Below are positions 1 through 64,000 of a stretch of 64,000 nt of DNA, in pieces (position 1 is the first letter of the stretch; each line of letters starts with the position of its first letter). The stretch is from Rhodococcus zopfii NBRC 100606 = JCM 9919 (GTDB taxonomy: Bacteria; Actinomycetota; Actinomycetes; Mycobacteriales; Mycobacteriaceae): contig NZ_BCXI01000003.1 in the NCBI RefSeq assembly GCF_001895025.1, positions 124,001 through 188,000 on the forward strand, read 5' to 3'. The notes under the pieces were generated by a model that made no database searches, was not told where the DNA came from, and saw only the letters and a program-made list of their open reading frames with translations. The translations under genes were made by a program, and so were the position numbers.

Positions 1-245
1 CCCGGGCCCGCGGTGAGGACCGCGAGCCCGGGATGGCGTTCGAGTTTCCCGGTGGCCTCGGCGGCGAACACCGCGGTCTGCTCGTGCCGGACGTCCATCA
101 GCCGCATCGGCGACCCACCTTTGACGACGGCGTCGTACAGGGGGAACACGTGCGCGCCGGACAGGGTGAACATCGTCCGGACGCCGTGGGCGTGGGCCAC
201 CGCCGCGGCGAGCTCGCCGCCGTGCCCCTCGATTTCCGAGGCCAT
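1..245 (-). CDS. Thiamine-diphosphate-dependent enzyme, IlvG/acetolactate synthase-like (5' end only)
   Basis: Reading leftward from the ATG at 245 gives about 81 residues before the window edge. They match the N-terminal TPP-binding (PYR) domain of acetolactate-synthase-like enzymes: residues about 21-28 read FTLSGAHV, followed by RHEQTAVFAAEA, which contains the catalytic glutamate that activates the cofactor, and LTAGPG at the edge. The FTLSG and RHEQTA wording resembles mycobacterial IlvG, a catalytic-subunit paralogue, more than IlvB. The FAD/CoA-like central domain and the PP domain lie outside the window. An oxalyl-CoA decarboxylase or other family member cannot be excluded from this fragment. 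Confidence 0.8.
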   Translation of the reverse strand, partial: MASEIEGHGGELAAAVAHAHGVRTMFTLSGAHVFPLYDAVVKGGSPMRLMDVRHEQTAVFAAEATGKLERHPGLAVLTAGP

Positions 246-315
246 GCCGGAAGGCTACGGGCGCGATCGGCGCGGCGCGGCCGATTCGGGAGGACTCGGA
301 GCCGTGCTCGTCCGG

Positions 316-1104
316 TCACCACCCGGGGTGGGCCGGCAATGCGCGCGGGGGCGTGTCGCTCGTGTCGACCTCGGTCACTTCCGTCCGGATGCTGCGACCC
401 CATGCCTCGCACCGTTGCCGGGTGTTGCCTGGATCGGTGGCGAAGCTGATGGTCCATCCGGTTCCGGTGAACAGGTCGGTCGGGGGAGACTGCCACTGCC
501 GTTGGCTCGACGTCTGTTTCGTATCTCGGAGTGCGCCGGCCGCCGTCGGTTCGTCGACACCGGGCGGTGGTGCGGTCCGTGCGAACCGGATGGAGGCCTC
601 GATGTCCGGTTCGCTCGTGAAGTGGTATCGCCCGTCCGCCCACCTCTCCGCAAGCTCGGATCGCCGCGTGCACACCGCCGCCTCGAAACCGGTGCCGGTC
701 GACGCGATGGACAGGACGTGTGCGCGCAACGTCCCGGCGGGCCGGCGGTCCGACAGCGGGGTGATCACGCGCGCGGAGGCGGGGTCGAGAGCCGCCGCGA
801 ATCCGGGATAGGAGTTCTCGAGGCCCACGTAGCGGGCGACGAACCACGCCTCCTCGGCGGCGCGAACAAGGGTGCCGCGTTCGTCCTGCAGGTAGAGGCC
901 GGGTTCGGCGGACCACACGACGGTCGCGCCCTGGATCTGCTCGGGCGACCGGTACCGCTCGGTCGCCTCGGGCAGTGCCGCGGCCCCGGAATCGGTGCCC
1001 GCGCAGGACACCGTCACGAACGCGCTCACCGCGAGCGTCGCGTACCCGATCTTCCGACGTGGTGACCGCGCCCGGCGCGGTGCGGACTTCGACGTCATCT
1101 CCAT
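316..1104 (-). CDS. Putative secreted lipoprotein of unknown function
   Basis: The product is 262 residues. It has a basic N-terminus (residues 1-18), a hydrophobic stretch (about 20-33) and a candidate lipidation cysteine at residue 34 in TVSC-AG. This is an imperfect lipobox because residue -3 is Thr. The rest is a hydrophilic extracellular domain with no motif I recognise. It holds two further cysteines and a Pro/Thr-rich linker in the second half. A purine-rich AGAGGG lies just upstream of the ATG at 1104, and a second ATG two codons in could also serve. It runs in the same direction as the TPP enzyme at the edge, 71 bases away, so co-transcription is possible. Function is unknown. Confidence 0.65.
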   Translation of the reverse strand: MEMTSKSAPRRARSPRRKIGYATLAVSAFVTVSCAGTDSGAAALPEATERYRSPEQIQGATVVWSAEPGLYLQDERGTLVRAAEEAWFVARYVGLENSYPGFAAALDPASARVITPLSDRRPAGTLRAHVLSIASTGTGFEAAVCTRRSELAERWADGRYHFTSEPDIEASIRFARTAPPPGVDEPTAAGALRDTKQTSSQRQWQSPPTDLFTGTGWTISFATDPGNTRQRCEAWGRSIRTEVTEVDTSDTPPRALPAHPGW

Positions 1105-1203
1105 TCGATCCCTCTCGACCTCGGAGTTGGATTCCTCGGAGGGATTGGACGCATCGACGAACCGAATGGTTCCGTGCGGCGCCGGATTTTCGAGGGCGGT
1201 CGC

Positions 1204-1338
1204 TCAGGCGAACCGCGCGGCGCGGGCGAGGATCGCATCGCGGATGCCGGTGCCGCGGTACGCCGTGGTGATTCGGCTCGCGAGGTGCGACGCCAGCTCG
1301 TCGCTCGGTTCCGCCGGCTTTCCGCCCACGGGATGCAT
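1204..1338 (-). CDS. Possible 44-residue small protein
   Basis: A short open frame runs from the ATG at 1338 to the TGA at 1204. The product begins MHPVGGKPAEP and continues as an amphipathic, Ala/Arg-rich helix containing DELASHLASRITTAYRG. Third codon positions are strongly GC, as in real genes here. It lies 99 bases upstream of the lipoprotein gene on the same strand. No clear ribosome-binding site precedes it and I recognise no family. It could be a small protein, a leader peptide or a chance frame. The rest of the 1105-1675 stretch shows no other convincing gene. Confidence 0.3.
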   Translation of the reverse strand: MHPVGGKPAEPSDELASHLASRITTAYRGTGIRDAILARAARFA

Positions 1339-1602
1339 TGCTCGCGTCGGTGTCCTCGCGGTGGTGTCACTGTCACGCTACGGCGATGTTAACGGCATAT
1401 CACCGCAGATCAGAGCTTAGATAGGGCAGCCTTCCTTGCGTTACACCCGCATTGTTGGCATATCGTCTGTTCAAGACGGTGGACACACAACGTCCCCCAC
1501 CGGCCGGAAGTTCCAGGGCCCGAGCTGCCGAAAAAAGGCACCCGCATCGTCGCGGAAGGGCGGATACTGACGGTTGTCGGTGCCGATCCACCTCGTGTCG
1601 GT

Positions 1603-1619
1603 ACTTGCTCACGGCAAGT
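1603..1619. promoter_or_regulatory. Inverted repeat upstream of gltB
   Basis: A perfect 6-base inverted repeat, ACTTGC and GCAAGT separated by TCACG, lies 57 bases before the gltB start. Its size and place fit an operator or a small hairpin in the leader. The protein that would bind is unknown. I could not fit it to an actinobacterial GlnR box. Confidence 0.35.
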
Positions 1620-1675
1620 AGATGACCATCAGCGCTGCTGGTCGTCGGTGCTATCACATGCAACGAAGGCTAGGT

Positions 1676-4600
1676 ATGAAGCATCTTCCCGGGCCTCAAG
1701 GGCTCTACCACCCGGCGAACGAGCACGACTCCTGCGGCGTCGCTTTCGTCGTCGACATGCACGGACGCAAGAGCCGGGACATCGTCGCGAAGGCAATCAC
1801 CGCGCTCGTGAACCTGGAGCACCGCGGCGCCGCGGGTGCCGAAACGAACACCGGCGACGGCGCCGGCATCCTCATCCAGGTTCCGGACCGGTACTTCCGC
1901 GAGGTCGTCGACTTCGATCTCCCCGAGGCCGGTGCGTACGCGACCGGTATCGCGTTCCTGCCGCGGGATACGGCAGCGGCCGACACCGCCCAGGCGGCGG
2001 TCGACGCGATCGTCGAGGAGGAGGGTCTCGAGGTCCTCGGCTGGCGTGAGGTCCCCGTCGACGACTCCGATCTCGGCTCGATGGCCAAGGACGCCATGCC
2101 GACGTTCCGGCAGATCTTCATCGCCTCCGGCGCGCGCACCCTGACCGGCCTCGAGCTCGAGCGCCGCGCCTACGTGGTGCGCAAGCGCACCGAGCACGAA
2201 CTCGGCAACGAGGGTTCCGGCGAGGACGGCCCCGGCAGCGAGACCGTGTACTTCCCGAGCCTGTCGCCGTCGACGTTCGTCTACAAGGGCATGCTCACCA
2301 CCCCGCAACTCGAGGGCTTCTATCTCGACCTGCAGGACGAGCGCGTCGAGTCGGCCCTGGGCCTGGTGCACTCGCGCTTCTCCACCAACACGTTCCCGTC
2401 ATGGCCGCTGGCGCACCCCTTCCGTCGGGTGGCGCACAACGGTGAGATCAACACCGTCACCGGCAACGCGAACTGGATGCGTGCCCGCGAGGCACTCATC
2501 GACTCCGAGGTCTTCGGCGGTCGCGACAAGCTCGACAAGATCTTCCCGATCTGCACCGAAGGAGCGTCCGACACCGCGCGTTTCGACGAGGTGCTCGAGT
2601 TGCTGCACCTGGGTGGCCGCAGCCTCCCGCACGCCGTGCTCATGATGATTCCCGAGGCGTGGGAACGGCACGAGAGCATGGATCCGGCGCGTAAGGCGTT
2701 CTACGAGTACCACTCGGCGCTCATGGAGCCGTGGGACGGCCCGGCGTCGGTGTGCTTCACCGACGGCACCGTCATCGGAGCCGTGCTCGACCGCAACGGC
2801 CTGCGTCCCTCGCGCGTGTGGGTCACCGACGACGGTCTCGTCGTCATGGCCTCCGAGGTCGGCGTGCTCGACATCGCTCCCGAGAAGATCGTGCGCAAGA
2901 TGCGCATGCAGCCCGGCCGCATGTTCCTGGTGGACACCGCGAAGGGCCGCATCATCGACGACACCGAGATCAAGAACGAGCTCGCGGCCGAGCACCCCTA
3001 CCAGGAGTGGATCGACAACGGCGTCAGCCGGCTCGAGGATCTGCCGCCGAGCAAGTACACCTACATGTCGCACGAGCGTGTGGTGCTGCGTCAGCAGGTC
3101 TTCGGCTACACCAACGAAGAGGTCAACCTCCTCGTCAAGCCGATGGCCGCCAGCGGCGCCGAAGCTCTCGGCTCGATGGGCACCGACACCCCGATCGCGG
3201 TGCTGTCGTCGCGTTCGCGGATGCTGTTCGACTTCTTCCAGCAGCTGTTCGCCCAGGTCACCAACCCGCCGCTCGACGCCATCCGCGAGGAGATCGTCAC
3301 GAGTCTGGGCGGCATGCTCGGACCCGAGGGCGACCTGCTGCACCCGACCGCCGATTCGTGCCGGCAGATCCTGGTGTCCGCACCCGTCATCGACAACGAC
3401 GATCTGCAGAAGCTCATCCACGTCAACGACGACGGACAGTTCCCGGGCTTCAACAGCGTCATCATCCGTGGCCTCTACAAGGTCGCCGACGGCGGCGAGG
3501 GCCTGAAGGCCGCGCTCGACTCGATCCGCACCCAGGTGTCGGAGGCGATCGCCGGTGGCGCCCGCCTGATCGTGCTCTCGGACCGCGAGTCCGACGAGAC
3601 GATGGCTCCGATCCCGTCGCTGCTGCTCACGTCCGCGGTGCACCACCACCTCGTCCGCGAGAAGACCCGCACCCAGGCGGGCCTGCTCGTCGAGGCCGGT
3701 GACGCCCGCGAGGTGCACCACATCGCCGCGCTGTGCGGTTTCGGTGCCGCCGTGGTCAACCCGTACATGGCCTTCGAGACGATCGACGAGCTGCTGCAGA
3801 ACGGCGACCTGCCCGAGGGCATCACCCTCGAGAAGGCGATCAAGAACTACATCAAGGCCGCCTCGAAGGGTGTGCTGAAGGTGATGTCCAAGATGGGCAT
3901 CTCCACGCTCGCGTCCTACACCGGCGCGCAGCTGTTCCAGGTGATCGGCCTGTCGCAGGAACTCGTCGACGAGTACTTCACCGGACTGCAGTCGCAGCTC
4001 GGCGGTATCGGCCTCGACGAGATCGCGCACGACGTCGCGGTCCGGCACGCGTCCGCGTTCCTGGATCGCCCGTCCGAGCACGCGCACCGCGAGCTCGAGG
4101 TCGGCGGTGAATACCAGTGGCGCCGCGAGGGCGAATACCACCTGTTCAATCCGGACACGGTGTTCAAGCTGCAGCACGCCACCCGCACCGGCCAGTACTC
4201 GATCTTCAAGGAGTACACCAAGCTCGTCGACGACCAGTCGACGCAGCTCGCGTCGCTGCGCGGCCTGTTCGAGTTCCGGAAGGGCCTGCGCCCGGCGGTG
4301 CCGCTCGACGAGGTCGAGCCGGCGAGCGAGATCGTCAAGCGGTTCTCGACCGGCGCGATGAGCTACGGCTCCATCTCGGCCGAGGCCCACGAGACCCTCG
4401 CGATCGCCATGAACCGCCTCGGTGGCCGCTCCAATTCCGGTGAGGGCGGCGAGCATCCGTCGCGTTTCACGCCGGACGAGAACGGCGACTGGCGGCGCTC
4501 GGCGATCAAGCAGGTCGCCTCGGGTCGCTTCGGTGTCACCTCGCACTACCTGACCAACTGCACCGACATCCAGATCAAGATGGCGCAGGGTGCCAAGCCC

Positions 4601-6271
4601 GGTGAGGGCGGCCAGCTTCCGCCGCACAAGGTGTACCCGTGGGTCGCCGAAGTGCGTGGTTCGACGCCGGGTGTCGGCCTCATCTCGCCGCCGCCGCACC
4701 ACGACATCTACTCGATCGAGGATCTCGCGCAGCTCATCCACGATCTGAAGAACGCCAACCCGCAGGCCCGGATCCACGTGAAGCTGGTGTCCGAGCTCGG
4801 TGTCGGCACCGTCGCGGCGGGTGTGTCCAAGGCCCACGCCGACGTGGTGCTCATCTCCGGTCACGACGGCGGCACCGGCGCCTCCCCGCTGACCTCGCTC
4901 AAACACGCGGGTGCGCCCTGGGAGATCGGCCTGGCCGAAACCCAGCAGACGCTGATGCTCAACGGTCTGCGCGACCGTATCGTCGTGCAGGTCGACGGCC
5001 AGATGAAGACCGGCCGCGACGTGATGATCGCGGCGCTGCTCGGTGGCGAGGAGTTCGGTTTCGCGACCGCGCCGCTGGTGGTGTCCGGCTGCATCATGAT
5101 GCGTGTGTGCCACCTCGACACCTGCCCCGTCGGTGTGGCGACGCAGAACCCGGTGCTGCGCAAGCGGTTCACCGGCAAGCCGGAGTTCGTCGAGAACTTC
5201 ATGCTCTACATCGCCGAGGAGGTGCGCGAGCTGCTTGCCGAGCTGGGCTTCCGCACGCTCGCCGAGGCGATCGGCCAGGTCGGGTTCCTCGACACCACCA
5301 AGGCCGTCGAGCACTACCGGGCCTCGAAGCTGGACCTGTCGCCGCTGCTGACCGCGGTCACGTCGCCGATCTTCCCGGAGCAGGACCTGTACTGCACCAA
5401 GGAGCAGGAGCACGCGCTGGACAGGGCCCTCGACAACGAGCTGATCGCCAAGGCACAGCCCGCGCTCGAGAGCGGCGAGAAGGTCGTCATCGAGACGCCG
5501 GTGACCAACGTCAACCGCACCGTCGGCACCATGCTCGGCCACGAGGTCACCAAGGTGTACGGCGGAGAAGGACTGCCGGACAACACGATCGACATCACCT
5601 TCACCGGTTCGGCGGGTAACAGCTTCGGTGCGTTCGTGCCCAAGGGCGTCACGCTGCGACTGCTCGGCGACGCCAACGACTTCGTCGGCAAGGGACTGTC
5701 CGGTGGACGCATCGTGGTGCGTCCGCCGCACACCACCGCACCGGGGTTCGTCGCCGAGGACAACATCGTCGCCGGCAACGTCATCCTGTTCGGAGCCACC
5801 GGTGGTGAGGTGCTGATCCGCGGTATCGCGGGCGAGCGGTTCGCGGTCCGCAACTCGGGTGCCACGGCCGTCGTCGAGGGTGTCGGCGACCACGGCTGCG
5901 AGTACATGACCGGCGGCAAGGTCGTCATCCTCGGCAAGACCGGCCGCAACTTCGGTGCCGGCATGTCCGGTGGTGTCGCGTTCGTCTACAACCCGGACAG
6001 CGACTTCGAGGCCAACCTCAACACCGAACTGGTCGATCTGGAGGATCTCGAGGGCGAGGACTTCGCCTGGCTCAAGGCCGTCGTCGAACGGCACCGTGAC
6101 GAGACGGGCTCCGAGGTCGCAGCCCGCATTCTGGCCGACTGGTCGCAGCAGGTCAGCCATTTCGCGAAGGTCATGCCTCGCGATTACAAGAAGGTACTCA
6201 TGGCAATCAAGGACGCCACCATTCGTGGTGCGAACGTTGACGAGGCGATCATGGAGGCGGCTCGTGGGTGA
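1676..6271 (+). CDS. gltB: Glutamate synthase (NADPH) large subunit
   Basis: The large subunit of GOGAT makes two glutamates from glutamine and 2-oxoglutarate in ammonia assimilation. The ATG at 1676 (1531 residues) is preferred over an in-frame start 18 codons earlier. It places Cys20 in HDSCGVAF, the usual site of propeptide cleavage; that cysteine becomes the N-terminal nucleophile of the class II glutaminase domain. In order come the glutaminase domain (about 20-430), a central domain, the FMN-binding synthase domain, and a C-terminal beta-helix with GXXGXXXG repeats. The 3Fe-4S ligands appear near residues 1138-1149 as C-x5-C-x4-C in [15 protein letters not shown]. The stop overlaps gltD by 8 bases, so the subunits are translationally coupled. 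Confidence 0.97.
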
Positions 6272-7730
6272 TCCAAGCGGCTTCCTCAAGCACGGTTCGC
6301 GGGAAACGCCGGTCCGCCGGCCGGTCCCGCTGCGGCTCCTCGACTGGAAGGAGGTGTACGAGCCGTTCTCTCGTGACACCCTCCAGGTCCAGGCCAGCCG
6401 CTGCATGGACTGCGGTATTCCGTTCTGCCACAACGGTTGTCCCCTAGGGAATCTGATTCCCGAGTGGAACGACCTGGTCTACAAGGGCAAGTGGGACGAC
6501 GGCATCGAGCGTCTGCACGCCACCAACAACTTCCCGGAGTTCACCGGGCGACTGTGCCCGGCCCCCTGCGAGGCGTCGTGCGTCCTGGGTATCAACCAGG
6601 ACCCGGTGACCATCAAGCAGGTCGAGGTCGAGCTGATCGAGAAGGCGTTCGGGGACGACCGGGTCACCCCGATCCCGCCGTCGAAGCTGACCGGCAAGAA
6701 GGTCGCGGTCGTCGGTTCCGGCCCCGCGGGTCTGGCTGCAGCGCAGCAGCTCACCCGTGCCGGACACACCGTGACGGTGTTCGAGCGCGAGGACCGCATC
6801 GGCGGCCTGCTCCGCTACGGCATCCCCGAGTTCAAGATGGAGAAGCACGTCATCGACCGCCGCCTGGCGCAGATGGAGGCCGAGGGCACCGTCTTCAAGC
6901 CGGGCGTGAACGTGGGTGTGGACATCACCGCCGACGAGCTGCGCGAGCAGTTCGACGCCGTGGTCCTCGCCGGTGGCTCCACCGTCGCCCGCGACCTGCC
7001 GATCCCGGGGCGCGAACTCGACGGCATCCATCAGGCCATGGAGTTCCTGCCGCTGGCCAACCGTGTCCAGCTGGGTGACCCGATCACCGGCGAGGACGGC
7101 CTGCCGCCGATCAACGCGAAGGGCAAGAAGGTCGTCATCATCGGCGGCGGCGACACCGGCGCCGACTGCCTGGGCACCTCGCACCGTCAGGGCGCGGTCA
7201 GCGTGCACCAGTTCGAGATCATGCCGCGTCCGCCGGAGGAACGCGCCGACTCCACCCCGTGGCCGACGTACCCGCTGATGTACCGGGTGTCGTCCGCGCA
7301 CGAGGAGGGCGGCGAGCGCGTGTTCTCCGTCAACACCGAGGAATTCGTGGGTGTGGACGGCAAGGTCAAGGCGCTGAAGGCGCACGAGGTGCAGATGGTC
7401 GCCGGGCGCTTCGAGAAGGTCGACGGCACGGATTTCGAGCTCGAGGCCGACCTGGTTCTTCTCGCGATGGGCTTTGTCGGCCCCGAGAAGCCGGGACTGC
7501 TCAATGATCTCGGGGTGGACTACAACGAGCGCGGCAACGTCGCCCGCTCGACCGAGTGGTCCACCAACGTCGACGGCGTCTTCGTCGCCGGCGACATGGG
7601 CCGCGGTCAGTCCCTGATCGTGTGGGCCATCGCAGAGGGCCGCTCCTGCGCGGCGGCGGTCGATCGGTACCTCGAGGGAGCAACGGCGCTTCCCGCACCG
7701 ATCACCACCAGCGCGATGCCGCAGCGCTGA
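6264..7730 (+). CDS. gltD: Glutamate synthase small subunit
   Basis: The beta subunit of GOGAT takes electrons from NADPH through FAD and passes them via 4Fe-4S clusters to GltB. The GTG at 6264, inside the end of gltB, gives 488 residues, the usual family length. The N-terminus carries the ferredoxin-like cysteines C47, C50, C55 and C59 ([13 protein letters not shown]) and a second cluster near 94-104 (CPAPCEASC). Two Rossmann motifs follow: [12 protein letters not shown] (about 148) for FAD and [11 protein letters not shown] (about 290) for NADPH. The last third contains the GDMGRGQSL flavin-contact motif. A strong terminator follows the stop. Confidence 0.97.
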
Positions 7731-7744
7731 GGTAGCAACTCGCC

Positions 7745-7796
7745 GACAGGGCGCGCCCCCCGGGAACCCCCGGAGGGCGCGCCCTGTCCGGTTTTC
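7745..7796 (+). terminator. Intrinsic terminator after gltBD
   Basis: A perfect stem pairs the bases from 7745 (GACAGGGCGCGCC) with their complement ending at 7788 (GGCGCGCCCTGTC). The loop is C/G-rich and the stem is followed by GGTTTTCCC. It lies 14 bases after the gltD stop and about 40 bases before the next start, so it should end the gltBD transcript. Confidence 0.85.
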
Positions 7797-7833
7797 CCTG
7801 CCGTACGGTTGCGGTGCCGTTATTGTCGAGCGC

Positions 7834-8622
7834 ATGACCGCGAGGCGCAGGATCACGAAGCGATCACTGACGGGCACGGCAACTCTCCTCGGCGCGACGG
7901 CCATGGCCGTGGTGGCCGCGGCACCGGCCTCCGCGGACAGCGCGGATCCCGCCTCCGGCGACTGCGTGCACAATCTCGGCGGACCCGTCGTCGTGGACGG
8001 CGGCGACGCTGTCGCACCGGTTTTCGGCTTCGACGACCTCCGCCTCATCGGACTCGACGGCGGCAGCGGCAACGCGTGCATCACGAACCTCGGTCCCGGC
8101 AGCGTTTCGGTCACGCGGCCTGCGGGCCGCGTCGACGGCCGGACCACCGTGTCCACCGCGCCCGTCGAGATGCGCGTCGACGGCGGCATCGGCAACGTCG
8201 CCGTCACCAACGTCGGCGTGGGTGCCGTGACGGTGAACCGCCGCTGGATCGCCCCGGGTCCCGCTGCGGTGCACGAACCCGCACCCGAAGGCATCCCGGA
8301 ACTGATCCTCGATGCCGGCCGCGGAGGCGTGTTCGTCACGAACATCGGTGCCGGATCGGTGACGGTTGCGGACTGGAATGCCGCGGAGGGGCCGCTGCCC
8401 GCGGAGATCCCCGCGCCGCCCGGCACTGTCGTGACCGATCCGGTCACCGGCAACATCTACGTGACCAACCTGTTCGGACCTGCCGTCACGGTCGTGCACA
8501 GCGCGGGCGCCCGGGACCGCGTCGTCGATCGCAGCGTCGTCGGGAACACCCTCGACCACGGGACGGGGAACGTGTTCGTCACGAACATCGGAGGAGGTCC
8601 GGTCACCGTCATCCGGAAATGA
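7834..8622 (+). CDS. Secreted repeat protein of unknown function (VTN-G-G-VTV repeats)
   Basis: The product has 262 residues with a clear Sec signal: a basic start, a hydrophobic core at about 12-30 and probable cleavage after APASA (34). The mature part is made of about six degenerate units spaced roughly 39-44 residues apart. Each ends in a core like GNVFVTNIGGGPVTV. The cores lie at residues 42-54, 79-93, 120-134, 164-178, 206-220 and 245-259. Short beta strands joined by Gly/Asn turns suggest a beta-solenoid or propeller-like fold. There are only two cysteines in the mature part (44 and 82), which could pair. I recognise no family and the function is unknown. A terminator isolates it from gltD. 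Confidence 0.75.
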   Translation: MTARRRITKRSLTGTATLLGATAMAVVAAAPASADSADPASGDCVHNLGGPVVVDGGDAVAPVFGFDDLRLIGLDGGSGNACITNLGPGSVSVTRPAGRVDGRTTVSTAPVEMRVDGGIGNVAVTNVGVGAVTVNRRWIAPGPAAVHEPAPEGIPELILDAGRGGVFVTNIGAGSVTVADWNAAEGPLPAEIPAPPGTVVTDPVTGNIYVTNLFGPAVTVVHSAGARDRVVDRSVVGNTLDHGTGNVFVTNIGGGPVTVIRK

Positions 8623-8712
8623 CCTTCCGGGTCACGTCGCGTTCACGGCCGTGACACGTACGGCTTGGACAATCGGTCCGGATCCAAGGCGAGCGAGTCG
8701 ACAGGGGGAGCA

Positions 8713-9627
8713 GTGGTGGGGCTGAAGCGAATCGTGACGATGTTGACGGCAGGGGCGGCCACCGTACTGGCATCGACGATGACGGTACCTGCGGCGCAAG
8801 CAGATCCGGGATGGTGTCCGACCCTGAACGTCGTCGCGGTGCCGGGCACGTGGGAGACCTCCAGCACCCCGGATCCGGGACGCGGCAACGGCATGCTCGC
8901 CGCCGTCACCACAGGCCTGCCCACGGGCACCCGCGTCGACTACGTGCAGTACCCGGCGACCGCATTCCCGTGGGAAGGCGACGTGTATGCCGCGTCGCGT
9001 CAGCGCGCCGTCGACAATGCGCGCGGCCTCATCGCTGCGACCGCAGCGCAGTGCGCATCCACCCGCTTCGCGCTCGTCGGCTACAGCCAGGGTGCCGATG
9101 CCGCAGGCGATCTCGCGGCGGAGATCGGAACGGGCCTCGGTGTGGTGCCGCCGCACCGGCTGGCCGCGGTCGGATTGCTCTCGGACCCGCGACGTTCCGA
9201 AACCGACATCCTGGTCGGCCCGCCGGTGGCCGGGAACGGTGCCGGGGGTGCTCGCATCGGCGGGTTCGGATTCGTGAGCGGAAACGTGCGGACGATCTGC
9301 GCGGTCGGCGACCTGTACTGCTCGACGCCCAAGGACGACTTCGTCACGCGCCTGGCCGGATTTCTCGCGGTCGCCGCGGGCAGCGCCCCGGATCGCTTCG
9401 ACGACTACCGACTCGAAGCCGAGGGTCTGTACAACGAGATCATGCTGGCGGGCGGGATACCGACACTTCAGTTGCAGATGACCCCGCAGGCCAACGACGA
9501 GCGTGAGGTCGAGATCCGGCAGTTCTTCGACTCCCAGGTGCACCAGGACTACGGCACCTATGTCGTCGACAACCGCGGTACCACCGCGACCACCTGGTTG
9601 CGGAATTGGCTCGCCGGGTCGGCGTGA
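8713..9627 (+). CDS. Secreted cutinase-family serine esterase (Culp-like)
   Basis: This alpha/beta hydrolase of the cutinase family is exported to the cell envelope, where relatives act as esterases, lipases or phospholipases; mycobacterial Culp6 (Rv3802c) is one. The GTG at 8713 follows an AGGGGGA ribosome-binding site and gives 304 residues with a signal peptide ending near PAAQA-DPGW. The nucleophile lies in GYSQG, the acid in ICAVGDLYC and the histidine in VHQDYGTYV. The cysteine after DPGW, the one just before TRFALVGYSQG and the pair around the catalytic Asp fit the family's disulfides. It ends 22 bases before a convergent SDR gene. The exact substrate cannot be read from sequence. Confidence 0.88.
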   Translation: MVGLKRIVTMLTAGAATVLASTMTVPAAQADPGWCPTLNVVAVPGTWETSSTPDPGRGNGMLAAVTTGLPTGTRVDYVQYPATAFPWEGDVYAASRQRAVDNARGLIAATAAQCASTRFALVGYSQGADAAGDLAAEIGTGLGVVPPHRLAAVGLLSDPRRSETDILVGPPVAGNGAGGARIGGFGFVSGNVRTICAVGDLYCSTPKDDFVTRLAGFLAVAAGSAPDRFDDYRLEAEGLYNEIMLAGGIPTLQLQMTPQANDEREVEIRQFFDSQVHQDYGTYVVDNRGTTATTWLRNWLAGSA

Positions 9628-9649
9628 CGGGCAGTCCCGCCGCACCGGA

Positions 9650-10561
9650 TCAATCGATTTCGAATCGCGAGCCGACCCGCATCACGCGAGGGGCGAGGCG
9701 GCTGAGCCACTTACGCGCCTTCGCCTCCGGCGCGACCGTCACGATCGGCTGATTGTGCTTCACCGCGGCGACCATGGCGCTCGCGACACGCTCGGGCGGG
9801 ACACCGAGTTTGCGGTACATCGCGGATGTCCGTGAGCGCCGCGCCTTCCGGGTCTCGGGATCGGTTTCGACGAATGTGATGTTGCGGTTGAAGTTGGTCG
9901 AGACGAGGCTCGGGCACACGGCGGTCACGCCGATGCCGTTGTCCAGCAGCTCCGCGCGCAGGCAGTCGGAGAGCATCAGCACCGCGGCCTTGCTCGTGGC
10001 GTACGCCGCGATGCGCTTCTGCGGCATGAACGCCGCCGCGGACGACACGTTCACGATGTGCCCCCCGGTGCCGCGTTCGATCATCTGCCCGGCGAAGGCG
10101 CGGCACCCGTAGACGACGCCCCAGAAGTTGACGTTCATGATGTGTTCGAACACTTCCTGCGGAGTGTCGACGAACGATCCCATCATGCCCAGTCCGGCGT
10201 TGTTGACGAGGACGTCCGCCACACCGTGCCGCTCACGGACCGTACTCGCGAATCGGCGGACCTGATCCTCATCGGTCACGTCGACGCGATAGGCGTGGGC
10301 GCCGCCGCCGAACACCGCCCCCGCGCCCCCGGCGCGCGGATCCGGGGTATTCACGAGTTCGGCGGTCTCACGTGCGGCCGCCAGGTCGATGTCCGCGATC
10401 ACGACGATCGCACCCGCCGACGAGAACGCCTGAGCGGCGGCGCGGCCGATTCCGCTGCCGCCGCCCGTTACCACGACGAGTGTCCCGGTGAGATCGCGCA
10501 TACGCAGGTGCAGGGCCGCTCCTGTGCGCCAGCGGCGCATCTGAGACGTACGCGATGTCAT
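9650..10561 (-). CDS. Short-chain dehydrogenase/reductase
   Basis: A classical SDR that oxidises or reduces an unknown hydroxy/keto substrate with NAD(P). The ATG at 10561 (303 residues) is chosen over an upstream in-frame ATG because GGAAG lies a short distance before it. The cofactor motif TGGGSGIG is near residue 25, NNAGLG follows, and the catalytic YATSK with upstream Ser in NVSSAAAF is present. The Asp after VVIAD in the cofactor fold favours NAD(H) over NADP(H). After the core comes an extra C-terminal segment (ETRKARRSRTSAMYRK onward) seen in SDRs of lipid-rich actinobacteria. It is convergent with the cutinase gene. Confidence 0.85.
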   Translation of the reverse strand: MTSRTSQMRRWRTGAALHLRMRDLTGTLVVVTGGGSGIGRAAAQAFSSAGAIVVIADIDLAAARETAELVNTPDPRAGGAGAVFGGGAHAYRVDVTDEDQVRRFASTVRERHGVADVLVNNAGLGMMGSFVDTPQEVFEHIMNVNFWGVVYGCRAFAGQMIERGTGGHIVNVSSAAAFMPQKRIAAYATSKAAVLMLSDCLRAELLDNGIGVTAVCPSLVSTNFNRNITFVETDPETRKARRSRTSAMYRKLGVPPERVASAMVAAVKHNQPIVTVAPEAKARKWLSRLAPRVMRVGSRFEID

Positions 10562-10676
10562 GCGTCCATCTTCCCGTGGTCGACGGATCTTGGCAGCGAA
10601 CACGTCAGCGCCGGCAGTCGGACGGACCGCCGGCGCTGATGTCACCGAGGCGTGGAGCGGGGTCGGCCCGCCCGCG

Positions 10677-12782
10677 TCACCGGTTGTCGTCGTATCGGGG
10701 CGGTGACCCGAGACCCATCGGCCCGGTCGGGAACTGTTCCTGCTGCAAGGGAATCGCCTGCGACTGGTGCTGCGGCATCGACGGTGCCTGCGGGGACATC
10801 CCCTGCAGCGGCATCGGCGGAACCTGCTGGTGCTGTGTGGTCTGCTGCGCCCGCGCGGCGGCCTGGTCGGCGTGCCGTGCCGGCTGGTCCGGCGAACGCA
10901 GACGCCGCGGCCGTTCCGTCATCGCTTCGGGGGTGCTCTGCTGCACGTCGGTGAGCAGAGACGCGGGGAAGTAGATCGACGCGGTGATGCCGGCGTTCGT
11001 CTCCGAATCGAAAGTCGGACGCAGTCGCACGCTGATGCCGTTGCGGGCCGCGAGGCGTCCCACCACGAACAATCCCATCTGGCGGGGCGCGTGGATCTCG
11101 GCGCTGTCCCCGGCAGCCAGACGCGAGTTGATCTCGTTCAGGATCTCCGGGGCGGCACCGATACCGCAGTCGGCGATCTCGAGCAGCAGCCCGCCCCCGA
11201 CGGCCGGGGAGAACTCGAACGTGACGGTGCTGTTCGGCGGTGAGGCCCGCAGCGCGTTGTCGACGAGTTCGGCCAGCAGGTGCACGACGTCGGCGACGGC
11301 GCTGCCGACGAGGTAGCCCTGCGGAGCGTTGCCGATCCGCACCCGCTGATAGTTCTCGACCTGGGAGACCGCGCCGCGCAGAACGTCGCCGAGCGGAGCC
11401 GGGGCACTGCGTGTCCGGGGGCGGGTACCGGAGAGCACGAGCAGCGAGTCACCGGTGCGGCGCATGCGCGCGGCGAGATGGTCGAGCGCGAACAGGCTCT
11501 GCAGCCGGACCGGGTCCTTCTCTTCGTATTCGAGGGAGTCGATGAGCGAGAGTTGCTGTTCGACGAGGGTTTTGTTGCGGCGGGCCAGGGTTTCGAGCAT
11601 CGTCGAGACCTGCTGCCGCAGGTGTGCCTGCTCGCCGGCCAGCCGTAGCGCTTCGGAGTTCATCGAGTCGACGGCGCGGGCGAGTTCGCCGATCTCCTCG
11701 TCGGTGTGCACGTCGATCGGGGCAAGTTCCACAGTGGTGACGTCCGCGCCGTCCTTGACCGCGGCGATCGCGGCGGGCAGGTCGTGGTTCGCGGCGCCGA
11801 GGGCGCCGTCGCGAAGTCGCCGGATCGGTACCGACAGGGCGCGGGCCACGAGGAGGGCGACCGCGAGCGCGACCGCGAGGATCGCGAGAACGACGATGCT
11901 GTCGCGGATCGCCGCGGTGCGCGCCTCCGACGTGAGCCGGTCCAGTGTCGCAGTCATGCGCTCGCTGGCCGCGGCATTGGTTTCCTGATAGGGCACGTAC
12001 GCGCCCACCATCGCCTGGCGCAGTTCCTCGCCGGCCTCGAAGCTGGGAACGAAATCCTTGATCAGAGCGCGCTTCTGGGCGACATTCGCGAGCATGCCCT
12101 CGACCTGGCCGGTGTCGAGGGAGGTGCCCAGCAGCAGCCCGAGGGTCGATTCCTCGATGTTCAGGGCATTGAGGGCCATGAGCCGTGCCGCTTCGGGGTT
12201 GGTGGCGAAGACCGCGAGCGAGGTCATCTGGTCGAGCATCGTTTGCTGCGCGTTCCAGGCCGTGAGCATGTTCGTGCCGTCGGTGAGCACGTCGGTGTTC
12301 TCGGTGAGGTCGAGCAGCATGCGGAAGGTCGCTTCACACCGGATGCCGAAGTCGACGGTGCGCTTCTTGAGTTCGTCCCGCGGGGTGGAGCCACCCTGGA
12401 TCGTGCTGTAGAGTGCCTGCCCGTCCTCGAGGAGCGAGGTCAGATTCTCGGTGATCCGCGGGTCGAAGTCGCCGGCTACAGCGAGGTTCCGGACTCTGGC
12501 GATCGACCCGTTGACCATCTCGGGGGTGTAGTCGTCAGTCGTCAGGCCGAGGCTGGCAGCGATGGCGGGGCTGACGACGGCACTGGAGAAGCCGAACAGC
12601 GCTGGGATGATTTCCATCTGGTCCGACAGCGAGCTGAAGCGGCGTGCCTCGTCGAGCTGTGTCGACACTCGCAGCGCCCCGAGCGCGACGGCCGCGAGGA
12701 GAGGAATCGCGAGCACGATGGCGAGCTTGTACGACAAGCGCCAGTTCATCAGGTTGAGGAAGCGGCTCTTTCGTTGCCCCAT
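10677..12782 (-). CDS. Nitrate-sensor-like (NIT domain) histidine kinase/ATPase of conservon type
   Basis: The membrane protein has 701 residues from the ATG at 12782. It shows TM1 (about 16-38), a long extracytoplasmic helical region resembling the NIT sensing domain, TM2 (about 295-317), a HAMP-like linker, a short dimerisation helix and a HATPase domain. The phrase LFALDHLAARMRR followed by LLVLSG is typical of actinobacterial conservon kinases, which lack an ordinary phospho-acceptor histidine box. The ATPase keeps the N-box (ELVDNALRASPP) and G-box residues (IADCGIG). The last 100 residues are Pro/Gln-rich. The usual partners (roadblock/LC7, DUF742 and a small GTPase) are absent nearby. 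Confidence 0.8.
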   Translation of the reverse strand: MGQRKSRFLNLMNWRLSYKLAIVLAIPLLAAVALGALRVSTQLDEARRFSSLSDQMEIIPALFGFSSAVVSPAIAASLGLTTDDYTPEMVNGSIARVRNLAVAGDFDPRITENLTSLLEDGQALYSTIQGGSTPRDELKKRTVDFGIRCEATFRMLLDLTENTDVLTDGTNMLTAWNAQQTMLDQMTSLAVFATNPEAARLMALNALNIEESTLGLLLGTSLDTGQVEGMLANVAQKRALIKDFVPSFEAGEELRQAMVGAYVPYQETNAAASERMTATLDRLTSEARTAAIRDSIVVLAILAVALAVALLVARALSVPIRRLRDGALGAANHDLPAAIAAVKDGADVTTVELAPIDVHTDEEIGELARAVDSMNSEALRLAGEQAHLRQQVSTMLETLARRNKTLVEQQLSLIDSLEYEEKDPVRLQSLFALDHLAARMRRTGDSLLVLSGTRPRTRSAPAPLGDVLRGAVSQVENYQRVRIGNAPQGYLVGSAVADVVHLLAELVDNALRASPPNSTVTFEFSPAVGGGLLLEIADCGIGAAPEILNEINSRLAAGDSAEIHAPRQMGLFVVGRLAARNGISVRLRPTFDSETNAGITASIYFPASLLTDVQQSTPEAMTERPRRLRSPDQPARHADQAAARAQQTTQHQQVPPMPLQGMSPQAPSMPQHQSQAIPLQQEQFPTGPMGLGSPPRYDDNR

Positions 12783-12963
12783 ATTGATTGCGTCATCCTT
12801 CCCCGGGGGATGCGTCTCGGGCAGGCGGGATGGGCGCACCCTTTCGGCATGTCAGGTGCTGGTTATACAGGACGACAATGCCTGTTGTACATACGATTTA
12901 TACGTTGGGTCACACGACCTCGCGGAATCCCGTTCTGGGTGCAGTGACGCCCGTCACTGTCGG

Positions 12964-13563
12964 TCAGATCCGGAGCAGATCCTGAACGTGCCCGGTCTCG
13001 TTGATCGACGCGACGCGGCGTGCTCCGTTGCGGGAGAAAAGGACCCGGGTCACCGAGGTGTACTCGACGGGAAACTCGAGCGGTCGCGCGAGGCCGAGAA
13101 TGTCCTGTAACAAAATGTTGACCACACCGCCGTGAGCGACCACGGCGACGGTGTCCTCGTGCGCGCACTCGTCGACGATCCGATCGATTCCGCGGCATAC
13201 GCGCGTGCGGAATGCCGCCTCGTCGACGAAGTCCGGAAGCAGACCCGCGCGGATCCGCTCGAAGGCCGCGGGTGCGAGCTCGCGGGCCTCGTGGAACGGG
13301 ATGTAGTGGTCGAGGTCGTAGTCGTACTCCGCGAGGTCGTCGATCTGCTCGACGGGAAGGTCGCGCTTGACCGCGAGTGGAGCGGCCGTTTCGAGTGCCC
13401 GACGCTGCGGGCTGCTGAAGATCCGGCGGATCCGATACGGCGCGAGGGCGTCCGGGAGGCGGGCGGCCTGAACATGTCCCTCGTCGGCGAGGGCGGGGTC
13501 GGCGCGGCCCTCGCTGACCCGGCTCGGTACGGGGAGGGCATGGCGAATCAGGAGCAGCTGCAC
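12964..13563 (-). CDS. Histidine phosphatase family protein (phosphoglycerate mutase-like)
   Basis: The GTG at 13563 gives 199 residues starting at the domain itself: QLLLIRHALP, with the RH catalytic motif at about residues 7-8. Other expected residues are seen: SSPQRRALETA (second Arg), a Glu in the acidic loop and VVAHGGVVN with the second catalytic histidine. The family includes cofactor-dependent phosphoglycerate mutases and many broad phosphatases. A full-length GpmA would be longer, so a phosphatase is more likely. It lies 73 bases after lysX on the same strand and may share its transcript. The substrate is unknown. Confidence 0.85.
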   Translation of the reverse strand: MQLLLIRHALPVPSRVSEGRADPALADEGHVQAARLPDALAPYRIRRIFSSPQRRALETAAPLAVKRDLPVEQIDDLAEYDYDLDHYIPFHEARELAPAAFERIRAGLLPDFVDEAAFRTRVCRGIDRIVDECAHEDTVAVVAHGGVVNILLQDILGLARPLEFPVEYTSVTRVLFSRNGARRVASINETGHVQDLLRI

Positions 13564-13636
13564 ACATCCACAGTGCCACGAGTGCCGAGCGCTCGTTCGG
13601 TGAGGGTGAGGTGTTTCACGTGAAACCGCGGACCGG

Positions 13637-16600
13637 TCACCGTCCGCGAGGCTTGGCGAGCGGAAAGGCCAGTGATTCACGGATGCTTCCGCCGGTGATG
13701 AGCATGACGATGCGGTCCACGCCCATCCCCAACCCGCCGGTCGGGGGCATCGCGTGCTCGAGAGCCTGCAGGAAGTCCTCGTCCAGCTCCATGGCCTCCT
13801 CGTCACCGCCGGCGGCGAGCAGCGACTGCTCGGTCAGCCGTGCCCGCTGATCGATCGGGTCGGTCAGCTCGCTGTAGGCGGTGCCCAGCTCGATGCCCCA
13901 CGCGACGAGATCCCACTTCGCGGCCACGCCCGGCTTCGTCGGGTGCGGCCGCGTCAGCGGCGAGACCGACGTCGGGAAATCGGTGTAGAACGTGGGAAAT
14001 TCGGTACGGGACTCCACAAGATGCTCGTACATCTCCTGCGCGGTCGCCCCGGCATCCCACGCCGGGTTGTAGGGGATCTCGCGGTCCTCGCACAACCGTC
14101 GCAGTTCCGCCACCGGGGTGCTCGCGTCGACGTCGACGCCGAGCGCCTCCGAGATCGCGCCGTGGAACGTCTTGACCGGCCACTCCCCGGAGATGTCGAT
14201 CTCCACCGGGGTCCCGTCCGGGCCGGGCCGGACCAGGATCTCGCGACCGTGCGCGGCGACCGCGGCATGCTGGATGAGTTCGCGTGCCAGCACCCGCATC
14301 TGCTCGTAGTCGCTGTGTGCCTCGTACGCCTCGAGGATCGTGAATTCGGGATTGTGCTTGAAATCTGCGCCCTCGTTGCGGAACACCCGGCCGATCTCGA
14401 AGACCTTCTCCATACCCGCGACGCACAGTCGTTTGAGGTACAGCTCCGGAGCGATCCGCAGATACAGGTCCAGGTCGTAGGCGTTGATGTGGGTGACGAA
14501 CGGGGCGGCGTTGGCGCCGCCGTGCACCGACTGCAGGATCGGGGTCTCCACCTCGAGGTAGCCCCGAGCGCCGAGCTGGTCGCGCAGGGATCGGACGACG
14601 GCGCTGCGCGCGGTCAGCAGCCGACGCGCATGGGGATTGATCGCGAGATCGACGTAGCGTTGCCGCACCCGCGCCTCGGGGTCGACGAGCCCGCGCCATT
14701 TGTCGGGCAGTGGATGCAGGCACTTGCCGTCGAGGCGCCACTCGTCGACCAGCAGCGCGACGTCGCCGCTGCGGCTGTGTCCCATCGTCCCGCTCACCTC
14801 GACGAGGTCGCCGAGGTCGAACATGAACCGGCGGCCGCCGACAGCGCCACGGTCGACGAGGAGCTGGACATCGCCGGACCAGTCGCGCAGCACCGCGAAC
14901 AGCACGCCGCCGAAGTCGCGGATGCGCAGCAACCGGCCGGCGACGCGGACCGCGGTCCCGGCGGGTGCGTCGTGGGCGGCGACCGCGGTGTGGGTGGGAC
15001 GCACAGCCACCGGATACGGATCGATGCCCTCGTCGGCCAGCGGCGCGAGTTTCGCCATGCGCACCCGCACCTGCTCGGGGCGACGGGGGCCGGCGGCCGC
15101 GACGCCGGTGGTGACGGCGATCCCGGCGGCGCTGCTCGTGCCGGTGGGGGCGCTGCCGTCGTCGTGCAGTGTTCCCGAATCGACGAGCGACTCGGGGGCG
15201 TTGACGTGGGTGCCGGTGTGCCGCGACGCTTTTCGTCGACCGAAGCTCGGGACGGTCAGGAAGCCCTCGGCGATTGCGGAGGCGATGCCCACACGGGGAA
15301 GCTCGCGGTTCTCACGGAAACACAGGAAGCGGGGAGCCCAGTGCGGGCGGTACTTCAGGTTGGAGCGGTACAGGGCCTCGAGCTGCCACCAGCGGGAGAA
15401 GAACAACAGGATCGACCGCCACAGGCGCAGAACCGGACCCGCCCCGATGCGCGAACCTTCCTCGAATACCGACCGGAACACCGCGAAGTTCAACGAGATT
15501 CGGGCGACACCGAACTCCCTGCCGTGCGTGGCCAGTTCCGACACCATCAGCTCCACGACACCGTTCGGGGCGGACGGATCGCGTCGCATCAGATCCAGCG
15601 AGACGCCGTCGGTACCCCACGGCACCAGGGACAGCAGTGCGACGAGCTCGCCGTGCACCCGCGTCTCGACGAGCAGGCAGTCGCCGTCGAGGGAATCGCC
15701 GAGCCGGCCGAGCGCCATCGAGAAACCGCGTTCGGTTTCGGTGTCGCGCCACTCCTCCGACAGCCGGATCGCCTCGGCCATCTCGTCGTCCGCCACGTCG
15801 CGATGCCGCCGGATCTGCACCGCCGCGCCCTGCTTCCGGGCGCGGTTCACGGCTTGACGGACGGGCCGCATCTCCCTGCCGGAGAGCGTGAATTCCGCGG
15901 TGTGCAGGATCGCTTCGTCGCCGAGTTCGAGCACCGACAACCCGGCTCGCCGGTACGCCGTGGCGCCCGCTTCGCTCGCTCCCATCACCGCCGGCGCCCA
16001 GCCGTAGCCGCGGGCCAGGGTGAGCCACTCGTCGATCGCGTGCGGCCACGCTTCCGGGTTGCCGATGGGGTCACCGCTGGCCAGGCACACACCGACCTCG
16101 ACGCGATAGGTGACTGCGGCCTTCCCGCTGGGGGCGAACACCACGGCCTTGTCCCGGCGGGTCGCGAAGTAGCCGAGCGAGTCGTCGCCGTCGCGATCGA
16201 GCAGCCCGCGGATCGCGGATTCGTCGCTGCCGGTCAGGGCGTTCGCCGAGCGTTGTGAGCGAAACAGGACGACGACCGCGGCGAGCAGTGCCAGTGCGCC
16301 GAGCAGACCCAGCAGGGTGTTGACGAAACCGTGTGGGCGACCGCTGAACTGGTCGTTGTCGAGGGCTGTCAGTGCGGTTACCCGGTTGAATGCCCACAGC
16401 AGACGTTCGTCGCCCGGCAGCGAACCGGGGAACAGTTCGACCAGACCCCAGCCGATCAGGGTCGCGAGCGCGAGTCCGGCGACCAGCACGCCGAGGGCCT
16501 TCCACACCGCCCCGCGCCGGACCCGGGTGTAGAACTGCGGGTACGCGGCGACGAGGATCGCGACGACGACGAGATGCACGGCGAGCGCGACGGCCGCGTC

Positions 16601-16957
16601 GAGGTCGCGCTCGGTGATCGTGACGACCGCGTTGTCGATCGTGAATGCGATGAGGTAGACGGTCAGGATCCACCAGGCGATGCGTTTGCGTCCGGCCAGT
16701 GCCGCCGCGAGCAGGCCCAGGACCAGCGCGTACGAAAGGCTGGTGTCCGGCGCATCGAAGTAGTAGGTGTCGACGTACTCGCGCGGCGCGTGGATCCAGT
16801 AGCGCAGGGTCGGCGAGATCGACCACAGGGCCACCAGGACGGCGAAGACACCCAATGTCGTTCCGGCCACGTGCGGGACCGAGACGAATCGCCTCCCTGC
16901 GGTCTCGGCCGGGAGGCGGGTGGGCACGGCCGGTGGGACGGTGACATCCGCAGGCAT
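13637..16957 (-). CDS. lysX: Bifunctional lysyl-phosphatidylglycerol synthase / lysyl-tRNA synthetase LysX
   Basis: LysX charges tRNA-Lys and moves the lysine to phosphatidylglycerol, which makes the membrane less anionic and helps resistance to cationic peptides. The 1106 residues from the ATG at 16957 contain several N-terminal membrane helices (about 30-260), a cytosolic FPG/DUF2156 transferase domain (about 290-600), a linker, an OB-fold anticodon domain ([15 protein letters not shown]) and the class II synthetase core. In the core, motif 2 shows [15 protein letters not shown] and motif 3 shows [12 protein letters not shown]. The order matches mycobacterial LysX (about 1170 residues). The start is in-frame and family-like; longer frames upstream look spurious. 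The histidine phosphatase gene follows. Confidence 0.95.
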
Positions 16958-17021
16958 GATCACGACGTTAGCCGCGTCAGTCCGGAGCGGACTGTCGAAC
17001 CGCAGGAATCGGGCGCACAAC

Positions 17022-17056
17022 CCGAGGGTGGACGTCGTCACGACGTCCACCCTCGG
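17022..17056. terminator. Long perfect inverted repeat between lysX and the GlsB-like gene
   Basis: Arms of 17 bases, CCGAGGGTGGACGTCGT and its exact complement, surround a single C, so the RNA would fold into a very stable hairpin with a small loop. It lies 20 bases after the stop of the leftward GlsB-like gene and 65 bases before the lysX start. It probably ends the upstream transcript and insulates lysX. No U-run follows, and a protein-binding role is possible. Confidence 0.65.
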
Positions 17057-17076
17057 CAGTACCGGACGGTCTGCGG

Positions 17077-17346
17077 TCAGACCCTGCTGCGGCCCGTCAC
17101 CAGCTTGACGAAGAACAGCAGGAGGCACGCACCGGCCAGGCAGGTGACGAAGCTGAACAGCCAACCGCCGCTCTCGACGTCGACGCCGAACAGGCTGAAG
17201 AGCCATCCGCCGATCAGGCCGCCGACGATACCGACGACGATGTTGAGCAGGATGCCCTGCTGTGCATCGGTACCCATCACTTTCGAGCCGATCCAGCCGG
17301 CCAGGCCGCCGATGATGATCCAGGCGATGATGCTCATGGACAACAT
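17077..17346 (-). CDS. GlsB/YeaQ/YmgE family small membrane protein
   Basis: The protein has 89 residues and three predicted membrane helices, with the family signature at the start: [20 protein letters not shown]. The glycine-rich second helix reads [14 protein letters not shown], and a third helix ends in a basic tail. Members (formerly called transglycosylase-associated) are commonly stress-induced; the mechanism is not established. An AAGGAG lies about 10 bases before the ATG. It stands at the left edge of the WhiB/SigF stress locus, which fits a stress role. Confidence 0.88.
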
Positions 17347-17455
17347 GGTGTCGAGTCTCCTTGCTTCCTTGTCGGTGTCGTGCTGAGGATTTCCCCGTCG
17401 AGAACGTCGATATACCTTGCTTCGGAATGTGTTTCGAGTGCGAGGTCCGTGGCGA

Positions 17456-17701
17456 TCATCCGCCGATCATCACAGATGCGGTGAGAATGCACCCGCCGGT
17501 GGCGAGCGCGACCAGCGCGCCGAGAGGCGCCGACTGGGTGAGGACGGCGGACGGGATTCCCGTCACTCCGAATCCGGCGAGAGCGAGCGAGCCGGCGAAA
17601 CCGAACCGGTGGTCGGTGAGTCGTACGGGGGAACGGTTCTCGCGGGCTCCGAAACAGTTTCCGCGTGAGCAAGTCGGCCGTTCGGCAAAATCGGCGTGCA
17701 T
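17456..17701 (-). CDS. Small hypothetical membrane protein
   Basis: An 81-residue product starts at an ATG at 17701 behind a good GGAGAGG site. A polar head (residues 1-30) with two closely spaced cysteines, CSRGNC, is followed by two hydrophobic stretches (about 34-52 and 56-80). I recognise no family. A reverse-strand GGGTAT (17795-17790), like the SigF -10 blocks nearby, lies 89 bases upstream, but no proper -35 block stands before it. The gene could be a stress-locus membrane protein. Longer frames covering it look spurious. Confidence 0.5.
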   Translation of the reverse strand: MHADFAERPTCSRGNCFGARENRSPVRLTDHRFGFAGSLALAGFGVTGIPSAVLTQSAPLGALVALATGGCILTASVMIGG

Positions 17702-17826
17702 AGTCGTCCTCTCCTGCACGGCGCTCGTACGCGCCATCGGGGGCGTACCTGCTGTCTTGCCGAACGGATGCCCGTTTCGGCACGGGCTCATACCCGGCGA
17801 GATCGGGAGCCCGAATCCGTTAGGAC

Positions 17827-18138
17827 TCAGGCGGATACCGGCCGCAGTGCCTGACGTTCGGTTTCGGACAGACCGCCCCATACTCCATGCGATTCCCGGA
17901 CGGCGAGTGCGTGTTTCAGGCAGGCCTTCCGAACCGGGCAGCTGATGCATACGGTTTTTGCTGCGATCTCGCGTCTGCGCCGATCACGTCGGGACTCGCC
18001 GGCCGGGGCGAAGAACACAGCCGAGTCGGTTCCGCGGCAGGCTGCGCGCAGCTGCCATTCCCATTCGCTTTCGACCGGTCGCAGACGGGAATTTCGATAA
18101 TTTCCGATTCGGTTGCTATTCCTGGCGTTCTGGTCCAT
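17827..18138 (-). CDS. WhiB-family iron-sulfur transcription factor
   Basis: WhiB proteins hold a 4Fe-4S cluster and usually act with the principal sigma factor as redox- or NO-sensitive regulators. The 103-residue product from the ATG at 18138 (GGAGG seven bases before it; a GTG two codons earlier is less likely) has the four cysteines: one in RAACRGTD, then CISCPVRKAC in C-x2-C-x5-C spacing. The GVWGG turn follows. A basic segment (ESRRDRRRREIAAK) lies between the first and second cysteines, not in the usual C-terminal place; the tail after GVWGG is short. The gene is divergent from the first RsbV/RsbW pair across a shared promoter region. Confidence 0.92.
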   Translation of the reverse strand: MDQNARNSNRIGNYRNSRLRPVESEWEWQLRAACRGTDSAVFFAPAGESRRDRRRREIAAKTVCISCPVRKACLKHALAVRESHGVWGGLSETERQALRPVSA

Positions 18139-18194
18139 TTTCACACCTCCGGCTCGATGGGAGATCGCATTTCACTGGTTCGAACAGGTGAATA

Positions 18195-18224
18195 CTTCTA
18201 TGGCACTCGGCACGAGCGTGTCAA
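18195..18224 (-). promoter_or_regulatory. Candidate housekeeping promoter for whiB
   Basis: On the reverse strand a consensus TTGACA (18224-18219) is followed after 18 bases by TAGAAG (18200-18195). It lies 57 bases before the whiB start. The -35 block is perfect and the -10 is moderate. Confidence 0.5.
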
Positions 18225-18238
18225 CCACAAGAAATCAG

Positions 18239-18264
18239 GTTTGAAGTGCGGAAAGAGGGGGTAG
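18239..18264 (+). promoter_or_regulatory. SigF-type promoter P1 upstream of the first antagonist gene
   Basis: GTTT (18239-18242), 16 bases, then GGGTAG (18259-18264). This differs at one base from the mycobacterial SigF consensus GTTT-N15-17-GGGTAT. It lies 95 bases before the first STAS gene and back-to-back with the whiB promoter. Confidence 0.65.
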
Positions 18265-18358
18265 GGGGGTCCCGCGCCGAATCGCGATGTATGCAGCGAA
18301 CGTCACCGGGGTAAGAGGAGTGATCGTGTGTGAATTACCCCGAAGGGAGCGTCGAACG

Positions 18359-18796
18359 ATGCGGGACAGGCCGGCCGGAGTGGGTGAAGTGGACTCGGCG
18401 CCGACACCGCCGGGTTGTAGCGTTCAGCGAATGGAGAACCCAGAAGTCGCACCCGGGTCGCATCTCGGGCTCGACGTGGACGTCACCGAAGGCCTGGTCG
18501 TGCTGCATGTGAGTGGAGAGATCGACGTCGTCACCGCGCCGGCATTCGAGCGGAAACTTGCCGAACTGGCCTCCCTGTCCGGTACATCGGTGCTGGTGGT
18601 CGACTTGCTCGACGTTCAGTTCCTCTCGTCCGCGGGCCTGGCCGTGCTGATGCGTACAGCCGACGATCTCGAGGGTCGCTCACGGTTCCTCATCGCCGCC
18701 GACGGTCCGGCGACCGCGCGGCCGATGACGCTGGTGGGCATGGCCGACGCTCTCGAGATCTTCCCGACGGTCGAAGCGGCACTGTCGACGGTATGA
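18359..18796 (+). CDS. Anti-sigma-factor antagonist (STAS domain, RsbV-like), copy 1
   Basis: RsbV-type proteins bind an RsbW-type kinase and release the sigma factor; phosphorylation of a serine switches them off. The STAS domain covers the last 110 residues: GEIDVVTAP, then FLSSAGLAVL with the phospho-acceptor serine pair, then the ARPMTLVG strand. I start at the ATG at 18359, behind AAGGGAG (145 residues); the ATG at 18431 would give 121 residues. The domain is more than 80 percent identical by eye to copy 2 at 21210. It overlaps the next gene by ATGA, so antagonist and kinase are made together. Confidence 0.9.
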   Translation: MRDRPAGVGEVDSAPTPPGCSVQRMENPEVAPGSHLGLDVDVTEGLVVLHVSGEIDVVTAPAFERKLAELASLSGTSVLVVDLLDVQFLSSAGLAVLMRTADDLEGRSRFLIAADGPATARPMTLVGMADALEIFPTVEAALSTV

Positions 18797-19242
18797 GCGA
18801 GGAGGGAAGGCAATTCGTGCTCGAGGGTGTGCGGGCCGACCTGCGCGTGCTCGCGGAGGTGCGCCGGCGGGTCGCCGAGTTCGCGGGGGAGATCGATTTG
18901 CCACCCGATACGACCGGTGATGTTCTGCTTGCGACCTACGAGGCGCTGGCGAACGTCGTGGAACATGCCTATCCGCCGGGCGTTCCGGGCACGTTCGATC
19001 TGGTCGTCGACTACAGCCGCGACGACGGAGTGCTCACCGTCACCGTCGCCGACCGGGGGTCCTGGAAACCGGAGAGCGACACCCGCGTGACGAGACGCGG
19101 ACAGGGACTTCGTCTGATGAACGCCTGCAGCGACGCTGTGCGCGTGGAGCGGCGTGACGCGGGAACACGGATTCAGCTGCAATGGAACTGCGGGCAGGCT
19201 CGAACGCTACTGCCCGAACGGGAACCGCAAACCGGCCGATGA
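18793..19242 (+). CDS. RsbW-type ATP-binding anti-sigma kinase, copy 1
   Basis: The protein has 149 residues with a GHKL ATPase fold: N-box YEALANVVEHAYPPG (about 49-63), G1-box VADRGSW and a short G2 region RGQGLRLMNA. Such kinases phosphorylate STAS antagonists and hold sigma factors. The start overlaps the STAS stop by four bases. It is clearly homologous to copy 2 at 21623 but has a shorter N-terminus. Whether it binds SigF directly, or only modifies an antagonist, cannot be told from sequence. Confidence 0.87.
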   Translation: MSEEGRQFVLEGVRADLRVLAEVRRRVAEFAGEIDLPPDTTGDVLLATYEALANVVEHAYPPGVPGTFDLVVDYSRDDGVLTVTVADRGSWKPESDTRVTRRGQGLRLMNACSDAVRVERRDAGTRIQLQWNCGQARTLLPEREPQTGR

Positions 19243-19265
19243 CCCCTCGCCCCTGACGGTCGGGT

Positions 19266-19291
19266 GATTGAGACATGCGGTCTCGGGGTAT
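19266..19291 (+). promoter_or_regulatory. SigF-type promoter P2 upstream of the stress-locus lipoprotein
   Basis: GATT (19266-19269), 16 bases, GGGTAT (19286-19291). The -10 block is perfect and the -35 fits the looser actinobacterial form GNNT. It is 30 bases before the lipoprotein ATG. Confidence 0.55.
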
Positions 19292-19320
19292 GTGCTCTCG
19301 TACCCTGACGAGGAGGACCC

Positions 19321-19752
19321 ATGAAGAAGATCATCGCTGCCGCGTTGGTTGCATCGGGAGCCGTACTGTCACTGGTCGCCTGCGGAGACGACGACTCCGA
19401 CTCCGCTTCGGTCACCACCGACTCCGTCGAGCTGCAGCCCACCTCGACAGCCGAGGAGACGACAGCCGCGGAAACTTCGGTCACGTCGACGGAGCAGCTG
19501 GGGATGATCGATCAAGGCAAGCTGGACGCATTCGTCGTCGCGTTCCGCACCGGGTATTCGGACCTGTCGGAGAACCGGGACGACGCGAGCATCGAGAACA
19601 TCGTCATCGTTTCGTGCAACGACCTCTCCAACGGCGTCGACGAGCAGCAGGTCACCGACAAAATCATGGCGCTGGCCGCCAACAACGATGTGCAGCCGAC
19701 TCCCGAACAGGCCGAGCGGATCTACGATCTGGTCACACCCGCCTGCCCCTGA
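19321..19752 (+). CDS. Small secreted lipoprotein of the stress locus
   Basis: A 143-residue lipoprotein: MKK start, hydrophobic core and a lipobox ending in LVAC at Cys21. An acidic/Thr-Ser-rich linker (about 22-60) leads to a globular C-terminal part with two cysteines, VSCNDL and the last CP, which may form a disulfide. The overall size and C-terminal region recall DUF732-type mycobacterial lipoproteins, but I cannot confirm the family. A GAGGAGG site precedes the ATG, and a SigF-type promoter stands 30 bases upstream. The stop codon TGA lies inside the first unit of the tandem repeat that follows. Confidence 0.75.
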   Translation: MKKIIAAALVASGAVLSLVACGDDDSDSASVTTDSVELQPTSTAEETTAAETSVTSTEQLGMIDQGKLDAFVVAFRTGYSDLSENRDDASIENIVIVSCNDLSNGVDEQQVTDKIMALAANNDVQPTPEQAERIYDLVTPACP

Positions 19753-19807
19753 CGTCGAGCCCAGCTGCCCTGACGTCGAGCCCAGCTGCCCTGACGTCGA
19801 GCCCAGC
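19749..19807. repeat. 21-base tandem repeat, nearly three copies
   Basis: The unit CTGACGTCGAGCCCAGCTGCC runs head to tail at 19749-19769 and 19770-19790, then as 17 bases at 19791-19807. Copies are identical over the shared bases. Each contains GACGTC and AGCTG, so it is partly palindromic. It fills the gap between the convergent lipoprotein and MerR genes and begins at the lipoprotein stop codon. Confidence 0.9.
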
Positions 19808-19830
19808 CTCGACCGCGCCGTCGCCTCCGC

Positions 19831-20148
19831 TCACGACTGTTCCTGACGTCGCCGGAGGTGGTCGCGCTCCGCTGTGAGTGCCGTGTTCGCGTCTTCGAGC
19901 TCGAGGATGCGCGCGATTCCCGCGAGGTTGATGCCCTGGCCGGACAGGCTGATGATCCGTTCCAGCCGCGCGAGGTCGTCCCCGCTGTAGCGCCGCGTGC
20001 CTCCGGCGCTGCGCGCGGGCGTGAGCAGGCCGTGCTGTTCGTACAGGCGGAGGGTCTGAATCCCCACTCCGGCCAGCTCCGCCGCGACCGAGATCGCGTA
20101 CACCGCCCGAGCCGAACCGGGCAGGTGGTCGCGTCGATCCGAGTCCAT
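19831..20148 (-). CDS. MerR-family regulator, HspR-like
   Basis: A 105-residue MerR protein from the ATG at 20148, behind GAGAGGA. The winged-helix region reads YAISVAAELAGVGIQTLRLYEQHGLL (helix-turn-helix), then GGTRRYSGDDLARLERI, and a short coiled tail. There is no metal-binding cysteine set. It is divergent from an hsp20 gene, the arrangement expected for HspR-type heat-shock repressors, which pair with DnaK or small heat-shock genes. The shared 147-base region carries a palindrome, so autoregulation and control of hsp20 are likely. Confidence 0.85.
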   Translation of the reverse strand: MDSDRRDHLPGSARAVYAISVAAELAGVGIQTLRLYEQHGLLTPARSAGGTRRYSGDDLARLERIISLSGQGINLAGIARILELEDANTALTAERDHLRRRQEQS

Positions 20149-20193
20149 GCCATTCCTCTCCGAGTCGGCGCTCAGATTACCTGACTCAACCAC

Positions 20194-20244
20194 TTGCGCT
20201 CCTCTGGTCTAGGTGCTACATAATATCTATGTCAGATGACATAG
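20194..20244 (+). promoter_or_regulatory. hsp20 promoter with overlapping palindromic operator
   Basis: TTGCGC (20194-20199) and TACATA (20217-20222) are spaced by 17 bases. Just downstream is a perfect palindrome CTATGTCA-GA-TGACATAG (20227-20244), covering the expected transcription start. It is a likely MerR/HspR-type operator, but it does not match the HAIR motif (CTTGAGT-N7-ACTCAAG). Fragments resembling half of that motif (ACTCAA near 20184) lie further left. Confidence 0.6.
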
Positions 20245-20295
20245 GTTATCTGAGTTCCCTTCGAGTGAGAATGGAGTGAACCGGAGGTGGCGACC

Positions 20296-20718
20296 ATGTT
20301 GATGCGCACCGATCCTTTCCGCGACCTGGATCGTTTGACTCAGCAGGTGTTCGGTACGCCGGCACGCCCGGCGGTCATGCCCATGGATGCATGGCGCGAC
20401 GGCGACGAATTCCTCGTGGAGTTCGATCTCCCGGGCATCGACGCGAACTCGCTGGATCTCGACGTCGAACGCAACGTCATCACCGTGCGGGCATCCCGTC
20501 CCGAGCTGGACCAGGGACGATCCATGATCGCTGCGGAGCGCACCCGCGGGGTGTTCAGCCGGCAGTTGTTCCTCGGGGAGAATCTCGACACCGACGCGAT
20601 CCGTGCCGACTATCGCGACGGGGTGCTGCGATTGACGATCCCCGTGGCCGAGAAGGCGAAACCTCGCAAGATCGAGATCGCGCGCCACGACGACGAGCGG
20701 CAGGCGATCGACGCCTGA
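20296..20718 (+). CDS. Hsp20/alpha-crystallin small heat-shock protein
   Basis: Small heat-shock chaperones form oligomers that hold unfolding proteins without ATP. The product has 140 residues from the ATG at 20296, with GGAGG eight bases before; a GTG three codons earlier is less favoured. It has a short N-terminal arm ([14 protein letters not shown]), the alpha-crystallin domain (about 33-125) with [18 protein letters not shown] and the A-x-Y-x-x-GVL-x-L-x-I-P signature ([13 protein letters not shown]), and a C-terminal tail with IEIA. It is divergent from the MerR regulator and is followed by a hairpin terminator. Confidence 0.93.
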
Positions 20719-20837
20719 TCCGCACAGTCGACCGCGCTGCGCGGCCGGCGAAGTGGAGCACAGGCCCCGAGCCGCTGATCGAAAGCGAGGTGATGCCCTG
20801 TCGTAGCCACTGCGTTCCTCTTCCGTCTTGCCTCCGA

Positions 20838-20875
20838 CGGGTGGGCCCGGACGACACCGTCTCCGGGCCCACCCG
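20838..20875 (+). terminator. Hairpin terminator after hsp20
   Basis: A perfect 14-base stem pairs CGGGTGGGCCCGGA (20838-20851) with TCCGGGCCCACCCG (20862-20875), around a 10-base loop, then AACTT. It lies 120 bases after the hsp20 stop. The 20719-21057 stretch otherwise holds no convincing gene. Its GC-rich part near 20930-20975 repeats GTCCGGGAC-like words, and a SigF-type promoter follows. Confidence 0.65.
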
Positions 20876-20993
20876 AACTTCTGCGGTCGCAGCCGTGCCG
20901 ATTCGCTCCGCGGCGCCGGGCCCGACCGCCCCCGGGCATCCCGTACCGGGCGTCCGGGACCGGGTGTCCGGGACGGAATTTCCGAATGGGGAG

Positions 20994-21019
20994 GAATGAG
21001 AAGCCCGGGAAGTGGGTAT
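20994..21019 (+). promoter_or_regulatory. SigF-type promoter P3 upstream of the sigF operon
   Basis: GAAT (20994-20997), 16 bases, then GGGTAT (21014-21019), 39 bases before the first small frame of the operon. It has the same geometry as P1 and P2, so the sigF operon is probably autoregulated. Confidence 0.6.
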
Positions 21020-21057
21020 CAGGGGGCATTCCTGTGGCACACGAAGGGAGGCGAACG

Positions 21058-21219
21058 ATGCAGACGAGGCAAGGGAAGGCGCCGTGGAAGACCGCTCGGA
21101 TGTCGGTGGTCAAGAGCATGTACGCGCTGTACGGGATCTCGTACTTCCGCGGCCACGTTCCGGAGGTGGGTGCTCGGACGCGCACACAGCGAGCAGGAGG
21201 GACGATCTCGTGGGTGTAG
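21058..21219 (+). CDS. Possible 53-residue leader protein of the sigF operon
   Basis: An ATG at 21058 behind a strong AGGGAGG gives a 53-residue basic product with a central motif VVKSMYALYGISYFRG. Its stop overlaps the GTG of the second STAS gene by 10 bases, so its translation could drive that start. I recognise no family. The leader of the first STAS gene has the same CGAAGGGAG..CGAACGATG pattern, which suggests the two regions share an ancestor. It could be a real small protein or only a translational coupling frame. Confidence 0.45.
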   Translation: MQTRQGKAPWKTARMSVVKSMYALYGISYFRGHVPEVGARTRTQRAGGTISWV

Positions 21220-21626
21220 CGGATCCCGAACGGGTGGCATCCGGGGGAGTCGAACGGCCGGGCGACATGCCCGAGGTGATACCGGGTTCGCCGCTGAGGC
21301 TGGACGTCGACTTCATCGAGGGCGTTGCGGTGTTGCACGCCGGCGGCGAGATCGACGTCGTCACCGCCCCGGTGTTCGAGAGGAAGCTGACCGAGCTGGC
21401 CGCGTTGTGTGGGACGTCCACACTGGTCGCGGACCTGCTGGGTGTGCAATTCCTCTCGTCGGCGGGGCTTGCGGTGCTCATGCGCACCGCGGATGAACTC
21501 GACGGCCGATCGCGTTTCCTTATCGTCGCCGACGGTCCGGCAACCGCACGGCCGATGACTTTGGTGGGCCTGGCCGACACACTCGAGATCTTCCCGACCG
21601 TCGAAGCTGCTCTATCGACCGTATGA
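21210..21626 (+). CDS. Anti-sigma-factor antagonist (STAS domain, RsbV-like), copy 2
   Basis: A 138-residue protein from the GTG at 21210 (AGGAGGGA eight bases before). It holds the same STAS domain as copy 1: GEIDVVTAPVFERKL, the phospho-acceptor loop FLSSAGLAVLMRTADEL and the ARPMTLVGLADTLEIFPTV end. The main differences lie in the N-terminal 30 residues. It is the first clearly recognised gene of a unit in which every junction overlaps by four bases (antagonist, kinase, anti-sigma, sigF). It most likely releases SigF from its anti-sigma factor when dephosphorylated. Confidence 0.92.
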   Translation: MGVADPERVASGGVERPGDMPEVIPGSPLRLDVDFIEGVAVLHAGGEIDVVTAPVFERKLTELAALCGTSTLVADLLGVQFLSSAGLAVLMRTADELDGRSRFLIVADGPATARPMTLVGLADTLEIFPTVEAALSTV

Positions 21627-22111
21627 GCGACCAGGGACGGCAGTCTGTGCCACCGGCGCCGGGACATTCCGGCCTCTCCGAGGCCCGATCACTCCGCCTC
21701 GACGACGTTCGGGCAGAGTTGACGGCGCTCGCCCCGATCCGGCACCGGCTGGCACAGTTCGCGCGCGAGATCGGGCTGTCGGCGGACACGACCGGCGACA
21801 TGCTTCTGGCGACCTACGAGGCGCTGGCCAACGTCGCCGAGCACGCCTACCCGCCGGGAGTGCAAGGAACGTTCGATCTGCGCGCAGACAGTCGTCCCGA
21901 CGAAGGCGTTCTCACCATCTCGATCGTCGACAGGGGGTCGTGGAAGCCGGAAGCTGACAACAGCCGCGCACGCCGTGGACGGGGTGTGCGGCTCATGCAT
22001 GCCTGCAGCGACAGCGCCCGGGTCGAGACGGGCGACGAAGGAACCCGAATTCATCTGCAGTGGAACTACCGCGCTTCCCTGCCCGAGCCAGAACAGCAGG
22101 TAAAACCTTGA
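21623..22111 (+). CDS. RsbW-type ATP-binding anti-sigma kinase, copy 2
   Basis: A 162-residue GHKL ATPase: an N-terminal extension (MSDQGRQSVPPAP), N-box YEALANVAEHAYPPG, G1-box IVDRGSW and RGRGVRLMHACSD. It parallels copy 1 nearly residue for residue through the ATPase core. The ATG overlaps the STAS stop (ATGA) and its own stop overlaps the TTG of the next gene. Together with the UsfX-like protein, the locus has three anti-sigma-type proteins for two antagonists. Confidence 0.88.
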   Translation: MSDQGRQSVPPAPGHSGLSEARSLRLDDVRAELTALAPIRHRLAQFAREIGLSADTTGDMLLATYEALANVAEHAYPPGVQGTFDLRADSRPDEGVLTISIVDRGSWKPEADNSRARRGRGVRLMHACSDSARVETGDEGTRIHLQWNYRASLPEPEQQVKP

Positions 22112-22551
22112 CACAGATCGCATCCCATCCGATGCCGGACGTCCCCGATCCGATACCGGGTGGTGGCGGGATTCCCACGACATTGTCGGTGCCTGCGCTG
22201 CACGCTCAGTTGCCCGTCATCCGCATGCTCACCGAGGTGGTGGCGATGCACGGCGGGTGCACGCTCGACCAGGTCTCGGACCTCAAGCTTGCGGTCGACC
22301 AGGTCTGCACGCTGCTCATCGAAGCGGCCGCACCCGCCACCGAGATCACCTGCCGATTCCGCAAGGACCACGATGTGTTCCGCATCGAGGTCACCGCGAC
22401 CACGATCGAACGCTGGCGACCGGCGCCCGACAGTCTCGAATGGCGAATCCTGGAACTGCTGGCAGACACCCTCTCCGCGAACGAAGAGCCTGAGGCGACC
22501 GGGAAGGCGGCGAAATCGAAGGTCGAGCTGAGCATCGGAATGCCGGCATGA
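22108..22551 (+). CDS. SigF anti-sigma factor, UsfX/RsbW-like
   Basis: The TTG at 22108 overlaps the previous stop (TTGA) and gives 147 residues. This start keeps the four-base coupling pattern; an upstream ATG inside the previous gene is unlikely. The protein has a degenerate RsbW fold: VIRMLTEVVAMHGGCTLDQVSDLKLAVDQVCTLLIEAA is the N-box helix as in mycobacterial UsfX, with little left of a typical ATP G-box. Its place directly before sigF, overlapping by ATGA, matches the usfX-sigF arrangement. It should bind SigF and keep it inactive until an antagonist intervenes. Confidence 0.88.
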   Translation: MTQIASHPMPDVPDPIPGGGGIPTTLSVPALHAQLPVIRMLTEVVAMHGGCTLDQVSDLKLAVDQVCTLLIEAAAPATEITCRFRKDHDVFRIEVTATTIERWRPAPDSLEWRILELLADTLSANEEPEATGKAAKSKVELSIGMPA

Positions 22552-23366
22552 CGGTTGCCGAGATCGATTCGCAGTCCGTCGGAAGGGGTCCGGCGAGCAC
22601 GCGCAGAATCGACGAGGAGCACCTTGCGGAGTTGTTCGACGCATTCCGCGGATGCTCCGCCGGTTCCGACCAGGCCGTCGCGCTTCACGAGCAGATCGTC
22701 ACGGCGGCGATGCCGTTGGCGCAGAACATCGCCCAGCGCTTCGCGGGCCGTGGCGAGGACATGGACGACCTCAATCAGGTGGCGTGCGTGGGGTTGCTCC
22801 AGGCGATCGAGCGGTTCGACGCCGAGAAGGGGCGCGGGTTCGTCGCGTACGCCGTGCCCACCGTCATGGGCGAGATCCGTCGCTACTTCCGCGACCACGC
22901 CTGGTCCACGCGTGTGCCGCGGCGGCTCAAGGACCTGACCGTGGCCGTCAACAGGGTCACCGACGATCTCGCGCAACGGCTGGGTCGCTCCCCGACGGCA
23001 GCGGAGATCGCGGCCGAGATCGGTGCCGAGCCCGGCGAGGTGATCGAGGCGCTCGCCGCCCGCAGCGCGTATCAGCCTGCGTCCCTGGACACTCCGCTCG
23101 ATCTTGCCGGTGAAGGTGCGGGTGCGACGCTGGCGGATACGCTCGGCGAGGAGGACGGTGAGCTCGCGAAGTCCGAGCGGTATCTGCTGCTGCGGCCGTT
23201 GCTCGAGCGGGTTCCGGAACGGGAGCGGCACATTCTGATGCTGCGATTCTTCGAGGAGAAGAGCCAATCGGAGATCGCGCGGGAGATCGGCGTCTCCCAG
23301 GTGCACGTCTCCCGACTGCTGGCCAGGACTCTGGCGGAGTTGCGGTCACGGCTGATCGACGAGTAG
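22548..23366 (+). CDS. sigF: RNA polymerase sigma factor SigF (SigB/SigF group)
   Basis: A 272-residue group 3 sigma factor for stress and stationary-phase genes. Region 2 reads AQRFAGRGEDMDDLNQVACVGLLQAIERFDAEKGRGFVAYAVPTVMGEIRRYFRD, region 3 has RVPRRLKDL and SPTAAEIAAEIG, and region 4 ends in the helix-turn-helix SQSEIAREIGVSQVHVSRLLARTL. The ATG overlaps the anti-sigma stop. A likely SigF-type promoter lies upstream of the operon (P3). Related promoter blocks precede the other antagonist pair and the lipoprotein, so this sigma factor probably feeds back on the whole locus. Confidence 0.95.
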   Translation: MTVAEIDSQSVGRGPASTRRIDEEHLAELFDAFRGCSAGSDQAVALHEQIVTAAMPLAQNIAQRFAGRGEDMDDLNQVACVGLLQAIERFDAEKGRGFVAYAVPTVMGEIRRYFRDHAWSTRVPRRLKDLTVAVNRVTDDLAQRLGRSPTAAEIAAEIGAEPGEVIEALAARSAYQPASLDTPLDLAGEGAGATLADTLGEEDGELAKSERYLLLRPLLERVPERERHILMLRFFEEKSQSEIAREIGVSQVHVSRLLARTLAELRSRLIDE

Positions 23367-23473
23367 GGGACTGCCCGGTCCGGTTCTGCCGGACCCTGGC
23401 CTCGGCAGCTGTTCACCTCACCGGCCCGGATGTCCGATCCGCGTCTCGCCCCGTCCGTACATCGCGGTACCGC

Positions 23474-23481
23474 TGTATACA
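23474..23481. promoter_or_regulatory. Candidate GntR (FadR-subfamily) operator before thiM
   Basis: TGTATACA is a perfect palindrome that fits the FadR-subfamily consensus t.GTa.tAC.a. It lies 130 bases before thiM, in a segment (23450-23530) crowded with GTACAT, GTACAAG and CATACAT words. The 244 bases between sigF and thiM contain no gene. The cluster ends with a FadR-type regulator that could bind here. TTGTACAA at 27011-27018, just before the monooxygenase gene, is a second candidate. Confidence 0.4.
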
Positions 23482-23610
23482 TTTCCGTACAAGCTGATTT
23501 TAAGTATGGGCGCCCGCATACATTCCGCATACCTTCCTGTAGTCGATGCCGAGACCGATCGCGTTGCGCCGTGGTCGAGGGCGGCGGTGGAAGTTACCGA
23601 GGAGGATGGG

Positions 23611-24408
23611 ATGTCTGATGTGCCGGCAAGCCGAGTCGGGTGGCCCGACCCGCGTGTCGTCGAGGCGCTCGAGCGCGTCCGCGCTGGCAAGCCGCTGACC
23701 TACGGGCTGACCAACTACATCGCCGCACCCCTGAGCGCGAACATGTTGCTGGCTGTCGGTGCCTCCCCGGCCATCGGTGGAATACCGCTCGGCGCTGCAC
23801 ATTTCGCGACCATCGCCGGTGGTGCCTGGATCAACCTGGCCGCTCTGATCAGCGATACACCCGAATTGCTCCTGGAGACCGCCCGGGCCGCCAACGCCGC
23901 GAGCACCCCGTGGGTGCTGGACCCGGTGACCGTCGGCGCAGGCATCGAGGCCACCGACGCGCTCGCCGCGCAACTGATCGACCTCGGGCCCGCCGTGGTT
24001 CGTGGCAACGCCAGCGAGGTCGTCGCCCTGGCCGGCGGCGACGGCGCGACCAAGGGCGTGGACAGCACGGTCTCCTCGGAGGCGGCGATTCCCTTCGCGA
24101 AGTCGTTGGCGCAGCGGACCGGTGGGGTGGTGGCCGTCAGCGGACCGACCGACTATCTGACCGACGGCGTGGAACTGGTCGCGGTGCCCGGCGGGCACCC
24201 GTACCTGACACAGGTGACCGGTGCCGGCTGCAGCCTGGGTGGTCTGGTCGCGGCCTTCGCGGCGGTCGTGCCCGACCGGTTGCAGGCCGCGACGGCCGCC
24301 CACGCCGTCCTCGCAACCGCAGCCGAGCGCGCGGCCTCCCGGACCCGCGGCACCGGTTCCTTCGCCGTCGCGCTCGTCGACGAGTTGTCCTTGCTGGGCG
24401 TCGCATGA
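23611..24408 (+). CDS. thiM: Hydroxyethylthiazole kinase-like protein
   Basis: ThiM phosphorylates 4-methyl-5-(2-hydroxyethyl)thiazole during thiamine salvage. The 265-residue product from the ATG at 23611 (GAGGAGG before it) has the family landmarks: TNYIAAPLSANMLLAVGASPAIGG for the substrate pocket, WVLDPVTVGAG, NASEV, and the anion-hole/catalytic VTGAGCSLGG (usually VTGTGC). Some substrate-side residues differ from textbook ThiM (INLAALISD for INIGTL), so the true substrate may be a related thiazole. It is coupled by ATGA to an ABC permease, and no TPP riboswitch is visible. An unusual setting for thiM. Confidence 0.82.
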   Translation: MSDVPASRVGWPDPRVVEALERVRAGKPLTYGLTNYIAAPLSANMLLAVGASPAIGGIPLGAAHFATIAGGAWINLAALISDTPELLLETARAANAASTPWVLDPVTVGAGIEATDALAAQLIDLGPAVVRGNASEVVALAGGDGATKGVDSTVSSEAAIPFAKSLAQRTGGVVAVSGPTDYLTDGVELVAVPGGHPYLTQVTGAGCSLGGLVAAFAAVVPDRLQAATAAHAVLATAAERAASRTRGTGSFAVALVDELSLLGVA

Positions 24409-25232
24409 CGACTGCCGCCACTGTGCCGGTCGTCGGCAGGCCCACCGGCACGTCGGGCGTGCGACGCCCACCCCGCATCCCGGCCTGGGCGTCGTGGCTC
24501 AGCACCGTGGCGATCTTCGCGTTCTGGTGGTTGGGGACCGCGACCGGTCTGGTCGATTCCCGGGCGCTGCCCGGCCCGGACAAGGTCGTCGAAGCGGCGT
24601 GGGAACTGACCGAGAAGGGCATTCTCGGCGAAGCCGTGCTCGTGAGCCTGGGCCGGGTTCTCGCCGGCGTCGTCATCGGCCTGCTGGTCGGTGTGGTGCT
24701 CGGACTGCTCAGCGGCTACTTCCTGGTGGGCGAGGCGGCGGTCGACAAGCCGGTACAGATGCTGCGCGCCATTCCGTTCAACGCCCTGACGCCCCTGTTC
24801 ATCATCGCGTTCGGCGTCGGCGAGACGATGAAGGTACTGCTGATCAGCGTCGGCGTCCTGGTGCCGATCTATCTCAACACCTTTGCCGGTGTCCGCGGGG
24901 TGGATCGCAAACTGGTCGAGGTCGGCACCGTCTATCGCGTCCCCAAATTCCTGATCGCGACCCGGATCCTGTTTCTCGGCGCCCTGCCGTCGGTGTTCAC
25001 CGGCCTGCGCTTCTCGCTGGCGGTTGCGTGGATCGCCCTGGTTACCGCGGAAACCGTGAATGCCAGTGCGGGTATCGGATTCGTTCTGACCCAGGCGCAA
25101 CGCTTCGTCCGCACCGACCAGGTGGTGCTGTGCATCGCGATCTACGCCTTCCTCGGCCTGTTCACCGACTGGATCGTGCGCTGCCTCGAGCGGCACTTCC
25201 TGCGGTGGCGCGGGTCCTACCAGGGCAACTGA
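24405..25232 (+). CDS. ABC transporter permease, SsuC/TauC type
   Basis: The inner-membrane channel of a nitrate/sulfonate/taurine-type importer. The 275-residue product starts at the ATG that overlaps the thiM stop. It has about six membrane helices; the cytoplasmic coupling loop with the EAA-like motif is VEVGTVYRVPKFLIATRILFLGALPSVFTGLR, a form typical of the SsuC group. The N-terminal 25 residues are Pro/Arg-rich. It pairs with the binding protein and ATPase that follow. The substrate class is a small organic anion or heterocycle; the thiM and rhodanese neighbours point to sulfur. Confidence 0.88.
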   Translation: MTTAATVPVVGRPTGTSGVRRPPRIPAWASWLSTVAIFAFWWLGTATGLVDSRALPGPDKVVEAAWELTEKGILGEAVLVSLGRVLAGVVIGLLVGVVLGLLSGYFLVGEAAVDKPVQMLRAIPFNALTPLFIIAFGVGETMKVLLISVGVLVPIYLNTFAGVRGVDRKLVEVGTVYRVPKFLIATRILFLGALPSVFTGLRFSLAVAWIALVTAETVNASAGIGFVLTQAQRFVRTDQVVLCIAIYAFLGLFTDWIVRCLERHFLRWRGSYQGN

Positions 25233-25301
25233 GCGTAAGGGGGCAACCGCGCTCGCGCCGGCCGCCCCAACCTGAACCTCCCCGAAAGCGGAAAAGAGCC
25301 C

Positions 25302-26273
25302 ATGAAGAACAAGTCCCGTCTCCTCACCACCATCGTCGCGCTTGCGACCGTCGCCATCGGATTGACCGGCTGCAGCAGCGATTCCGGCGCCGACGACGAT
25401 ACGGTGGTGTTCCGTTCGGCATACCTGCCGACGGCGAACTATCTGACCACCGTCCGGACCACCGGCGTTCTCGAGGACGAGCTGGCAAAGGTCGGCGCGA
25501 CGGCCGAGCACATCGGGCCGCTCGATCCGATCGAGGCGTACAACACGGTCACCTCCGGCAACGCGGATGCCTCCTCCACCGGGACCGGATATTTCGTGAA
25601 TCTTGCTGCCAACGACAGTGAGTGGGTGGCCTTCGCCCTGGAGAAGTACACCGGCGACAGCCAGGGCATCGTGGCCGCGCCCGGAACCGGTATCGACTCG
25701 CTCGAAGACCTCTACGGCAAGAAGATCGGCATCGACAACCCGGGCGCCACGGGCGACTATCTGGTCCACCAGGCCTTCGCGAACGCCGGCCTGGACGTCT
25801 CCCGGGTGGAGCTGGTCTCGCTGGCCCCGGGCGACTTCGCCGCGGCATTCGGCAGCGGACAGATCGACGCCCTCGCCTCGTTCGACCAGAATCTGGCCAA
25901 CGCCGTCGCCACTCCGGGAGCGAAGCTGCTCGTCACCGGTGACCAGATCGGTTCCTACAACTGGTCGATCCACATCGCGAGTCGCGAGTTCGCCACGGAA
26001 CATCCGGAGGCGCTGGCCGCGGTGTACCGCGGACTGGTCCGAGAATCCCAGCGGGCACAAGCCGATCCGTCGATCATCACCGATGCGTACACGGAGTTCG
26101 GTGCCGGTGACGAGGTTGTCGAGGTCGTCTCCGGCTTCTCGACGCCGCAGATCCTGCCGTTGGACGCCGCCGCGGTCGCGGACCTCAACGCGCTCGCCGA
26201 GCAGTACGTGGAGTTCGGATTCATCGACGAGGCGCCCGAGATCGGCAACTACGTCGTGAACCTGGCCGAGTAG
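25302..26273 (+). CDS. ABC transporter substrate-binding lipoprotein, SsuA/NMT1 type
   Basis: A 323-residue lipoprotein (signal core, lipobox LTGC with Cys24) that catches the substrate outside the membrane. The fold is that of the NMT1/SsuA group: VVFRSAYLPTANYLTT at the start, GPLDPIEAYNTVTSGNADASSTGTGYFVNLA, the hinge EDLYGKKIGIDNPGATGDYLVHQAF and GQIDALASFDQNLANAVATPG. The pocket serine/threonine-rich segment STGTGY suggests an oxyanion such as a sulfonate or carboxylate. Family members bind sulfonates, taurine, nitrate or HMP derivatives, so the ligand is open. It ends 5 bases before the ATPase gene. Confidence 0.87.
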   Translation: MKNKSRLLTTIVALATVAIGLTGCSSDSGADDDTVVFRSAYLPTANYLTTVRTTGVLEDELAKVGATAEHIGPLDPIEAYNTVTSGNADASSTGTGYFVNLAANDSEWVAFALEKYTGDSQGIVAAPGTGIDSLEDLYGKKIGIDNPGATGDYLVHQAFANAGLDVSRVELVSLAPGDFAAAFGSGQIDALASFDQNLANAVATPGAKLLVTGDQIGSYNWSIHIASREFATEHPEALAAVYRGLVRESQRAQADPSIITDAYTEFGAGDEVVEVVSGFSTPQILPLDAAAVADLNALAEQYVEFGFIDEAPEIGNYVVNLAE

Positions 26274-26278
26274 TACCC

Positions 26279-26977
26279 ATGAGCGACATACGACTGGACT
26301 CGGTGACGAAGGACTTCGGAACGCACCGGGTGCTCGACGCCCTCTCGCTGGATGTTCCTTCGGGACAGTTCATCTCGCTGGTGGGACGGTCCGGCTCGGG
26401 CAAGTCCACGCTGCTGCGGATCATTGCCGGCCTGGACGCGGCGACCACCGGTGAGGTGACCGCGACCGACCGTCTCGCGGTCGCCTTCCAGGAATCGCGA
26501 CTGTTCCCGTGGTTGTCGGTGCGGGACAACGTCGGGTTCGGCCTGCCCCGCACCGGCCGCAGGGATATCGTCGAGCGGGCGCTGGCCGAGGTCGGACTCG
26601 CCGACAAGGCCGAGGTGTGGCCGTTGACGCTGTCCGGTGGTCAGGCACAGCGAGTCTCGTTGGCCCGGGCGCTCGTTCGCCGACCGGAGATCCTGCTGCT
26701 CGACGAGCCGTTCGGCGCCCTCGACGCACTGACCCGGCTCGACATGCAGAATCTGGTCGGCCGGCTGTGGCAGGACCACGGCTGGACCGTCGTCATGGTC
26801 ACCCACGACGTCGACGAGGCTGTGCGGCTGGCCGATCGGGTGGTGGTGCTCGCCGACGGCGCCATCGCCGAGGACATCCCGGTCCCCGGCCGCGGCCCGC
26901 GCAGTGCCGAGACGATCGCCGGAACCGGACTGACCGGAGAGCTGCTCCGGGCTCTGGGAGCGTTCTCGACCACCTGA
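26279..26977 (+). CDS. ABC transporter ATP-binding protein, SsuB/TauB type
   Basis: The 232-residue ATPase that powers the importer. Walker A is GRSGSGKST (about residues 39-47), the Q-loop is VAFQESRLFPWLSV, the signature is LTLSGGQAQRVSLARAL, Walker B is ILLLDEPFGALD and the switch histidine is in VTHDVDEAV. The Q-loop wording FQE.RL.PW is typical of SsuB/TauB. It is short, like the family. The next gene starts 51 bases later behind a palindrome that may be an operator. Confidence 0.92.
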   Translation: MSDIRLDSVTKDFGTHRVLDALSLDVPSGQFISLVGRSGSGKSTLLRIIAGLDAATTGEVTATDRLAVAFQESRLFPWLSVRDNVGFGLPRTGRRDIVERALAEVGLADKAEVWPLTLSGGQAQRVSLARALVRRPEILLLDEPFGALDALTRLDMQNLVGRLWQDHGWTVVMVTHDVDEAVRLADRVVVLADGAIAEDIPVPGRGPRSAETIAGTGLTGELLRALGAFSTT

Positions 26978-27028
26978 CCTCCGTACCGTCACCGAGCACC
27001 GATACCGATCTTGTACAAAGGATTTGAC

Positions 27029-28396
27029 GTGAACAACCCCGCAACCTCCGTCGGCGACCACATGCACCTGGCTGCGTTCATGAATGCCGGCCCGGGTGGA
27101 GTCGGTGGATGGCGGCATCCGCGGGCCGAGCCCGGCTGGTTCTCGATGTCCTACTACCAGAACATCGCACGGACGCTGGAAGCCGGCCGATTCGACCTGA
27201 TGTTCTTCGCGGACAGCCTGTCGGTCCCCCGAAGCCTGGGGGACAGCATCGCCGACAACGTCCGGTACGGCGTCGGTGTGCCGCGGCTCGACCCGATCCC
27301 GGTGATCAGCGTCATCGCGGCCGCGACCCGGCACCTCGGGCTGGCGGCCACCGCGTCGACCGGATTCCAGCAGCCGTTCAACACCGCCCGCACCTTCGCG
27401 AGTCTCGACCATCTCACCGAGGGGCGTGCGGCATGGAACGTGGTGACCAGCTTCCAGGACGCCGAGGCCCGCAACTTCGGTGAGGAGCGGCTGGCGCCGC
27501 GGGACGCGCGCTACGGCAAGGCCGAGGAGTTCCTCCAGGTGGCCGCGAAACTGTGGGACAGCTGGGCCGACGACGCACTGGTCGTCGACAAGGAGTCGGC
27601 CCAGTTCGCCCGCCCCGAATCGGTGGCGCCGATCGATCATCGCGGCGAGTACTTCGCGGTCCAGGGTCCGCTGCAGGTGCCGCGCGGTCCGCAGGGCTAT
27701 CCGGTGATCATCCAGGCGGGGTCATCTCCCGCCGGAAGGGATTTCGCGTCTCGCTGGGCGGACGTCATCTTCTGCAGCCACGAATCGCTCGAGTCCGCCA
27801 TCGCGTTCCGCCGGGACGTCCGCCGGCGTGCGGAAGAAGCCGGCCGCGACCCGAACCACATCAGAATTCTGCCCGCGGTCACCCCGATCATCGGCACGAC
27901 CGCCGGCAACGCGCACGCCCGGCGCCTCGAATTCGAGGATCTGGTGCCTGCCGAGGCCGGCCTGTCCCGGCTCGCGTACCACCTCGACGTCGACCTGTCG
28001 CAGTACGACCTGGACAAGCCGCTGCCGCCGCTGGACGTGCAGGGCGTCGACGGCCACTACCGGGAGGTGGTGGAGGTCGCCGAACGGGAAGGCTTCACCG
28101 TCCGGGAACTCGGCAAGTGGTACGGCGCCCGCACCGAAGGCAACCTGGTCGGTACCGTCGGCCAGATCGCAGACCGCATGGAGGAGTGGTTCACCCGCGG
28201 TGCAGCGGATGGTTTCACGGTCTGCCCCACCCACACTCCGGTGGCCTTCGAGGACTTCACCGGCGCGGTCGTCCCCGAACTGCAGCGGCGCGGGCTCTTC
28301 CGCACCGAGTACGAAGGATCGACGCTGCGCGAGAACCTGGGCGTGCCGAGGCCGGAGGCCGGGGAGTGGCGTCGTCGTGCACGCATCGCGTCGTGA
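27029..28396 (+). CDS. FMNH2-dependent monooxygenase, NtaA/SnaA/DszA family
   Basis: A two-component, luciferase-like (bacterial LLM class) oxygenase; relatives attack nitrilotriacetate, pristinamycin, EDTA or dibenzothiophene sulfone and need a separate flavin reductase. The GTG at 27029 follows AAAGGA and gives 455 residues, the usual length. Landmarks are DLMFFADSLSV, LEPIPV-like LDPIPVISVIAAAT, WNVVTSFQDAEARNFG, GYPVIIQAGSSPAGRDFA (flavin phosphate site) and the late GTVGQIADRMEEWF. No reductase gene is in the window. It overlaps the rhodanese gene by GTGA, which suggests a joint role in releasing or handling sulfur. Confidence 0.9.
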   Translation: MNNPATSVGDHMHLAAFMNAGPGGVGGWRHPRAEPGWFSMSYYQNIARTLEAGRFDLMFFADSLSVPRSLGDSIADNVRYGVGVPRLDPIPVISVIAAATRHLGLAATASTGFQQPFNTARTFASLDHLTEGRAAWNVVTSFQDAEARNFGEERLAPRDARYGKAEEFLQVAAKLWDSWADDALVVDKESAQFARPESVAPIDHRGEYFAVQGPLQVPRGPQGYPVIIQAGSSPAGRDFASRWADVIFCSHESLESAIAFRRDVRRRAEEAGRDPNHIRILPAVTPIIGTTAGNAHARRLEFEDLVPAEAGLSRLAYHLDVDLSQYDLDKPLPPLDVQGVDGHYREVVEVAEREGFTVRELGKWYGARTEGNLVGTVGQIADRMEEWFTRGAADGFTVCPTHTPVAFEDFTGAVVPELQRRGLFRTEYEGSTLRENLGVPRPEAGEWRRRARIAS

Positions 28397-29259
28397 CCGC
28401 ATCACCGTTGGTCGACGCGGCTCGGCTCCGTTCACATCTCGGCGCGCGCCGACTGGTCGTGCTGGATGCGACGGTCGACAGAACGACGGACGGTCGCTAC
28501 GTCAGCGGGCGTGCCGGTTTCGTCGATGACGGGCGCATTCCCGGATCCCGCCACGCGGATCTGATTGCGGACTTCTCGGATCCACAGGCGCCGTTCCCCT
28601 TCACCCGGCCGGACGCCGGCGCGTTCGAGGCCGCGGCGCGTGCGCTCGGAATAGGCGCGGACTCGACGGTGGTGGTCTACGACCGTCGCGGAGGAGCCTG
28701 GGCCGCACGCGTGTGGTGGCTGCTGCGGTCCTTCGGGCACGACGACGTCGGTGTGCTCGACGGCGGGCTGCGGGCCTGGGTCGACGCCGGCGGCGAGGTG
28801 GAGACCGGTGTGGTCGTCTCGCCGCGGGCAGGCGACTTCCGTGCCACGGTCCGGGACGGGTATTTCGCCGACACGGATGCGGTCCGGGCGGCGATGAACG
28901 GGGACGGTCCGGCCGGTCTGGTGTGTGCGCTGGGCCGCGACGTGTTCGAGGGGCGTGCCACGGTGGCCGGGCGCGCCGGGCACATTCCGGGCAGCGTGAA
29001 CGTGCCGTACCCGGATCTGCTCGATCCCACGGGCCACATCGACGCTCATCGCGTCCGGGCGGCGGTGGCCGAACTCGACCGATTGCCCGGGCGCGCCGCG
29101 GGTCGCACCGTGATCGGGTACTGCGGGGGCGGGATCAATGCCGCCGGGCTGGCTCTGGCACTGTCTGTGGTGGGCATCACCACTGTGGAGGTATACGACG
29201 GTTCGCTGTCGGAGTGGAACGCCGACCCCGGCAATCCGCTGGAGATCGTGGACGGGTGA
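28393..29259 (+). CDS. Sulfurtransferase, two rhodanese domains
   Basis: The 288-residue protein moves sulfane sulfur from donors such as thiosulfate or 3-mercaptopyruvate to cyanide or thiol acceptors. The inactive N-terminal rhodanese domain (about 1-140) carries VVVYDRRGGAWAARVWWLLRSFGHDDVGVLDGG. The catalytic C-terminal domain has AGHIPGSVNVPYPDLL and the active loop Cys-Gly-Gly-Gly-Ile-Asn-Ala; the CGGGINA form differs from the usual CRKGVT or CGSGVTA loops, so donor preference is uncertain. The GTG start lies in the monooxygenase stop. Typical length. Confidence 0.88.
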   Translation: MTASPLVDAARLRSHLGARRLVVLDATVDRTTDGRYVSGRAGFVDDGRIPGSRHADLIADFSDPQAPFPFTRPDAGAFEAAARALGIGADSTVVVYDRRGGAWAARVWWLLRSFGHDDVGVLDGGLRAWVDAGGEVETGVVVSPRAGDFRATVRDGYFADTDAVRAAMNGDGPAGLVCALGRDVFEGRATVAGRAGHIPGSVNVPYPDLLDPTGHIDAHRVRAAVAELDRLPGRAAGRTVIGYCGGGINAAGLALALSVVGITTVEVYDGSLSEWNADPGNPLEIVDG

Positions 29260-29298
29260 CGGTCGAAGCCCGCCGATTCAGCACGAGAGAGGACGAAC

Positions 29299-29973
29299 GT
29301 GGTACGCGCCAGCAAGAGTGAGCCGGATCCCTCCGAACTCCGGGACGATGCCGGCAGCGTCTACGAACGCCTGCGTTCGGATCTGGTCCACGGGGGATTC
29401 GAGCCCGGCGCGGCGCTGTCGGAAGCCGCGCTGACCGCCCGCTACGGGGTTTCGCGCACCCCGGTCCGCGAGGCACTTGCCCGGCTCGACCAGGATGCCC
29501 TGGTCGAGCGCGGGCCTCGCGGCTACCAAGTGCGCGTCGGCGGGCCGGCGGATGTCCTGGAGATCTACGAGGCCCGGATCGCGCTCGAAGGCGTCGCCGC
29601 TGCCGATGCCGCGGAACGTCGCACCGAACTCGAACTCGCGCGGCTGCGCAAGATCCACGAGCAGATGTGCACCTCGACGGAGACCCGGGTGATCCTCGAG
29701 ATGAACACGCGCTTCCATCGCGAACTGTGGGCGGCGGCGCACAACCACACCATTTCCACACTGCTGCAACGCTTGTCCGCACAGCTGCGGCTGTTCGATC
29801 GCGGTACCCGCGGGATCGAGGACCTGGAGTGCACCAAGGCCGAGCACGAGCGGATCCTCGAGGCGATCACCGTCCGCGACAGCGTGCTCGCCCGCACCGA
29901 GGTGACCGCGCACCTGTCGCGGACCCGGGAGGAACGCATCAACCACTTCGCGCAGTCCGGTCTGGACCTGTAA
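29299..29973 (+). CDS. GntR-family regulator with FCD domain
   Basis: A 224-residue repressor/activator from a GTG at 29299. The winged helix covers about 20-85 (VYERLRSDLVHGGFEPGAALSEAALTARYGVSRTPVREALARLDQDALVER) and the FCD ligand domain follows with metal-ligand positions NTRFHREL and AEHERILEAI. As the last gene of the thiM-ABC-monooxygenase-rhodanese cluster, it probably senses the substrate or a breakdown product. Possible operators are TGTATACA at 23474 and TTGTACAA at 27011. Confidence 0.9.
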   Translation: MVRASKSEPDPSELRDDAGSVYERLRSDLVHGGFEPGAALSEAALTARYGVSRTPVREALARLDQDALVERGPRGYQVRVGGPADVLEIYEARIALEGVAAADAAERRTELELARLRKIHEQMCTSTETRVILEMNTRFHRELWAAAHNHTISTLLQRLSAQLRLFDRGTRGIEDLECTKAEHERILEAITVRDSVLARTEVTAHLSRTREERINHFAQSGLDL

Positions 29974-29997
29974 CGCCGGGCCCGACTGCGCGGTGCG

Positions 29998-30777
29998 CTA
30001 ACCGGTGCCGAGCAGACGCCGACGCAGCCGCGCCACCGTCGAGGTGTCGAGGCCGGCGGCGTACAGCGGCGCCAACGGGCTGTCGTAACGCGCGTCCAGC
30101 AATTGCAGCATGGTGGCCATGCTGTCCGGCACGGCGCCCATCAATGCGTTGGTGGCGGAGGTGCCGTGGTCGCTCTCGTCGGCCGCGTCGCCGCCGAGGA
30201 TACGACGCATCCGGTCGCCCACGGCGCCGAGATTCGACTCGGTCACCGCGTAGTCGCGGATGATGTCGGCCGCCGGCGCGCCGACCGTCGACAGCAGGAG
30301 CGACGCCAGGATTCCGGTGCGGTCCTTACCGGCCGAGCAGTGGAACGCCGTCGCTCCGTCACTCATTGCAATGATGTTGAGGCACAAGGCCAGCCGCGGC
30401 GCCGCGCTCTCGATCACCTCGACGTACCAGGCGCCGACCTGCTCCGGTGTCATGGGACCGAACCGCCGTGCCAGATGCGCCGGCGACGCAGCCGTGTCGA
30501 GCAGCGGTACATGGTGATAGGTCAGATCGAAGGCAGAGAGGGGACCTCGGCCCGTCTGTGACACTTCGGCATACGAACGCAGATCGATCACCGAGCGCAA
30601 GCCTTGCCCGAGCAGCTTCTCGGCGAAGGCCGGGCTCATGGAGGACAAATCGTCGCTGCGCAGCGCCACACCGGTGCGGACGGTGCCGCCGGGGACGTCG
30701 ATTCCGCCGAGATCGCGAAGATTCGCGGGATCCACGGAGGTGTCGAATCGGGCAGGGTCGGTAAGAATTTCGGTCAT
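29998..30777 (-). CDS. Protein-tyrosine/serine phosphatase, MptpB-like
   Basis: The 259-residue phosphatase carries the P-loop HCSAGKDRTG (catalytic Cys near residue 152) followed by ASLLLSTVG. The K in the loop (KDR) is typical of MptpB-like, lipid-capable dual phosphatases. The start has NLRDLGGI and RSDDLSSM, and a conserved late helix ends in LRRRLLG. The ATG at 30777 is the better start; upstream frame is spurious. It is the last gene of a leftward unit: it begins 13 bases after the response regulator. It may act as the downstream switch of that signalling module. The substrate is unknown. Confidence 0.88.
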   Translation of the reverse strand: MTEILTDPARFDTSVDPANLRDLGGIDVPGGTVRTGVALRSDDLSSMSPAFAEKLLGQGLRSVIDLRSYAEVSQTGRGPLSAFDLTYHHVPLLDTAASPAHLARRFGPMTPEQVGAWYVEVIESAAPRLALCLNIIAMSDGATAFHCSAGKDRTGILASLLLSTVGAPAADIIRDYAVTESNLGAVGDRMRRILGGDAADESDHGTSATNALMGAVPDSMATMLQLLDARYDSPLAPLYAAGLDTSTVARLRRRLLGTG

Positions 30778-30790
30778 GATGCCTTGTCCG

Positions 30791-31231
30791 TCAGTGTCCG
30801 GGCAGCCGCACGACCTGGACGAAGAAGTTGTCGATCTGCCGCACCGCCGTGATGAACTGGTCCAGATCGACCGGCTTCGTGACGTAGGCATTGGCGTGGA
30901 GTTTATAACTCCTCACGATGTCTTCCTCGGCAGCCGAAGTGGTGAGGATGACGACCGGGATGTCCGCGAGGTCCGGGTCGGACTTGATCTTCTCGAGGAC
31001 CTGCCTGCCGTCGTACTTGGGCAGGTTCAGGTCCAGCAGGATCAGGTCGGGCCGGACAGCGTCTGCGAATTCGCCTCTCCGGTACAGGAACTCGAGTGCC
31101 TGCTCCCCGTCGCGCACCACATGCAGGGTGTTTCCGACCTTGTTGAATTCGAAGGCCTCCTGGGTCATCAGGATGTCTCCGGGATCGTCCTCGACGAGCA
31201 GGACGTCGATGGGGTGGCCTACAGGGCTCAT
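30791..31231 (-). CDS. Single-domain response regulator (Rcp1-like)
   Basis: A 146-residue receiver domain with no output domain: the acidic pocket is VEDDPGD, the phospho-acceptor Asp is in [13 protein letters not shown], the Thr is in [10 protein letters not shown] and the Lys in VTKPVD. The long loop after the first helix and [13 protein letters not shown] fit the Rcp1/CheY-like group that partners phytochrome-type and CHASE3 kinases. Its ATG overlaps the kinase stop by ATGA, and a GGAGGAA site precedes it. It should take phosphate from the upstream kinase and pass information by protein contact. Confidence 0.92.
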
Positions 31232-32859
31232 GGGTTCGTTCCTCCGGGGAGATCGGCTGCGGGGGTGGACTGCTGCAGGGGATCGGTGGCGGGTGGGTCC
31301 TCCGCGACCGGCTCGGCGATCGGCAGGGTGAAACAGAAGCGGGCACCGGTGCGGGAGTCCGGGTCGAGCCGGATGTCGCCGCCGTGGTACTCGACGATCT
31401 TCTTGCACAGAGCGAGTCCGATCCCGGTACCCGAGTACTCCTCGCGGGCGTGAAGTCGCTGGAAGATGACGAAGATCTTCTCGGCGAACTCCTCCGGAAC
31501 ACCGATCCCGTTGTCCTGCACACATATCCGCCACATGCCGTCGTCCTGTTCCGCGGTGATGGCAACCCGCGGTTCGGTGTCGGGGCGGCTGAACTTGAGC
31601 GCATTGCCAACGAGGTTCTGCCAGAGCATCGACAGCAGCGTCGGATCCCCGTTGACCTCCGGCAGCCGCTCGGGCCGATCGATCCGGGCGCCCGTGTCCT
31701 CGACGACGGCGGCGAGGTTCGACAGGGCCTTGTCGAGCGGGCGGTCCAGGGGCAATCTCTCGAAACCGTCACCGACCCGGCCGACCCGGGAGAAGGCCAG
31801 CAGATCGCTGATCAGCGCCTGCATCCGGCGCGCGCCGTCGACGGCGAAATCGATGTACTGGCGGCCGCGATCGTCGAGTTCGTCGCCGTAGCGTTTCTCG
31901 AGCAACTGGCAGAACGAGGCCACCTTGCGCAGCGGCTCCTGCAGATCGTGGGACGCGACGTAGGCGAACTGCTCGAGGTCGGCGTTGGACCTCCGCAACT
32001 CCTCCGCCGTCGCATCGAGTTGGTCGGTCCGGTCCTCGAGCTGCCGTTGCCGATCGCGGACGACGTCCAGCTCGGCGACGATGCGGCGGCGCATCCCCTC
32101 GATGTCGGTGGCGAGGGAACGGATGTCGGCGGGCCCGCGGCCGGCGTCGACCCGATGCGCGAATTCGCCCTGCGCAACCCGTCGTGAGGACGCGGCCAGC
32201 CGTGCCAGCGGCTCGGTGACCGCAAAACGCACGAGTACAGCGAAGATGCCTGCCGCGATCACCAGTACGAGAGCCAGGGCCGTGTACACGACGTTGCGGA
32301 TCGAACGCATGTGATCGATCTGCGACCGTGCGTCGTCCACCGCCTCGGTCAGGTGCAGGTTCTGCTGATCGAAACCCGCGCGGACCCCGTCGAACAGGTC
32401 CGTGCCGCGGTCGTAGAACGCCGGATCGGGTGCCGGGCCGGCGAGCAACGGGTCCGCGAAGCCGACGCGCCAGGCCTGCGCCGCCCGGTCGAGGGCGTCG
32501 AGGTCGGCGAGCAGGTCCGGCCGGTCCGCGAGCAGTTCCCGGAGCCGGTCCTCGGACCGCTGCTGGATCTGCAGACCGTCCCGGAAGGGGGCGAGGAACG
32601 ACGCTTCCCCGGTGAGCGCGTATCCGAGCACGGCGGTTTCCTGGTTGACCAGCCCGGACTGCAGTTCCTGGGCAGCCGAGCGGGCCGGCATGAGACGGTC
32701 CGTCAGGTCGTCGGTGACGCGAGAGTTCGCGCCGAGCGTCATGGCGCCCGCGGCGGCGCCGGTGATGACGAGCAGCGTCATGATCGCCAGGATCAGGTTG
32801 AACCACGCCTGGACGGTCAGTCTGGTGCCCGCGGGGATCCGGGGATCCGGGGTCGTCAC
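31228..32859 (-). CDS. Membrane sensor histidine kinase (CHASE3-HAMP-HisKA-HATPase)
   Basis: A 543-residue kinase starting at the GTG that overlaps the PP2C-type gene. TM1 (about 15-38), an extracytoplasmic four-helix CHASE3-like domain with [25 protein letters not shown]2 (about 185-205), HAMP, coiled coil, then HisKA with [18 protein letters not shown] (His near residue 306) and HATPase boxes [46 protein letters not shown]. The SHDLQEPLR form is that of kinases whose partner is a single-domain regulator, as follows here. The signal is unknown. Confidence 0.93.
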
Positions 32860-34133
32860 GAGCGGCCGTTCTCGTCGGCCCACTGCACGTGCAGGACCGC
32901 GACATCGTCGCTCAACCCGCCGTGCGGTGCCGCGAGCGACTCCACATGGGTGATGAGGGAATCGACGAATTTCTCTCCGCTACAGGCACTGCCGAGGGAG
33001 CGGGCATATGCGAGCAGGCCGTCCTCGCCCAGCCGGTCCAGTTCGTCGACCCGTGCCTCGAACAGACCGTCGGTGAACAGCACGAGTGCGGTCCGTTCCT
33101 CGACCGCGAGGGTGGTCTTCTGCCACGTGCCGCTCTGTTTGCGCAGGCCGAGCGCCGGACCACCGGGCACCTCGAGCCACCGGATGTCGCTCGGTGTGCG
33201 GAGCAGTATCCCCGGATGCCCGGCGCGTACGACCTCGATCGAGCGGTGGTCGGCGGACAGGACCACGCTGGTCACGGTGGCGAAGATGTGGGACCGGGGA
33301 CGTTCGGCGACGAGCAGCTGTTCCAGCGTGCTCATCGCCGTCTCCGCGTCGACGCCCCCGAGAACCATGGTGCGCCAGGCAATTCTCAATCCGACGCCGA
33401 GTGCCGCCTCGTCGGCGCCGTGCCCGCAGACATCGCCGATCAGCACGTGGACGCTGCCGTCGCCGGATTCGACGACATCGTAGAAGTCGCCGCCCAGCAG
33501 ACCCCCGGCCCGGCCGGTCCGGTATCGGGTCACCACATCGATGCTGTCGCTGCGCAGCAACGGAACCGGAAGCAGACCGCGTTCGAGGCGGGCGTTCTCG
33601 CGGGAGCGCTGTTCGCTCGCCTGCAGCGCGGCGGCCGCGTGTTCGGCTCGTTTGCGTTCGATCGCATAGCGCACCGACCGGGTGAGCAGTTCCGCGTCGA
33701 CCACGCCCTTGACCAGGTAGTCCTGGGCGCCCTCCGCCACCGCGGTGAGCCCGGCCTGTTCCTCGGCCAGGCCCGTCATCACGATCACCGGCACACCGGA
33801 CGCGTACCTCTGCACGGCCCCGAGTGCGTCGAGGCCGTGGGCGTCGGGAAGGTTCAGATCCAGCACGATGCAATCGGGCCGGATTTCACCGAGCCGGGTG
33901 CGGGCCTCGTCGAGTGAACGCGCCCAGACGATTCCGAAGTCGATCACCGCGTCCGAGGCCATCTCCTCGACGAGGAGAGCGTCGCCGGGATCGTCCTCGA
34001 TCAGGAGCAGGGACACCACGGCTGCTTCGGACCGGTCGAAGCCACCCTCGGTGTCGAGCACATGTCCTCCTGCGGTCGTCGCGTGACGGTCGCCGGGCCC
34101 TTCCGGACCCGGCGAACGCGTATTCACCTTCAC
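32856..34133 (-). CDS. Response regulator fused to a PP2C-type (SpoIIE/RsbU) phosphatase
   Basis: The 425-residue protein has a receiver domain (about 40-160; pocket IEDDPGD, phospho-Asp in CIVLDLNLPDAHG, Lys in LVKGV), a short coiled coil, and an RsbU-like phosphatase (about 195-420; RTGRAGGLLGGDFYDVV, LIGDVCGHGADEAAL, FTDGLFEAR, DDVAVL). RsbU-type phosphatases dephosphorylate STAS antagonists and so turn on SigB/SigF-like sigma factors. The GTG at 34133 overlaps the MMPL stop (GTGA); an internal GTG near residue 40 is an alternative. It may act on the RsbV-like proteins about 11-15 kb away. Confidence 0.93.
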   Translation of the reverse strand: MKVNTRSPGPEGPGDRHATTAGGHVLDTEGGFDRSEAAVVSLLLIEDDPGDALLVEEMASDAVIDFGIVWARSLDEARTRLGEIRPDCIVLDLNLPDAHGLDALGAVQRYASGVPVIVMTGLAEEQAGLTAVAEGAQDYLVKGVVDAELLTRSVRYAIERKRAEHAAAALQASEQRSRENARLERGLLPVPLLRSDSIDVVTRYRTGRAGGLLGGDFYDVVESGDGSVHVLIGDVCGHGADEAALGVGLRIAWRTMVLGGVDAETAMSTLEQLLVAERPRSHIFATVTSVVLSADHRSIEVVRAGHPGILLRTPSDIRWLEVPGGPALGLRKQSGTWQKTTLAVEERTALVLFTDGLFEARVDELDRLGEDGLLAYARSLGSACSGEKFVDSLITHVESLAAPHGGLSDDVAVLHVQWADENGRS

Positions 34134-36250
34134 GAATCTAACGGTTTGGTGACCGGTTCGTGATCGGGTGCGGCTTCGCCGGAGTCCGCTCCGTCACGCG
34201 ACGCGAGCTTGCTGGGCCACCAGATCCGCTTGCCGATGTCGATGGTCAACGCCGGTACCAGCAGCGATCGCACGAGCAACGCATCGAGGAGGACACCGAA
34301 CGCGACGATGAAGGCGAGCTGCCCGAGGAACAGCAGCGGAATGACCGCGAGCGCCGAGAACGTGGCGGCCAGGACGACGCCCGCCGACGTGATGACGCCG
34401 CCGGTCACCGTCAGCGCGCGCAGGGTGCCCTCCCGGGTACCGACCCGCGCGCTCTCCTCGCGGACGCGGGTCATGAGGAAGATGTTGTAGTCGATGCCGA
34501 GTGCCACCAGGAACACGAACCCGAACAGCGGCACCACCGGGTCCGCGCCCGGGAAGCCGAACACGTGGTTGAACAGCAGCGACGCCACCCCGAGGGTTGC
34601 CGCGTACGAGACGATCACGGTGAGCATCAGCAGGACCGGTGCGACGATCGCCCGCAGCAGCAGGATCAGGATCAGCAGCACCACCGCGGTGACCACCGGA
34701 ATGATGACGGTGCGGTCGCGGGTCGCGGTGTTCTTCGTGTCCAGATCGACCGCGGTGGGACCGCCGACGAGGGCCTCGGCCTCCGGAACCGCGTGCACGG
34801 AGTCGCGGATGCGTTCGACGGTGCGTTCGGCCTCGAGCGAATCGGCGGGGTCGGAGAGAGTGGCCTGCACCGCGATCCGGCCGTCGACGACGGTCGGGGC
34901 ACCGTCGGGACCGGTCACCGGCGTGACGGTGGTGACACCCTCGACGCGAGCGGCCGAGGTGACCGCGGCGAGTGCGCCCTCACGGGCGACGACGACCGTG
35001 GGCGAACCGGTGCCGGCATCGAAGTGCTTGCCGAGGATCTGCTGACCGGACGACGAATCCGTCTGGAGCAGGAAGACATCCGACGATGCGACGCCGCCGG
35101 CCTTGAACTGCGGCAGCAGCAGCGCGAACCCGACGAGGACGATGCTGCACACCATCCAGATCGGACGGGGATTGGCACCGACCTTCCGCGCGATCGAACT
35201 CCAGAACCGGTGCGCCGACGCGAGATCCCCGCGGTCGGCATCGGGATCGGCCTGCGGGCGGGTCGGCCAGAACGCGGAACGGCCGAGCAGCACCAGCGCG
35301 GCCGGCAGGAACGTCATCGACGCGACGAACGAGGCGGCGATGCCGATCGCGGCAACCGGTCCGAGACCGCGGTTCGAGTTCAGGTCCGACAACAGCAGGC
35401 ACAGCACACCCGCGATCACCGTCGCGGCGGAGGCGGCGATCGGCTCGAGCGTCGAACGCCACGCGGTGCGCATCGCCTCGTACTTGTCCTCCACCGCACG
35501 TAGTTCCTCGCGGTATCGCGCCACGAGCAGCAGGGCGTAGTCGGTGGCGGCACCGAACACGAGGATGAACAGGATGCCCTGGCTCTGCCCGTTGAGGGCG
35601 ATCGCGCCGGCGTCGGCGAGCAGATACACCGCGAGGCTGGCAAGCGCCAGCGCGAACACCGCCGAGATGATCACGACGAACGGCAGGATCGGGCTGCGGT
35701 ACACCGCGAACAGGATCAGCAGGACCACGCCCCCCGCGACGAGCAACAGCAATCCGTCGATTCCGGCGAACGCGGCGGACAGATCGGCGATCTGCCCGGC
35801 CGGGCCGGTGACGTGCACGGTCAGCCCGTCCGGCGGGGACGCCAACCGGTCACGCAGCTCCTCGACCGTCTCGCCGACCTCGCTGTTGCTGTCGATCGGC
35901 ACGATCAGCTGGGCGGCCTGCCCGTCCTGGGACGGAATCGGCGGCGGACCGACCGATTCGGCGGCGAGGAACGCCAGGTCGTCGGGGGTGATCCCGGATT
36001 CACGTTCGGCGACGACGATGGCAGGCACAGCGTTCGTGTCGGTGAACTCCGCGTACAACTGGTCCGCGCGGGTGGATTCGGCCGAGGCGGGCAGGAACGC
36101 GCTGTTGCCGTTCTGCGCGACCTCGCTGAGTTTCCCGGCGAACGGGCCGCCGCCCCCGGCGATCGCGAGCCACACGAGCAGCAGCAGAGCGGGCAGCAGC
36201 CAGCGCAAACGCCGCGTCGGACGTTTCGGTGGTGTCGTCGTGGTGGTCAA
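34130..36250 (-). CDS. MMPL-family RND transporter (YdfJ-like)
   Basis: A 706-residue membrane exporter. The TTG at 36250 behind a perfect AGGAGG is the start; the longer frame upstream is spurious. Two repeats each consist of a leading helix, an extracytoplasmic loop (about 45-150 and 350-470) and five helices. The MMPL signature appears in helices such as GAATDYALLLVARYREEL and its mirror ALGIDYNIFLMTRVREES, the acidic/tyrosine residues of proton relay. At about 700 residues it is the short class, not the 950-residue MmpL lipid exporters. Cargo unknown. Its stop overlaps the PP2C regulator gene, tying transport to the signalling genes. Confidence 0.9.
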   Translation of the reverse strand: MTTTTTPPKRPTRRLRWLLPALLLLVWLAIAGGGGPFAGKLSEVAQNGNSAFLPASAESTRADQLYAEFTDTNAVPAIVVAERESGITPDDLAFLAAESVGPPPIPSQDGQAAQLIVPIDSNSEVGETVEELRDRLASPPDGLTVHVTGPAGQIADLSAAFAGIDGLLLLVAGGVVLLILFAVYRSPILPFVVIISAVFALALASLAVYLLADAGAIALNGQSQGILFILVFGAATDYALLLVARYREELRAVEDKYEAMRTAWRSTLEPIAASAATVIAGVLCLLLSDLNSNRGLGPVAAIGIAASFVASMTFLPAALVLLGRSAFWPTRPQADPDADRGDLASAHRFWSSIARKVGANPRPIWMVCSIVLVGFALLLPQFKAGGVASSDVFLLQTDSSSGQQILGKHFDAGTGSPTVVVAREGALAAVTSAARVEGVTTVTPVTGPDGAPTVVDGRIAVQATLSDPADSLEAERTVERIRDSVHAVPEAEALVGGPTAVDLDTKNTATRDRTVIIPVVTAVVLLILILLLRAIVAPVLLMLTVIVSYAATLGVASLLFNHVFGFPGADPVVPLFGFVFLVALGIDYNIFLMTRVREESARVGTREGTLRALTVTGGVITSAGVVLAATFSALAVIPLLFLGQLAFIVAFGVLLDALLVRSLLVPALTIDIGKRIWWPSKLASRDGADSGEAAPDHEPVTKPLDS

Positions 36251-36378
36251 GCGCTTCCTCCTGAGGTCGGTGGCCCTTCGCCGTGGTTCTATCCTGCCGC
36301 GCTCGCGTGGCCGCCGGTTATTCGGAGCAGACCCGGATTCGGACGGGTGCTGCCCCCGTGCCGGGGTTAGGGTGTGGC

Positions 36379-37176
36379 GTGGCCGCCTCACCGTCGTCCC
36401 CTGGTCGGTCCCGTACCGCTCTGGTCGCCGAGCTGCGCGCGGCGGGTTGCGTGTTCGCCGAGGAAGAGGCCGCCCTGCTCGCGGCCGCGGCCTGCAGTGA
36501 GCGGGAACTGTCGGAACTGGTCGGCCGTCGCGTCGACGGCGTGCCGCTCGAGCACGTCCTGGGGTGGGCCGAATTCTGCGGCCTGCGCATCGTCGTCGAG
36601 CCGGGCGTGTTCGTGCCGCGTCGCCGGACCGAGTTCCTGGCCCGCTGCGCCGCCGAAGGGCTGGTGCCGGGTGCCGTCGTCGTCGACATGTGCTGTGGTT
36701 CGGGTGCGGTCGGGACGGTGCTGGGACAGGAGATCGCGGGGATCGAACTGTATGCCGCCGACGTCGACCCGGTCGCGGTGCGGTGCGCGCGCCGCAATAT
36801 CGGGCCGTTGGGCGGTCGCGTGTTCGCCGGCGACCTGTACGCGCCACTGCCCGGCTCGATCGCGGGCCGCGTCGACGTGCTCGTGGCGAACGCGCCCTAT
36901 GTGCCGTCCCACGCCGTCGCGTTCATGCCGCCCGAGGCGCGGCTGCACGAGCCCCTGGTCGCCCTGGACGGTGGCGGCGACGGCCTCGACGTGCACCGCC
37001 GGTTGACGGCCGCCGCACCCGGCTGGCTCGCGCCGGGCGGGCGGCTGCTGATGGAAATCGGGGAATCCCAGGTGGACACCGCCCTCGCGATCCTTGCCGA
37101 AGCCGGTTTCGAAGCGACGGTTCGGGTTTCGAACGCGCACGACGCCACCGTCGTCGCCGGCACCCGCCCGTCGTAA
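36379..37176 (+). CDS. Putative protein N5-glutamine methyltransferase (PrmC/HemK-like)
   Basis: Members methylate the glutamine of GGQ in release factors; this short actinobacterial branch is a paralogue of uncertain target. The 265 residues from the GTG at 36379 contain LEHVLGWAEFCGLRIVVEPGVFVPRRRTEFL (HemK-like), the SAM motif VVDMCCGSGAVG and NAPYVPS, which replaces the usual NPPY. The change of the second Asn-Pro to Asn-Ala is seen in this branch. It is divergent from the MMPL gene (128 bases) and convergent with rskA. Confidence 0.83.
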   Translation: MAASPSSPGRSRTALVAELRAAGCVFAEEEAALLAAAACSERELSELVGRRVDGVPLEHVLGWAEFCGLRIVVEPGVFVPRRRTEFLARCAAEGLVPGAVVVDMCCGSGAVGTVLGQEIAGIELYAADVDPVAVRCARRNIGPLGGRVFAGDLYAPLPGSIAGRVDVLVANAPYVPSHAVAFMPPEARLHEPLVALDGGGDGLDVHRRLTAAAPGWLAPGGRLLMEIGESQVDTALAILAEAGFEATVRVSNAHDATVVAGTRPS

Positions 37177-37200
37177 CGTTCCCGCAGCCGGCGACGACCC

Positions 37201-37235
37201 GGACAGCCGCGCGGTGCATGCCGCGCGCGGATGTC
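37201..37235. repeat. Hairpin element 1 (GGACAGCCGCGCG family)
   Basis: GGACAGCCGCGCG, a short loop, then CGCGCGCGGATGTC forms an imperfect inverted repeat between the convergent prmC-like and rskA genes. It may end both transcripts. The same leading 13 bases recur at 49401 and 55758, each followed by an inverted partner. Confidence 0.6.
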
Positions 37236-37260
37236 TACCGGCCGCGCGGATAGCTCCGGT

Positions 37261-38016
37261 TCAGCTCAGCGGCAGTTCGGCGAAGATGCTCGACGGCTGT
37301 GTGGATCCGCCGGTCGGTTCGACGCTGAAGCCCAGCGCGGTCGCACCGGAGATGTCGTCGAGCACCGCCGTCGTCGACGGTGCGACGTCGGCGGGGGTCA
37401 TGGTGCCCGCGGAGGTCGCGCCCTCGGGCCCGATCAGCCACATCTGGTAGACGGTGCCCTCGCTCGGCGGGGTCACGTTGTTCATCACCAGCACCCCGGC
37501 GTCGACCTCCTTCGAGTAGACGACCGTCGCGGTGCCGCCGCCCTCGATCGCACCCGACGTGGTGCGCACGTCGTCGGCCGCGAACACCTGGGTGGAAGTC
37601 GGCGGCGCGACCTCGTGCCGGATCTGGGAGCCGATACCGATGCCCCCGACGACCACGACCACCGCAGCCGCGGCAGCCAGCAGGAAATTCCGTCGCCGGT
37701 TGCGGTGCTGTGCGAGCGAGATCGGCGCCGGTGGTGCCGTATCCGATTCGGAAGTGCCTGCGGTGCCGATGGTTTCGAGCAGACTCTGCCGGACCCGATC
37801 GGGTGGTTCCACGGCGCCGACGCGGGAAACCTGCGCCATCGCTTCCCGGATCTCACGGACCTCGCGCTCGAACTCGGCGGCCACCTCGGGGCTCGCGGCG
37901 GCGACGCGCGCGTCGATCTCGCGGCGTTCGGCATCCGAGACCGCGTCGAGGGCGTAGACCGCGGCGAAGTCGAGAAGGACGTCACCGCCGAACTCGGCGT
38001 GGGTGCTGTTCGTCAT
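37261..38016 (-). CDS. rskA: Anti-sigma-K factor RskA
   Basis: A single-pass membrane protein that holds SigK. The 251 residues comprise a cytoplasmic anti-sigma domain (about 1-75; LLDFAAVYALDAVSDAERREID and EIREAMAQVSRV), a proline-rich linker, TM (about 108-130, AAAAAVVVVVGGIGIG) and an extracytoplasmic RskA domain with MWLIGPEGATSAG. Release is by regulated proteolysis in relatives. It overlaps sigK by ATGA. Length and order match mycobacterial RskA. A C-terminal segment is intact, so no sign of the mutation that derepresses SigK in some mycobacteria. Confidence 0.93.
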   Translation of the reverse strand: MTNSTHAEFGGDVLLDFAAVYALDAVSDAERREIDARVAAASPEVAAEFEREVREIREAMAQVSRVGAVEPPDRVRQSLLETIGTAGTSESDTAPPAPISLAQHRNRRRNFLLAAAAAVVVVVGGIGIGSQIRHEVAPPTSTQVFAADDVRTTSGAIEGGGTATVVYSKEVDAGVLVMNNVTPPSEGTVYQMWLIGPEGATSAGTMTPADVAPSTTAVLDDISGATALGFSVEPTGGSTQPSSIFAELPLS

Positions 38017-38582
38017 CGCTGCTCACCCCCGAGGCAATTCCGAAGACGGAGCAATCCGTCCCTGATTCTCGATTTGACGGTCGGGAGAGTGGCGGACAGT
38101 CGTTCCGACACCTCCCGGTAGGTCAGGCCGTTGTAATACGCGAGCTCCACCGACTGCCGCTGCAGATCGGTGAGCGTGCCGAGACAGTCCGCGACCTGCT
38201 GCGTGTCCTCGCGGCGGACCACTTCCTCGCTCACCGCGTCGAAGGCGGCCTCCGTGGACACGGCGCCGTAGCGGGCCTCGCGGTCGGCACCGGACTGTTC
38301 GGAACGGACCCGGTCGACCGCCCGTCGGTGGGCCAGTGTGATCAGCCACGACAGCGCCGAACCCTGAGCGGGATCGAATCCGGACGCGGTACGCCACACC
38401 TGCAGATAGACCTCCTGCAGCGTTTCCTCGCTGTACCCCGGATCGCGCAGTACCCGCAGCACCATGCCGTAGGCGCGGGCGCGCGTCAGATCGTAGAACT
38501 CGGTGAACGCCGCCTTGTCCTCCTTCGCGACCTTCGCGAGGAGTCCGTCGAGTGTGTCGGTGCCGCCGCCGACGTCGGTCAT
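38013..38582 (-). CDS. sigK: ECF sigma factor SigK
   Basis: A 189-residue ECF sigma factor. The ATG at 38582 is the only sensible start. Region 2: DKAAFTEFYDLTRARAYGMVLRVLRDPGYSEETLQEVYLQVWRTASGFDPAQGSALSWLITLAHRRAVDRVR; region 4: LTDLQRQSVELAYYNGLTYREVSERLSATLPTVKSRIRDGLLRLR. In Mycobacterium tuberculosis SigK drives mpt70/mpt83 and the Rv0449c-Rv0444c genes; the same neighbours are here. It lies 82 bases downstream of the DUF1295 gene and couples to rskA. Confidence 0.95.
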   Translation of the reverse strand: MTDVGGGTDTLDGLLAKVAKEDKAAFTEFYDLTRARAYGMVLRVLRDPGYSEETLQEVYLQVWRTASGFDPAQGSALSWLITLAHRRAVDRVRSEQSGADREARYGAVSTEAAFDAVSEEVVRREDTQQVADCLGTLTDLQRQSVELAYYNGLTYREVSERLSATLPTVKSRIRDGLLRLRNCLGGEQR

Positions 38583-38664
38583 CGGCCGTGTCCGCTCATC
38601 GCGGGACAGCCTAGCTGGGCGAATCGGGCAGCTCAACTCGCTCCGGGGACGGACGCGTGCGGGG

Positions 38665-39504
38665 TCAGCCGGTGGCGCGAGGGCGAACATGATGATCAGC
38701 TCCGTCGTGCGCGCGGCGAGGTGGCCGCGGAAGGAAGTACGAGGTGCGCTGCTGATACTCGGGATATCCGGGGCGCTGCGACATCGATCGCTCCAGCAGC
38801 CGCGCACCGGTGGCGTACACCAGGAAGTACGTCATGATCGCGGGCGAGGCGACGGTGAGCGCACCGGGCCACGCACTCGCCGCGATCAGCCACAGGCCCC
38901 ACCACACCGTGGCGTCCCCGAAATAGTTCGGGTGCCGCGTCCATGCCCACAGCCCGCGATCCATGATCCGGCCCCTGTTGGCGGGGTCGGCCTTGAACCT
39001 GCGCAGCTGACGGTCACCGACCGCTTCGAACGCGAAGCCGAGGACCCACAGCATCACCCCGGCGATCAATGCCACCGTGCCGAGGCCGCGGGTGGGGCCG
39101 GCGACCGCGGACACCTGGATCGGCAGGGACACGAACCACTGTGCGGCTCCCTGGGTGACGAAGATCTTCCGCACCACGGTGCCGACGGACGCGCCCCCGG
39201 ACCGGTTCTGCAGATCCGTGTACCGCGGATCCTCGCCCTTGCCCGCCGACGCGAGGTGCATGTGCCACGTGAGTCGCAGACCCCACACAGCGACGAGCAC
39301 GAGCAGCAGTACACGACGGACCGGATCGCCGCTGCCGAGCGCCGCCGCGACCGCGGCGACGAACACGAAACCGGCACCCCACGCCACGTCCACGACGTTG
39401 TACCGCCCGATCCGGTGCCCGACGGCGAACGTGACGGCCTGCAGGACAGCGAGCCCGGCAAGGCTCACCAGCGAGACGGTGAGGAAACTGCCCCAGGTGC
39501 TCAC
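38665..39504 (-). CDS. DUF1295 (steroid 5-alpha reductase-like) membrane protein
   Basis: The 279-residue membrane protein has about six helices and matches the conserved position of Rv0446c. It starts at a GTG overlapping the methyltransferase stop (GTGA). Family landmarks are the helix-loop GRYNVVDVAWG, the DRQLRRFKADPANRGRIMDRGLWAWTRHPNYFGD core and GARLLERSMSQRPGYPEYQ. The HPNYFG motif and late YXXY region fit NADPH-dependent reductases of the DUF1295/ERG24-like fold. The substrate is probably a lipid handled with the neighbouring cyclopropane-synthase-like enzyme; the reaction is not established. Confidence 0.88.
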   Translation of the reverse strand: MSTWGSFLTVSLVSLAGLAVLQAVTFAVGHRIGRYNVVDVAWGAGFVFVAAVAAALGSGDPVRRVLLLVLVAVWGLRLTWHMHLASAGKGEDPRYTDLQNRSGGASVGTVVRKIFVTQGAAQWFVSLPIQVSAVAGPTRGLGTVALIAGVMLWVLGFAFEAVGDRQLRRFKADPANRGRIMDRGLWAWTRHPNYFGDATVWWGLWLIAASAWPGALTVASPAIMTYFLVYATGARLLERSMSQRPGYPEYQQRTSYFLPRPPRRAHDGADHHVRPRATG

Positions 39505-40823
39505 GGCCGGGCCTCCTTCGCGAGGACGATGTGCTGGACATCGAGGTAGCCGGATCGGAAACCGGCCTCCGAGTAGGCGAGATAGAACTCCCACATGCGG
39601 CGGAAGGTCGCGTCGAAGCCGAGCGCCGTGACCCGGTCGCTGTTCGCGGTGAACCGTTCCCGCCACAACCGGAGCGTTTCGGCGTAGTGATCACCGAAAC
39701 GGAGGCGGTCGACGGTGCGTAGCGACGTGTGTTCCCGGGTGATCGAGTCGATTGCGTCGGTGGACGGCAGCAGGCCGCCGGGGAAGACGTATTTGTGGAT
39801 CCAGGTGTAGGTGTCGCGTGTCGCCAGCATCCGTTCGTGCGGCATGGTGATCGCCTGCAAGGCGATGCGTCCGCCGGGGCGGAGCAGCCGGTCGAGGGCG
39901 CTGAAATAGGTGGGCCAGTAGTCGTATCCGACGGCTTCGATCATCTCCACCGACACGATCGCGTCGTACTCGCCGTCGATCGCACGGTAGTCGAGCAGGT
40001 CGATCTGCACCGCATCCGTGAGCCCGGCCGCGGCGATGCGGAGGCGCGCGAGTTCCTGCTGTTCGCTCGACAGCGTCACCGAGCGGACCTGTGCGCCGCG
40101 CTGCGCCGCGCGCAGGCTCAGTTCGCCCCAGCCCGTGCCGATTTCGAGAAGCCGTGTGCCGGGACCGACACGCGCGGCGTCGAGCAGCCGATCGATCTTG
40201 CGCCGCTGTGCGCGGGCCAGTTCGTCCGGGCGGGCCGGGAATTCGTCGAACAGGGCGCTCGAATAGGTCAGGGTCTCGTCGAGGAACGATTCGAACAGGT
40301 CGTTGGACAGATCGTAGTGGCGGGAGATGTTCGACCGGGTATTGCTCTCCGAGTTGCGTTCCGAGGCAGGCTGTCCCGTGACAACCACTCGGCGTAGTCG
40401 CTGCAGCGGCCGCGGGATCAGCTCGCCGACGCCGGCGGCGAAGGGGGTGAGCACCGCGACCGGGTCGGGAGTCGTCCAGTCGCCGGCCATGTAGGCCTCG
40501 CCGAATCCGATGAGCCCGGCGGTACCGAGCCGCCGGGCGAACTCCCCGGGTCGGCGGACGATCATGCGCGGCAGGATCCGGCCCCGGGGTGCGGCGCCGA
40601 TCACGGTGCCGTCGGGGTACTCCACCCGCACGTCAAGGCGGGCCGCGGCACGGCGGAACAGCCGGTCGGCGACCGCGCCGGCCACCCGGGCGCGCCGGTC
40701 GGTGCGGACGTCGGCGATGTCGGGCCAGCGCTGCGCGTCCACCGCGAGTCCGGTGTCGTCGAGCCCGGTGTCGTCGAGCCCGGTGTCGTCGAGCTCGGTG
40801 TCGTCGAGTTCAGGTGCGGTCAT
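39501..40823 (-). CDS. Cyclopropane-fatty-acyl-phospholipid synthase-like methyltransferase (Rv0447c/UfaA1-like)
   Basis: SAM-dependent enzyme that adds a methyl or methylene group to unsaturated acyl chains; mycobacterial UfaA1 sits at the same place in the sigK locus. The 440 residues from the ATG at 40823 have an acidic repeat head (about 5-26), an N-terminal domain with GRILPRMIVRRP and LGFGEAYMAGDW, then RSNISRHYDLSNDLFESFLDETLTYSSALF, the SAM loop LLEIGTGWGELSLRAA and the late YTWIHKYVFPGG. The head carries four DDT-type repeats. The ATG overlaps the DUF1365 stop (ATGA). It may make a branched or cyclopropanated lipid. Confidence 0.92.
   Translation of the reverse strand: MTAPELDDTELDDTGLDDTGLDDTGLAVDAQRWPDIADVRTDRRARVAGAVADRLFRRAAARLDVRVEYPDGTVIGAAPRGRILPRMIVRRPGEFARRLGTAGLIGFGEAYMAGDWTTPDPVAVLTPFAAGVGELIPRPLQRLRRVVVTGQPASERNSESNTRSNISRHYDLSNDLFESFLDETLTYSSALFDEFPARPDELARAQRRKIDRLLDAARVGPGTRLLEIGTGWGELSLRAAQRGAQVRSVTLSSEQQELARLRIAAAGLTDAVQIDLLDYRAIDGEYDAIVSVEMIEAVGYDYWPTYFSALDRLLRPGGRIALQAITMPHERMLATRDTYTWIHKYVFPGGLLPSTDAIDSITREHTSLRTVDRLRFGDHYAETLRLWRERFTANSDRVTALGFDATFRRMWEFYLAYSEAGFRSGYLDVQHIVLAKEARP
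40751..40810. repeat. 15-base tandem repeat in the 5' end of the methyltransferase gene
   Basis: Four units of CGGTGTCGTCGAGCC (40751-40765, 40766-40780, and two variants ending 40795 and 40810) lie in tandem. On the coding (reverse) strand they encode the acidic pentapeptide repeat LDDTG/LDDTE near residues 6-26. Frame is kept because the unit is 15 bases. Copy number could vary between strains. Confidence 0.9.
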
Positions 40824-41557
40824 GAGGTTGCCTCCTGGAGACGGCGGCCGGTGGGCCGGGGGACGAGCGGAAGCCGGCGCAGCCACAGGGCGATACCCTG
40901 CCTGCGGATTCGGGCCGAGACCATCAGCGGCGCAAGGGGTTGTGTGAGTTGCGTGGCCGCGACGGTGGCGACGGTCGCCGGTCGGGCGCGGCCCCGCATC
41001 GTCGCGACGAACGGCACCGAGCCGTCCCGGTGCAGGATGATCGCCACGTTCAGTTCCTTCCCTGGTTCCGGGACGGACAGGCTGTAGTGGCCGTCGACGG
41101 GGTTGAACGGGGAGACGTAGAACGCCTTGTCGACCTCGGCGCGACCCGCGGTGTCGGGCCGCAGCAGATAGCAGTGCCGGCCGCCGTACGTGTTGTGCAC
41201 CTCGGCGACCACGCACACGAGCGCACCCGCGTCGTCGTAGCACCAGAACAGGCTCAGCGGGTTGAACACGTAGCCGAGCACGCGCGCGTTGAGCAGGGCG
41301 GTGACCCGGCCGGCCCGCAGATCGATGCCGTGCTCGGCAAGGTAGGCGTCGAGTCCGTCGCGCAGCGTCGCCCGCGGTTGCGGATCGTCGAAATGGTCGG
41401 CCGGGTCGAAGCGGGCGAAGGGCCGCAACCAGAGCGGGAGCCGCGGCAGGTCGTCGAGGTCGACGAACCAGCTGTAGCTGCGGTATTCGAAACCGTGCCG
41501 GATCGGGGTACGGCGGGTGTGCCGGATCCGGGTCCGGTAGAGCGAAGGAGTGGTCAT
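40820..41557 (-). CDS. DUF1365 family protein (Rv0448c-like)
   Basis: The 245-residue protein keeps the family core: RHGFEYRSYSWFVDLDDLP at the start, GYVFNPLSLFWCYD, VVAEVHNTYGGRHCYLL, KAFYVSPFNPVDGHYSL and LTQPLAPLMVSARIRRQGIALWLRRLPLVPRP at the end. DUF1365 genes nearly always neighbour an FAD-dependent amine-oxidase-like gene and a cyclopropane-synthase-like gene, as here. The biochemical role is not established; a lipid-binding or maturation role is usually suggested. Its ATG overlaps the upstream stop, and its stop overlaps the next start (4 bases each). Confidence 0.9.
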   Translation of the reverse strand: MTTPSLYRTRIRHTRRTPIRHGFEYRSYSWFVDLDDLPRLPLWLRPFARFDPADHFDDPQPRATLRDGLDAYLAEHGIDLRAGRVTALLNARVLGYVFNPLSLFWCYDDAGALVCVVAEVHNTYGGRHCYLLRPDTAGRAEVDKAFYVSPFNPVDGHYSLSVPEPGKELNVAIILHRDGSVPFVATMRGRARPATVATVAATQLTQPLAPLMVSARIRRQGIALWLRRLPLVPRPTGRRLQEATS

Positions 41558-42912
41558 CGCGCGAACACCTCGGTATCGATCCCCGCGAGGCGGTCGGGGG
41601 CATCGGTCTCGGTGGAACGGACTGGGACACTGTCCCATTCGACGTCCAGGCGCCGTGCAGCCTCGACGCCGGAGCGTGCGCCGTCCTCGTGGAAACCCCA
41701 GCCGTGATAGGCGCCGGCGAAAACCAGTGTGTCGCTCCCGAGTTCCGGGAGCCGCTGCTGCGCCGCCACCGATTCCGGTGTGTACAGCGGGTGTTCGTAG
41801 GTCATCTCGGCGATCACCGACCGCGGGTCGACGCGGTGCGCGCCCCCGAGCGTGACGAGGAAACGCCGATCGGTGACGGTGGAGATCCGCATGAGCCGGC
41901 TCATGTCGTAGGTGACCACCACCGAGTCGCTGCCGTCCCGGTCGCGGGGAATCAGGTAGTTCCACGATGCCCGGGCGCCTTCGGTGCGGGGCAGCAGCGA
42001 CTCGTCGGTGTGCAGTTGGGCGTGGTTGACCGAGTACGGCATCGCACCGAGGACCTGTTGTTCGAGTGCGGTGGGCCGGGCGAGCATCGCCAGGGCCTGC
42101 CGGGGATGGGTTGCGATCACCGCCGCGTCGAAGGTGCGGACGTGGCCGTTTCCGGCGACGAGGCGCACACCGTCATCGGTGCGTTCGACGTGATGCACGG
42201 GGGTGCCGGTGAGTACTTCGTCGAGGCGGTCCACGACCTTCTCGACGTAGCGGGCCGAGCCGCCCGTCACGGTGCGCCACGTCGGCGATCCGAAGACGGT
42301 GAGCATGCCGTGGTGTTCGAGGAAGGTGAACAGATAGCGGGCCGGATAGCGGGTGGCCTGCACCGGGTCGCACGACCAGACCGCCGCGACCAGCGGGGTC
42401 ATGAAGTGCTCCTCGAAGTAGCGGGAGAACCGGTGCCGGGCGAGGAACTCCGCGAGGGTGATGTCGCCGGGTTCGCCCGATTCGGCGAGCAGGGCGCGAG
42501 CGGTGCGGTGGAACCGGACGACTTCGCCGAGCATGCGCAGGTAACGCGGCCGGGCCAGCGAGCGTGGTTCCGGGAACAGGCCGCGCAGACCTTTCGCGCC
42601 CGCGTATTCGAGTCCGGTCGCGTCGGACCGGATGGACATCGACATGTCGGTTTCCTGCGTCGCGACGCCCAATTCGTCGAACAGACGCAGCAGCGTCGGA
42701 TAGGTGCGGTCGTTGTGCACGATGAATCCGGTGTCGACGGGTACCCGGACACCGTTGCCGAGGTCGACGTCGTGGGTGTGGGCGTGGCCGCCGAGACGTG
42801 TGTCCGCTTCGAACAGTATGACGCGATGCCGGCGGGCGAGCACGTGGGCCGCGGTGAGGCCGGCGACGCCGCTGCCGATCACGGCGACGGAACGGGACCG
42901 ATCAGTGTTCAC
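41554..42912 (-). CDS. FAD-dependent amine-oxidase-like oxidoreductase (Rv0449c-like)
   Basis: A 452-residue flavoprotein starting at the GTG at 42912. The N-terminal FAD fold reads VAVIGSGVAGLTAAHVLARRHRVILFEADTRLGGHAHT, followed by VDTGFIVHNDRTYPTLLRLFDELGV. Family residues are DMSMS, EEHFMTPLVAAVWSCDP and the late FAGAYHGWGFHEDGARSGVEAA. This is the DUF1365-associated flavoprotein seen in cyclopropane lipid and sigK loci. It probably oxidises or desaturates a lipid. Its stop is coupled to DUF1365 and its start overlaps the hydrolase stop by 11 bases. Confidence 0.92.
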   Translation of the reverse strand: MNTDRSRSVAVIGSGVAGLTAAHVLARRHRVILFEADTRLGGHAHTHDVDLGNGVRVPVDTGFIVHNDRTYPTLLRLFDELGVATQETDMSMSIRSDATGLEYAGAKGLRGLFPEPRSLARPRYLRMLGEVVRFHRTARALLAESGEPGDITLAEFLARHRFSRYFEEHFMTPLVAAVWSCDPVQATRYPARYLFTFLEHHGMLTVFGSPTWRTVTGGSARYVEKVVDRLDEVLTGTPVHHVERTDDGVRLVAGNGHVRTFDAAVIATHPRQALAMLARPTALEQQVLGAMPYSVNHAQLHTDESLLPRTEGARASWNYLIPRDRDGSDSVVVTYDMSRLMRISTVTDRRFLVTLGGAHRVDPRSVIAEMTYEHPLYTPESVAAQQRLPELGSDTLVFAGAYHGWGFHEDGARSGVEAARRLDVEWDSVPVRSTETDAPDRLAGIDTEVFAR

Positions 42913-43534
42913 GGGAGCCTCCAGGGGAGTGGGTGGCAGGGGCCAGGGCCTCGGACAGGAAGTCGGCGGTCAGTTCGTGCCAGCGACCGGGCCGGGTCAG
43001 CAGGAAGTGGCCGGCGCCGGGGAACGGCTGCCACGTCGCATCCACGCCGCGTCGGCGGGCGGCCTCGGTTTGGGACTCGGAGACCGACGGATCGGTCCAC
43101 CGGTCCGCGGTGCCGTGCGCGACCAGGAGCCGACGGCCCGGGGGAATCAGCGCCGCGTCGCCCTCCGGCCACCACGGTGCCAGCGCCACCACCGCCTCGA
43201 CCTGCGGTTGCGCCGCGAGATGGGCGACGGCACGCCCACCCATCGAATGCCCGACGAGACCGATGGGCGCGTCGGGCCGGCGCCGGCGGATCTCGTCGAG
43301 GGCACGCAGACCGTCCTGCACCGGGCTACGGACGTCCCCGTTCCAGCCCCGCACCGTGTACCGGACCTGGCGGACGGTGATGCCGGTGCCGGACAGCCGC
43401 AGCCGCAGAGACTCGGTGAGCAGCGCCGTACGCAGCTGCGAGAGGTGCCACCACCGGGCCGCTGCGGTACTCACCGGTTTGCCGCCGGGCAGCACCAGTA
43501 CCTGGGGGCGGCCCCGGGTCGAAGGAATCTCCAT
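42902..43534 (-). CDS. Alpha/beta hydrolase of the sigK locus
   Basis: A 210-residue serine hydrolase. The nucleophile elbow is GHSMGG, the acid lies in VAHGTADRWTD and the histidine in PGAGHFLL. I place the start at the ATG at 43534 because it falls six to seven bases after the SigK-type -10 block, so the messenger would be leaderless; an ATG three codons earlier sits inside the -10. It heads the leftward sigK operon here and is not part of the Rv0449c-Rv0444c set as I recall it. The substrate, perhaps an acyl ester, is unknown. Confidence 0.85.
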   Translation of the reverse strand: MEIPSTRGRPQVLVLPGGKPVSTAAARWWHLSQLRTALLTESLRLRLSGTGITVRQVRYTVRGWNGDVRSPVQDGLRALDEIRRRRPDAPIGLVGHSMGGRAVAHLAAQPQVEAVVALAPWWPEGDAALIPPGRRLLVAHGTADRWTDPSVSESQTEAARRRGVDATWQPFPGAGHFLLTRPGRWHELTADFLSEALAPATHSPGGSREH

Positions 43535-43540
43535 GCCCGC

Positions 43541-43568
43541 CATTCGAAGCCGCAGACACGGTGGATGG
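43541..43568 (-). promoter_or_regulatory. SigK-type promoter, leftward (hydrolase and sigK operon)
   Basis: On the reverse strand CCATCC (43568-43563), 16 bases, then CGAATG (43546-43541). The ATG of the hydrolase lies at the expected start of transcription. The same two blocks and spacing occur on the other strand at 43623-43650, so the pair supports itself. Confidence 0.75.
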
Positions 43569-43622
43569 GTCCCCGTAAAATCTGCCCTGGAAGTGACCGC
43601 GAAAAAATTCTCTCGATCCGAC

Positions 43623-43650
43623 CCATCCTCCCCGGGACCGGCGGCGAATG
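43623..43650 (+). promoter_or_regulatory. SigK-type promoter, rightward (fasciclin lipoprotein)
   Basis: CCATCC (43623-43628), 16 bases, CGAATG (43645-43650). It has identical blocks to the divergent promoter, 54 bases away back-to-back. It lies 60 bases before the fasciclin ATG, leaving room for a normal leader with GGAAGGAAG. Confidence 0.75.
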
Positions 43651-43710
43651 ACCGTTGACACACCCGATCGACGGAGCCCTCGGGCCCTCGCCACGGAAGG
43701 AAGACGAACG

Positions 43711-44376
43711 ATGGCAATTCGAACGCGAAAGAGCATGGCGCTGATCGGCATCGGCGCGGCAGCAGTAATGGGTCTGGCGGCCTGCTCGTCGGACGATTCC
43801 GACACGACTGCGGAATCGCCCGCAACGTCGGCGGCGTCCGCGATGACGACGACGGAATCGATGACCACCGCGCAGACCGCGGCGTCCGCTCCGGTGGGGC
43901 CGGGTTGCGCCGCCTACGCGGAGCAGGTGCCGACCGGACCCGGTTCACTCGAAGCAATCGCGCAGCAGCCGGTCGCAACCGCCGTCGGGGACATTCCGGT
44001 CCTGACCACGCTGAACGCGGCGGTGTCCGGGCAGCTCAACCCGGACGTGAACCTCGTGGAGACGCTCAACGGCGGCGAGTTCACCGTCTTCGCGCCGGTC
44101 GACGACGCGTTCGCGAAGGTCGATCCGGCGACGATCGAGACCCTGAAGACCGACTCGGCGCTGCTCACCGACATCCTGACCTACCACGTGGTGCCGGGCC
44201 AGATCGCGCCCGCGGACATCGCCGGTGACCAGACCACGGTCCAGGGCGCTGCCGTGACGGTCACCGGATCGGGTGAGAACTGGAAGTTCAACGACGCCAA
44301 CCTGATCTGCGGTGGAATCGAGACCGAGAACGCCACCGTCTACCTCATCGACGGTGTGCTGCTGCCTCCGCAGTGA
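43711..44376 (+). CDS. Fasciclin-domain lipoprotein (MPT83/MPT70-like)
   Basis: A 221-residue surface lipoprotein: signal, lipobox LAAC with Cys25, Ser/Thr-rich linker, then one FAS1 domain (about 80-220). The FAS1 core reads NPDVNLVETLNGGEFTVFAPVDDAFAKVDPATIETLKTD, then LTYHVVPGQI and a final NATVYLIDGVLLPP; extra cysteines in GPGCAAYAEQVPTG and LICGG match the MPT70/83 disulfide. In M. tuberculosis the mpt70/mpt83 genes are SigK targets elsewhere in the chromosome; here the gene is beside the sigK operon and under a matching promoter. Confidence 0.93.
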   Translation: MAIRTRKSMALIGIGAAAVMGLAACSSDDSDTTAESPATSAASAMTTTESMTTAQTAASAPVGPGCAAYAEQVPTGPGSLEAIAQQPVATAVGDIPVLTTLNAAVSGQLNPDVNLVETLNGGEFTVFAPVDDAFAKVDPATIETLKTDSALLTDILTYHVVPGQIAPADIAGDQTTVQGAAVTVTGSGENWKFNDANLICGGIETENATVYLIDGVLLPPQ

Positions 44377-44407
44377 CCCGCTGCCCGGACCGACGGAAGG
44401 AGATCTC

Positions 44408-44989
44408 GTGAAACGAGCGTTGCTCGGACTCGCCGCGACGGTAATCGCCGCGGCGGGTTCGGCCCTCGTCGCGGCGCCCGCCCAGGCCGCACCGCTGACT
44501 CCCGTTCCCCAGCTCGACGTGACCCGGTACGTCGGCGACTGGTACCAGCTCGCCGCCAACCCGGCACCGTACAACATCGACTGTGTTCGCGACACCACCG
44601 CGAACTACACACTGTTAGACGAACGCAATGTGCGCGTGGAAAATTCGTGCACGACGATCACCGGTGAACGGCGCGGGATCGTCGGCAACGCCCGGGTCAA
44701 CGACACCGCATCGCTGCACGTGTCCTTCCCGGGTGTGCCGTTCCAGGATTCACTCGACGGTCCGAGCAACTACATCGTCACCTACCTCGCCGACGATTAC
44801 TCCTGGGCGCTCGTCGGTGACCCGAGCCGCGTGTCCGGGTTCGTGCTCTCGCGTTCGCCGGTGGTGGACGACGCTGCGTGGCAGCAGATCCGCACGGTCG
44901 TCGAGGGTGCCGGTTACAACTCGTGCCTGATGCTGACGTCCCCGACCACGGAAGGACTGCAGGAGATCAGACCGCTCTGCACGGTGTAG
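44408..44989 (+). CDS. Secreted lipocalin-family protein
   Basis: A 193-residue exported protein: Sec signal with cleavage near PAQAA-PL (about 28), then a lipocalin barrel. The G-x-W motif is VGDWYQLA, followed by CVRDTTANYTLLDERNVRVENSC (paired cysteines) and late WALVGDPSR and IRPLC. A bacterial lipocalin of this kind binds a small hydrophobic ligand in the envelope. The GTG start follows GGAAGGAGA. It lies 31 bases after the fasciclin gene and may share its transcript. A bidirectional hairpin ends it. Confidence 0.88.
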   Translation: MKRALLGLAATVIAAAGSALVAAPAQAAPLTPVPQLDVTRYVGDWYQLAANPAPYNIDCVRDTTANYTLLDERNVRVENSCTTITGERRGIVGNARVNDTASLHVSFPGVPFQDSLDGPSNYIVTYLADDYSWALVGDPSRVSGFVLSRSPVVDDAAWQQIRTVVEGAGYNSCLMLTSPTTEGLQEIRPLCTV

Positions 44990-45000
44990 CGGACGATGAA

Positions 45001-45044
45001 GCCGGCACCGGGATCGCACCATCGGACGCGACCCCGGTGCCGGC
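45001..45044. terminator. Bidirectional terminator between convergent genes
   Basis: GCCGGCACCGGGATCGC (45001-45017) and its near complement GCGACCCCGGTGCCGGC (45028-45044) form a long stem with one mismatch and a 10-base loop. It fills the 56-base gap between the lipocalin and the leftward SDR gene. Confidence 0.8.
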
Positions 45045-45045
45045 C

Positions 45046-46530
45046 TCATTCGCCCACGGCCGCCGCACGGCGCGCCACCCCCGCGATGTTCTCGAGCATC
45101 CCTTTGAAGATGATCCCGTGGAACGGCAGCAGCGCATACCAATACAGCCTGCCCGCAAGGCCCTTGGGAAAGAAGATCGCCCGCTGGTGCAGCCGGGTCC
45201 GGTCCGGGCCGAGCGGTTCGAGGCGCCATTCGAGCCACGCGCCACCGGGGGCGAGCATCTCGGCGCGCAGCCGCAGCAGTTCGAAGCGGTCGATCCGCTC
45301 GACGCGCCAGAAGTCCAGGGCGTCGCCGGTGTGCAGTGTGGTCGCGTTGCGCCGGCCGCGTGCCAGGCCCACGCCGCCGGCGAACCGATCCAGCCATCCG
45401 CGGATCGTCCACGCCAACGGGAAGGAGTACCAGCGGTTCTCGCCGCCGATGCTCTCGACGATCGGCCACACCTCCCCGGCGGGACAGTCGCAGTCCAGGC
45501 TGCGTTCGTCGGTGAACACCACCTCGCCGGCCCAGTCCGGATCGGACGGCAGCGGATCGGCGGGGGCACCGACCGGTGAGGCGTTCGCCCAGGTGGTCTC
45601 CACTTCGCCGCGGTCGATCCGACGCAACGCCAACGCGACCGCGTCCCGGTATCCGGTGGTGCCGCCCGGCGGGGGCGGGATCACCGCATCGATGTCGTGC
45701 TCCGTGACGATCGCGTCGGTGCTCAACGATTCGATCAATGCCCGCCCCAACGACGGGGGAATCGGGGTGACCAGGCCGATCCACAATCCGGCCAGTCGCG
45801 GGGTGAGCACCGGCAGCACCACGATGCGCCGTCGCAGCAATCCGGCGACCTCCGCGTAGTCCTGCAGCATCTCTCCGTAACGCAGCACGTCCGGACCACC
45901 GATGTCGAACGTGCGGCTGCGGCGGAGCGGTGCGTCCGCGGCCGCGACGAGATAGTGCAGCACGTCGCGCACCGCGATCGGCTGGATCCGGTTGTTCACC
46001 CATCGGGGTGTGGTCATCACCGGGAGGCGGTTGCCCAGGTGGCGGATCATCTCGAACGACGCCGAACCCGACCCGATCACGACGCCCGCCTGCAGCACCA
46101 GCGTCGGCACCCCGGAATCGAGCAGGATCCGGCCGACCTGCTCCCGCGACCTCAGGTGCGGCGACAGCCGTTCGGAATTCGGATGCAGGCCACCGAGATA
46201 CACGATCCGTCCGACACCCGCACGGCGTGCCGCGGCGGCGACATGTTCGGCCGACCGCTGCTCGGCCTCGACGAATTCGCCCTTCCCGCTCATCGAGTGG
46301 ACGAGGTAGTAGACGACGTCGATGTCGCGGCACGCGGCGTCCACCGAGTCCGGGTCGTCGAGATCGCCCCGCACCACCTCCACGTCGCCCGCCCACGGGA
46401 CGTCGCGCAGCTTGTCGGGGCTGCGGGCCAGCACCCGCACCCGGTGACCGGCGGCGACGAGACGAGGAGCGAGGCGACCGCCGATGTATCCGGTCGCCCC
46501 GGTGACCAGTATGCGCAACGGTGCCGTCAT
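45046..46530 (-). CDS. NAD(P)-binding SDR family protein with C-terminal DUF2867
   Basis: The 494-residue protein starts with an atypical SDR domain (VTGATGYIGGRLAPRLVAAGHRV; VRGDLDDPDSVDAAC; YLVHSMSGKGEFVEAEQ) and ends with a DUF2867 domain of START-like fold (about 350-494: WTIRGWLDRFAGGVGLARGRR; GGAWLEWRLEPLGPDRTRLHQRAIFFPKGLAGRLYWYALLPFH). The ATG overlaps the stop of the TIGR01777 gene. Function is unknown; the constant partnership with photolyase-like genes in actinobacteria suggests a role in lipid or pigment chemistry or stress. Confidence 0.87.
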   Translation of the reverse strand: MTAPLRILVTGATGYIGGRLAPRLVAAGHRVRVLARSPDKLRDVPWAGDVEVVRGDLDDPDSVDAACRDIDVVYYLVHSMSGKGEFVEAEQRSAEHVAAAARRAGVGRIVYLGGLHPNSERLSPHLRSREQVGRILLDSGVPTLVLQAGVVIGSGSASFEMIRHLGNRLPVMTTPRWVNNRIQPIAVRDVLHYLVAAADAPLRRSRTFDIGGPDVLRYGEMLQDYAEVAGLLRRRIVVLPVLTPRLAGLWIGLVTPIPPSLGRALIESLSTDAIVTEHDIDAVIPPPPGGTTGYRDAVALALRRIDRGEVETTWANASPVGAPADPLPSDPDWAGEVVFTDERSLDCDCPAGEVWPIVESIGGENRWYSFPLAWTIRGWLDRFAGGVGLARGRRNATTLHTGDALDFWRVERIDRFELLRLRAEMLAPGGAWLEWRLEPLGPDRTRLHQRAIFFPKGLAGRLYWYALLPFHGIIFKGMLENIAGVARRAAAVGE

Positions 46531-47891
46531 GTCGGTTCGAGGATGTGCCCGAGCTGATGCCGCAGGCTCGCCTCGAGGTGGGGACGGCGGAAGGTGTGCC
46601 CGGCGTCGACCAGCCGGCGCGGCACCACGTGCTGGTCGGCGAGGGCGAGCTCGCGGGCACCCTGGTCGCCGAGAAGCAGTTTCGGACCGAACGACGGCAC
46701 CGGCAGCAGTGCCGGTCGGTGCAGCACGCTCGCCAGGACCCGCGTGTATTCGTCGTTGCGGACCGGCTCGGGCGCGACGGCATTCACGGGCCCGGACAGG
46801 GCCGGGTCGGCGAGTGCCCGGTGATAGACGTCGACCAGATCCTCGAGGTCGATCCACGACAGCCACTGCCGGCCGTCGCCGAGCCGGCCGCCGAGCCCGG
46901 CGGCGAACAGCGGTCGCATCAGTTGCAGGGTGCCGCCGCGCGAGGTCTGCACGATTCCGGTGCGAACGTGGACCACCCGCAGGCCGCCGGCGTCCGCGGG
47001 TTTCGTCGAGGCCTCCCAGTCGGCGACCACGTCGGCGAGGAAACCCGAACCGCGGGAGGCGGTCTCATCGAGCGTCTCGTCACCGCGGGAATAGCCGTAC
47101 AGGCCGATCGCGGACGCACAGACGAACGAGGCCGGTCCGTTCGGGGTGTTCGCGGCGCATTCGGCGAGCAGGCGGGTCGGTTCGATACGGCTGTCGCGGA
47201 TCGCCGCCTTGTGGCTGTCGGTGAAGCGGCCGGCGATCGACGCACCCGCCAGATGCACGACGGCGTCGACACCTTCGAGCAGATCGTCGGCCGGCATCCG
47301 GGGATCCCAGTACCGCTCGTGACGGTCGCGGGCGGGTCGGCGCACGAGCCGGATCACCCGATATCCGCCGGTGGTCAGGAAGGCGGTCAGTGCGCTGCCG
47401 ATCAGCCCGGAGGCGCCGCTGACCGCGACCGTCACCGGCCGCACACCCTGCGCGTGGGACCAGCGGTGAGCGTCGAGGTCGTCGGCGAGCTGCCGGTGCC
47501 GGTACCGAAAGGTCTGCACCAGTAGCTTTTCCGGAATCGGAGTCTCGACCCGGTCGACGATGCGGGTGCGGTCGCGGCCGACCTGTTCGAAGACGTGCTC
47601 GTGCCGCCACGACCCGACGACACCGGCCGGCAGCGACGCCAAGCCGTCGCGGCCGAGTTCGTCGACGAACCGCGTGGGCGGGTCGTAGTCCTCGGGGCGA
47701 TGGTCGGCGACCCACCGCAGACCGCCCGGAAGACCCAGCACCGCGCGGCCGTCGGCGAGCGAGTCCGCCTCCGCGATCACCCGCATCGGCTGCCACGGCG
47801 GCAGCAGCCGCTGGATCGCACCCGGCCGAGTGTGCCAGGCGAAGACGTCCTCGCGCGGCACGTCGACGATGCTCGAGTACTCGATGCCCAT
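46527..47891 (-). CDS. TIGR01777 family oxidoreductase with N-terminal SRPBCC domain
   Basis: A 454-residue protein: a SRPBCC/START-like ligand domain (about 1-145, IEYSSIVDVPREDVFAWHTRPGAIQRLLPPW; FRYRHRQLADDL) fused to an epimerase-like Rossmann domain (VSGASGLIGSALTAFL; AVVHLAGASIAGRFT; SAIGLYGYSRGDETLDE) and a C-terminal DUF1731-like end (VPSFGPKLLLGDQGARELALADQHVVPRRL). The fusion is common in actinobacteria. GGAGGGACC precedes the ATG. It lies in one leftward unit between the photolyase and the SDR. Confidence 0.9.
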   Translation of the reverse strand: MGIEYSSIVDVPREDVFAWHTRPGAIQRLLPPWQPMRVIAEADSLADGRAVLGLPGGLRWVADHRPEDYDPPTRFVDELGRDGLASLPAGVVGSWRHEHVFEQVGRDRTRIVDRVETPIPEKLLVQTFRYRHRQLADDLDAHRWSHAQGVRPVTVAVSGASGLIGSALTAFLTTGGYRVIRLVRRPARDRHERYWDPRMPADDLLEGVDAVVHLAGASIAGRFTDSHKAAIRDSRIEPTRLLAECAANTPNGPASFVCASAIGLYGYSRGDETLDETASRGSGFLADVVADWEASTKPADAGGLRVVHVRTGIVQTSRGGTLQLMRPLFAAGLGGRLGDGRQWLSWIDLEDLVDVYHRALADPALSGPVNAVAPEPVRNDEYTRVLASVLHRPALLPVPSFGPKLLLGDQGARELALADQHVVPRRLVDAGHTFRRPHLEASLRHQLGHILEPT

Positions 47892-47973
47892 GGTCCCTCC
47901 GTCTCAGCTCCGTTTTGTCGGGTAGTTCGGGACGGCGCCGCCTCCGGATGGGTGGATCATCGGCGCCATGTCG

Positions 47974-49329
47974 TCACCGACTTCCGATTTCGGCGTACCG
48001 GGCCAGCGCGACCCGCCGTTCGTGCGCGTGGTCGACGATCGGATCCGGGTATCCCGGTGACGACCCGAACGGCGGCCGATGCACGCCCTTGCCGGGCACG
48101 CCCCGCAATTCGGGTACCCACCGGCGCACGTAGTCACCCGCCGGATCGAACTTCTCGCCCTGCGTCATCGGGTTGAACACCCGGAAGTAGGGGGCGGCGT
48201 CGGTGCCGCACCCGGCCGTCCACTGCCATCCGTGCTGGTTCGACGCCAGATCGCCGTCGACGAGGTGATCCATGAAGTGCTGCGCGCCCCGCCACCACGG
48301 CAGATGCAGATCCTTGGTGAGGAACGACGCGACGATCATCCGCACCCGGTTGTGCATCCAGCCTTCGGCGAGCAGCTGACGCATCCCCGCGTCCACGATC
48401 GGGAATCCCGTGCGACCCTGCTGCCACGCGGCGAACGCGCGCTCGGCATCCGGGCCGGTGTCGTAGCGGATGTCGTCGAACCGGTCGTTGAAGTTGCGGC
48501 GCGCGGTGTCCGGCCGGTGGTGCAGCACATCGGCGTAGAAATCGCGCCAGCACAGTTCGCTGCGCAGCGTCGTCGCGCCCGGATCAGAACGGTCGCGCAG
48601 GTCGTGCAGCAGTGTGCGGGGATGCAGGCAGCCGAACTTCAGGTACGGCGACAGCCGGCTGGTGCCGTCGAGGTCCGGACGGTCCCGGTCGGTGTCGTAT
48701 CGGTCCAGGGCATCGTCGCGGAACTGCCGCCACCGTGTCCGTGCCGCTGCCTCCCCGGCCGGCGGCAACGCCACCTCGAGGCTGCCCTCGTCGACCGGAA
48801 TCGACGCCCGGCCGCGAATGCCGTCCGGATCGATCCACGTCACCGTCGACGCGCGGGTGCGGGCCGGTGCCCGCCACCCGTGCTCGAGCCATGCCTTCCG
48901 GAACGGCGTGAACACCCGGTACGGGCTGCCGTCTCCCTTGAGCACCCGGCCCGGGGAGACCGCGTAGGGCGACCCCGTCCGGACGAGCGGCACCTCGCCG
49001 AGGGCGTCCTCGACCGCGTGGTCCCGGCGGGATCCGTACGGGGCGTGATCGGCGCTGACGTGGACCGAGCCCGCACCGAGGTCGCGGGCGAGCCGCGGGA
49101 TCACCGTCACGGGATCACCGCGGACGACGAGCAGCCGCCCGTCGAGGTCGTCGTTCAGCGCGCGCAGGCAACGCAGCAGGAACGTGGTGCGCGGACCAGG
49201 TCGCAGCAGCCGGTCGTCGAGGACGAACACCGCGGTCGCGCTGCCGGCGGCGTCGGCGGCGGACAGCAGGGTGGGCAGGTCGTGCAACCGCAGATCGCGA
49301 CGGAACCAGACCAGTGCGGGACAACTCAC
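47974..49329 (-). CDS. Deoxyribodipyrimidine photolyase
   Basis: A light-driven DNA repair enzyme that splits pyrimidine dimers using FADH-. The GTG at 49329 (451 residues) begins right at the domain: ALVWFRRDLRLHDLPTL. The FAD part has SRLSPYLKFGCLHPR, LCWRDFYADVL, GRTGFPIVDAGMRQL, WMHNRVRMIVASFLTKDL and NQHGWQWTAGCGTDAAPYFRVFNPMTQGEKFDP, all typical of class I CPD photolyases. The antenna pocket is not obvious. The operon continues with TIGR01777 and SDR genes. Confidence 0.94.
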   Translation of the reverse strand: MSCPALVWFRRDLRLHDLPTLLSAADAAGSATAVFVLDDRLLRPGPRTTFLLRCLRALNDDLDGRLLVVRGDPVTVIPRLARDLGAGSVHVSADHAPYGSRRDHAVEDALGEVPLVRTGSPYAVSPGRVLKGDGSPYRVFTPFRKAWLEHGWRAPARTRASTVTWIDPDGIRGRASIPVDEGSLEVALPPAGEAAARTRWRQFRDDALDRYDTDRDRPDLDGTSRLSPYLKFGCLHPRTLLHDLRDRSDPGATTLRSELCWRDFYADVLHHRPDTARRNFNDRFDDIRYDTGPDAERAFAAWQQGRTGFPIVDAGMRQLLAEGWMHNRVRMIVASFLTKDLHLPWWRGAQHFMDHLVDGDLASNQHGWQWTAGCGTDAAPYFRVFNPMTQGEKFDPAGDYVRRWVPELRGVPGKGVHRPPFGSSPGYPDPIVDHAHERRVALARYAEIGSR

Positions 49330-49400
49330 CCGTCCAGTGTGCCCGGATCGGCCCAGGGCGACACCCGACTTCGGCGGCCCGTCGATCTCGCCGACGAAGC

Positions 49401-49460
49401 GGACAGCCGCGCGGTGACGCACGTGCGCGGCTGCCCCGCCGATGCGCGGCTGCCGTAGCC
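49401..49460. repeat. Hairpin element 2 (GGACAGCCGCGCG family)
   Basis: GGACAGCCGCGCG (49401-49413) is followed by GTGCGCGGCTGCC and again GATGCGCGGCTGCC, both inverted to it. It sits in the 179-base divergent region between photolyase and the S4-domain gene, which otherwise shows no feature. It can fold two alternative ways. Confidence 0.55.
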
Positions 49461-49508
49461 GGGGCACGCGAATCGTCGATTCGTCCCTTCTCGGAGAGAA
49501 TGGGAGGC

Positions 49509-49733
49509 ATGTCCGACGCCTATGAAGTACCCATCCGCGACGAGTCGATCCGGCTCGGCCAGTTCCTGAAATTGGCGAACCTCATCGAATCCGGAGCGGA
49601 GGCGAAGGAGGTCATTGCGGACGGTCTCGTCTCCGTCAACGGCGAGGCGGAGTTCCGGCGTGGCCGTCAGCTGCACGTCGGCGACATCGTGGAGATCGCC
49701 GGGGCGAGCGCCCGCGTCACCCGCGACGAATAG
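49509..49733 (+). CDS. S4-domain RNA-binding protein
   Basis: A 74-residue protein from the ATG at 49509 behind GGGAGG. It is almost a bare S4 domain: IRLGQFLKLANLIESGAEAKEVIADGLVSVNGEAEFRRGRQLHVGDIVEI, the form seen in YbcJ/YaaA-like proteins. Such proteins bind structured RNA, often ribosomal; the target is not known. It is divergent from the photolyase operon and convergent with rraA. Confidence 0.9.
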   Translation: MSDAYEVPIRDESIRLGQFLKLANLIESGAEAKEVIADGLVSVNGEAEFRRGRQLHVGDIVEIAGASARVTRDE

Positions 49734-49770
49734 GGCGCGAGGCCGAGACGGAGGAGTGTCGAGGAGCCGC

Positions 49771-50265
49771 TCAGGCTTCGGCGCGGACGACGACGCCGTC
49801 GCTGTCGCTGTAGACGATCTCGCCCGGGTTGAAGGTCACTCCGCCGATCTCGACGGGCACGTTCTTCTCTCCGGAACCGGTCTGGGTGCTCTTACGCGGG
49901 TTGGTGCCCAGCGCCTTGATGCCGATCTCGAGGGTGCGCAGGATCGCCGAGTCGCGGACCGCGCCGTTGACGATGACCCCGGCCCAGCCGTTGTCGACGC
50001 CACGGCCGGCGATGATGTCGCCGACGAGGGCGGTGTGGATGCCGGCACCACCGTCGACGACGAGGACGCCGCCGTTGCCCGGCTCGCTCAGGGTCTGCTT
50101 GACGAGCAGGTTGTCCTGGAAGCAACGGATGGTGGTGATCGGCCCGCAGAACTCGGTGTGCTTGCCGAACTGGATGAACTGCGTGTCGCAGCTGCGGATG
50201 TCCGGGCCGATCTCGTCGGCCAGGTCGGCGGTGGCGGTGAACTCGGGCGTGGTTGCTTCGCTCAT
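49771..50265 (-). CDS. rraA: RraA family protein (ribonuclease E regulator / aldolase-like)
   Basis: The 164 residues match RraA in full length: [48 protein letters not shown], then [55 protein letters not shown]. RraA can inhibit RNase E; close actinobacterial forms have also been reported as HMG/CHA-type aldolases, and the D-x20-R-D residues needed for it (GDIIA and VRDS) are present here. It is divergent from a FadR-like regulator across 124 bases with no clear operator. Confidence 0.88.
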
Positions 50266-50389
50266 GTAGCAGAGGATAAATCCCTGCTCATACGGTCAGA
50301 TGAATACACTCATAACGGCTCAAAGCGGTAAATTCTTGTATTCTCAGCGGACAGCGCTGGGCTGTGCGACGGGACTACAGGATGGTGAA

Positions 50390-51142
50390 ATGCCACTCGA
50401 CGGACGCTCGACGGTTGTTCGCGTGCCGAAGGCCGGCGAACTGATCGCGGCGAGCCTGCGCCGGCAGATCATCACCGGTGAGCTTCAACCCGGCGAGCCG
50501 CTGCCGAACGAAGCGGCCCTGATGGAACGGTTCGGGGTGTCCCGGCCGACGCTGCGCGAGGCATTCCGCATCCTCGAATCCGAAGGCATCATCACCGTCC
50601 TGCGTGGCGCTCACGGCGGCGCCCGCGTCCAGGCGCCGGACGGGTCCACCGCCGCTCGCTACACCGGTCTGCTGCTGCAGTACCGCGGCGTCGCACTCGC
50701 CGATGTGTATCGGGCCCGCACCGAACTCGAGGTCGCGGCGGTCGGTCTGATCGCCGCGAACCCCGACGGCCGTGTCGACACCCTCGCCGAACTTGTCGAG
50801 TGCGGCGACGAACTGACCGAGGACCCGGGTGCGTTCGCGCGCCACGACACCGAAGTGCACCGGATGGTCATGGAACTCGGTGGCAACGAGACGATGGCGG
50901 TGCTCGCCGGCATGCTGCTCGACATCATGGACGCCCACAACGCTCTCTACATCTCGACGCGCAGCGACACCTCCGACCGTCCGGGAGCGGCGATCGCGCT
51001 GCGCTCCCACCGCAAGCTCATCGACCTGTTGCGCACCGGGGAACCCGGTGCCGCCGAAGCGTTCTGGCGCAAACACCTCGACAGCGTCGAACGGGTCATG
51101 GCCGGAGATTCGGCGACCACGCTCGTCGAGGTGCTGTCGTAG
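50390..51142 (+). CDS. FadR-subfamily GntR regulator
   Basis: A 250-residue regulator from the ATG at 50390, behind AGGATGG; an in-frame ATG at 50300 lacks a site. The winged helix reads LIAASLRRQIITGELQPGEPLPNEAALMERFGVSRPTLREAFRILESEGIITVLRGAHGGARVQ, followed by an FCD domain with DVYRARTELEVAAVGLIA, the FARHDTEVHRMVMELGGN metal region and the late SHRKLIDLLRTG. Ligands of such regulators are small organic acids. No catabolic operon follows on its strand, so the target is unclear; the divergent rraA is a candidate. Confidence 0.9.
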   Translation: MPLDGRSTVVRVPKAGELIAASLRRQIITGELQPGEPLPNEAALMERFGVSRPTLREAFRILESEGIITVLRGAHGGARVQAPDGSTAARYTGLLLQYRGVALADVYRARTELEVAAVGLIAANPDGRVDTLAELVECGDELTEDPGAFARHDTEVHRMVMELGGNETMAVLAGMLLDIMDAHNALYISTRSDTSDRPGAAIALRSHRKLIDLLRTGEPGAAEAFWRKHLDSVERVMAGDSATTLVEVLS

Positions 51143-51145
51143 CGG

Positions 51146-52375
51146 TCAGCCGCTGAAGGTCAGCCACAGCAGCGCCGCGTTCAGCGCGACGATCAGACCC
51201 ACCGTCAGCCAGGCGGCGGCGCTCGTCGCCGGACGATTGCGCTGCCCGCCCATCAACACGGCATCGGAACTGATCCGCACGAGCGGCACCAGCGCGAACG
51301 GAATGCACATGCTCAGCACCACCTGACTGAGCACCAGCGCGAATGTCGGATCGACACCCACCGCGAGGAGGATCAGCGCGGGCACCATCACGACCACGCG
51401 GCGCACGACCGGACGGAGCCGGATGTGCAACAGGCCGGCCATGATCTCGGCGCCTGCCGCCGATCCGACCGCGGTCGACGCCAGGCCGGACGCGAGCAGC
51501 CCGATCGCGAAGACCACACCGATCGTCGGGCCCAGGGAGTCGGTGATCGCGGCGTGCGCACCCTCGATGCTGTCGGTGCCGTCCCGGCCGCGCAGCGCCG
51601 ACGCGGCGAGCAACAGCATGCCGATGTTCACGCTGCCCGCCACGACCAGGCCACCGACGACGTCCCAGCGGGTCGCCCGCATCACCCGGTCCAGGCGAGG
51701 ACCCGGTTCGACCCGGCCGTGCCGGGCGCGGGCGAGCGCCGAATGCAGGTAGATCGCGTGCGGCATCACCGTCGCGCCGAGCATCGACGCCGCAAGCAGC
51801 ACCGTCTCGGTTCCCTGGAAGCGCGGCACCAGACCGGCCGTGGCGTCGGTGAGCGACACATCCGTGAACGCCAGACCGGTCAGGAACCCGACGGTGATGA
51901 TCGCCAGCAGCGAGACCACCACGAACTCGAACGAACGCTGGCCGCGGCGGTCCTGCACCGCCAGGATCGCGATGGACACGGCACCGGTGATCAAGCCGCC
52001 GACGAACAGTGGCAGGCCGAACAGCAGGTGCAGGGCGAGGGCGCCGCCGATCACCTCCGCGACGTCGGTGGCGATCGCCATCACCTCGGCCTGGAGCCAG
52101 AACGCGCGGCGTGCCGGGGTGCGCAGGCGCATGCCCAGCAGTTCCGGTAGCGAACGGCCCGTGACCACCCCGATCTTCGCGGACAGGTACTGCACGAGGA
52201 TCGCCATGATGTTGGCGACCACCAGCACCCACAGCAGCAGATATCCGTAACGGGCGCCGGCGGTCAGGTTGGCCGCGACGTTGCCGGGATCGACGTATGC
52301 AACGGCCGCGACAAAGGCGGGTCCCAGGAGCAGGAAAAGGCGCGGTGGGTGTGTCGTCGAGTGGGTCGTGGTCAC
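51146..52375 (-). CDS. NRAMP-family divalent metal (Mn2+/Fe2+) transporter
   Basis: A 409-residue importer with 11 predicted helices. The GTG at 52375 overlaps the DUF5313 stop. Metal-site motifs are present: VAYVDPGNVAANLTAG in helix 1 and MLGATVMPHAIYLHS in helix 6, where the DPGN and MPH residues bind the ion. The substrate is likely Mn2+ with H+. No MntR or IdeR box is evident upstream. The convergent FadR-type gene ends 3 bases away. Confidence 0.94.
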   Translation of the reverse strand: MTTTHSTTHPPRLFLLLGPAFVAAVAYVDPGNVAANLTAGARYGYLLLWVLVVANIMAILVQYLSAKIGVVTGRSLPELLGMRLRTPARRAFWLQAEVMAIATDVAEVIGGALALHLLFGLPLFVGGLITGAVSIAILAVQDRRGQRSFEFVVVSLLAIITVGFLTGLAFTDVSLTDATAGLVPRFQGTETVLLAASMLGATVMPHAIYLHSALARARHGRVEPGPRLDRVMRATRWDVVGGLVVAGSVNIGMLLLAASALRGRDGTDSIEGAHAAITDSLGPTIGVVFAIGLLASGLASTAVGSAAGAEIMAGLLHIRLRPVVRRVVVMVPALILLAVGVDPTFALVLSQVVLSMCIPFALVPLVRISSDAVLMGGQRNRPATSAAAWLTVGLIVALNAALLWLTFSG

Positions 52376-52746
52376 CGACCGTGTCGGCGTTCGTACGCGG
52401 CCCGTTCGACGTCCGCGCGAGCCCGGTCCTTCGCGCCGAGGAGAGCCGGGTCCAGTCCGTGCTGCTGCAACCGGTGCCGTTGCCAGATCGGCCGCAGCGC
52501 GACCGCGAAGTAGATCCACGGAAGCAGCAGCAGCATCATCATCGCCAGCGGAATCCACACGGGGCCCGGGATCAGAAGGAACAGCAACAGGAACGGGATG
52601 ATCGGGGTGATCCAGCGCACCAGGTAGCGGCGGACCGCGCCGGGGCCGAGGACGTCGTTGCGTACCCATTCCTGCATGCCGGCGGGCAGCCGGCGACCGA
52701 ACACGTACCCGACGGTCTGGAGGAAATTCGGTCGTGCGCTACTCAT
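52372..52746 (-). CDS. DUF5313-like membrane protein
   Basis: A 124-residue protein with two central membrane helices (ITPIIPFLLLFLLIPGPVWIPLAMMMLLLLPWIYFAVAL), flanked by NFLQTVGYVFGRRLPAGMQEWVRNDVLGPGAVRRYLVRW and a charged tail. This is the DUF5313 pattern known mainly from mycolic acid bacteria; function is not established. The ATG at 52746 is preferred over a GTG two codons earlier. It is coupled to the NRAMP gene by GTGA. Confidence 0.8.
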   Translation of the reverse strand: MSSARPNFLQTVGYVFGRRLPAGMQEWVRNDVLGPGAVRRYLVRWITPIIPFLLLFLLIPGPVWIPLAMMMLLLLPWIYFAVALRPIWQRHRLQQHGLDPALLGAKDRARADVERAAYERRHGR

Positions 52747-52764
52747 GTGCACCAGGATAGTGCC

Positions 52765-54606
52765 CTATTCGTAGAGGCTCGAGATGCTGTCGGCGAATCG
52801 GTCGACCACCACCTTGCGGCGCAACTTCATGCTGGGGGTCATGTCACCGGCCTCGACGGTGAGTTCCCGATCGAGGATCGTGAACTTCTTGACCTGTTCC
52901 CACCGGTTGAGCTGGGCATTGAGTTCGTCGACGTAGCCGGCGATCAGCGACTCGGTCTTCTCGTCCCGCGCGATCTCCGCGAACGACTTCCCGCCGAGAC
53001 CGTTCTTGGCTGCCCACTCGCCGATCGCCTCGGCGTCGAGCGCGATCAGCGCGATGCAGTACGGCTTGCCCTCTCCGTATACGACGATCTCGGAGGCGTA
53101 CGGGCAGATGCCCTTGAACGTCGCCGCGACCGCGGACGGGGCGACGTACTTGCCCTGCGACGTCTTGAACATGTCCTTCTTGCGGTCGGTGATGCGCAGG
53201 AAGCCGTTGTCGTCGATCGTCCCGATGTCGCCGGTGTGGAACCAGCCGTCGCTGTCGAACGCCTCGGCGTCCGCATCGGGGCGGTCGTGATAGCCGCTCA
53301 TAATGCCGGGCCCCTTGACGAGGATCTCGCCGTCCTCGGCGATCTTGACCTCGGTTCCCGGGAACTCCCAGCCGACGGTACCGAACCGGTATGCGGCCGG
53401 GCGGTTGAGGAACGACGCGGCGGACGTCTCCGACAGCCCGTACCCCTCGAGCACCTTGATGCCGACCGCGTCGAACCACTGTGCGACGTCGTGGTCCAGC
53501 GGGGCGGATCCGGAGACGAAGAAGCGCAGCCGGCCGCCGAACCGTTCCCGGATGGTCGAGAACACGAGTTTGTCGGCGATCTTGTGCTGCACCGCATCCA
53601 GCGCCGACGGTGACTTGCCCCCCTGGCGCGCCGTCGACACCCGCAACCCGACCCCGACCGCCCAGTCGAAGATCTTCTTCTTGAGGCCGCCTTCCTCCTC
53701 CATCATCCCCTCGATGCGGGCGTGGGCCTTCTCGAAGATCCGGGGGGCGGCGCCCATGAACGTCGGGCGCACCACCGCGAGATTCTCGACGATCTTGTCC
53801 ACGCGGCCGTCCACGACGGTCGGGAAGCCGACCTGGATCGGCACGCTCAGCAGCACCTTGCCGAACACGTGCGCGAGCGGCAGCCACAGATACTGGAGGT
53901 CGTCGGGTCGCAGAATTCCCAGTGCGTCGACGACGGACGCGGTGTACGTCCACGCCGAATGCGGCAGCCGCACGCCCTTCGGTTTGCCGGTGGTCCCGGA
54001 CGTGTAGATCAGCGTCGCGAGATGCTCGGGCTTGATGCCATCGATGCGATCGCGCACGGCGCTGGGCTGCTCGTCGAGCAGATTCCGGCCGAGGTCCTCT
54101 AGTTCGGACAGGCTGATCACCCAGTCGCCGTCGCCCGTGCCGTCGATGATCACCACCTTGCGCACGTCCGGCAGTTCCTCGCGGTGGGCGGCGAGCTTGT
54201 CGACCTGCTCCTGATTCTCTGCGATGACCACGCGGCTGCCGGAGTTGGAGACGATGAACGCGACGTCGGGGGCGTTGGTCGTCGGATACACCGTGGTGGT
54301 CGCGCCGCCCGCGCACATCGTGCCGAAATCCGCGAGGATCCACTCGTACCGCGTCGACGACGCGAGCGCGACGCGGTCCTCCGGTTCGACGCCCAGGGCG
54401 ATCAGGCCGGCGGCGATGAGACGTACGCGGTCGCCGGTCTGCTCCCAGGTCGCGCTCGTCCATCCACCCTTGCCGTCCGGGAAGCGGAAGGCCTCGTCGT
54501 CCGGATTGCTGGTGACGCGATCGATGAACAGTCGGGCGAGCGATGGAGCCCGCTGCTCGACCTTCGAATAGTCGACGGCCTCGTCGGACTTGCTCAGGAC
54601 GGTCAT
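52765..54606 (-). CDS. Long-chain fatty acid-CoA ligase (FadD15-like)
   Basis: A 613-residue adenylating enzyme that makes acyl-CoA from fatty acid, ATP and CoA. It has the AMP-binding motif LIYTSGTTGKPKGV (about 195), the LPLAHVFG, YGLSETSAASF and DGWFHTGDIG motifs, and the late K in SMKLRRKVVVDRF. The ATG at 54606 has a TAGACT (54619-54614) seven bases away, so it could be leaderless; an in-frame GTG lies two codons earlier. The 600-residue length and long insertion match the FadD15/FAA group that activates long chains. Confidence 0.93.
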   Translation of the reverse strand: MTVLSKSDEAVDYSKVEQRAPSLARLFIDRVTSNPDDEAFRFPDGKGGWTSATWEQTGDRVRLIAAGLIALGVEPEDRVALASSTRYEWILADFGTMCAGGATTTVYPTTNAPDVAFIVSNSGSRVVIAENQEQVDKLAAHREELPDVRKVVIIDGTGDGDWVISLSELEDLGRNLLDEQPSAVRDRIDGIKPEHLATLIYTSGTTGKPKGVRLPHSAWTYTASVVDALGILRPDDLQYLWLPLAHVFGKVLLSVPIQVGFPTVVDGRVDKIVENLAVVRPTFMGAAPRIFEKAHARIEGMMEEEGGLKKKIFDWAVGVGLRVSTARQGGKSPSALDAVQHKIADKLVFSTIRERFGGRLRFFVSGSAPLDHDVAQWFDAVGIKVLEGYGLSETSAASFLNRPAAYRFGTVGWEFPGTEVKIAEDGEILVKGPGIMSGYHDRPDADAEAFDSDGWFHTGDIGTIDDNGFLRITDRKKDMFKTSQGKYVAPSAVAATFKGICPYASEIVVYGEGKPYCIALIALDAEAIGEWAAKNGLGGKSFAEIARDEKTESLIAGYVDELNAQLNRWEQVKKFTILDRELTVEAGDMTPSMKLRRKVVVDRFADSISSLYE

Positions 54607-54616
54607 GCGCACAAGT

Positions 54617-54815
54617 CTAGGAAGCCCGGTCCGGTAAGGTCTGGGCTTTCGCGAGGATCGGGTCCTTCGGCCCCCGGCCGATCGCGAGCGTCATGACCGC
54701 CGCGAGCGCGCACAGGGCGCCGGCGACGTAGAACGCGGCGTCCTACCCACCGAGACGGTCGCGCACCAGGCCGGCCAGGAACTCGACCGGTCCCGCACCG
54801 ATCTGGTGCGACGCG
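54617..54815 (-). pseudogene. MFS-transporter C-terminal remnant with in-frame stop
   Basis: Reverse-strand residues ASHQIGAGPVEFLAGLVRDRLGG are followed by a TAG at 54745-54743 and then, in the same frame, DAAFYVAGALCALAAVMTLAIG, ending with a stop at 54617. The two halves together look like the last two helices of an MFS transporter, where GYDAAFYVAG would be expected; a single TAC-to-TAG change fits. The rest of the transporter is missing, replaced by the start of the next gene at 54905. Confidence 0.6.
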
Positions 54816-54904
54816 AGGACCCGTCCCTGGCGTGCGCGTCGTTCCGCTGTGAAAGACGGAGCCGGCGGGAGGTGTGAATTGCCGGGTGAAGGGAATCCTC
54901 CGGT

Positions 54905-55399
54905 ATGGAACCGAATCGACGAAGTGTGCGCCCCGAGGCGGTCCTCGGGGGCCGATTGCTTACCTTCGCCGGTGACGGCGACATCGTCGGCCTGTCCCAG
55001 CAGGTGACCGCGCTGGTGTACGGCGTCACGCCGGGCGAAACCTCGTACGACGAAGTGCTCGAGTGGGTGGTGACCTCGATCGCCGAGGTCATCACCGACA
55101 AGATGGGACCGATCATCGACAGTGAGGTCGACGGTGCCACGGGCTATGCGGTCACGTTGCGTACCCCGGACGGGACCCAGCTGGCGGTCGACGACCTGCC
55201 GGCCCCCGAACGGCATGTGTGGAAGGCGATCGTCGGGACCCTCGAGGGAGATTCGCGGCGGGCACACACTTGCCTCGATGCCGTCGAACACGGCAGCGGA
55301 CCCGGGGAACAGGCCCACGCACTGATCGAGGCGATCGGCTGGCTCGACCGCCTGCTCGGTCTTCCCGCGCTGAACGGGCCGTACACGGTTCCCGACTAG
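54905..55399 (+). CDS. Hypothetical protein
   Basis: A 164-residue product with a good open frame from the ATG at 54905 and GC-rich third positions. It is mostly alpha helical and acidic: VLEWVVTSIAEVITDKMGPIIDSEVDGATGYAVTLRTPDG, followed by LDAVEHGSGPGEQAHALIEAIGWLDRLLGLP. There is no signal peptide or membrane helix and no motif I recognise. It stands between two degraded segments. A GTGAAGGGAATCCTCC region upstream offers a weak ribosome site. Could be an accessory gene carried into this decaying stretch. Confidence 0.6.
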   Translation: MEPNRRSVRPEAVLGGRLLTFAGDGDIVGLSQQVTALVYGVTPGETSYDEVLEWVVTSIAEVITDKMGPIIDSEVDGATGYAVTLRTPDGTQLAVDDLPAPERHVWKAIVGTLEGDSRRAHTCLDAVEHGSGPGEQAHALIEAIGWLDRLLGLPALNGPYTVPD

Positions 55400-55480
55400 A
55401 TCATCGGTGCTCTGAACGGCGATCCCCAACGGGCCGAAGCTTGCCGTCGGGTCGCTGTCCTCGCACGGGACACAGTTCTT

Positions 55481-55765
55481 CTAGAGCTTCCCGAGCGATT
55501 TCACGCCGGTCACCGTCCGGCAGTCCGGTGTGACAAGCCACAGGCGTTCCGCGTGCCCGACTTCGAACAGCCCGTTCGCACGTTGGGTGACGGTCCCGGC
55601 CGGGAGTTGGGCAGCGCAGGAGCGAATTGCGGCGTGGACCTCCTCGTCGGAGATTCGAGCATGCCGCTGATCTTGGCGAAGGACTGCCGAACACGGACCG
55701 TCAGGTACAGCTCCGAGGCGTCGAGGGCGTCCGCGAAACGATGGTCGCTTCCTCGCCGGACAGCC
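55481..55765 (-). pseudogene. Possible frameshifted gene relic of unknown type
   Basis: Reverse-strand frame A gives FADALDASELYLTVRVRQSFAKISGMLESP up to about 55660. The next frame continues DEEVHAAIRSCAAQLPAGTVTQRANGLFEVGHAERLWLVTPDCRTVTGVKSLGKL to a TAG at 55483-55481. Both halves show GC-rich third codon positions and protein-like composition, and one inserted base at ESP/DEE would join them. Neither half has a start codon of its own. No family recognised. The remaining bases of 55400-55920 hold hairpin element 3 and an inverted repeat. Confidence 0.35.
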
Positions 55766-55792
55766 GCGCGCGACCGGCTGCGCGCGTCTGTC
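55758..55792. repeat. Hairpin element 3 (GGACAGCCGCGCG family)
   Basis: GGACAGCCGCGCG (55758-55770), loop, then CGCGCGTCTGTC (55781-55792) form an inverted repeat with near-perfect arms. It lies at the edge of the frameshifted relic, about 130 bases before the aldehyde dehydrogenase. Confidence 0.6.
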
Positions 55793-55839
55793 GTATCACT
55801 CGGTGGATCTGGCTCGCGGCGACCGGGTTGCCGCCGACC

Positions 55840-55855
55840 GTCACAGATTTGTGAC
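55840..55855. promoter_or_regulatory. Inverted repeat GTCACA-N4-TGTGAC before the aldehyde dehydrogenase gene
   Basis: GTCACA and TGTGAC, perfect 6-base arms around GATT, lie 65 bases before the ATG. The place and symmetry suggest an operator for a dimeric regulator. It is not the CRP form TGTGA-N6-TCACA, because the arms are inverted the other way. Confidence 0.4.
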
Positions 55856-55920
55856 AGCGACCACCTTCGCGCGCTAAATTTGGTGTTACTCGGAAAACTA
55901 CTCACCGGTAGGGGTGCGAT

Positions 55921-57474
55921 ATGCCTGCTCCCAGCGCTGCGACCTTCACGCGGCTCGCTGACCTCATTGCCATCGACGACGTCGCCGACCGGACAACCCG
56001 GCCGGTCGTGGAGGCGTTCAGCGGACGGGAGATCGCGACGATTCCGGTCGGCACCGCCGACGACGCGAAGGCCGCGATCGAGCGGGCCCGCGTCGCCCAG
56101 GCGGCGTGGGCGGCCCGGCCCGTCGCCGACCGCGCGCGGATCTTCCACCGCTACCGCGACCTCGTGCTGAGTCGGCGCGAGGAACTGATGGACATGGCGC
56201 AGGCCGAGACCGGCAAGTCCCGCACGTCCGCGCAGGAGGAGGTCGTGGACATCGCGATCACCGCCCGCTACTACGCGCGCACCGCCGAGAAGCTGCTGCG
56301 TCCGCGCCGCGCCACCGGCATGCTGCCCGGCCTGACCAAGACCGTCGTGCGGCACCATCCGAAGGGTGTCGTCGGCGTCATCGCACCGTGGAACTACCCG
56401 ATGACCCTCGCGGTGTCCGACGCGATCCCCGCGCTGCTCGCCGGCAACGCCGTCGTCCTCAAGCCGGACAGCCAAACCCCGTACTGCGCGCTGGCGTGCG
56501 TCGAACTGCTCTACGAGGCCGGGTTGCCGCGCGATCTCTTCGCGGTCGTGCCCGGTCCCGGCTCGGTCGTCGGCACCGCCCTCGTCGAGAACACCGACTA
56601 TCTGATGTTCACCGGGTCGTCGCAGACCGGCCGGCTCCTCGCCGAGCAGGCAGGACGCCGCCTCATCGGTTTCTCTGCCGAACTCGGCGGCAAGAACCCC
56701 ATGATCGTCACCGCCGGTGCGAACCTGCGCGAGGTCACCGACGCTGCCGTGCGCGCGTGCTTCTCGAACTCCGGTCAGCTGTGCATCTCCATCGAACGCA
56801 TCTACGTCGAGAAGTCCATCGCACCCGAGTTCACCCGGATGCTCGGCGACCGCGTCCGCAAGATGGCACTCGGCCCCGGCTACGAGTTCGGGATCGAGAT
56901 GGGCAGCCTCATCAACGAAACGCAGGTCAAGACGGTCTCGGCGCACGTCGACGATGCGGTCGTCAAGGGCGCGACGGTCGTCGCCGGTGGCAAGGCCCGC
57001 CCCGATCTGGGACCGCTGTTCTACGAACCGACCGTGCTCACCGACGTCCCCGAGGACGCCGAGTGCTACCGGGAGGAGACGTTCGGTCCGCTCGTGTCGG
57101 TGTATCCGGTGGACGACGTCGACGAGGCGATCCGCCGCGCCAACGACACCGAATACGGCCTCAACGCGTCGGTGTGGGCGGCGACCAAGGCGCAGGGCGA
57201 GGCCATCGCGTCGCGTGTCCGCGCCGGCACCGTCAACGTCGACGAGGGCTACGCGCCGGCGTGGGCGAGCACCGACGCGCCGATGGGCGGCATGGGCATC
57301 TCGGGTGTCGGTCGCCGGCACGGGGCGGACGGGCTGCTCAAGTACACCGAATCGCAGACGGTCGCGACCACGCGGATCCTCAACCTCGGCGGGCCGCGCG
57401 GACTGCCACCGAAGCTGTGGGCCAAGATCATTCCGCCGTTCATCCGGTCGCTGCAGTGGCTGCCGGGTAGGTAA
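55921..57474 (+). CDS. Succinic semialdehyde dehydrogenase (GabD2-like)
   Basis: A 517-residue NAD(P)-dependent aldehyde dehydrogenase, the length of mycobacterial GabD2, which oxidises succinic semialdehyde to succinate. Landmarks: GVVGVIAPWNYPMTLAVSDAIPALLAGNAVVLKPDSQTP (cofactor), FTGSSQTGRLLAEQAG, the catalytic Glu in FSAELGGKNPM, the catalytic Cys in NSGQLCISIERI and the late EETFGPLVSVYPV. Extra C-terminal residues (GGPRGLPPKLWAKIIPPFIRSLQWLPGR) are the GabD2 tail. Substrate choice is inferred from the family. Confidence 0.92.
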   Translation: MPAPSAATFTRLADLIAIDDVADRTTRPVVEAFSGREIATIPVGTADDAKAAIERARVAQAAWAARPVADRARIFHRYRDLVLSRREELMDMAQAETGKSRTSAQEEVVDIAITARYYARTAEKLLRPRRATGMLPGLTKTVVRHHPKGVVGVIAPWNYPMTLAVSDAIPALLAGNAVVLKPDSQTPYCALACVELLYEAGLPRDLFAVVPGPGSVVGTALVENTDYLMFTGSSQTGRLLAEQAGRRLIGFSAELGGKNPMIVTAGANLREVTDAAVRACFSNSGQLCISIERIYVEKSIAPEFTRMLGDRVRKMALGPGYEFGIEMGSLINETQVKTVSAHVDDAVVKGATVVAGGKARPDLGPLFYEPTVLTDVPEDAECYREETFGPLVSVYPVDDVDEAIRRANDTEYGLNASVWAATKAQGEAIASRVRAGTVNVDEGYAPAWASTDAPMGGMGISGVGRRHGADGLLKYTESQTVATTRILNLGGPRGLPPKLWAKIIPPFIRSLQWLPGR

Positions 57475-57490
57475 TGGGCGCTCGCCGGGC

Positions 57491-58261
57491 TCAGCCAGGG
57501 TCGACGGTGATGTCGGTGGCCTCGCCGTAGAACGCGAGGTGCCCGGCGATCGCCGCCACGGCCGCGATGGGCTCGGGATACGACCACGCCACGTTCTCGA
57601 CGCGGGGTGTCCCGGCGAACGACCAGTACCGGGCCACCCCCTTGTACGGGCACGCGGTGCGCAGCTCGGACTCCTCGAGCTGCGCGAAGTCCACATCGTT
57701 CGCGGGAATGTAGTACCGCACGGGCAGGCCCGTCTCGAACAGCAGCACCGGCGCGTGGGTGTCGGCGACCACGCTGCCGCCGATCGCGACCGTCACGTGC
57801 CGCGAGCTGGGTAGCGCGTCGACGCGACTGTACGGATCGCGGGGATGCACGAACACCTCGGTGTCCTCCTCGAACCAGTGCTCAGCGCCCGGCAGTTCCT
57901 CACCGGGCTGCGTCCGACGGAACCACTCGAATGCGATGCGGTCGTCGAGGCCGTCGACGTCCGGTGCGAACGCGACCGCGGGTGCACGCCGATCGCCGAT
58001 GACGACGTCGAACCACTGCCGCACATCGGGCCGCCGGTTTCCGGGGCCTGTTGCGGGGGATAGTAGTTCGGTGTGCACATCGTGGGCCGGGAACGCATAG
58101 AACGGGACAGGTCGGCCGGGTGGCCAGACCAGCAGCGCACCGGTGCTGTCGACCACCGTCCGCCCGAACCAGCTGCCGCGGACGCGGCGGGCGCTCGGCT
58201 CGAACCGGTAGACGTCCGTTGGCTGACCGGGTCGGGCGATGGCGGGCTTCCGTGCGGCCAC
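57491..58261 (-). CDS. DUF427 family protein, two-domain
   Basis: The 256-residue product holds two tandem DUF427 units: VYRFEPSARRVRGSWFGRTVVDSTGALLVWPPGRPVPFYAFPAHDVHTELL near the start and SSRHVTVAIGGSVVADTHAPVLLFETGLPVRYYIPANDVDF with TACPYKGVARYW in the second. The barrel-like domain is often found in actinobacteria; no function is established. I use the GTG at 58261; a longer frame to 58333 would overlap the MFS gene and has no better site. It follows the MFS gene on its strand. Confidence 0.8.
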   Translation of the reverse strand: MAARKPAIARPGQPTDVYRFEPSARRVRGSWFGRTVVDSTGALLVWPPGRPVPFYAFPAHDVHTELLSPATGPGNRRPDVRQWFDVVIGDRRAPAVAFAPDVDGLDDRIAFEWFRRTQPGEELPGAEHWFEEDTEVFVHPRDPYSRVDALPSSRHVTVAIGGSVVADTHAPVLLFETGLPVRYYIPANDVDFAQLEESELRTACPYKGVARYWSFAGTPRVENVAWSYPEPIAAVAAIAGHLAFYGEATDITVDPG

Positions 58262-58316
58262 GCATCGACGGTAGGCCTGTTCCGGCGTCCGGTGCAGCGG
58301 AAACGACGCCGCGCAT

Positions 58317-59867
58317 TCACCGAACGGCCGCAACCGGCTCCGTGGTGGGCCGGTCCTGCCGGCGCTCGATGGTGGTGGCCAGCGGCTTCTCCACGACGAA
58401 GCACAGCAGCACCATCGCGACGAGCGCGAGCGGGCTGATCCACAGGAAGATCGGGGTCAGTGCGTCGTTGTACGCCTCGACGACCGGGAGCCGTACCGCG
58501 TCGGGAAGCTGCCGGACGGCCTCGGGCGTCAGGGAATCGGCGGCGACCCCGGCCGGGGCGCGCTCGGCGATGAGCGTGGCCACCCGGCTCGCGAAGACAC
58601 TGCCGACCACCGCCGATCCCAGCGTCGCGCCGATCTGCCGGAAGTAGTTGTTGCCGGCGGTGGCGGTGCCGACCTCCTCGATGGGGAAGGAGTTCTGGAC
58701 GACGAGCACCAGGATCTGCCCGGCCATGCCCAGGCCCACCCCGATCACCGCGACGAAGCAGCAGAGCACCCACGTCGGGGTGGTGACGGTGAGCAGCGAC
58801 AGCAGCACCAGCCCGGTCGCTATCAGCACCGAGCCGACTATCGGGATCGTCTTGTAGCGGCCGGTGCTCGTCACCAACCGTCCCGCCAGCGTGGAGGTGA
58901 GGAACAGCGAGCCCATCATCGGCAACATCAGCAGACCCGCCACGGTGGCACTGACACCGGTGACCATCTGCAGGTAGGTGGGCATGTACCCGGCGACACC
59001 GAACAGCGCGACGCTCACGAGCAGACCCGCGACGGTGAGCAGGTCGAAGTTGCGGTCGCGGAACAGGTGCAGGGGCAGAACGGGTTCGGCGGCACGGGAC
59101 TCGACGAACACGAACAGCACGGCCGCGGCGATGCTGCCGACGACGAGACCGACGATCGTCGTGGAAGTCCACGCGTAGGTCGTGCCGCCCCACGTGGCGA
59201 TCAGCACGATGCCGGTGGTGGCGACGGACAGGATCGCCATGCCGGCGATGTCGATCGAGGGACGGGGGCCGGTTCGAGCGGGCAGGCGCAGGAACACGAC
59301 GGCCGCGGTCGCGGCGAGCAATCCGAGTGGCACGGTGATCCAGAAGACCCAGCGCCAGCCCGGACCCTCGGTGAACCAGCCGCCGAGCAGTGGTCCGGCC
59401 ACCGACGACAGCGCAAACACTCCGCTCATGATGCCCATGTACCGGCCGCGTTCGCGCGCGGGGATGACGTCGGCGATCGCGGCCTGCGACAGGATCATCA
59501 GGCCGCCACCGCCGGCACCCTGGATGGCGCGGCCGACGATGAGCCAGGTGATGTCACCGGCTGTCGCACTCACGACCGAACCGATGAGGAAGATCCCGAT
59601 TGCGGCCAGCAGCAACGGTTTCCGGCCGAACAAATCGCCGAGCTTGCCGTACGCGGGCATCATGATCGTCGAGGCCAGGATGTAGACGGTGATGACCCAC
59701 AACATCAGGTCGGCGCCGTGCAGTTCGCCGACGATCGTCGGCAGCGCGGGGTTGAGCACGGTCTGGTTCAGCGAGGCCAGCAGCATGGTGAGCATGAGGC
59801 CCGCGAACAGGAACACCAGCCCGCGGGGAGACGTCGTAGGAGCGGGTGCGGCGGTATCGGTGCTCAT
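58317..59867 (-). CDS. EmrB/QacA-type MFS exporter (14 TM)
   Basis: A 516-residue multidrug-type exporter from the ATG at 59867 with 14 predicted helices. Motif C lies in SSVAGPLLGGWFTEGPGWRWVFWITVPLG; motif A is GKLGDLFGRKPLL; DRNF and the helix before LDQT-like SLNQTVLNPALPTI fit the DHA2 family. Substrates of such pumps are drugs, lipids or metabolites; here unknown. A near-perfect palindrome upstream suggests a TetR/MarR-type repressor. It is divergent from a CapA-like gene. Confidence 0.92.
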   Translation of the reverse strand: MSTDTAAPAPTTSPRGLVFLFAGLMLTMLLASLNQTVLNPALPTIVGELHGADLMLWVITVYILASTIMMPAYGKLGDLFGRKPLLLAAIGIFLIGSVVSATAGDITWLIVGRAIQGAGGGGLMILSQAAIADVIPARERGRYMGIMSGVFALSSVAGPLLGGWFTEGPGWRWVFWITVPLGLLAATAAVVFLRLPARTGPRPSIDIAGMAILSVATTGIVLIATWGGTTYAWTSTTIVGLVVGSIAAAVLFVFVESRAAEPVLPLHLFRDRNFDLLTVAGLLVSVALFGVAGYMPTYLQMVTGVSATVAGLLMLPMMGSLFLTSTLAGRLVTSTGRYKTIPIVGSVLIATGLVLLSLLTVTTPTWVLCCFVAVIGVGLGMAGQILVLVVQNSFPIEEVGTATAGNNYFRQIGATLGSAVVGSVFASRVATLIAERAPAGVAADSLTPEAVRQLPDAVRLPVVEAYNDALTPIFLWISPLALVAMVLLCFVVEKPLATTIERRQDRPTTEPVAAVR

Positions 59868-59941
59868 GGCCGGAATACCTCTCTGTCGGCGAGCCGGTCC
59901 TGTTCGAACGCGGTGTCGCCCGCCGATTCGACCATCGCTAA

Positions 59942-59955
59942 TTACACTAGTGCAA
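59942..59955. promoter_or_regulatory. Palindromic operator in the MFS/CapA divergent region
   Basis: TTACACTAGTGCAA has a perfect 8-base core CACTAGTG and T/A flanks, mismatched only at one pair. Next to it, TGCAAAAATGCA (59951-59962) is a second short dyad. Reverse-strand TAATTA touching the palindrome could be the exporter's -10. It would block one or both divergent promoters; the TetR gene at 61850 is a candidate binder but not adjacent. Confidence 0.55.
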
Positions 59956-60008
59956 AAATGCATTGCTGGAAATCGCTTTCCGGACGGTCGGGCGATAGCG
60001 TTGCAGAT

Positions 60009-61052
60009 GTGCCGGGCACGATCACGTTGTTCCTCGCCGGGGACGTGATGACCGGGCGCGGAGTGGACCAGACCCTGCCGCACCCGGGCGGCCCGGCACT
60101 GCGCGAGAGCTACATCAAGGACGCCCGCGACTACGTCGCGCTGGCCGAAGAGCGGAACGGGCCCATTCCGCGGCCCACCGACTTCCACCGGCCGTGGGGG
60201 GCGGCGCTCGCCGTTCTCGACGACACGGCACCCGACGCGCGGATCGTCAACCTGGAAACCTCCGTCACCGTCTCCCGGGACTATGCGCGGCACAAGGAAA
60301 TTCACTACCGTATGCACCCGGCGAATCTCGGCGTGCTCGCCGCCGCCCGGATCGACGTGTGCGCGCTCGCGAACAACCATCTGCTCGACTTCGGCCGGCG
60401 GGGACTGACCGAGACGCTCGACGCGTTGACAGGGGCGGGCCTCGGGTACACCGGCGCCGGGCGCGACGACGCCGAGGCCTGGCAGCCCGCGCGGTCCGGC
60501 CGGGTGCTGGTGTGGTCCGTAGGCGCGCGGTCGAGCGGAATCGGTTCCGCCGATGCCGCGACGCCCTCGCGGCCCGGGGTGGCCCTGCTGCCCGACCTGT
60601 CGGCGACGACCGCCGATCGCCTGACCGGGCGTATCGCCACCCTCCGGACCCTCGGCGACATCGTCGTCGTCTCCGTGCACTGGGGCTCGAACTGGGGGTT
60701 CTCCGTTCCCCGCGCCCAGGTCGACTTCGCACGCCGCCTCGTCGACGGGGGCGTCGACGTCGTGCACGGGCATTCGTCGCATCACCCGCGGCCGGTCGAG
60801 ATCTACCGGGGGCGGCTGGTGCTGTACGGCTGCGGTGACCTGATCAACGACTACGAAGGCATCGGCGGCTACGAGGAGTACCGCGGCGACCTGCGCGCGC
60901 TGTATCTGCCCGTTCTCGACGCGGATTCGGGCGAGCTGCGGGAACTGCGGGTGGTGGCGCTGCGGTCGCGGCGCATGCGCCTCGAGCGTGCCACCAATGA
61001 GGAGGAGCGCTGGCTTCGTGCCGCCCTGGACCTCGGCGACGCACACCCGTAG
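60009..61052 (+). CDS. CapA-family protein (poly-gamma-glutamate type metallophosphatase)
   Basis: A 347-residue protein from the GTG at 60009, where TAGCGT (59996-60001) is placed for a leaderless start; an ATG at 59958 is an alternative. CapA landmarks are FLAGDVMTGRGVDQ, IVNLETSVT, ALANNHLLDFGRRGL, VSVHWGSNWGF and VHGHSSHHPRPVEIYRGRLVLYGCGDLI, the metal-binding residues of a calcineurin-like fold. No capsule genes are near, so it is a stand-alone form whose role is uncertain. It has no signal peptide. Confidence 0.9.
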   Translation: MPGTITLFLAGDVMTGRGVDQTLPHPGGPALRESYIKDARDYVALAEERNGPIPRPTDFHRPWGAALAVLDDTAPDARIVNLETSVTVSRDYARHKEIHYRMHPANLGVLAAARIDVCALANNHLLDFGRRGLTETLDALTGAGLGYTGAGRDDAEAWQPARSGRVLVWSVGARSSGIGSADAATPSRPGVALLPDLSATTADRLTGRIATLRTLGDIVVVSVHWGSNWGFSVPRAQVDFARRLVDGGVDVVHGHSSHHPRPVEIYRGRLVLYGCGDLINDYEGIGGYEEYRGDLRALYLPVLDADSGELRELRVVALRSRRMRLERATNEEERWLRAALDLGDAHP

Positions 61053-61090
61053 CCGCTCGCACCGCCGTACCCCGTGGCTACGCTGCTCGG

Positions 61091-61843
61091 GTGACCGGTG
61101 ACCTGCACGTCCTCACCCAGTCGCTGCTCGGCGTTCTCGTTCTCGTCGTCGTGGCCACCTCGGTGCTGTGGGGATACGGTGTTCCGCACCGGTTCGCGCC
61201 CGCCCTCGCGATCGCGCGCGGCGCCGTCCAGCTCGCTCTCGTCAGCCTCGTGCTCAGCGGCGTCATCACCGACGGCCGCTGGGTCGCGGTCGTACTCGCG
61301 GTGATGTGCGCGGTCGCCACCTGGACCGCGACGCGCCGGATCGGACGCGGCACCGCCACCCTCGGGATCGTCGCGGTCGCGGTGCTGGCCGGCGCCGGGG
61401 CGGCCCTGCTGATCGTCTTCGCGACCGGCGCGATCGAACTGTCGCCGCGCTACGCGCTCGCCATCGGCGGCATCGTCATCGGCAACGCCATGACCGTCGC
61501 GGCACTGGCCGGGCGGCGCTTCCTCGAGATCGTCGACAGCCGATGGGAGGAGGTCGAAGGATGGCTCGCGCTCGGCGCCACCCCGCGCCAGTCGACGGCC
61601 GAGCTCACCCGGGTCGCGGTGCACTCCGCGCTGATCCCGGCGACCGACCAGACCAAGACCACCGGCCTGGTGACGCTGCCCGGGGCGTTCGTGGGGGCGA
61701 TCTTCGGCGGCCTGTCCCCGCTCGAGGCCGGCCGGTTCCAGATCGTGGTGCTCGCGTCCATCATGGCGGCCGCGTCGATCACCGCGGTCGTCGTGGCGCG
61801 CGGGCTCGGTCCGGTCCGGTACCGGCCGACCGTCCCGTCCTGA
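61091..61843 (+). CDS. FetB/YbbM-like (UPF0014) membrane permease
   Basis: A 250-residue protein with six to seven helices, the UPF0014 family linked to iron export (FetB) or unidentified substrates. Landmarks: LAIARGAVQLALVSLVLSGVI, ALAIGGIVIGNAMTVAALAGRRF, EGWLALGATPRQSTAELTRVAVHSALIPATDQTKTTGLVTLPGAFVGAIFGGLSPLEAGRFQIVV. The ATPase partner (FetA) is not next to it. GTG at 61091 is the start. It is convergent with the TetR gene 6 bases away. Confidence 0.9.
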   Translation: MTGDLHVLTQSLLGVLVLVVVATSVLWGYGVPHRFAPALAIARGAVQLALVSLVLSGVITDGRWVAVVLAVMCAVATWTATRRIGRGTATLGIVAVAVLAGAGAALLIVFATGAIELSPRYALAIGGIVIGNAMTVAALAGRRFLEIVDSRWEEVEGWLALGATPRQSTAELTRVAVHSALIPATDQTKTTGLVTLPGAFVGAIFGGLSPLEAGRFQIVVLASIMAAASITAVVVARGLGPVRYRPTVPS

Positions 61844-61849
61844 ACGGGC

Positions 61850-62494
61850 TCAGCGGCCCGTCCCGCCCCGGAACCCGACAACTTCCCTGAACACCGCGAG
61901 CGCCCGATCGACGAGTTCCTCGACGTCGACCCCCGGTTCCGCGATCGACGAGCGCATCGCGAACCGGATGATCGCGCCCGCCGACAGGACCAGCATCTGC
62001 GCGGCCTCGCGGCTGCCGACACCGTCGGTGACGGTGCGATCGGACTCGCCGAGTTTCTCCGCGACCAGATCCGACACCAGCGACTGCGCGGTGTCGACGT
62101 GCGCGATGCGTCGCCGCGCCAGCTCCGGATGACGGCAGATGAGCTCCGTGTTCCGTTCGCGCTGCTCGGCGCCGGGGCCGGAGCTCTGCAGCACGTCGAA
62201 CAGCAGGCGAGTGACCTTCTCCACGGCGTCCTCGTTCGCACCGAGGGTGAACTCCGCCGCGGTGCGCTCGTCGATAGCGGGGGCACGCAGGCCGAGGACG
62301 GCGTCCTCCTTCGATGCGAAATAGTTGAAGAACGTGCGCGCGGACACGTCGGCTTCCGTGACGATCGACTCGATCGTCACGTCGGCGAGACGGTCGTGGG
62401 TCAGCGCGGCGGTAGCTGCCGCAGAGTGGATCGCGGTCCACGTCCGAGCCCGTTTGCGCGAACGCAGTGAGAGCTTCGGCGCGGTATCGGTCAC
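61850..62494 (-). CDS. TetR-family transcriptional regulator
   Basis: A 214-residue repressor from the GTG at 62494 (GGAGG before it). The helix-turn-helix is TAIHSAAATAALTHDRLADVTIESIVTEADVSARTFFNYFASKEDAVLGL, with the TFFNYF recognition turn common in mycobacterial AcrR/TetR members. The ligand domain (about 70-214) is mostly helical with no clue to the inducer. The target may be the convergent or neighbouring membrane genes, or the EmrB exporter with a palindrome at 59942. Confidence 0.9.
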   Translation of the reverse strand: MTDTAPKLSLRSRKRARTWTAIHSAAATAALTHDRLADVTIESIVTEADVSARTFFNYFASKEDAVLGLRAPAIDERTAAEFTLGANEDAVEKVTRLLFDVLQSSGPGAEQRERNTELICRHPELARRRIAHVDTAQSLVSDLVAEKLGESDRTVTDGVGSREAAQMLVLSAGAIIRFAMRSSIAEPGVDVEELVDRALAVFREVVGFRGGTGR

Positions 62495-62550
62495 GAGGTT
62501 CCTCCAGCCATCGGTACCACCGTAGTGCAGGGCCACGGCGCCGTGGCGAG

Positions 62551-63600
62551 CTATGCGGCCGCGGCCTCGTGGGCGGGGTCGGCCTCGCGCCGCGCGACGT
62601 GCCGCAGCAACGGAATGCTCCCGGCCCCGGCGACCAGGGGGAACCAGTAGGTACACATCCGGTAGATGGCGACGGCTGCGGCGGCCGCGCCGGCATCGAA
62701 CCCCAGCGCCACGAGACCGGCGACCAGACCGGCCTCGACGATGCCGATACCGCCCGGGGTCAGCGGGATCTGCCGGGCCACCTGCGTCGCGACGTGCAGG
62801 GTGGCCAGCGAGGCGACCCCCACCTCGATACCGACCGCGAGGCACGCCGCGATCAGGCACAGCAGGTCGAAGGCCCATTTCGCGGTGGTGAGCGCGAACA
62901 CCCGGTGCCACACCACCCGCGGAAGGCGGACGATCTCGGCGAGAGCGAGCGTGAGTTTCACCTTCCAGCCGGCGCCCGGAGGGGTCTCGACGCTCGGGGC
63001 GGGGACGCGGCGCCGGGCCACCTCGAGGGCGCCCACGACCGCGGCGATCCCGGCGGCGACGCACGCCGCGAGGACGATGTTGTGCACGTCGTCGGCCATC
63101 CACCCGGCCACCTGCGGACTGATGGTCGCCGAATAGACCAGGCACAGGGCCAGCATCGACACCCCGGTGGACAGGGTCAGCGCGACCACCGCGTTGCCGG
63201 GGGTCAGACCCGCGACCGTCAGCCAGCGATAGTTGTAGCCCGCGGCGAACGCACCGCCGGCGGGCAGTCCCTGCGTCACGGCAGTGGATGCGTAGGTCAC
63301 CAGTTCGGATCGGCGCCGCGACATTTCGCCCCCGAACGCGGCGACCACGACGTTCTGCAGGCGGGCCAGCATGTGCATCGCGACCATCTGGACGGCGAAG
63401 GCGCCGATCACCCACTGCAGCTGGGCGGCGAGCACGGCGTCGCGGATCGTGGACAGAGCGGGAAGCTGGCCGCGGAGGATCCAGACGGCCGCGACGACGA
63501 CGGCGAGAGTCGGCAGGGTGCGGGTCGCGGGATGCCGAAGGACACTGCGCACCGTCGAGCGGCGTCGTGTCTGCGCTGCCGTGGTCGCGATTCTCGGCAT
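62551..63600 (-). CDS. Flippase-like integral membrane protein (UPF0104/LPG synthase TM region)
   Basis: A 349-residue protein with about eight helices that matches the YbhN/AglD2-type family, the membrane part related to MprF. Landmarks: WVIGAFAVQMVAMHMLARLQNVVVAAFGG, TYASTAVTQGLPAGGAFAAGYNYRWL, ATQVARQIPLTPGGIGIVEAGLVAGLVALG and YRMCTYWFPLVAGAGSI. The PLTPGGIGIVEAGL helix is the family hallmark. It has no synthase domain, so a lipid-flipping or scaffold role is more likely. The gene runs leftward and starts 129 bases before the rightward UdgX gene. Confidence 0.9.
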   Translation of the reverse strand: MPRIATTAAQTRRRSTVRSVLRHPATRTLPTLAVVVAAVWILRGQLPALSTIRDAVLAAQLQWVIGAFAVQMVAMHMLARLQNVVVAAFGGEMSRRRSELVTYASTAVTQGLPAGGAFAAGYNYRWLTVAGLTPGNAVVALTLSTGVSMLALCLVYSATISPQVAGWMADDVHNIVLAACVAAGIAAVVGALEVARRRVPAPSVETPPGAGWKVKLTLALAEIVRLPRVVWHRVFALTTAKWAFDLLCLIAACLAVGIEVGVASLATLHVATQVARQIPLTPGGIGIVEAGLVAGLVALGFDAGAAAAAVAIYRMCTYWFPLVAGAGSIPLLRHVARREADPAHEAAAA

Positions 63601-63695
63601 CGGGTCGTCTCCTGGATCGGTCGCCCGATCGTAACTCTGCAGCTGTGCAATCTTTCATTTCTGTGACATTTCATACGTCCGTCGGGGGGCGGTCC

Positions 63696-63720
63696 GGTTC
63701 CCGCACGGGCCACGGGGTAT
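63696..63720 (+). promoter_or_regulatory. Possible SigF-type promoter before the UdgX gene
   Basis: GGTT (63696-63699), 15 bases, then GGGTAT (63715-63720). The start of transcription would lie only a few bases before the ATG at 63730, so the messenger would be nearly leaderless. It matches the block pattern of P1 to P3 in the sigF locus, but with N15. Confidence 0.4.
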
Positions 63721-63729
63721 CCAGCAGGT

Positions 63730-64000
63730 ATGCCCACGCATCCCGGTGCCCAGCAGTATCTGCCCCACAGCACCGACCTCGACGACCTCGCCGCCGCTGC
63801 CGCCGGATGCCGCGGCTGTGACCTGTACCGCTACGCCGGGCCCACCGTGTTCGGTGCCGGGCCCGCGACCGCGCGACTGCTGCTCGTCGGCGAACAACCC
63901 GGCGACCAGGAGGACCGCGCAGGCGAGCCGTTCGTCGGACCGGCCGGGCACCTGCTCGACCGTGCCCTCGAGAAGGCCGGGATCGCCCGCGGCGACGTCT
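63730..64000 (+). CDS. UdgX/family 4-type uracil-DNA glycosylase (3' end outside window)
   Basis: Ninety residues are visible before the window ends. They begin MPTHPGAQQYLP, then AAAAGCRGCDLYRYAGPTVFGAGP, with the CRGC cysteine pair of the 4Fe-4S cluster, and LLLVGEQPGDQEDRAGEPFVGPAGHLLDRALEKAGI, the GEQPG(D/N)QED motif typical of UdgX-like enzymes. UdgX binds uracil in DNA covalently via a His in a later KRRIH motif, which lies beyond the window, so the UdgX rather than ordinary family 4 assignment is inferred from the visible motif. Confidence 0.85.
   Translation, partial: MPTHPGAQQYLPHSTDLDDLAAAAAGCRGCDLYRYAGPTVFGAGPATARLLLVGEQPGDQEDRAGEPFVGPAGHLLDRALEKAGIARGDV

Follow-up and report, generated by a model that had tools for sequence, protein, structure and literature searches.

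A recurrent kinase, monooxygenase and sulfurtransferase core in a Rhodococcus operon suggests breakdown of a thiazole alcohol

Results

A seven-gene operon with a ThiM-like kinase

The window analysed here, a 64,000-nt stretch of the Rhodococcus zopfii genome, contains an operon that, on balance, probably serves the GntR-controlled import and breakdown of a thiazole alcohol and the recovery of its sulfur, the best candidate substrate being 5-(2-hydroxyethyl)-4-methylthiazole (HET) or a close relative. This reading is based on gene content, linkage across phyla, a ThiM pocket that is altered while its catalytic residues are kept, the kinship of the regulator and a common candidate operator, from which we infer the substrate, the order of the steps, the ring chemistry, the sulfur transfer and the binding by GntR. 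The initial annotation had reported seven same-direction genes with 4-base overlaps or small gaps, and all of them were confirmed, with coordinates and strand, at 23611-29973 (Table 1). The 4-base overlaps join ThiM to the permease and the FMN monooxygenase (MO) to the sulfurtransferase (MST), and the remaining intergenic gaps measure 69, 5, 51 and 39 nt. The MO gene starts with GTG, preceded by AAAGGA, with an alternative in-frame TTG possible at 27011. Profile searches returned the gene families previously claimed, i.e. a ThiM-like protein, an MO of the DszA/NtaA group, a two-domain sulfurtransferase and a GntR regulator.

Table 1 Features of the operon and their assignment
Feature	Coordinates	Strand	Basis or remark
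TGTATACA palindrome, candidate GntR operator	23474..23481		~130 nt upstream of ThiM start
ThiM-like kinase (hydroxyethylthiazole kinase family), 265 aa, altered thiazole pocket I55/A77	23611..24408	+	NF006830, PF02110, pocket alignment, clade 100/100
ABC importer permease, SsuC-like	24405..25232	+	Profile scores; 4-base ThiM overlap
Substrate-binding lipoprotein, SsuA/TauA fold	25302..26273	+	Profile scores; best structural matches of predicted model = SsuA
ABC importer ATPase, SsuB-like	26279..26977	+	Profile scores
NtaA/DmoA-family FMN monooxygenase (MO)	27029..28396	+	TIGR03860; nearest solved structure DszA
Two-domain sulfurtransferase, 3-mercaptopyruvate type (MST), active loop CGGGINA	28393..29259	+	Two PF00581 stretches; PDB match 1urh
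GntR/FCD regulator	29299..29973	+	PF00392 + PF07729

The kinase, MO and MST genes recur together

Sixty-two loci were collected by ThiM sequence alone and their neighbours were then inspected. MO and MST were found on the same strand in 41 of them, covering 20 named genera and two phyla, vs none of 11 loci with an ordinary-pocket ThiM from the same order of bacteria, these 11 being the loci nearest to the window ThiM and not a random draw. The linkage of MO and MST to ThiM (41/62 vs 0/11) is more than chance, and its recurrence across phyla ruled out a genus-specific oddity. Both the ThiM and the MO of the window grouped in trees with those of Kaistia, a member of another phylum. The seven-gene order, proposed earlier as something to look for in other genomes, turned out to be exclusive to the window among the loci examined; importers of the window type stood in other gene orders in Kaistia (2 loci), Leucobacter and a Hyphomicrobiales MAG (cut by the contig end).

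Accessory genes accompanied some of the 41 complete sets (hereafter triads): an amidase in 8, RidA in 6 and a HAD phosphatase in 3. The order was ThiM-MO-MST-amidase-RidA-(flavin disulfide reductase with a rhodanese domain)-GntR in Glaciihabitans (L064) and MO-MST-amidase-HAD-RidA-ThiM in Paracoccaceae La 6. Most triads, and the window operon itself, lack the amidase, RidA and HAD genes, and 20 of the 62 related ThiMs (14 from Komagataeibacter, 1 from Novacetimonas and 5 others) had neither MO nor MST nearby; both observations count against the thiazole reading. One ThiM without MO or MST (L073) had an SSF transporter, an APH-type gene, an M20 gene and an amidase-like gene as neighbours.

A plasmid search seeded with the MO gave, among the best 25 of 956 records, only 3 at 59% identity or more (H31-H33), and all three carry ThiM adjoining the MO or within 5 kb. 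The window MO was 63-66% identical to ThiM-linked MOs of two Actinomycetota and 59% to that of one Pseudomonadota, and less than 50% identical to the other plasmid MOs among the matches listed. Plasmids with MO and MST but without ThiM also exist.

The importer and the monooxygenase

The importer had been labelled SsuABC-type. Its parts indeed scored best against SsuC (208.4 bits, curated cut-off 347), SsuA_fam (110.7, cut-off 163.5) and SsuB (260.6, cut-off 395), but all fell below the cut-offs, so that "SsuABC-type" is justified and "SsuABC" is not. The binding protein, 62-66% identical to its Kaistia and Leucobacter partners, most resembles the sulfonate binders SsuA/TauA in sequence and fold, which counts against the thiazole reading. 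In the best of five structural models (mean pLDDT 72.8; at most 49.4 for the others), SsuA was the top match and thiamin, HMP and Thi5 binders ranked lower, although the fold alone shows no ligand.

The MO belongs to the NtaA/DmoA family of FMN monooxygenases (TIGR03860, 528.2 bits, cut-off 279.7), and its best solved-structure relative in the PDB is DszA (392 bits); no separate DszB or DszC gene was recognised among the seven genes. The operon resembles SsuEADCB/TauABCD in its importer parts and binding-protein fold, but differs in that its MO is of the NtaA/DmoA group rather than SsuD (51 of 518 bits with the SsuD model), its importer scores below the curated cut-offs, and ThiM and MST are added.

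Sulfur might instead be scavenged from a sulfonate or another non-thiazole organosulfur compound, with SsuABC-like import, C-S cleavage by the MO, sulfur passing to MST and ThiM acting on some other hydroxylated intermediate. We consider this unlikely, even though, besides the kinship of the binding protein to SsuA/TauA and of the MO to DszA, it is favoured by the C18 operon, which has the operator, importer type and MO family of the window yet neither ThiM nor MST, and by an Agrobacterium plasmid that carries MO, MST and ABC genes without ThiM. Both cases indicate that MO and MST serve other compounds too; the MO tree is compatible with a place for the C18 paralogue either inside or outside the ThiM-linked MO clade. 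Against scavenging from sulfonates, 41 of 62 ThiM-seeded loci have both MO and MST, but only 3 of those 41 triads have an importer of the window type. The core is therefore the kinase, MO and MST, not the sulfonate-type importer, which is accessory since 38 of the 41 triads lack it. Moreover, desulfonation of sulfonates gives sulfite, for which no MST is needed, and the window ThiM retains 7 of 10 thiazole-contact residues, as detailed below.

The sulfurtransferase

The MST is a member of the rhodanese superfamily, with its catalytic Cys in the second domain, and C244 was invariant in 5 aligned members. Its two rhodanese domains and catalytic Cys loop liken it to the 3-mercaptopyruvate sulfurtransferase SseA, the E. 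coli enzyme being its best PDB match. However, it scored 124.5 bits against PRK11493, under the equivalog cut-off of 250, and the CGSGVT loop of 3-mercaptopyruvate sulfurtransferase is absent from it, its CGGGINA contrasting with CGSGVTA in a relative from the same genome (L140). The exact CGGGINA loop was found in 32 of 47 MSTs near ThiM, where the motif used for active loops gave no match in 10 of the 47. In the MST tree the window did not pair with Kaistia, unlike in those of ThiM and MO, and the triad MSTs had among them one whose operon lacks ThiM; both results count against the thiazole reading.

The ThiM pocket is altered

The window ThiM scored 234.7 bits against NF006830 (cut-off 180) and 208.7 against PF02110 (cut-off 27), but 206.3 against TIGR00694, under the cut-off of 256.4. 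Thiazole-contact residues of Staphylococcus aureus ThiM include M39 and G61 (PMC4785402). Ten contact positions were compared (N19, V21, P37, A38, M39, G61, V90, T186, G187 and C190), and in this alignment the full S. aureus set was not retained by the window ThiM: seven residues are identical, the changes being V21 to I, M39 to I and G61 to A. The last two were found in 44/44 aligned triad ThiMs (45 triads with one short piece omitted, two rows coming from the same genome), vs M and G in 11/11 ordinary ThiMs. Of the catalytic residues, D88 and C190 were kept in 44/44; E120 and the basic character of position 115 were kept in 43, the remaining sequence having a gap. Triad-type ThiMs form a separate clade (100/100). 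The I/A pair was also present in 13/13 aligned Komagataeibacter ThiMs and in 6 further ThiMs lacking the full triad (L056, among these, is truncated by a contig end), which counts against the thiazole reading; since relatives without MO or MST carry it too, the pair marks the ThiM clade and not the module. Judging from the residues changed, the substrate may be other than HET itself. The protein shares with hydroxyethylthiazole kinase the PF02110 family, a score over the NF006830 cut-off and the catalytic D, E, C and basic residue (K115 position), and differs in its clade, its I/A pair, the lack of TPP control and its adjoining MO and MST.

In ordinary thiamin salvage, ThiM would phosphorylate imported HET for TPP synthesis, with MO and MST as unrelated passengers or only sulfur suppliers. 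The NF006830 score and the catalytic residues fit this explanation, which nevertheless appears very improbable. No Rfam family reached its gathering score in the window, confirming the previously noted absence of a TPP riboswitch. ThiD, ThiE and TenA are missing among the seven genes, while other parts of the genome hold three TPP elements, of which two exceed the cut-off, and ThiC, ThiO, ThiS, ThiE and TenA genes adjoin such elements. The pocket changes extend throughout the ThiM clade, MO and MST are kept beside ThiM in two phyla, and a candidate GntR operator stands in place of TPP control. With neither a TPP riboswitch nor thi neighbours, the operon was not taken for an ordinary thi regulon.

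Regulator, candidate operator and a second module

The regulator is a FadR-type (FCD) GntR protein (PF00392, 63.0 bits, gathering 27; PF07729, 84.1, gathering 24.3). Its two nearest paralogues in the genome are located at a second module, MST-ThiM-LLM (the closest), and at an importer-MO operon, where the MO shares 62% identity with that of the window. The palindrome TGTATACA occurs only twice in the 6.3-Mb genome, each time before an operon linked to related GntRs, the second copy lying between the related GntR gene and the importer-MO operon; it has the same placement at 4/4 orthologous loci in related genomes. We consider it a candidate operator to which GntR would bind. The C18 operon, with an importer and an MO but neither ThiM nor MST, counts against the thiazole reading. 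Neither a general pattern describing the repeats of the window (1 match vs 0.24 expected) nor GTATAC (3 matches vs 1.23 expected) gave support alone, and the upstream regions of the window, C41 and C18 had no 9-mer in common.

The second module, GntR / MST-ThiM-LLM, was present at 12 of the 15 loci inspected within the genus. Its LLM protein is of another subfamily than the window MO (blastp E 0.1), its ThiM and MST fall in other clades than those of the window, and its ThiM pocket is different, with an N/H pair found in 15/15 module ThiMs and also in 4/6 ThiMs without the module at that locus, which counts against the thiazole reading. The 8-mer CGTATACG was rejected as its operator for not being specific (31 genomic sites vs 16 for the reversed control); a longer footprint, GATTATGCCA...ATACTTGCGTATACG, was kept in 15/15 intergenic regions.

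Two kinds of altered ThiM pocket and a patchy, transfer-like spread, in which the ThiM and MO of the window group across phyla with those of Kaistia, would also suit detoxification or repair, i.e. removal of a thiazole analogue that is toxic or of a damaged piece of thiamin with only incidental nutrient recovery, but this is hardly probable, as an importer within the operon would speak for uptake and the persulfide-reductase-like gene of Glaciihabitans for sulfur use.

Discussion

The recurrent three-enzyme core likely points to an undescribed way of breaking a thiazole ring for sulfur or carbon. Also in favour of this reading are the amidase, RidA and HAD genes at some loci, the ThiM genes near the most similar plasmid MOs among the matches listed, the second module, and the thiamin genes that stand with TPP elements away from the operon. 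In the proposed breakdown, the thiazole alcohol would be taken in by the ABC importer and trapped by phosphorylation of its side chain by the ThiM-like kinase. The FMN monooxygenase would then oxygenate and open the ring, most likely at C2, and hydrolysis, by the amidase and RidA where present and otherwise by other enzymes or spontaneously, would give an alpha-mercaptoketone. From this the MST would take the sulfur as a persulfide, a step proposed because its family acts on 3-mercaptopyruvate, which likewise has an HS-C-C=O arrangement. At some loci a HAD phosphatase would remove the phosphate.

The initial annotation had suggested that a sulfur heterocycle, perhaps thiazole- or benzothiazole-like, is taken up and oxidised, its sulfur passing to the rhodanese. 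The general idea fits the recurring core, the lack of TPP control, the altered pocket and the GntR operator; its benzothiazole variant is less likely, as a ThiM-type kinase would need a hydroxyl group. By analogy, the pathway recalls the Rut pathway, in which the LLM flavin oxygenase RutA opens the pyrimidine ring with the help of RidA-type proteins and a hydrolase. It differs in the LLM subfamily of its MO (50 of 498 bits with the RutA model) and in the proposed kinase priming and sulfur removal.

More tentatively, and with somewhat less than even confidence, we suggest that kinase-primed catabolism of the thiazole ring was assembled on two or more occasions from unlike components. Degradation would begin with a reaction taken over from vitamin salvage and carried out by a re-pocketed ThiM; the phosphorylated ring would be opened by an LLM flavin monooxygenase, and a 3-mercaptopyruvate-type MST would draw the sulfur of the ring from an alpha-mercaptoketone in the form of a persulfide.

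In the open-access literature, a scope outside which most subscription papers fall, we found no published set of genes that would break thiamin's thiazole ring and no paper on the kinase-MO-MST set. Passages of one article mention rhodaneses and the metabolism of thiazole, but in different contexts (PMC8557817), and passages of another treat Burkholderia ThiM as removing HET, no further than the phosphate (PMC4475313).

This reading is directly testable through its three-gene core and operator motif. If true, it would explain the fate of the thiazole half of vitamin B1 after cleavage in some bacteria, put right the salvage label that one ThiM clade carries at present, and provide enzymes for opening thiazoles, which are frequent in drugs and pesticides.

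The operon and its neighbourhood

The initial annotation had described a cluster of seven genes, and this was confirmed by the families and coordinates of seven adjacent plus-strand genes. Two pairs of them overlap by 4 bases and the remaining gaps are short, which is consistent with a single transcript. On the 5' side, a 244-nt gap separates the operon from a SigB/SigF-family sigma factor gene directly upstream, and on the 3' side lies a convergent gene of the Y_phosphatase3 family. Searches of the window against Rfam gave no match. Every part of the operon belongs to a known family; no printed description of the combination was found in searches of an open-access library.

Coordinates of the operon and of the loci compared with it
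Feature	Location	Strand	Content
SigB/SigF-family sigma factor	22548-23366		
TGTATACA	23474-23481		candidate GntR operator
ThiM-like kinase	23611-24408	+	first of the seven genes
Importer permease	24405-25232	+	
Binding protein	25302-26273	+	
Importer ATPase	26279-26977	+	
Monooxygenase (MO)	27029-28396	+	NtaA/DmoA type
Sulfurtransferase (MST)	28393-29259	+	two-domain
Regulator	29299-29973	+	GntR-FCD
Second module, same genome	L047:6182-15140 (contig C41)		GntR / MST-ThiM-LLM-SBP_bac_5-Dpp genes; dipeptide-type ABC importer
Paralogous operon, same genome	L157:13-5413 (contig C18)		GntR / permease-ATPase-binding protein-MO-OsmC-like; candidate TGTATACA operator
Glaciihabitans operon	L064:174-7366		ThiM-MO-MST, amidase, RidA, flavin disulfide reductase with rhodanese domain
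Pseudomonas-type ThiM loci	L073:2330-10780; L069		SSF transporter, APH-type, M20, amidase-like genes
Agrobacterium plasmid operon	L160:6977-12988		MST-binding protein-NtaA/DmoA MO-ATPase-permease-MST; no ThiM
Rhodococcus pyridinivorans plasmid	L159:3175-7813		sulfurtransferase adjoining nitrile hydratase and amidase genes
Komagataeibacter loci without MO or MST	L086-L088, L090, L093, L096-L098, L100, L102, L103, L105, L109, L112		triad-type ThiM in a near-constant neighbourhood

The R. zopfii genome (6.3 Mb, 146 contigs) carries two ThiM genes and, outside the window, three TPP elements, two of them above cut-off. These are adjoined by ThiO, ThiS and ThiE (contig C29), by ThiC (C1, the weaker element) and by TenA (C19), so thiamin synthesis and pyrimidine salvage are served by other loci. 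The window operon lies outside the TPP-element regulon.

Recurrence of the ThiM-MO-MST triad

Scanning genome contigs with a ThiM alignment as the only query yielded at least 62 loci, a lower bound set by the exact seeds of the scan and one in which related species are not independent. Partners were called by profile searches, and 41 of the 62 had both partners, MO as well as MST, within 7.5 kb and on the same strand. These triads came from 20 named genera and one Acetobacteraceae MAG, spanning Actinomycetota and Pseudomonadota. Both partners were absent from 20 loci (14 Komagataeibacter, 2 Paraburkholderia and 1 each of Novacetimonas, Pseudomonas, Erwinia and a gammaproteobacterial MAG), and L056 showed MST, ThiM, a permease and the start of a binding protein before its contig ended. 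As a control, neither MO nor MST was found near ThiMs with an ordinary pocket from the same order (0/11 loci, 14-18 kb each), 'ordinary' being our own label, set by pocket and tree.

A ThiM search of plasmids added a Pseudonocardia relative, with ThiM-MO-MST behind a different ABC set, and Paracoccaceae La 6 (LysR-MO-MST-amidase-HAD-RidA-ThiM-AsnC). When the MO was searched against plasmids (956 records at E 1e-60), only three of the 25 listed matches reached 59% identity, and all three had ThiM adjacent or within 5 kb; the two lower-identity records inspected (H34 and H50) had no ThiM so placed.

Other genes accompanied the 41 triads less regularly: same-strand GntR in 24, amidase in 8, LysR and RidA in 6 each, HAD in 3. 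The proposal that the cluster takes up and oxidises a sulfur heterocycle was upheld in part, the recurring kinase-MO-MST core speaking for it, whereas the window-type importer appeared in only 3/41 triads.

Further operons were noted in Glaciihabitans and Agrobacterium, and a sulfurtransferase locus in R. pyridinivorans; the Pseudomonas-type ThiMs, of the same clade, stand in a gene set that is perhaps an alternative route for the same substrate.

ThiM pocket and phylogeny

Thiazole-touching residues were taken from S. aureus ThiM, as given in PMC4785402. Adding the window, Pseudonocardia, La 6 and Millisia to the 41 made 45 triads, of which 44 ThiMs were aligned, the short piece L113 being left out; L039 and L095 belong to one genome. 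M39 was replaced by Ile and G61 by Ala in 44/44, and 11/11 ordinary ThiMs of the same order have Met and Gly. N19, P37, A38, D88, V90, T186 and C190 were retained in all 44 and G187 in 43/44; for E120, and for K115 in the form of Arg, the count is 43 and the remaining sequence has a gap. By this alignment, the pocket of triad ThiMs is reshaped and the catalytic machinery retained. Since the Ile/Ala pair also occurs in 13/13 aligned Komagataeibacter ThiMs and in six others without a complete triad, it reads as a clade trait, perhaps arisen by one event, and is no proof of module function.

In a midpoint-rooted tree of 85 rows, the ThiMs of these loci formed one clade (100/100), separate from ordinary ThiM. 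The window ThiM grouped (98/86) with the ThiMs of the loci having the same importer, namely Kaistia, Leucobacter and a Hyphomicrobiales MAG, and the Kaistia MOs grouped with the window MO (98/93). The MST tree disagreed: Leucobacter paired with the window (99/67), Pseudonocardia also lay there, the Kaistia MSTs stood apart and the Agrobacterium MST, from an operon lacking ThiM, fell among triad MSTs. This disagreement may reflect either freer exchange of MST or poor resolution of its tree. The cross-phylum pattern suggests horizontal transfer.

The second module and regulation

The LLM protein of the second module weakly resembles SsuD (114 of 518 bits) and has no significant blastp similarity to the window MO (E 0.1). 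The module's ThiM lies within the ordinary clade, its MST is in a separate clade, and in 15/15 module ThiMs the pocket has N in place of P37 and H in place of M39, changes also present in 4/6 ThiMs whose locus has no such module. Because LLM, both clades and pocket change all differ, the kinase-MO-MST set seems to have been put together twice. The GntR / MST-ThiM-LLM arrangement was found at 12/15 loci of the genus and 2/5 others of the family, these 20 having been chosen out of 49 other genomes with a ThiM match.

Nearest to the window GntR within its own genome are the GntRs of the second module (189 bits) and C18 (132 bits), the next scoring 59. The C18 operon lacks ThiM and MST, its MO shares 62% identity with that of the window, and its arrangement is kept in the four related genomes inspected (L168-L171). 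The palindromic 8-mer TGTATACA, selected after the window had been looked at, occurs twice in the whole genome, upstream of the window ThiM and in the C18 GntR/permease gap; its reversed control occurs nine times. In an independent test, each of the four C18-type loci (12.5-13 kb) contained exactly one copy, always between GntR and operon.

In the second module GTATAC is present in a different setting, and its 8-mer was rejected as an operator, not being specific. A footprint, GATTATGCCA...ATACTTGCGTATACG, is kept there in 15/15 intergenic regions.

Possible function

In Burkholderia, 5-(2-hydroxyethyl)-4-methylthiazole (HET) accumulates when thiM is absent or silent, and the accessible part of that source names no step after phosphorylation (PMC4475313). 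2-carboxy-HET is a further natural thiazole, as shown in PMC5899164, and is for that reason a candidate substrate. We somewhat favour thiazole-alcohol catabolism as the role of the window operon, the Ile/Ala pair in ThiMs outside triads counting very slightly against it; kinase-primed ring opening, as its specific route, is a more tentative suggestion.
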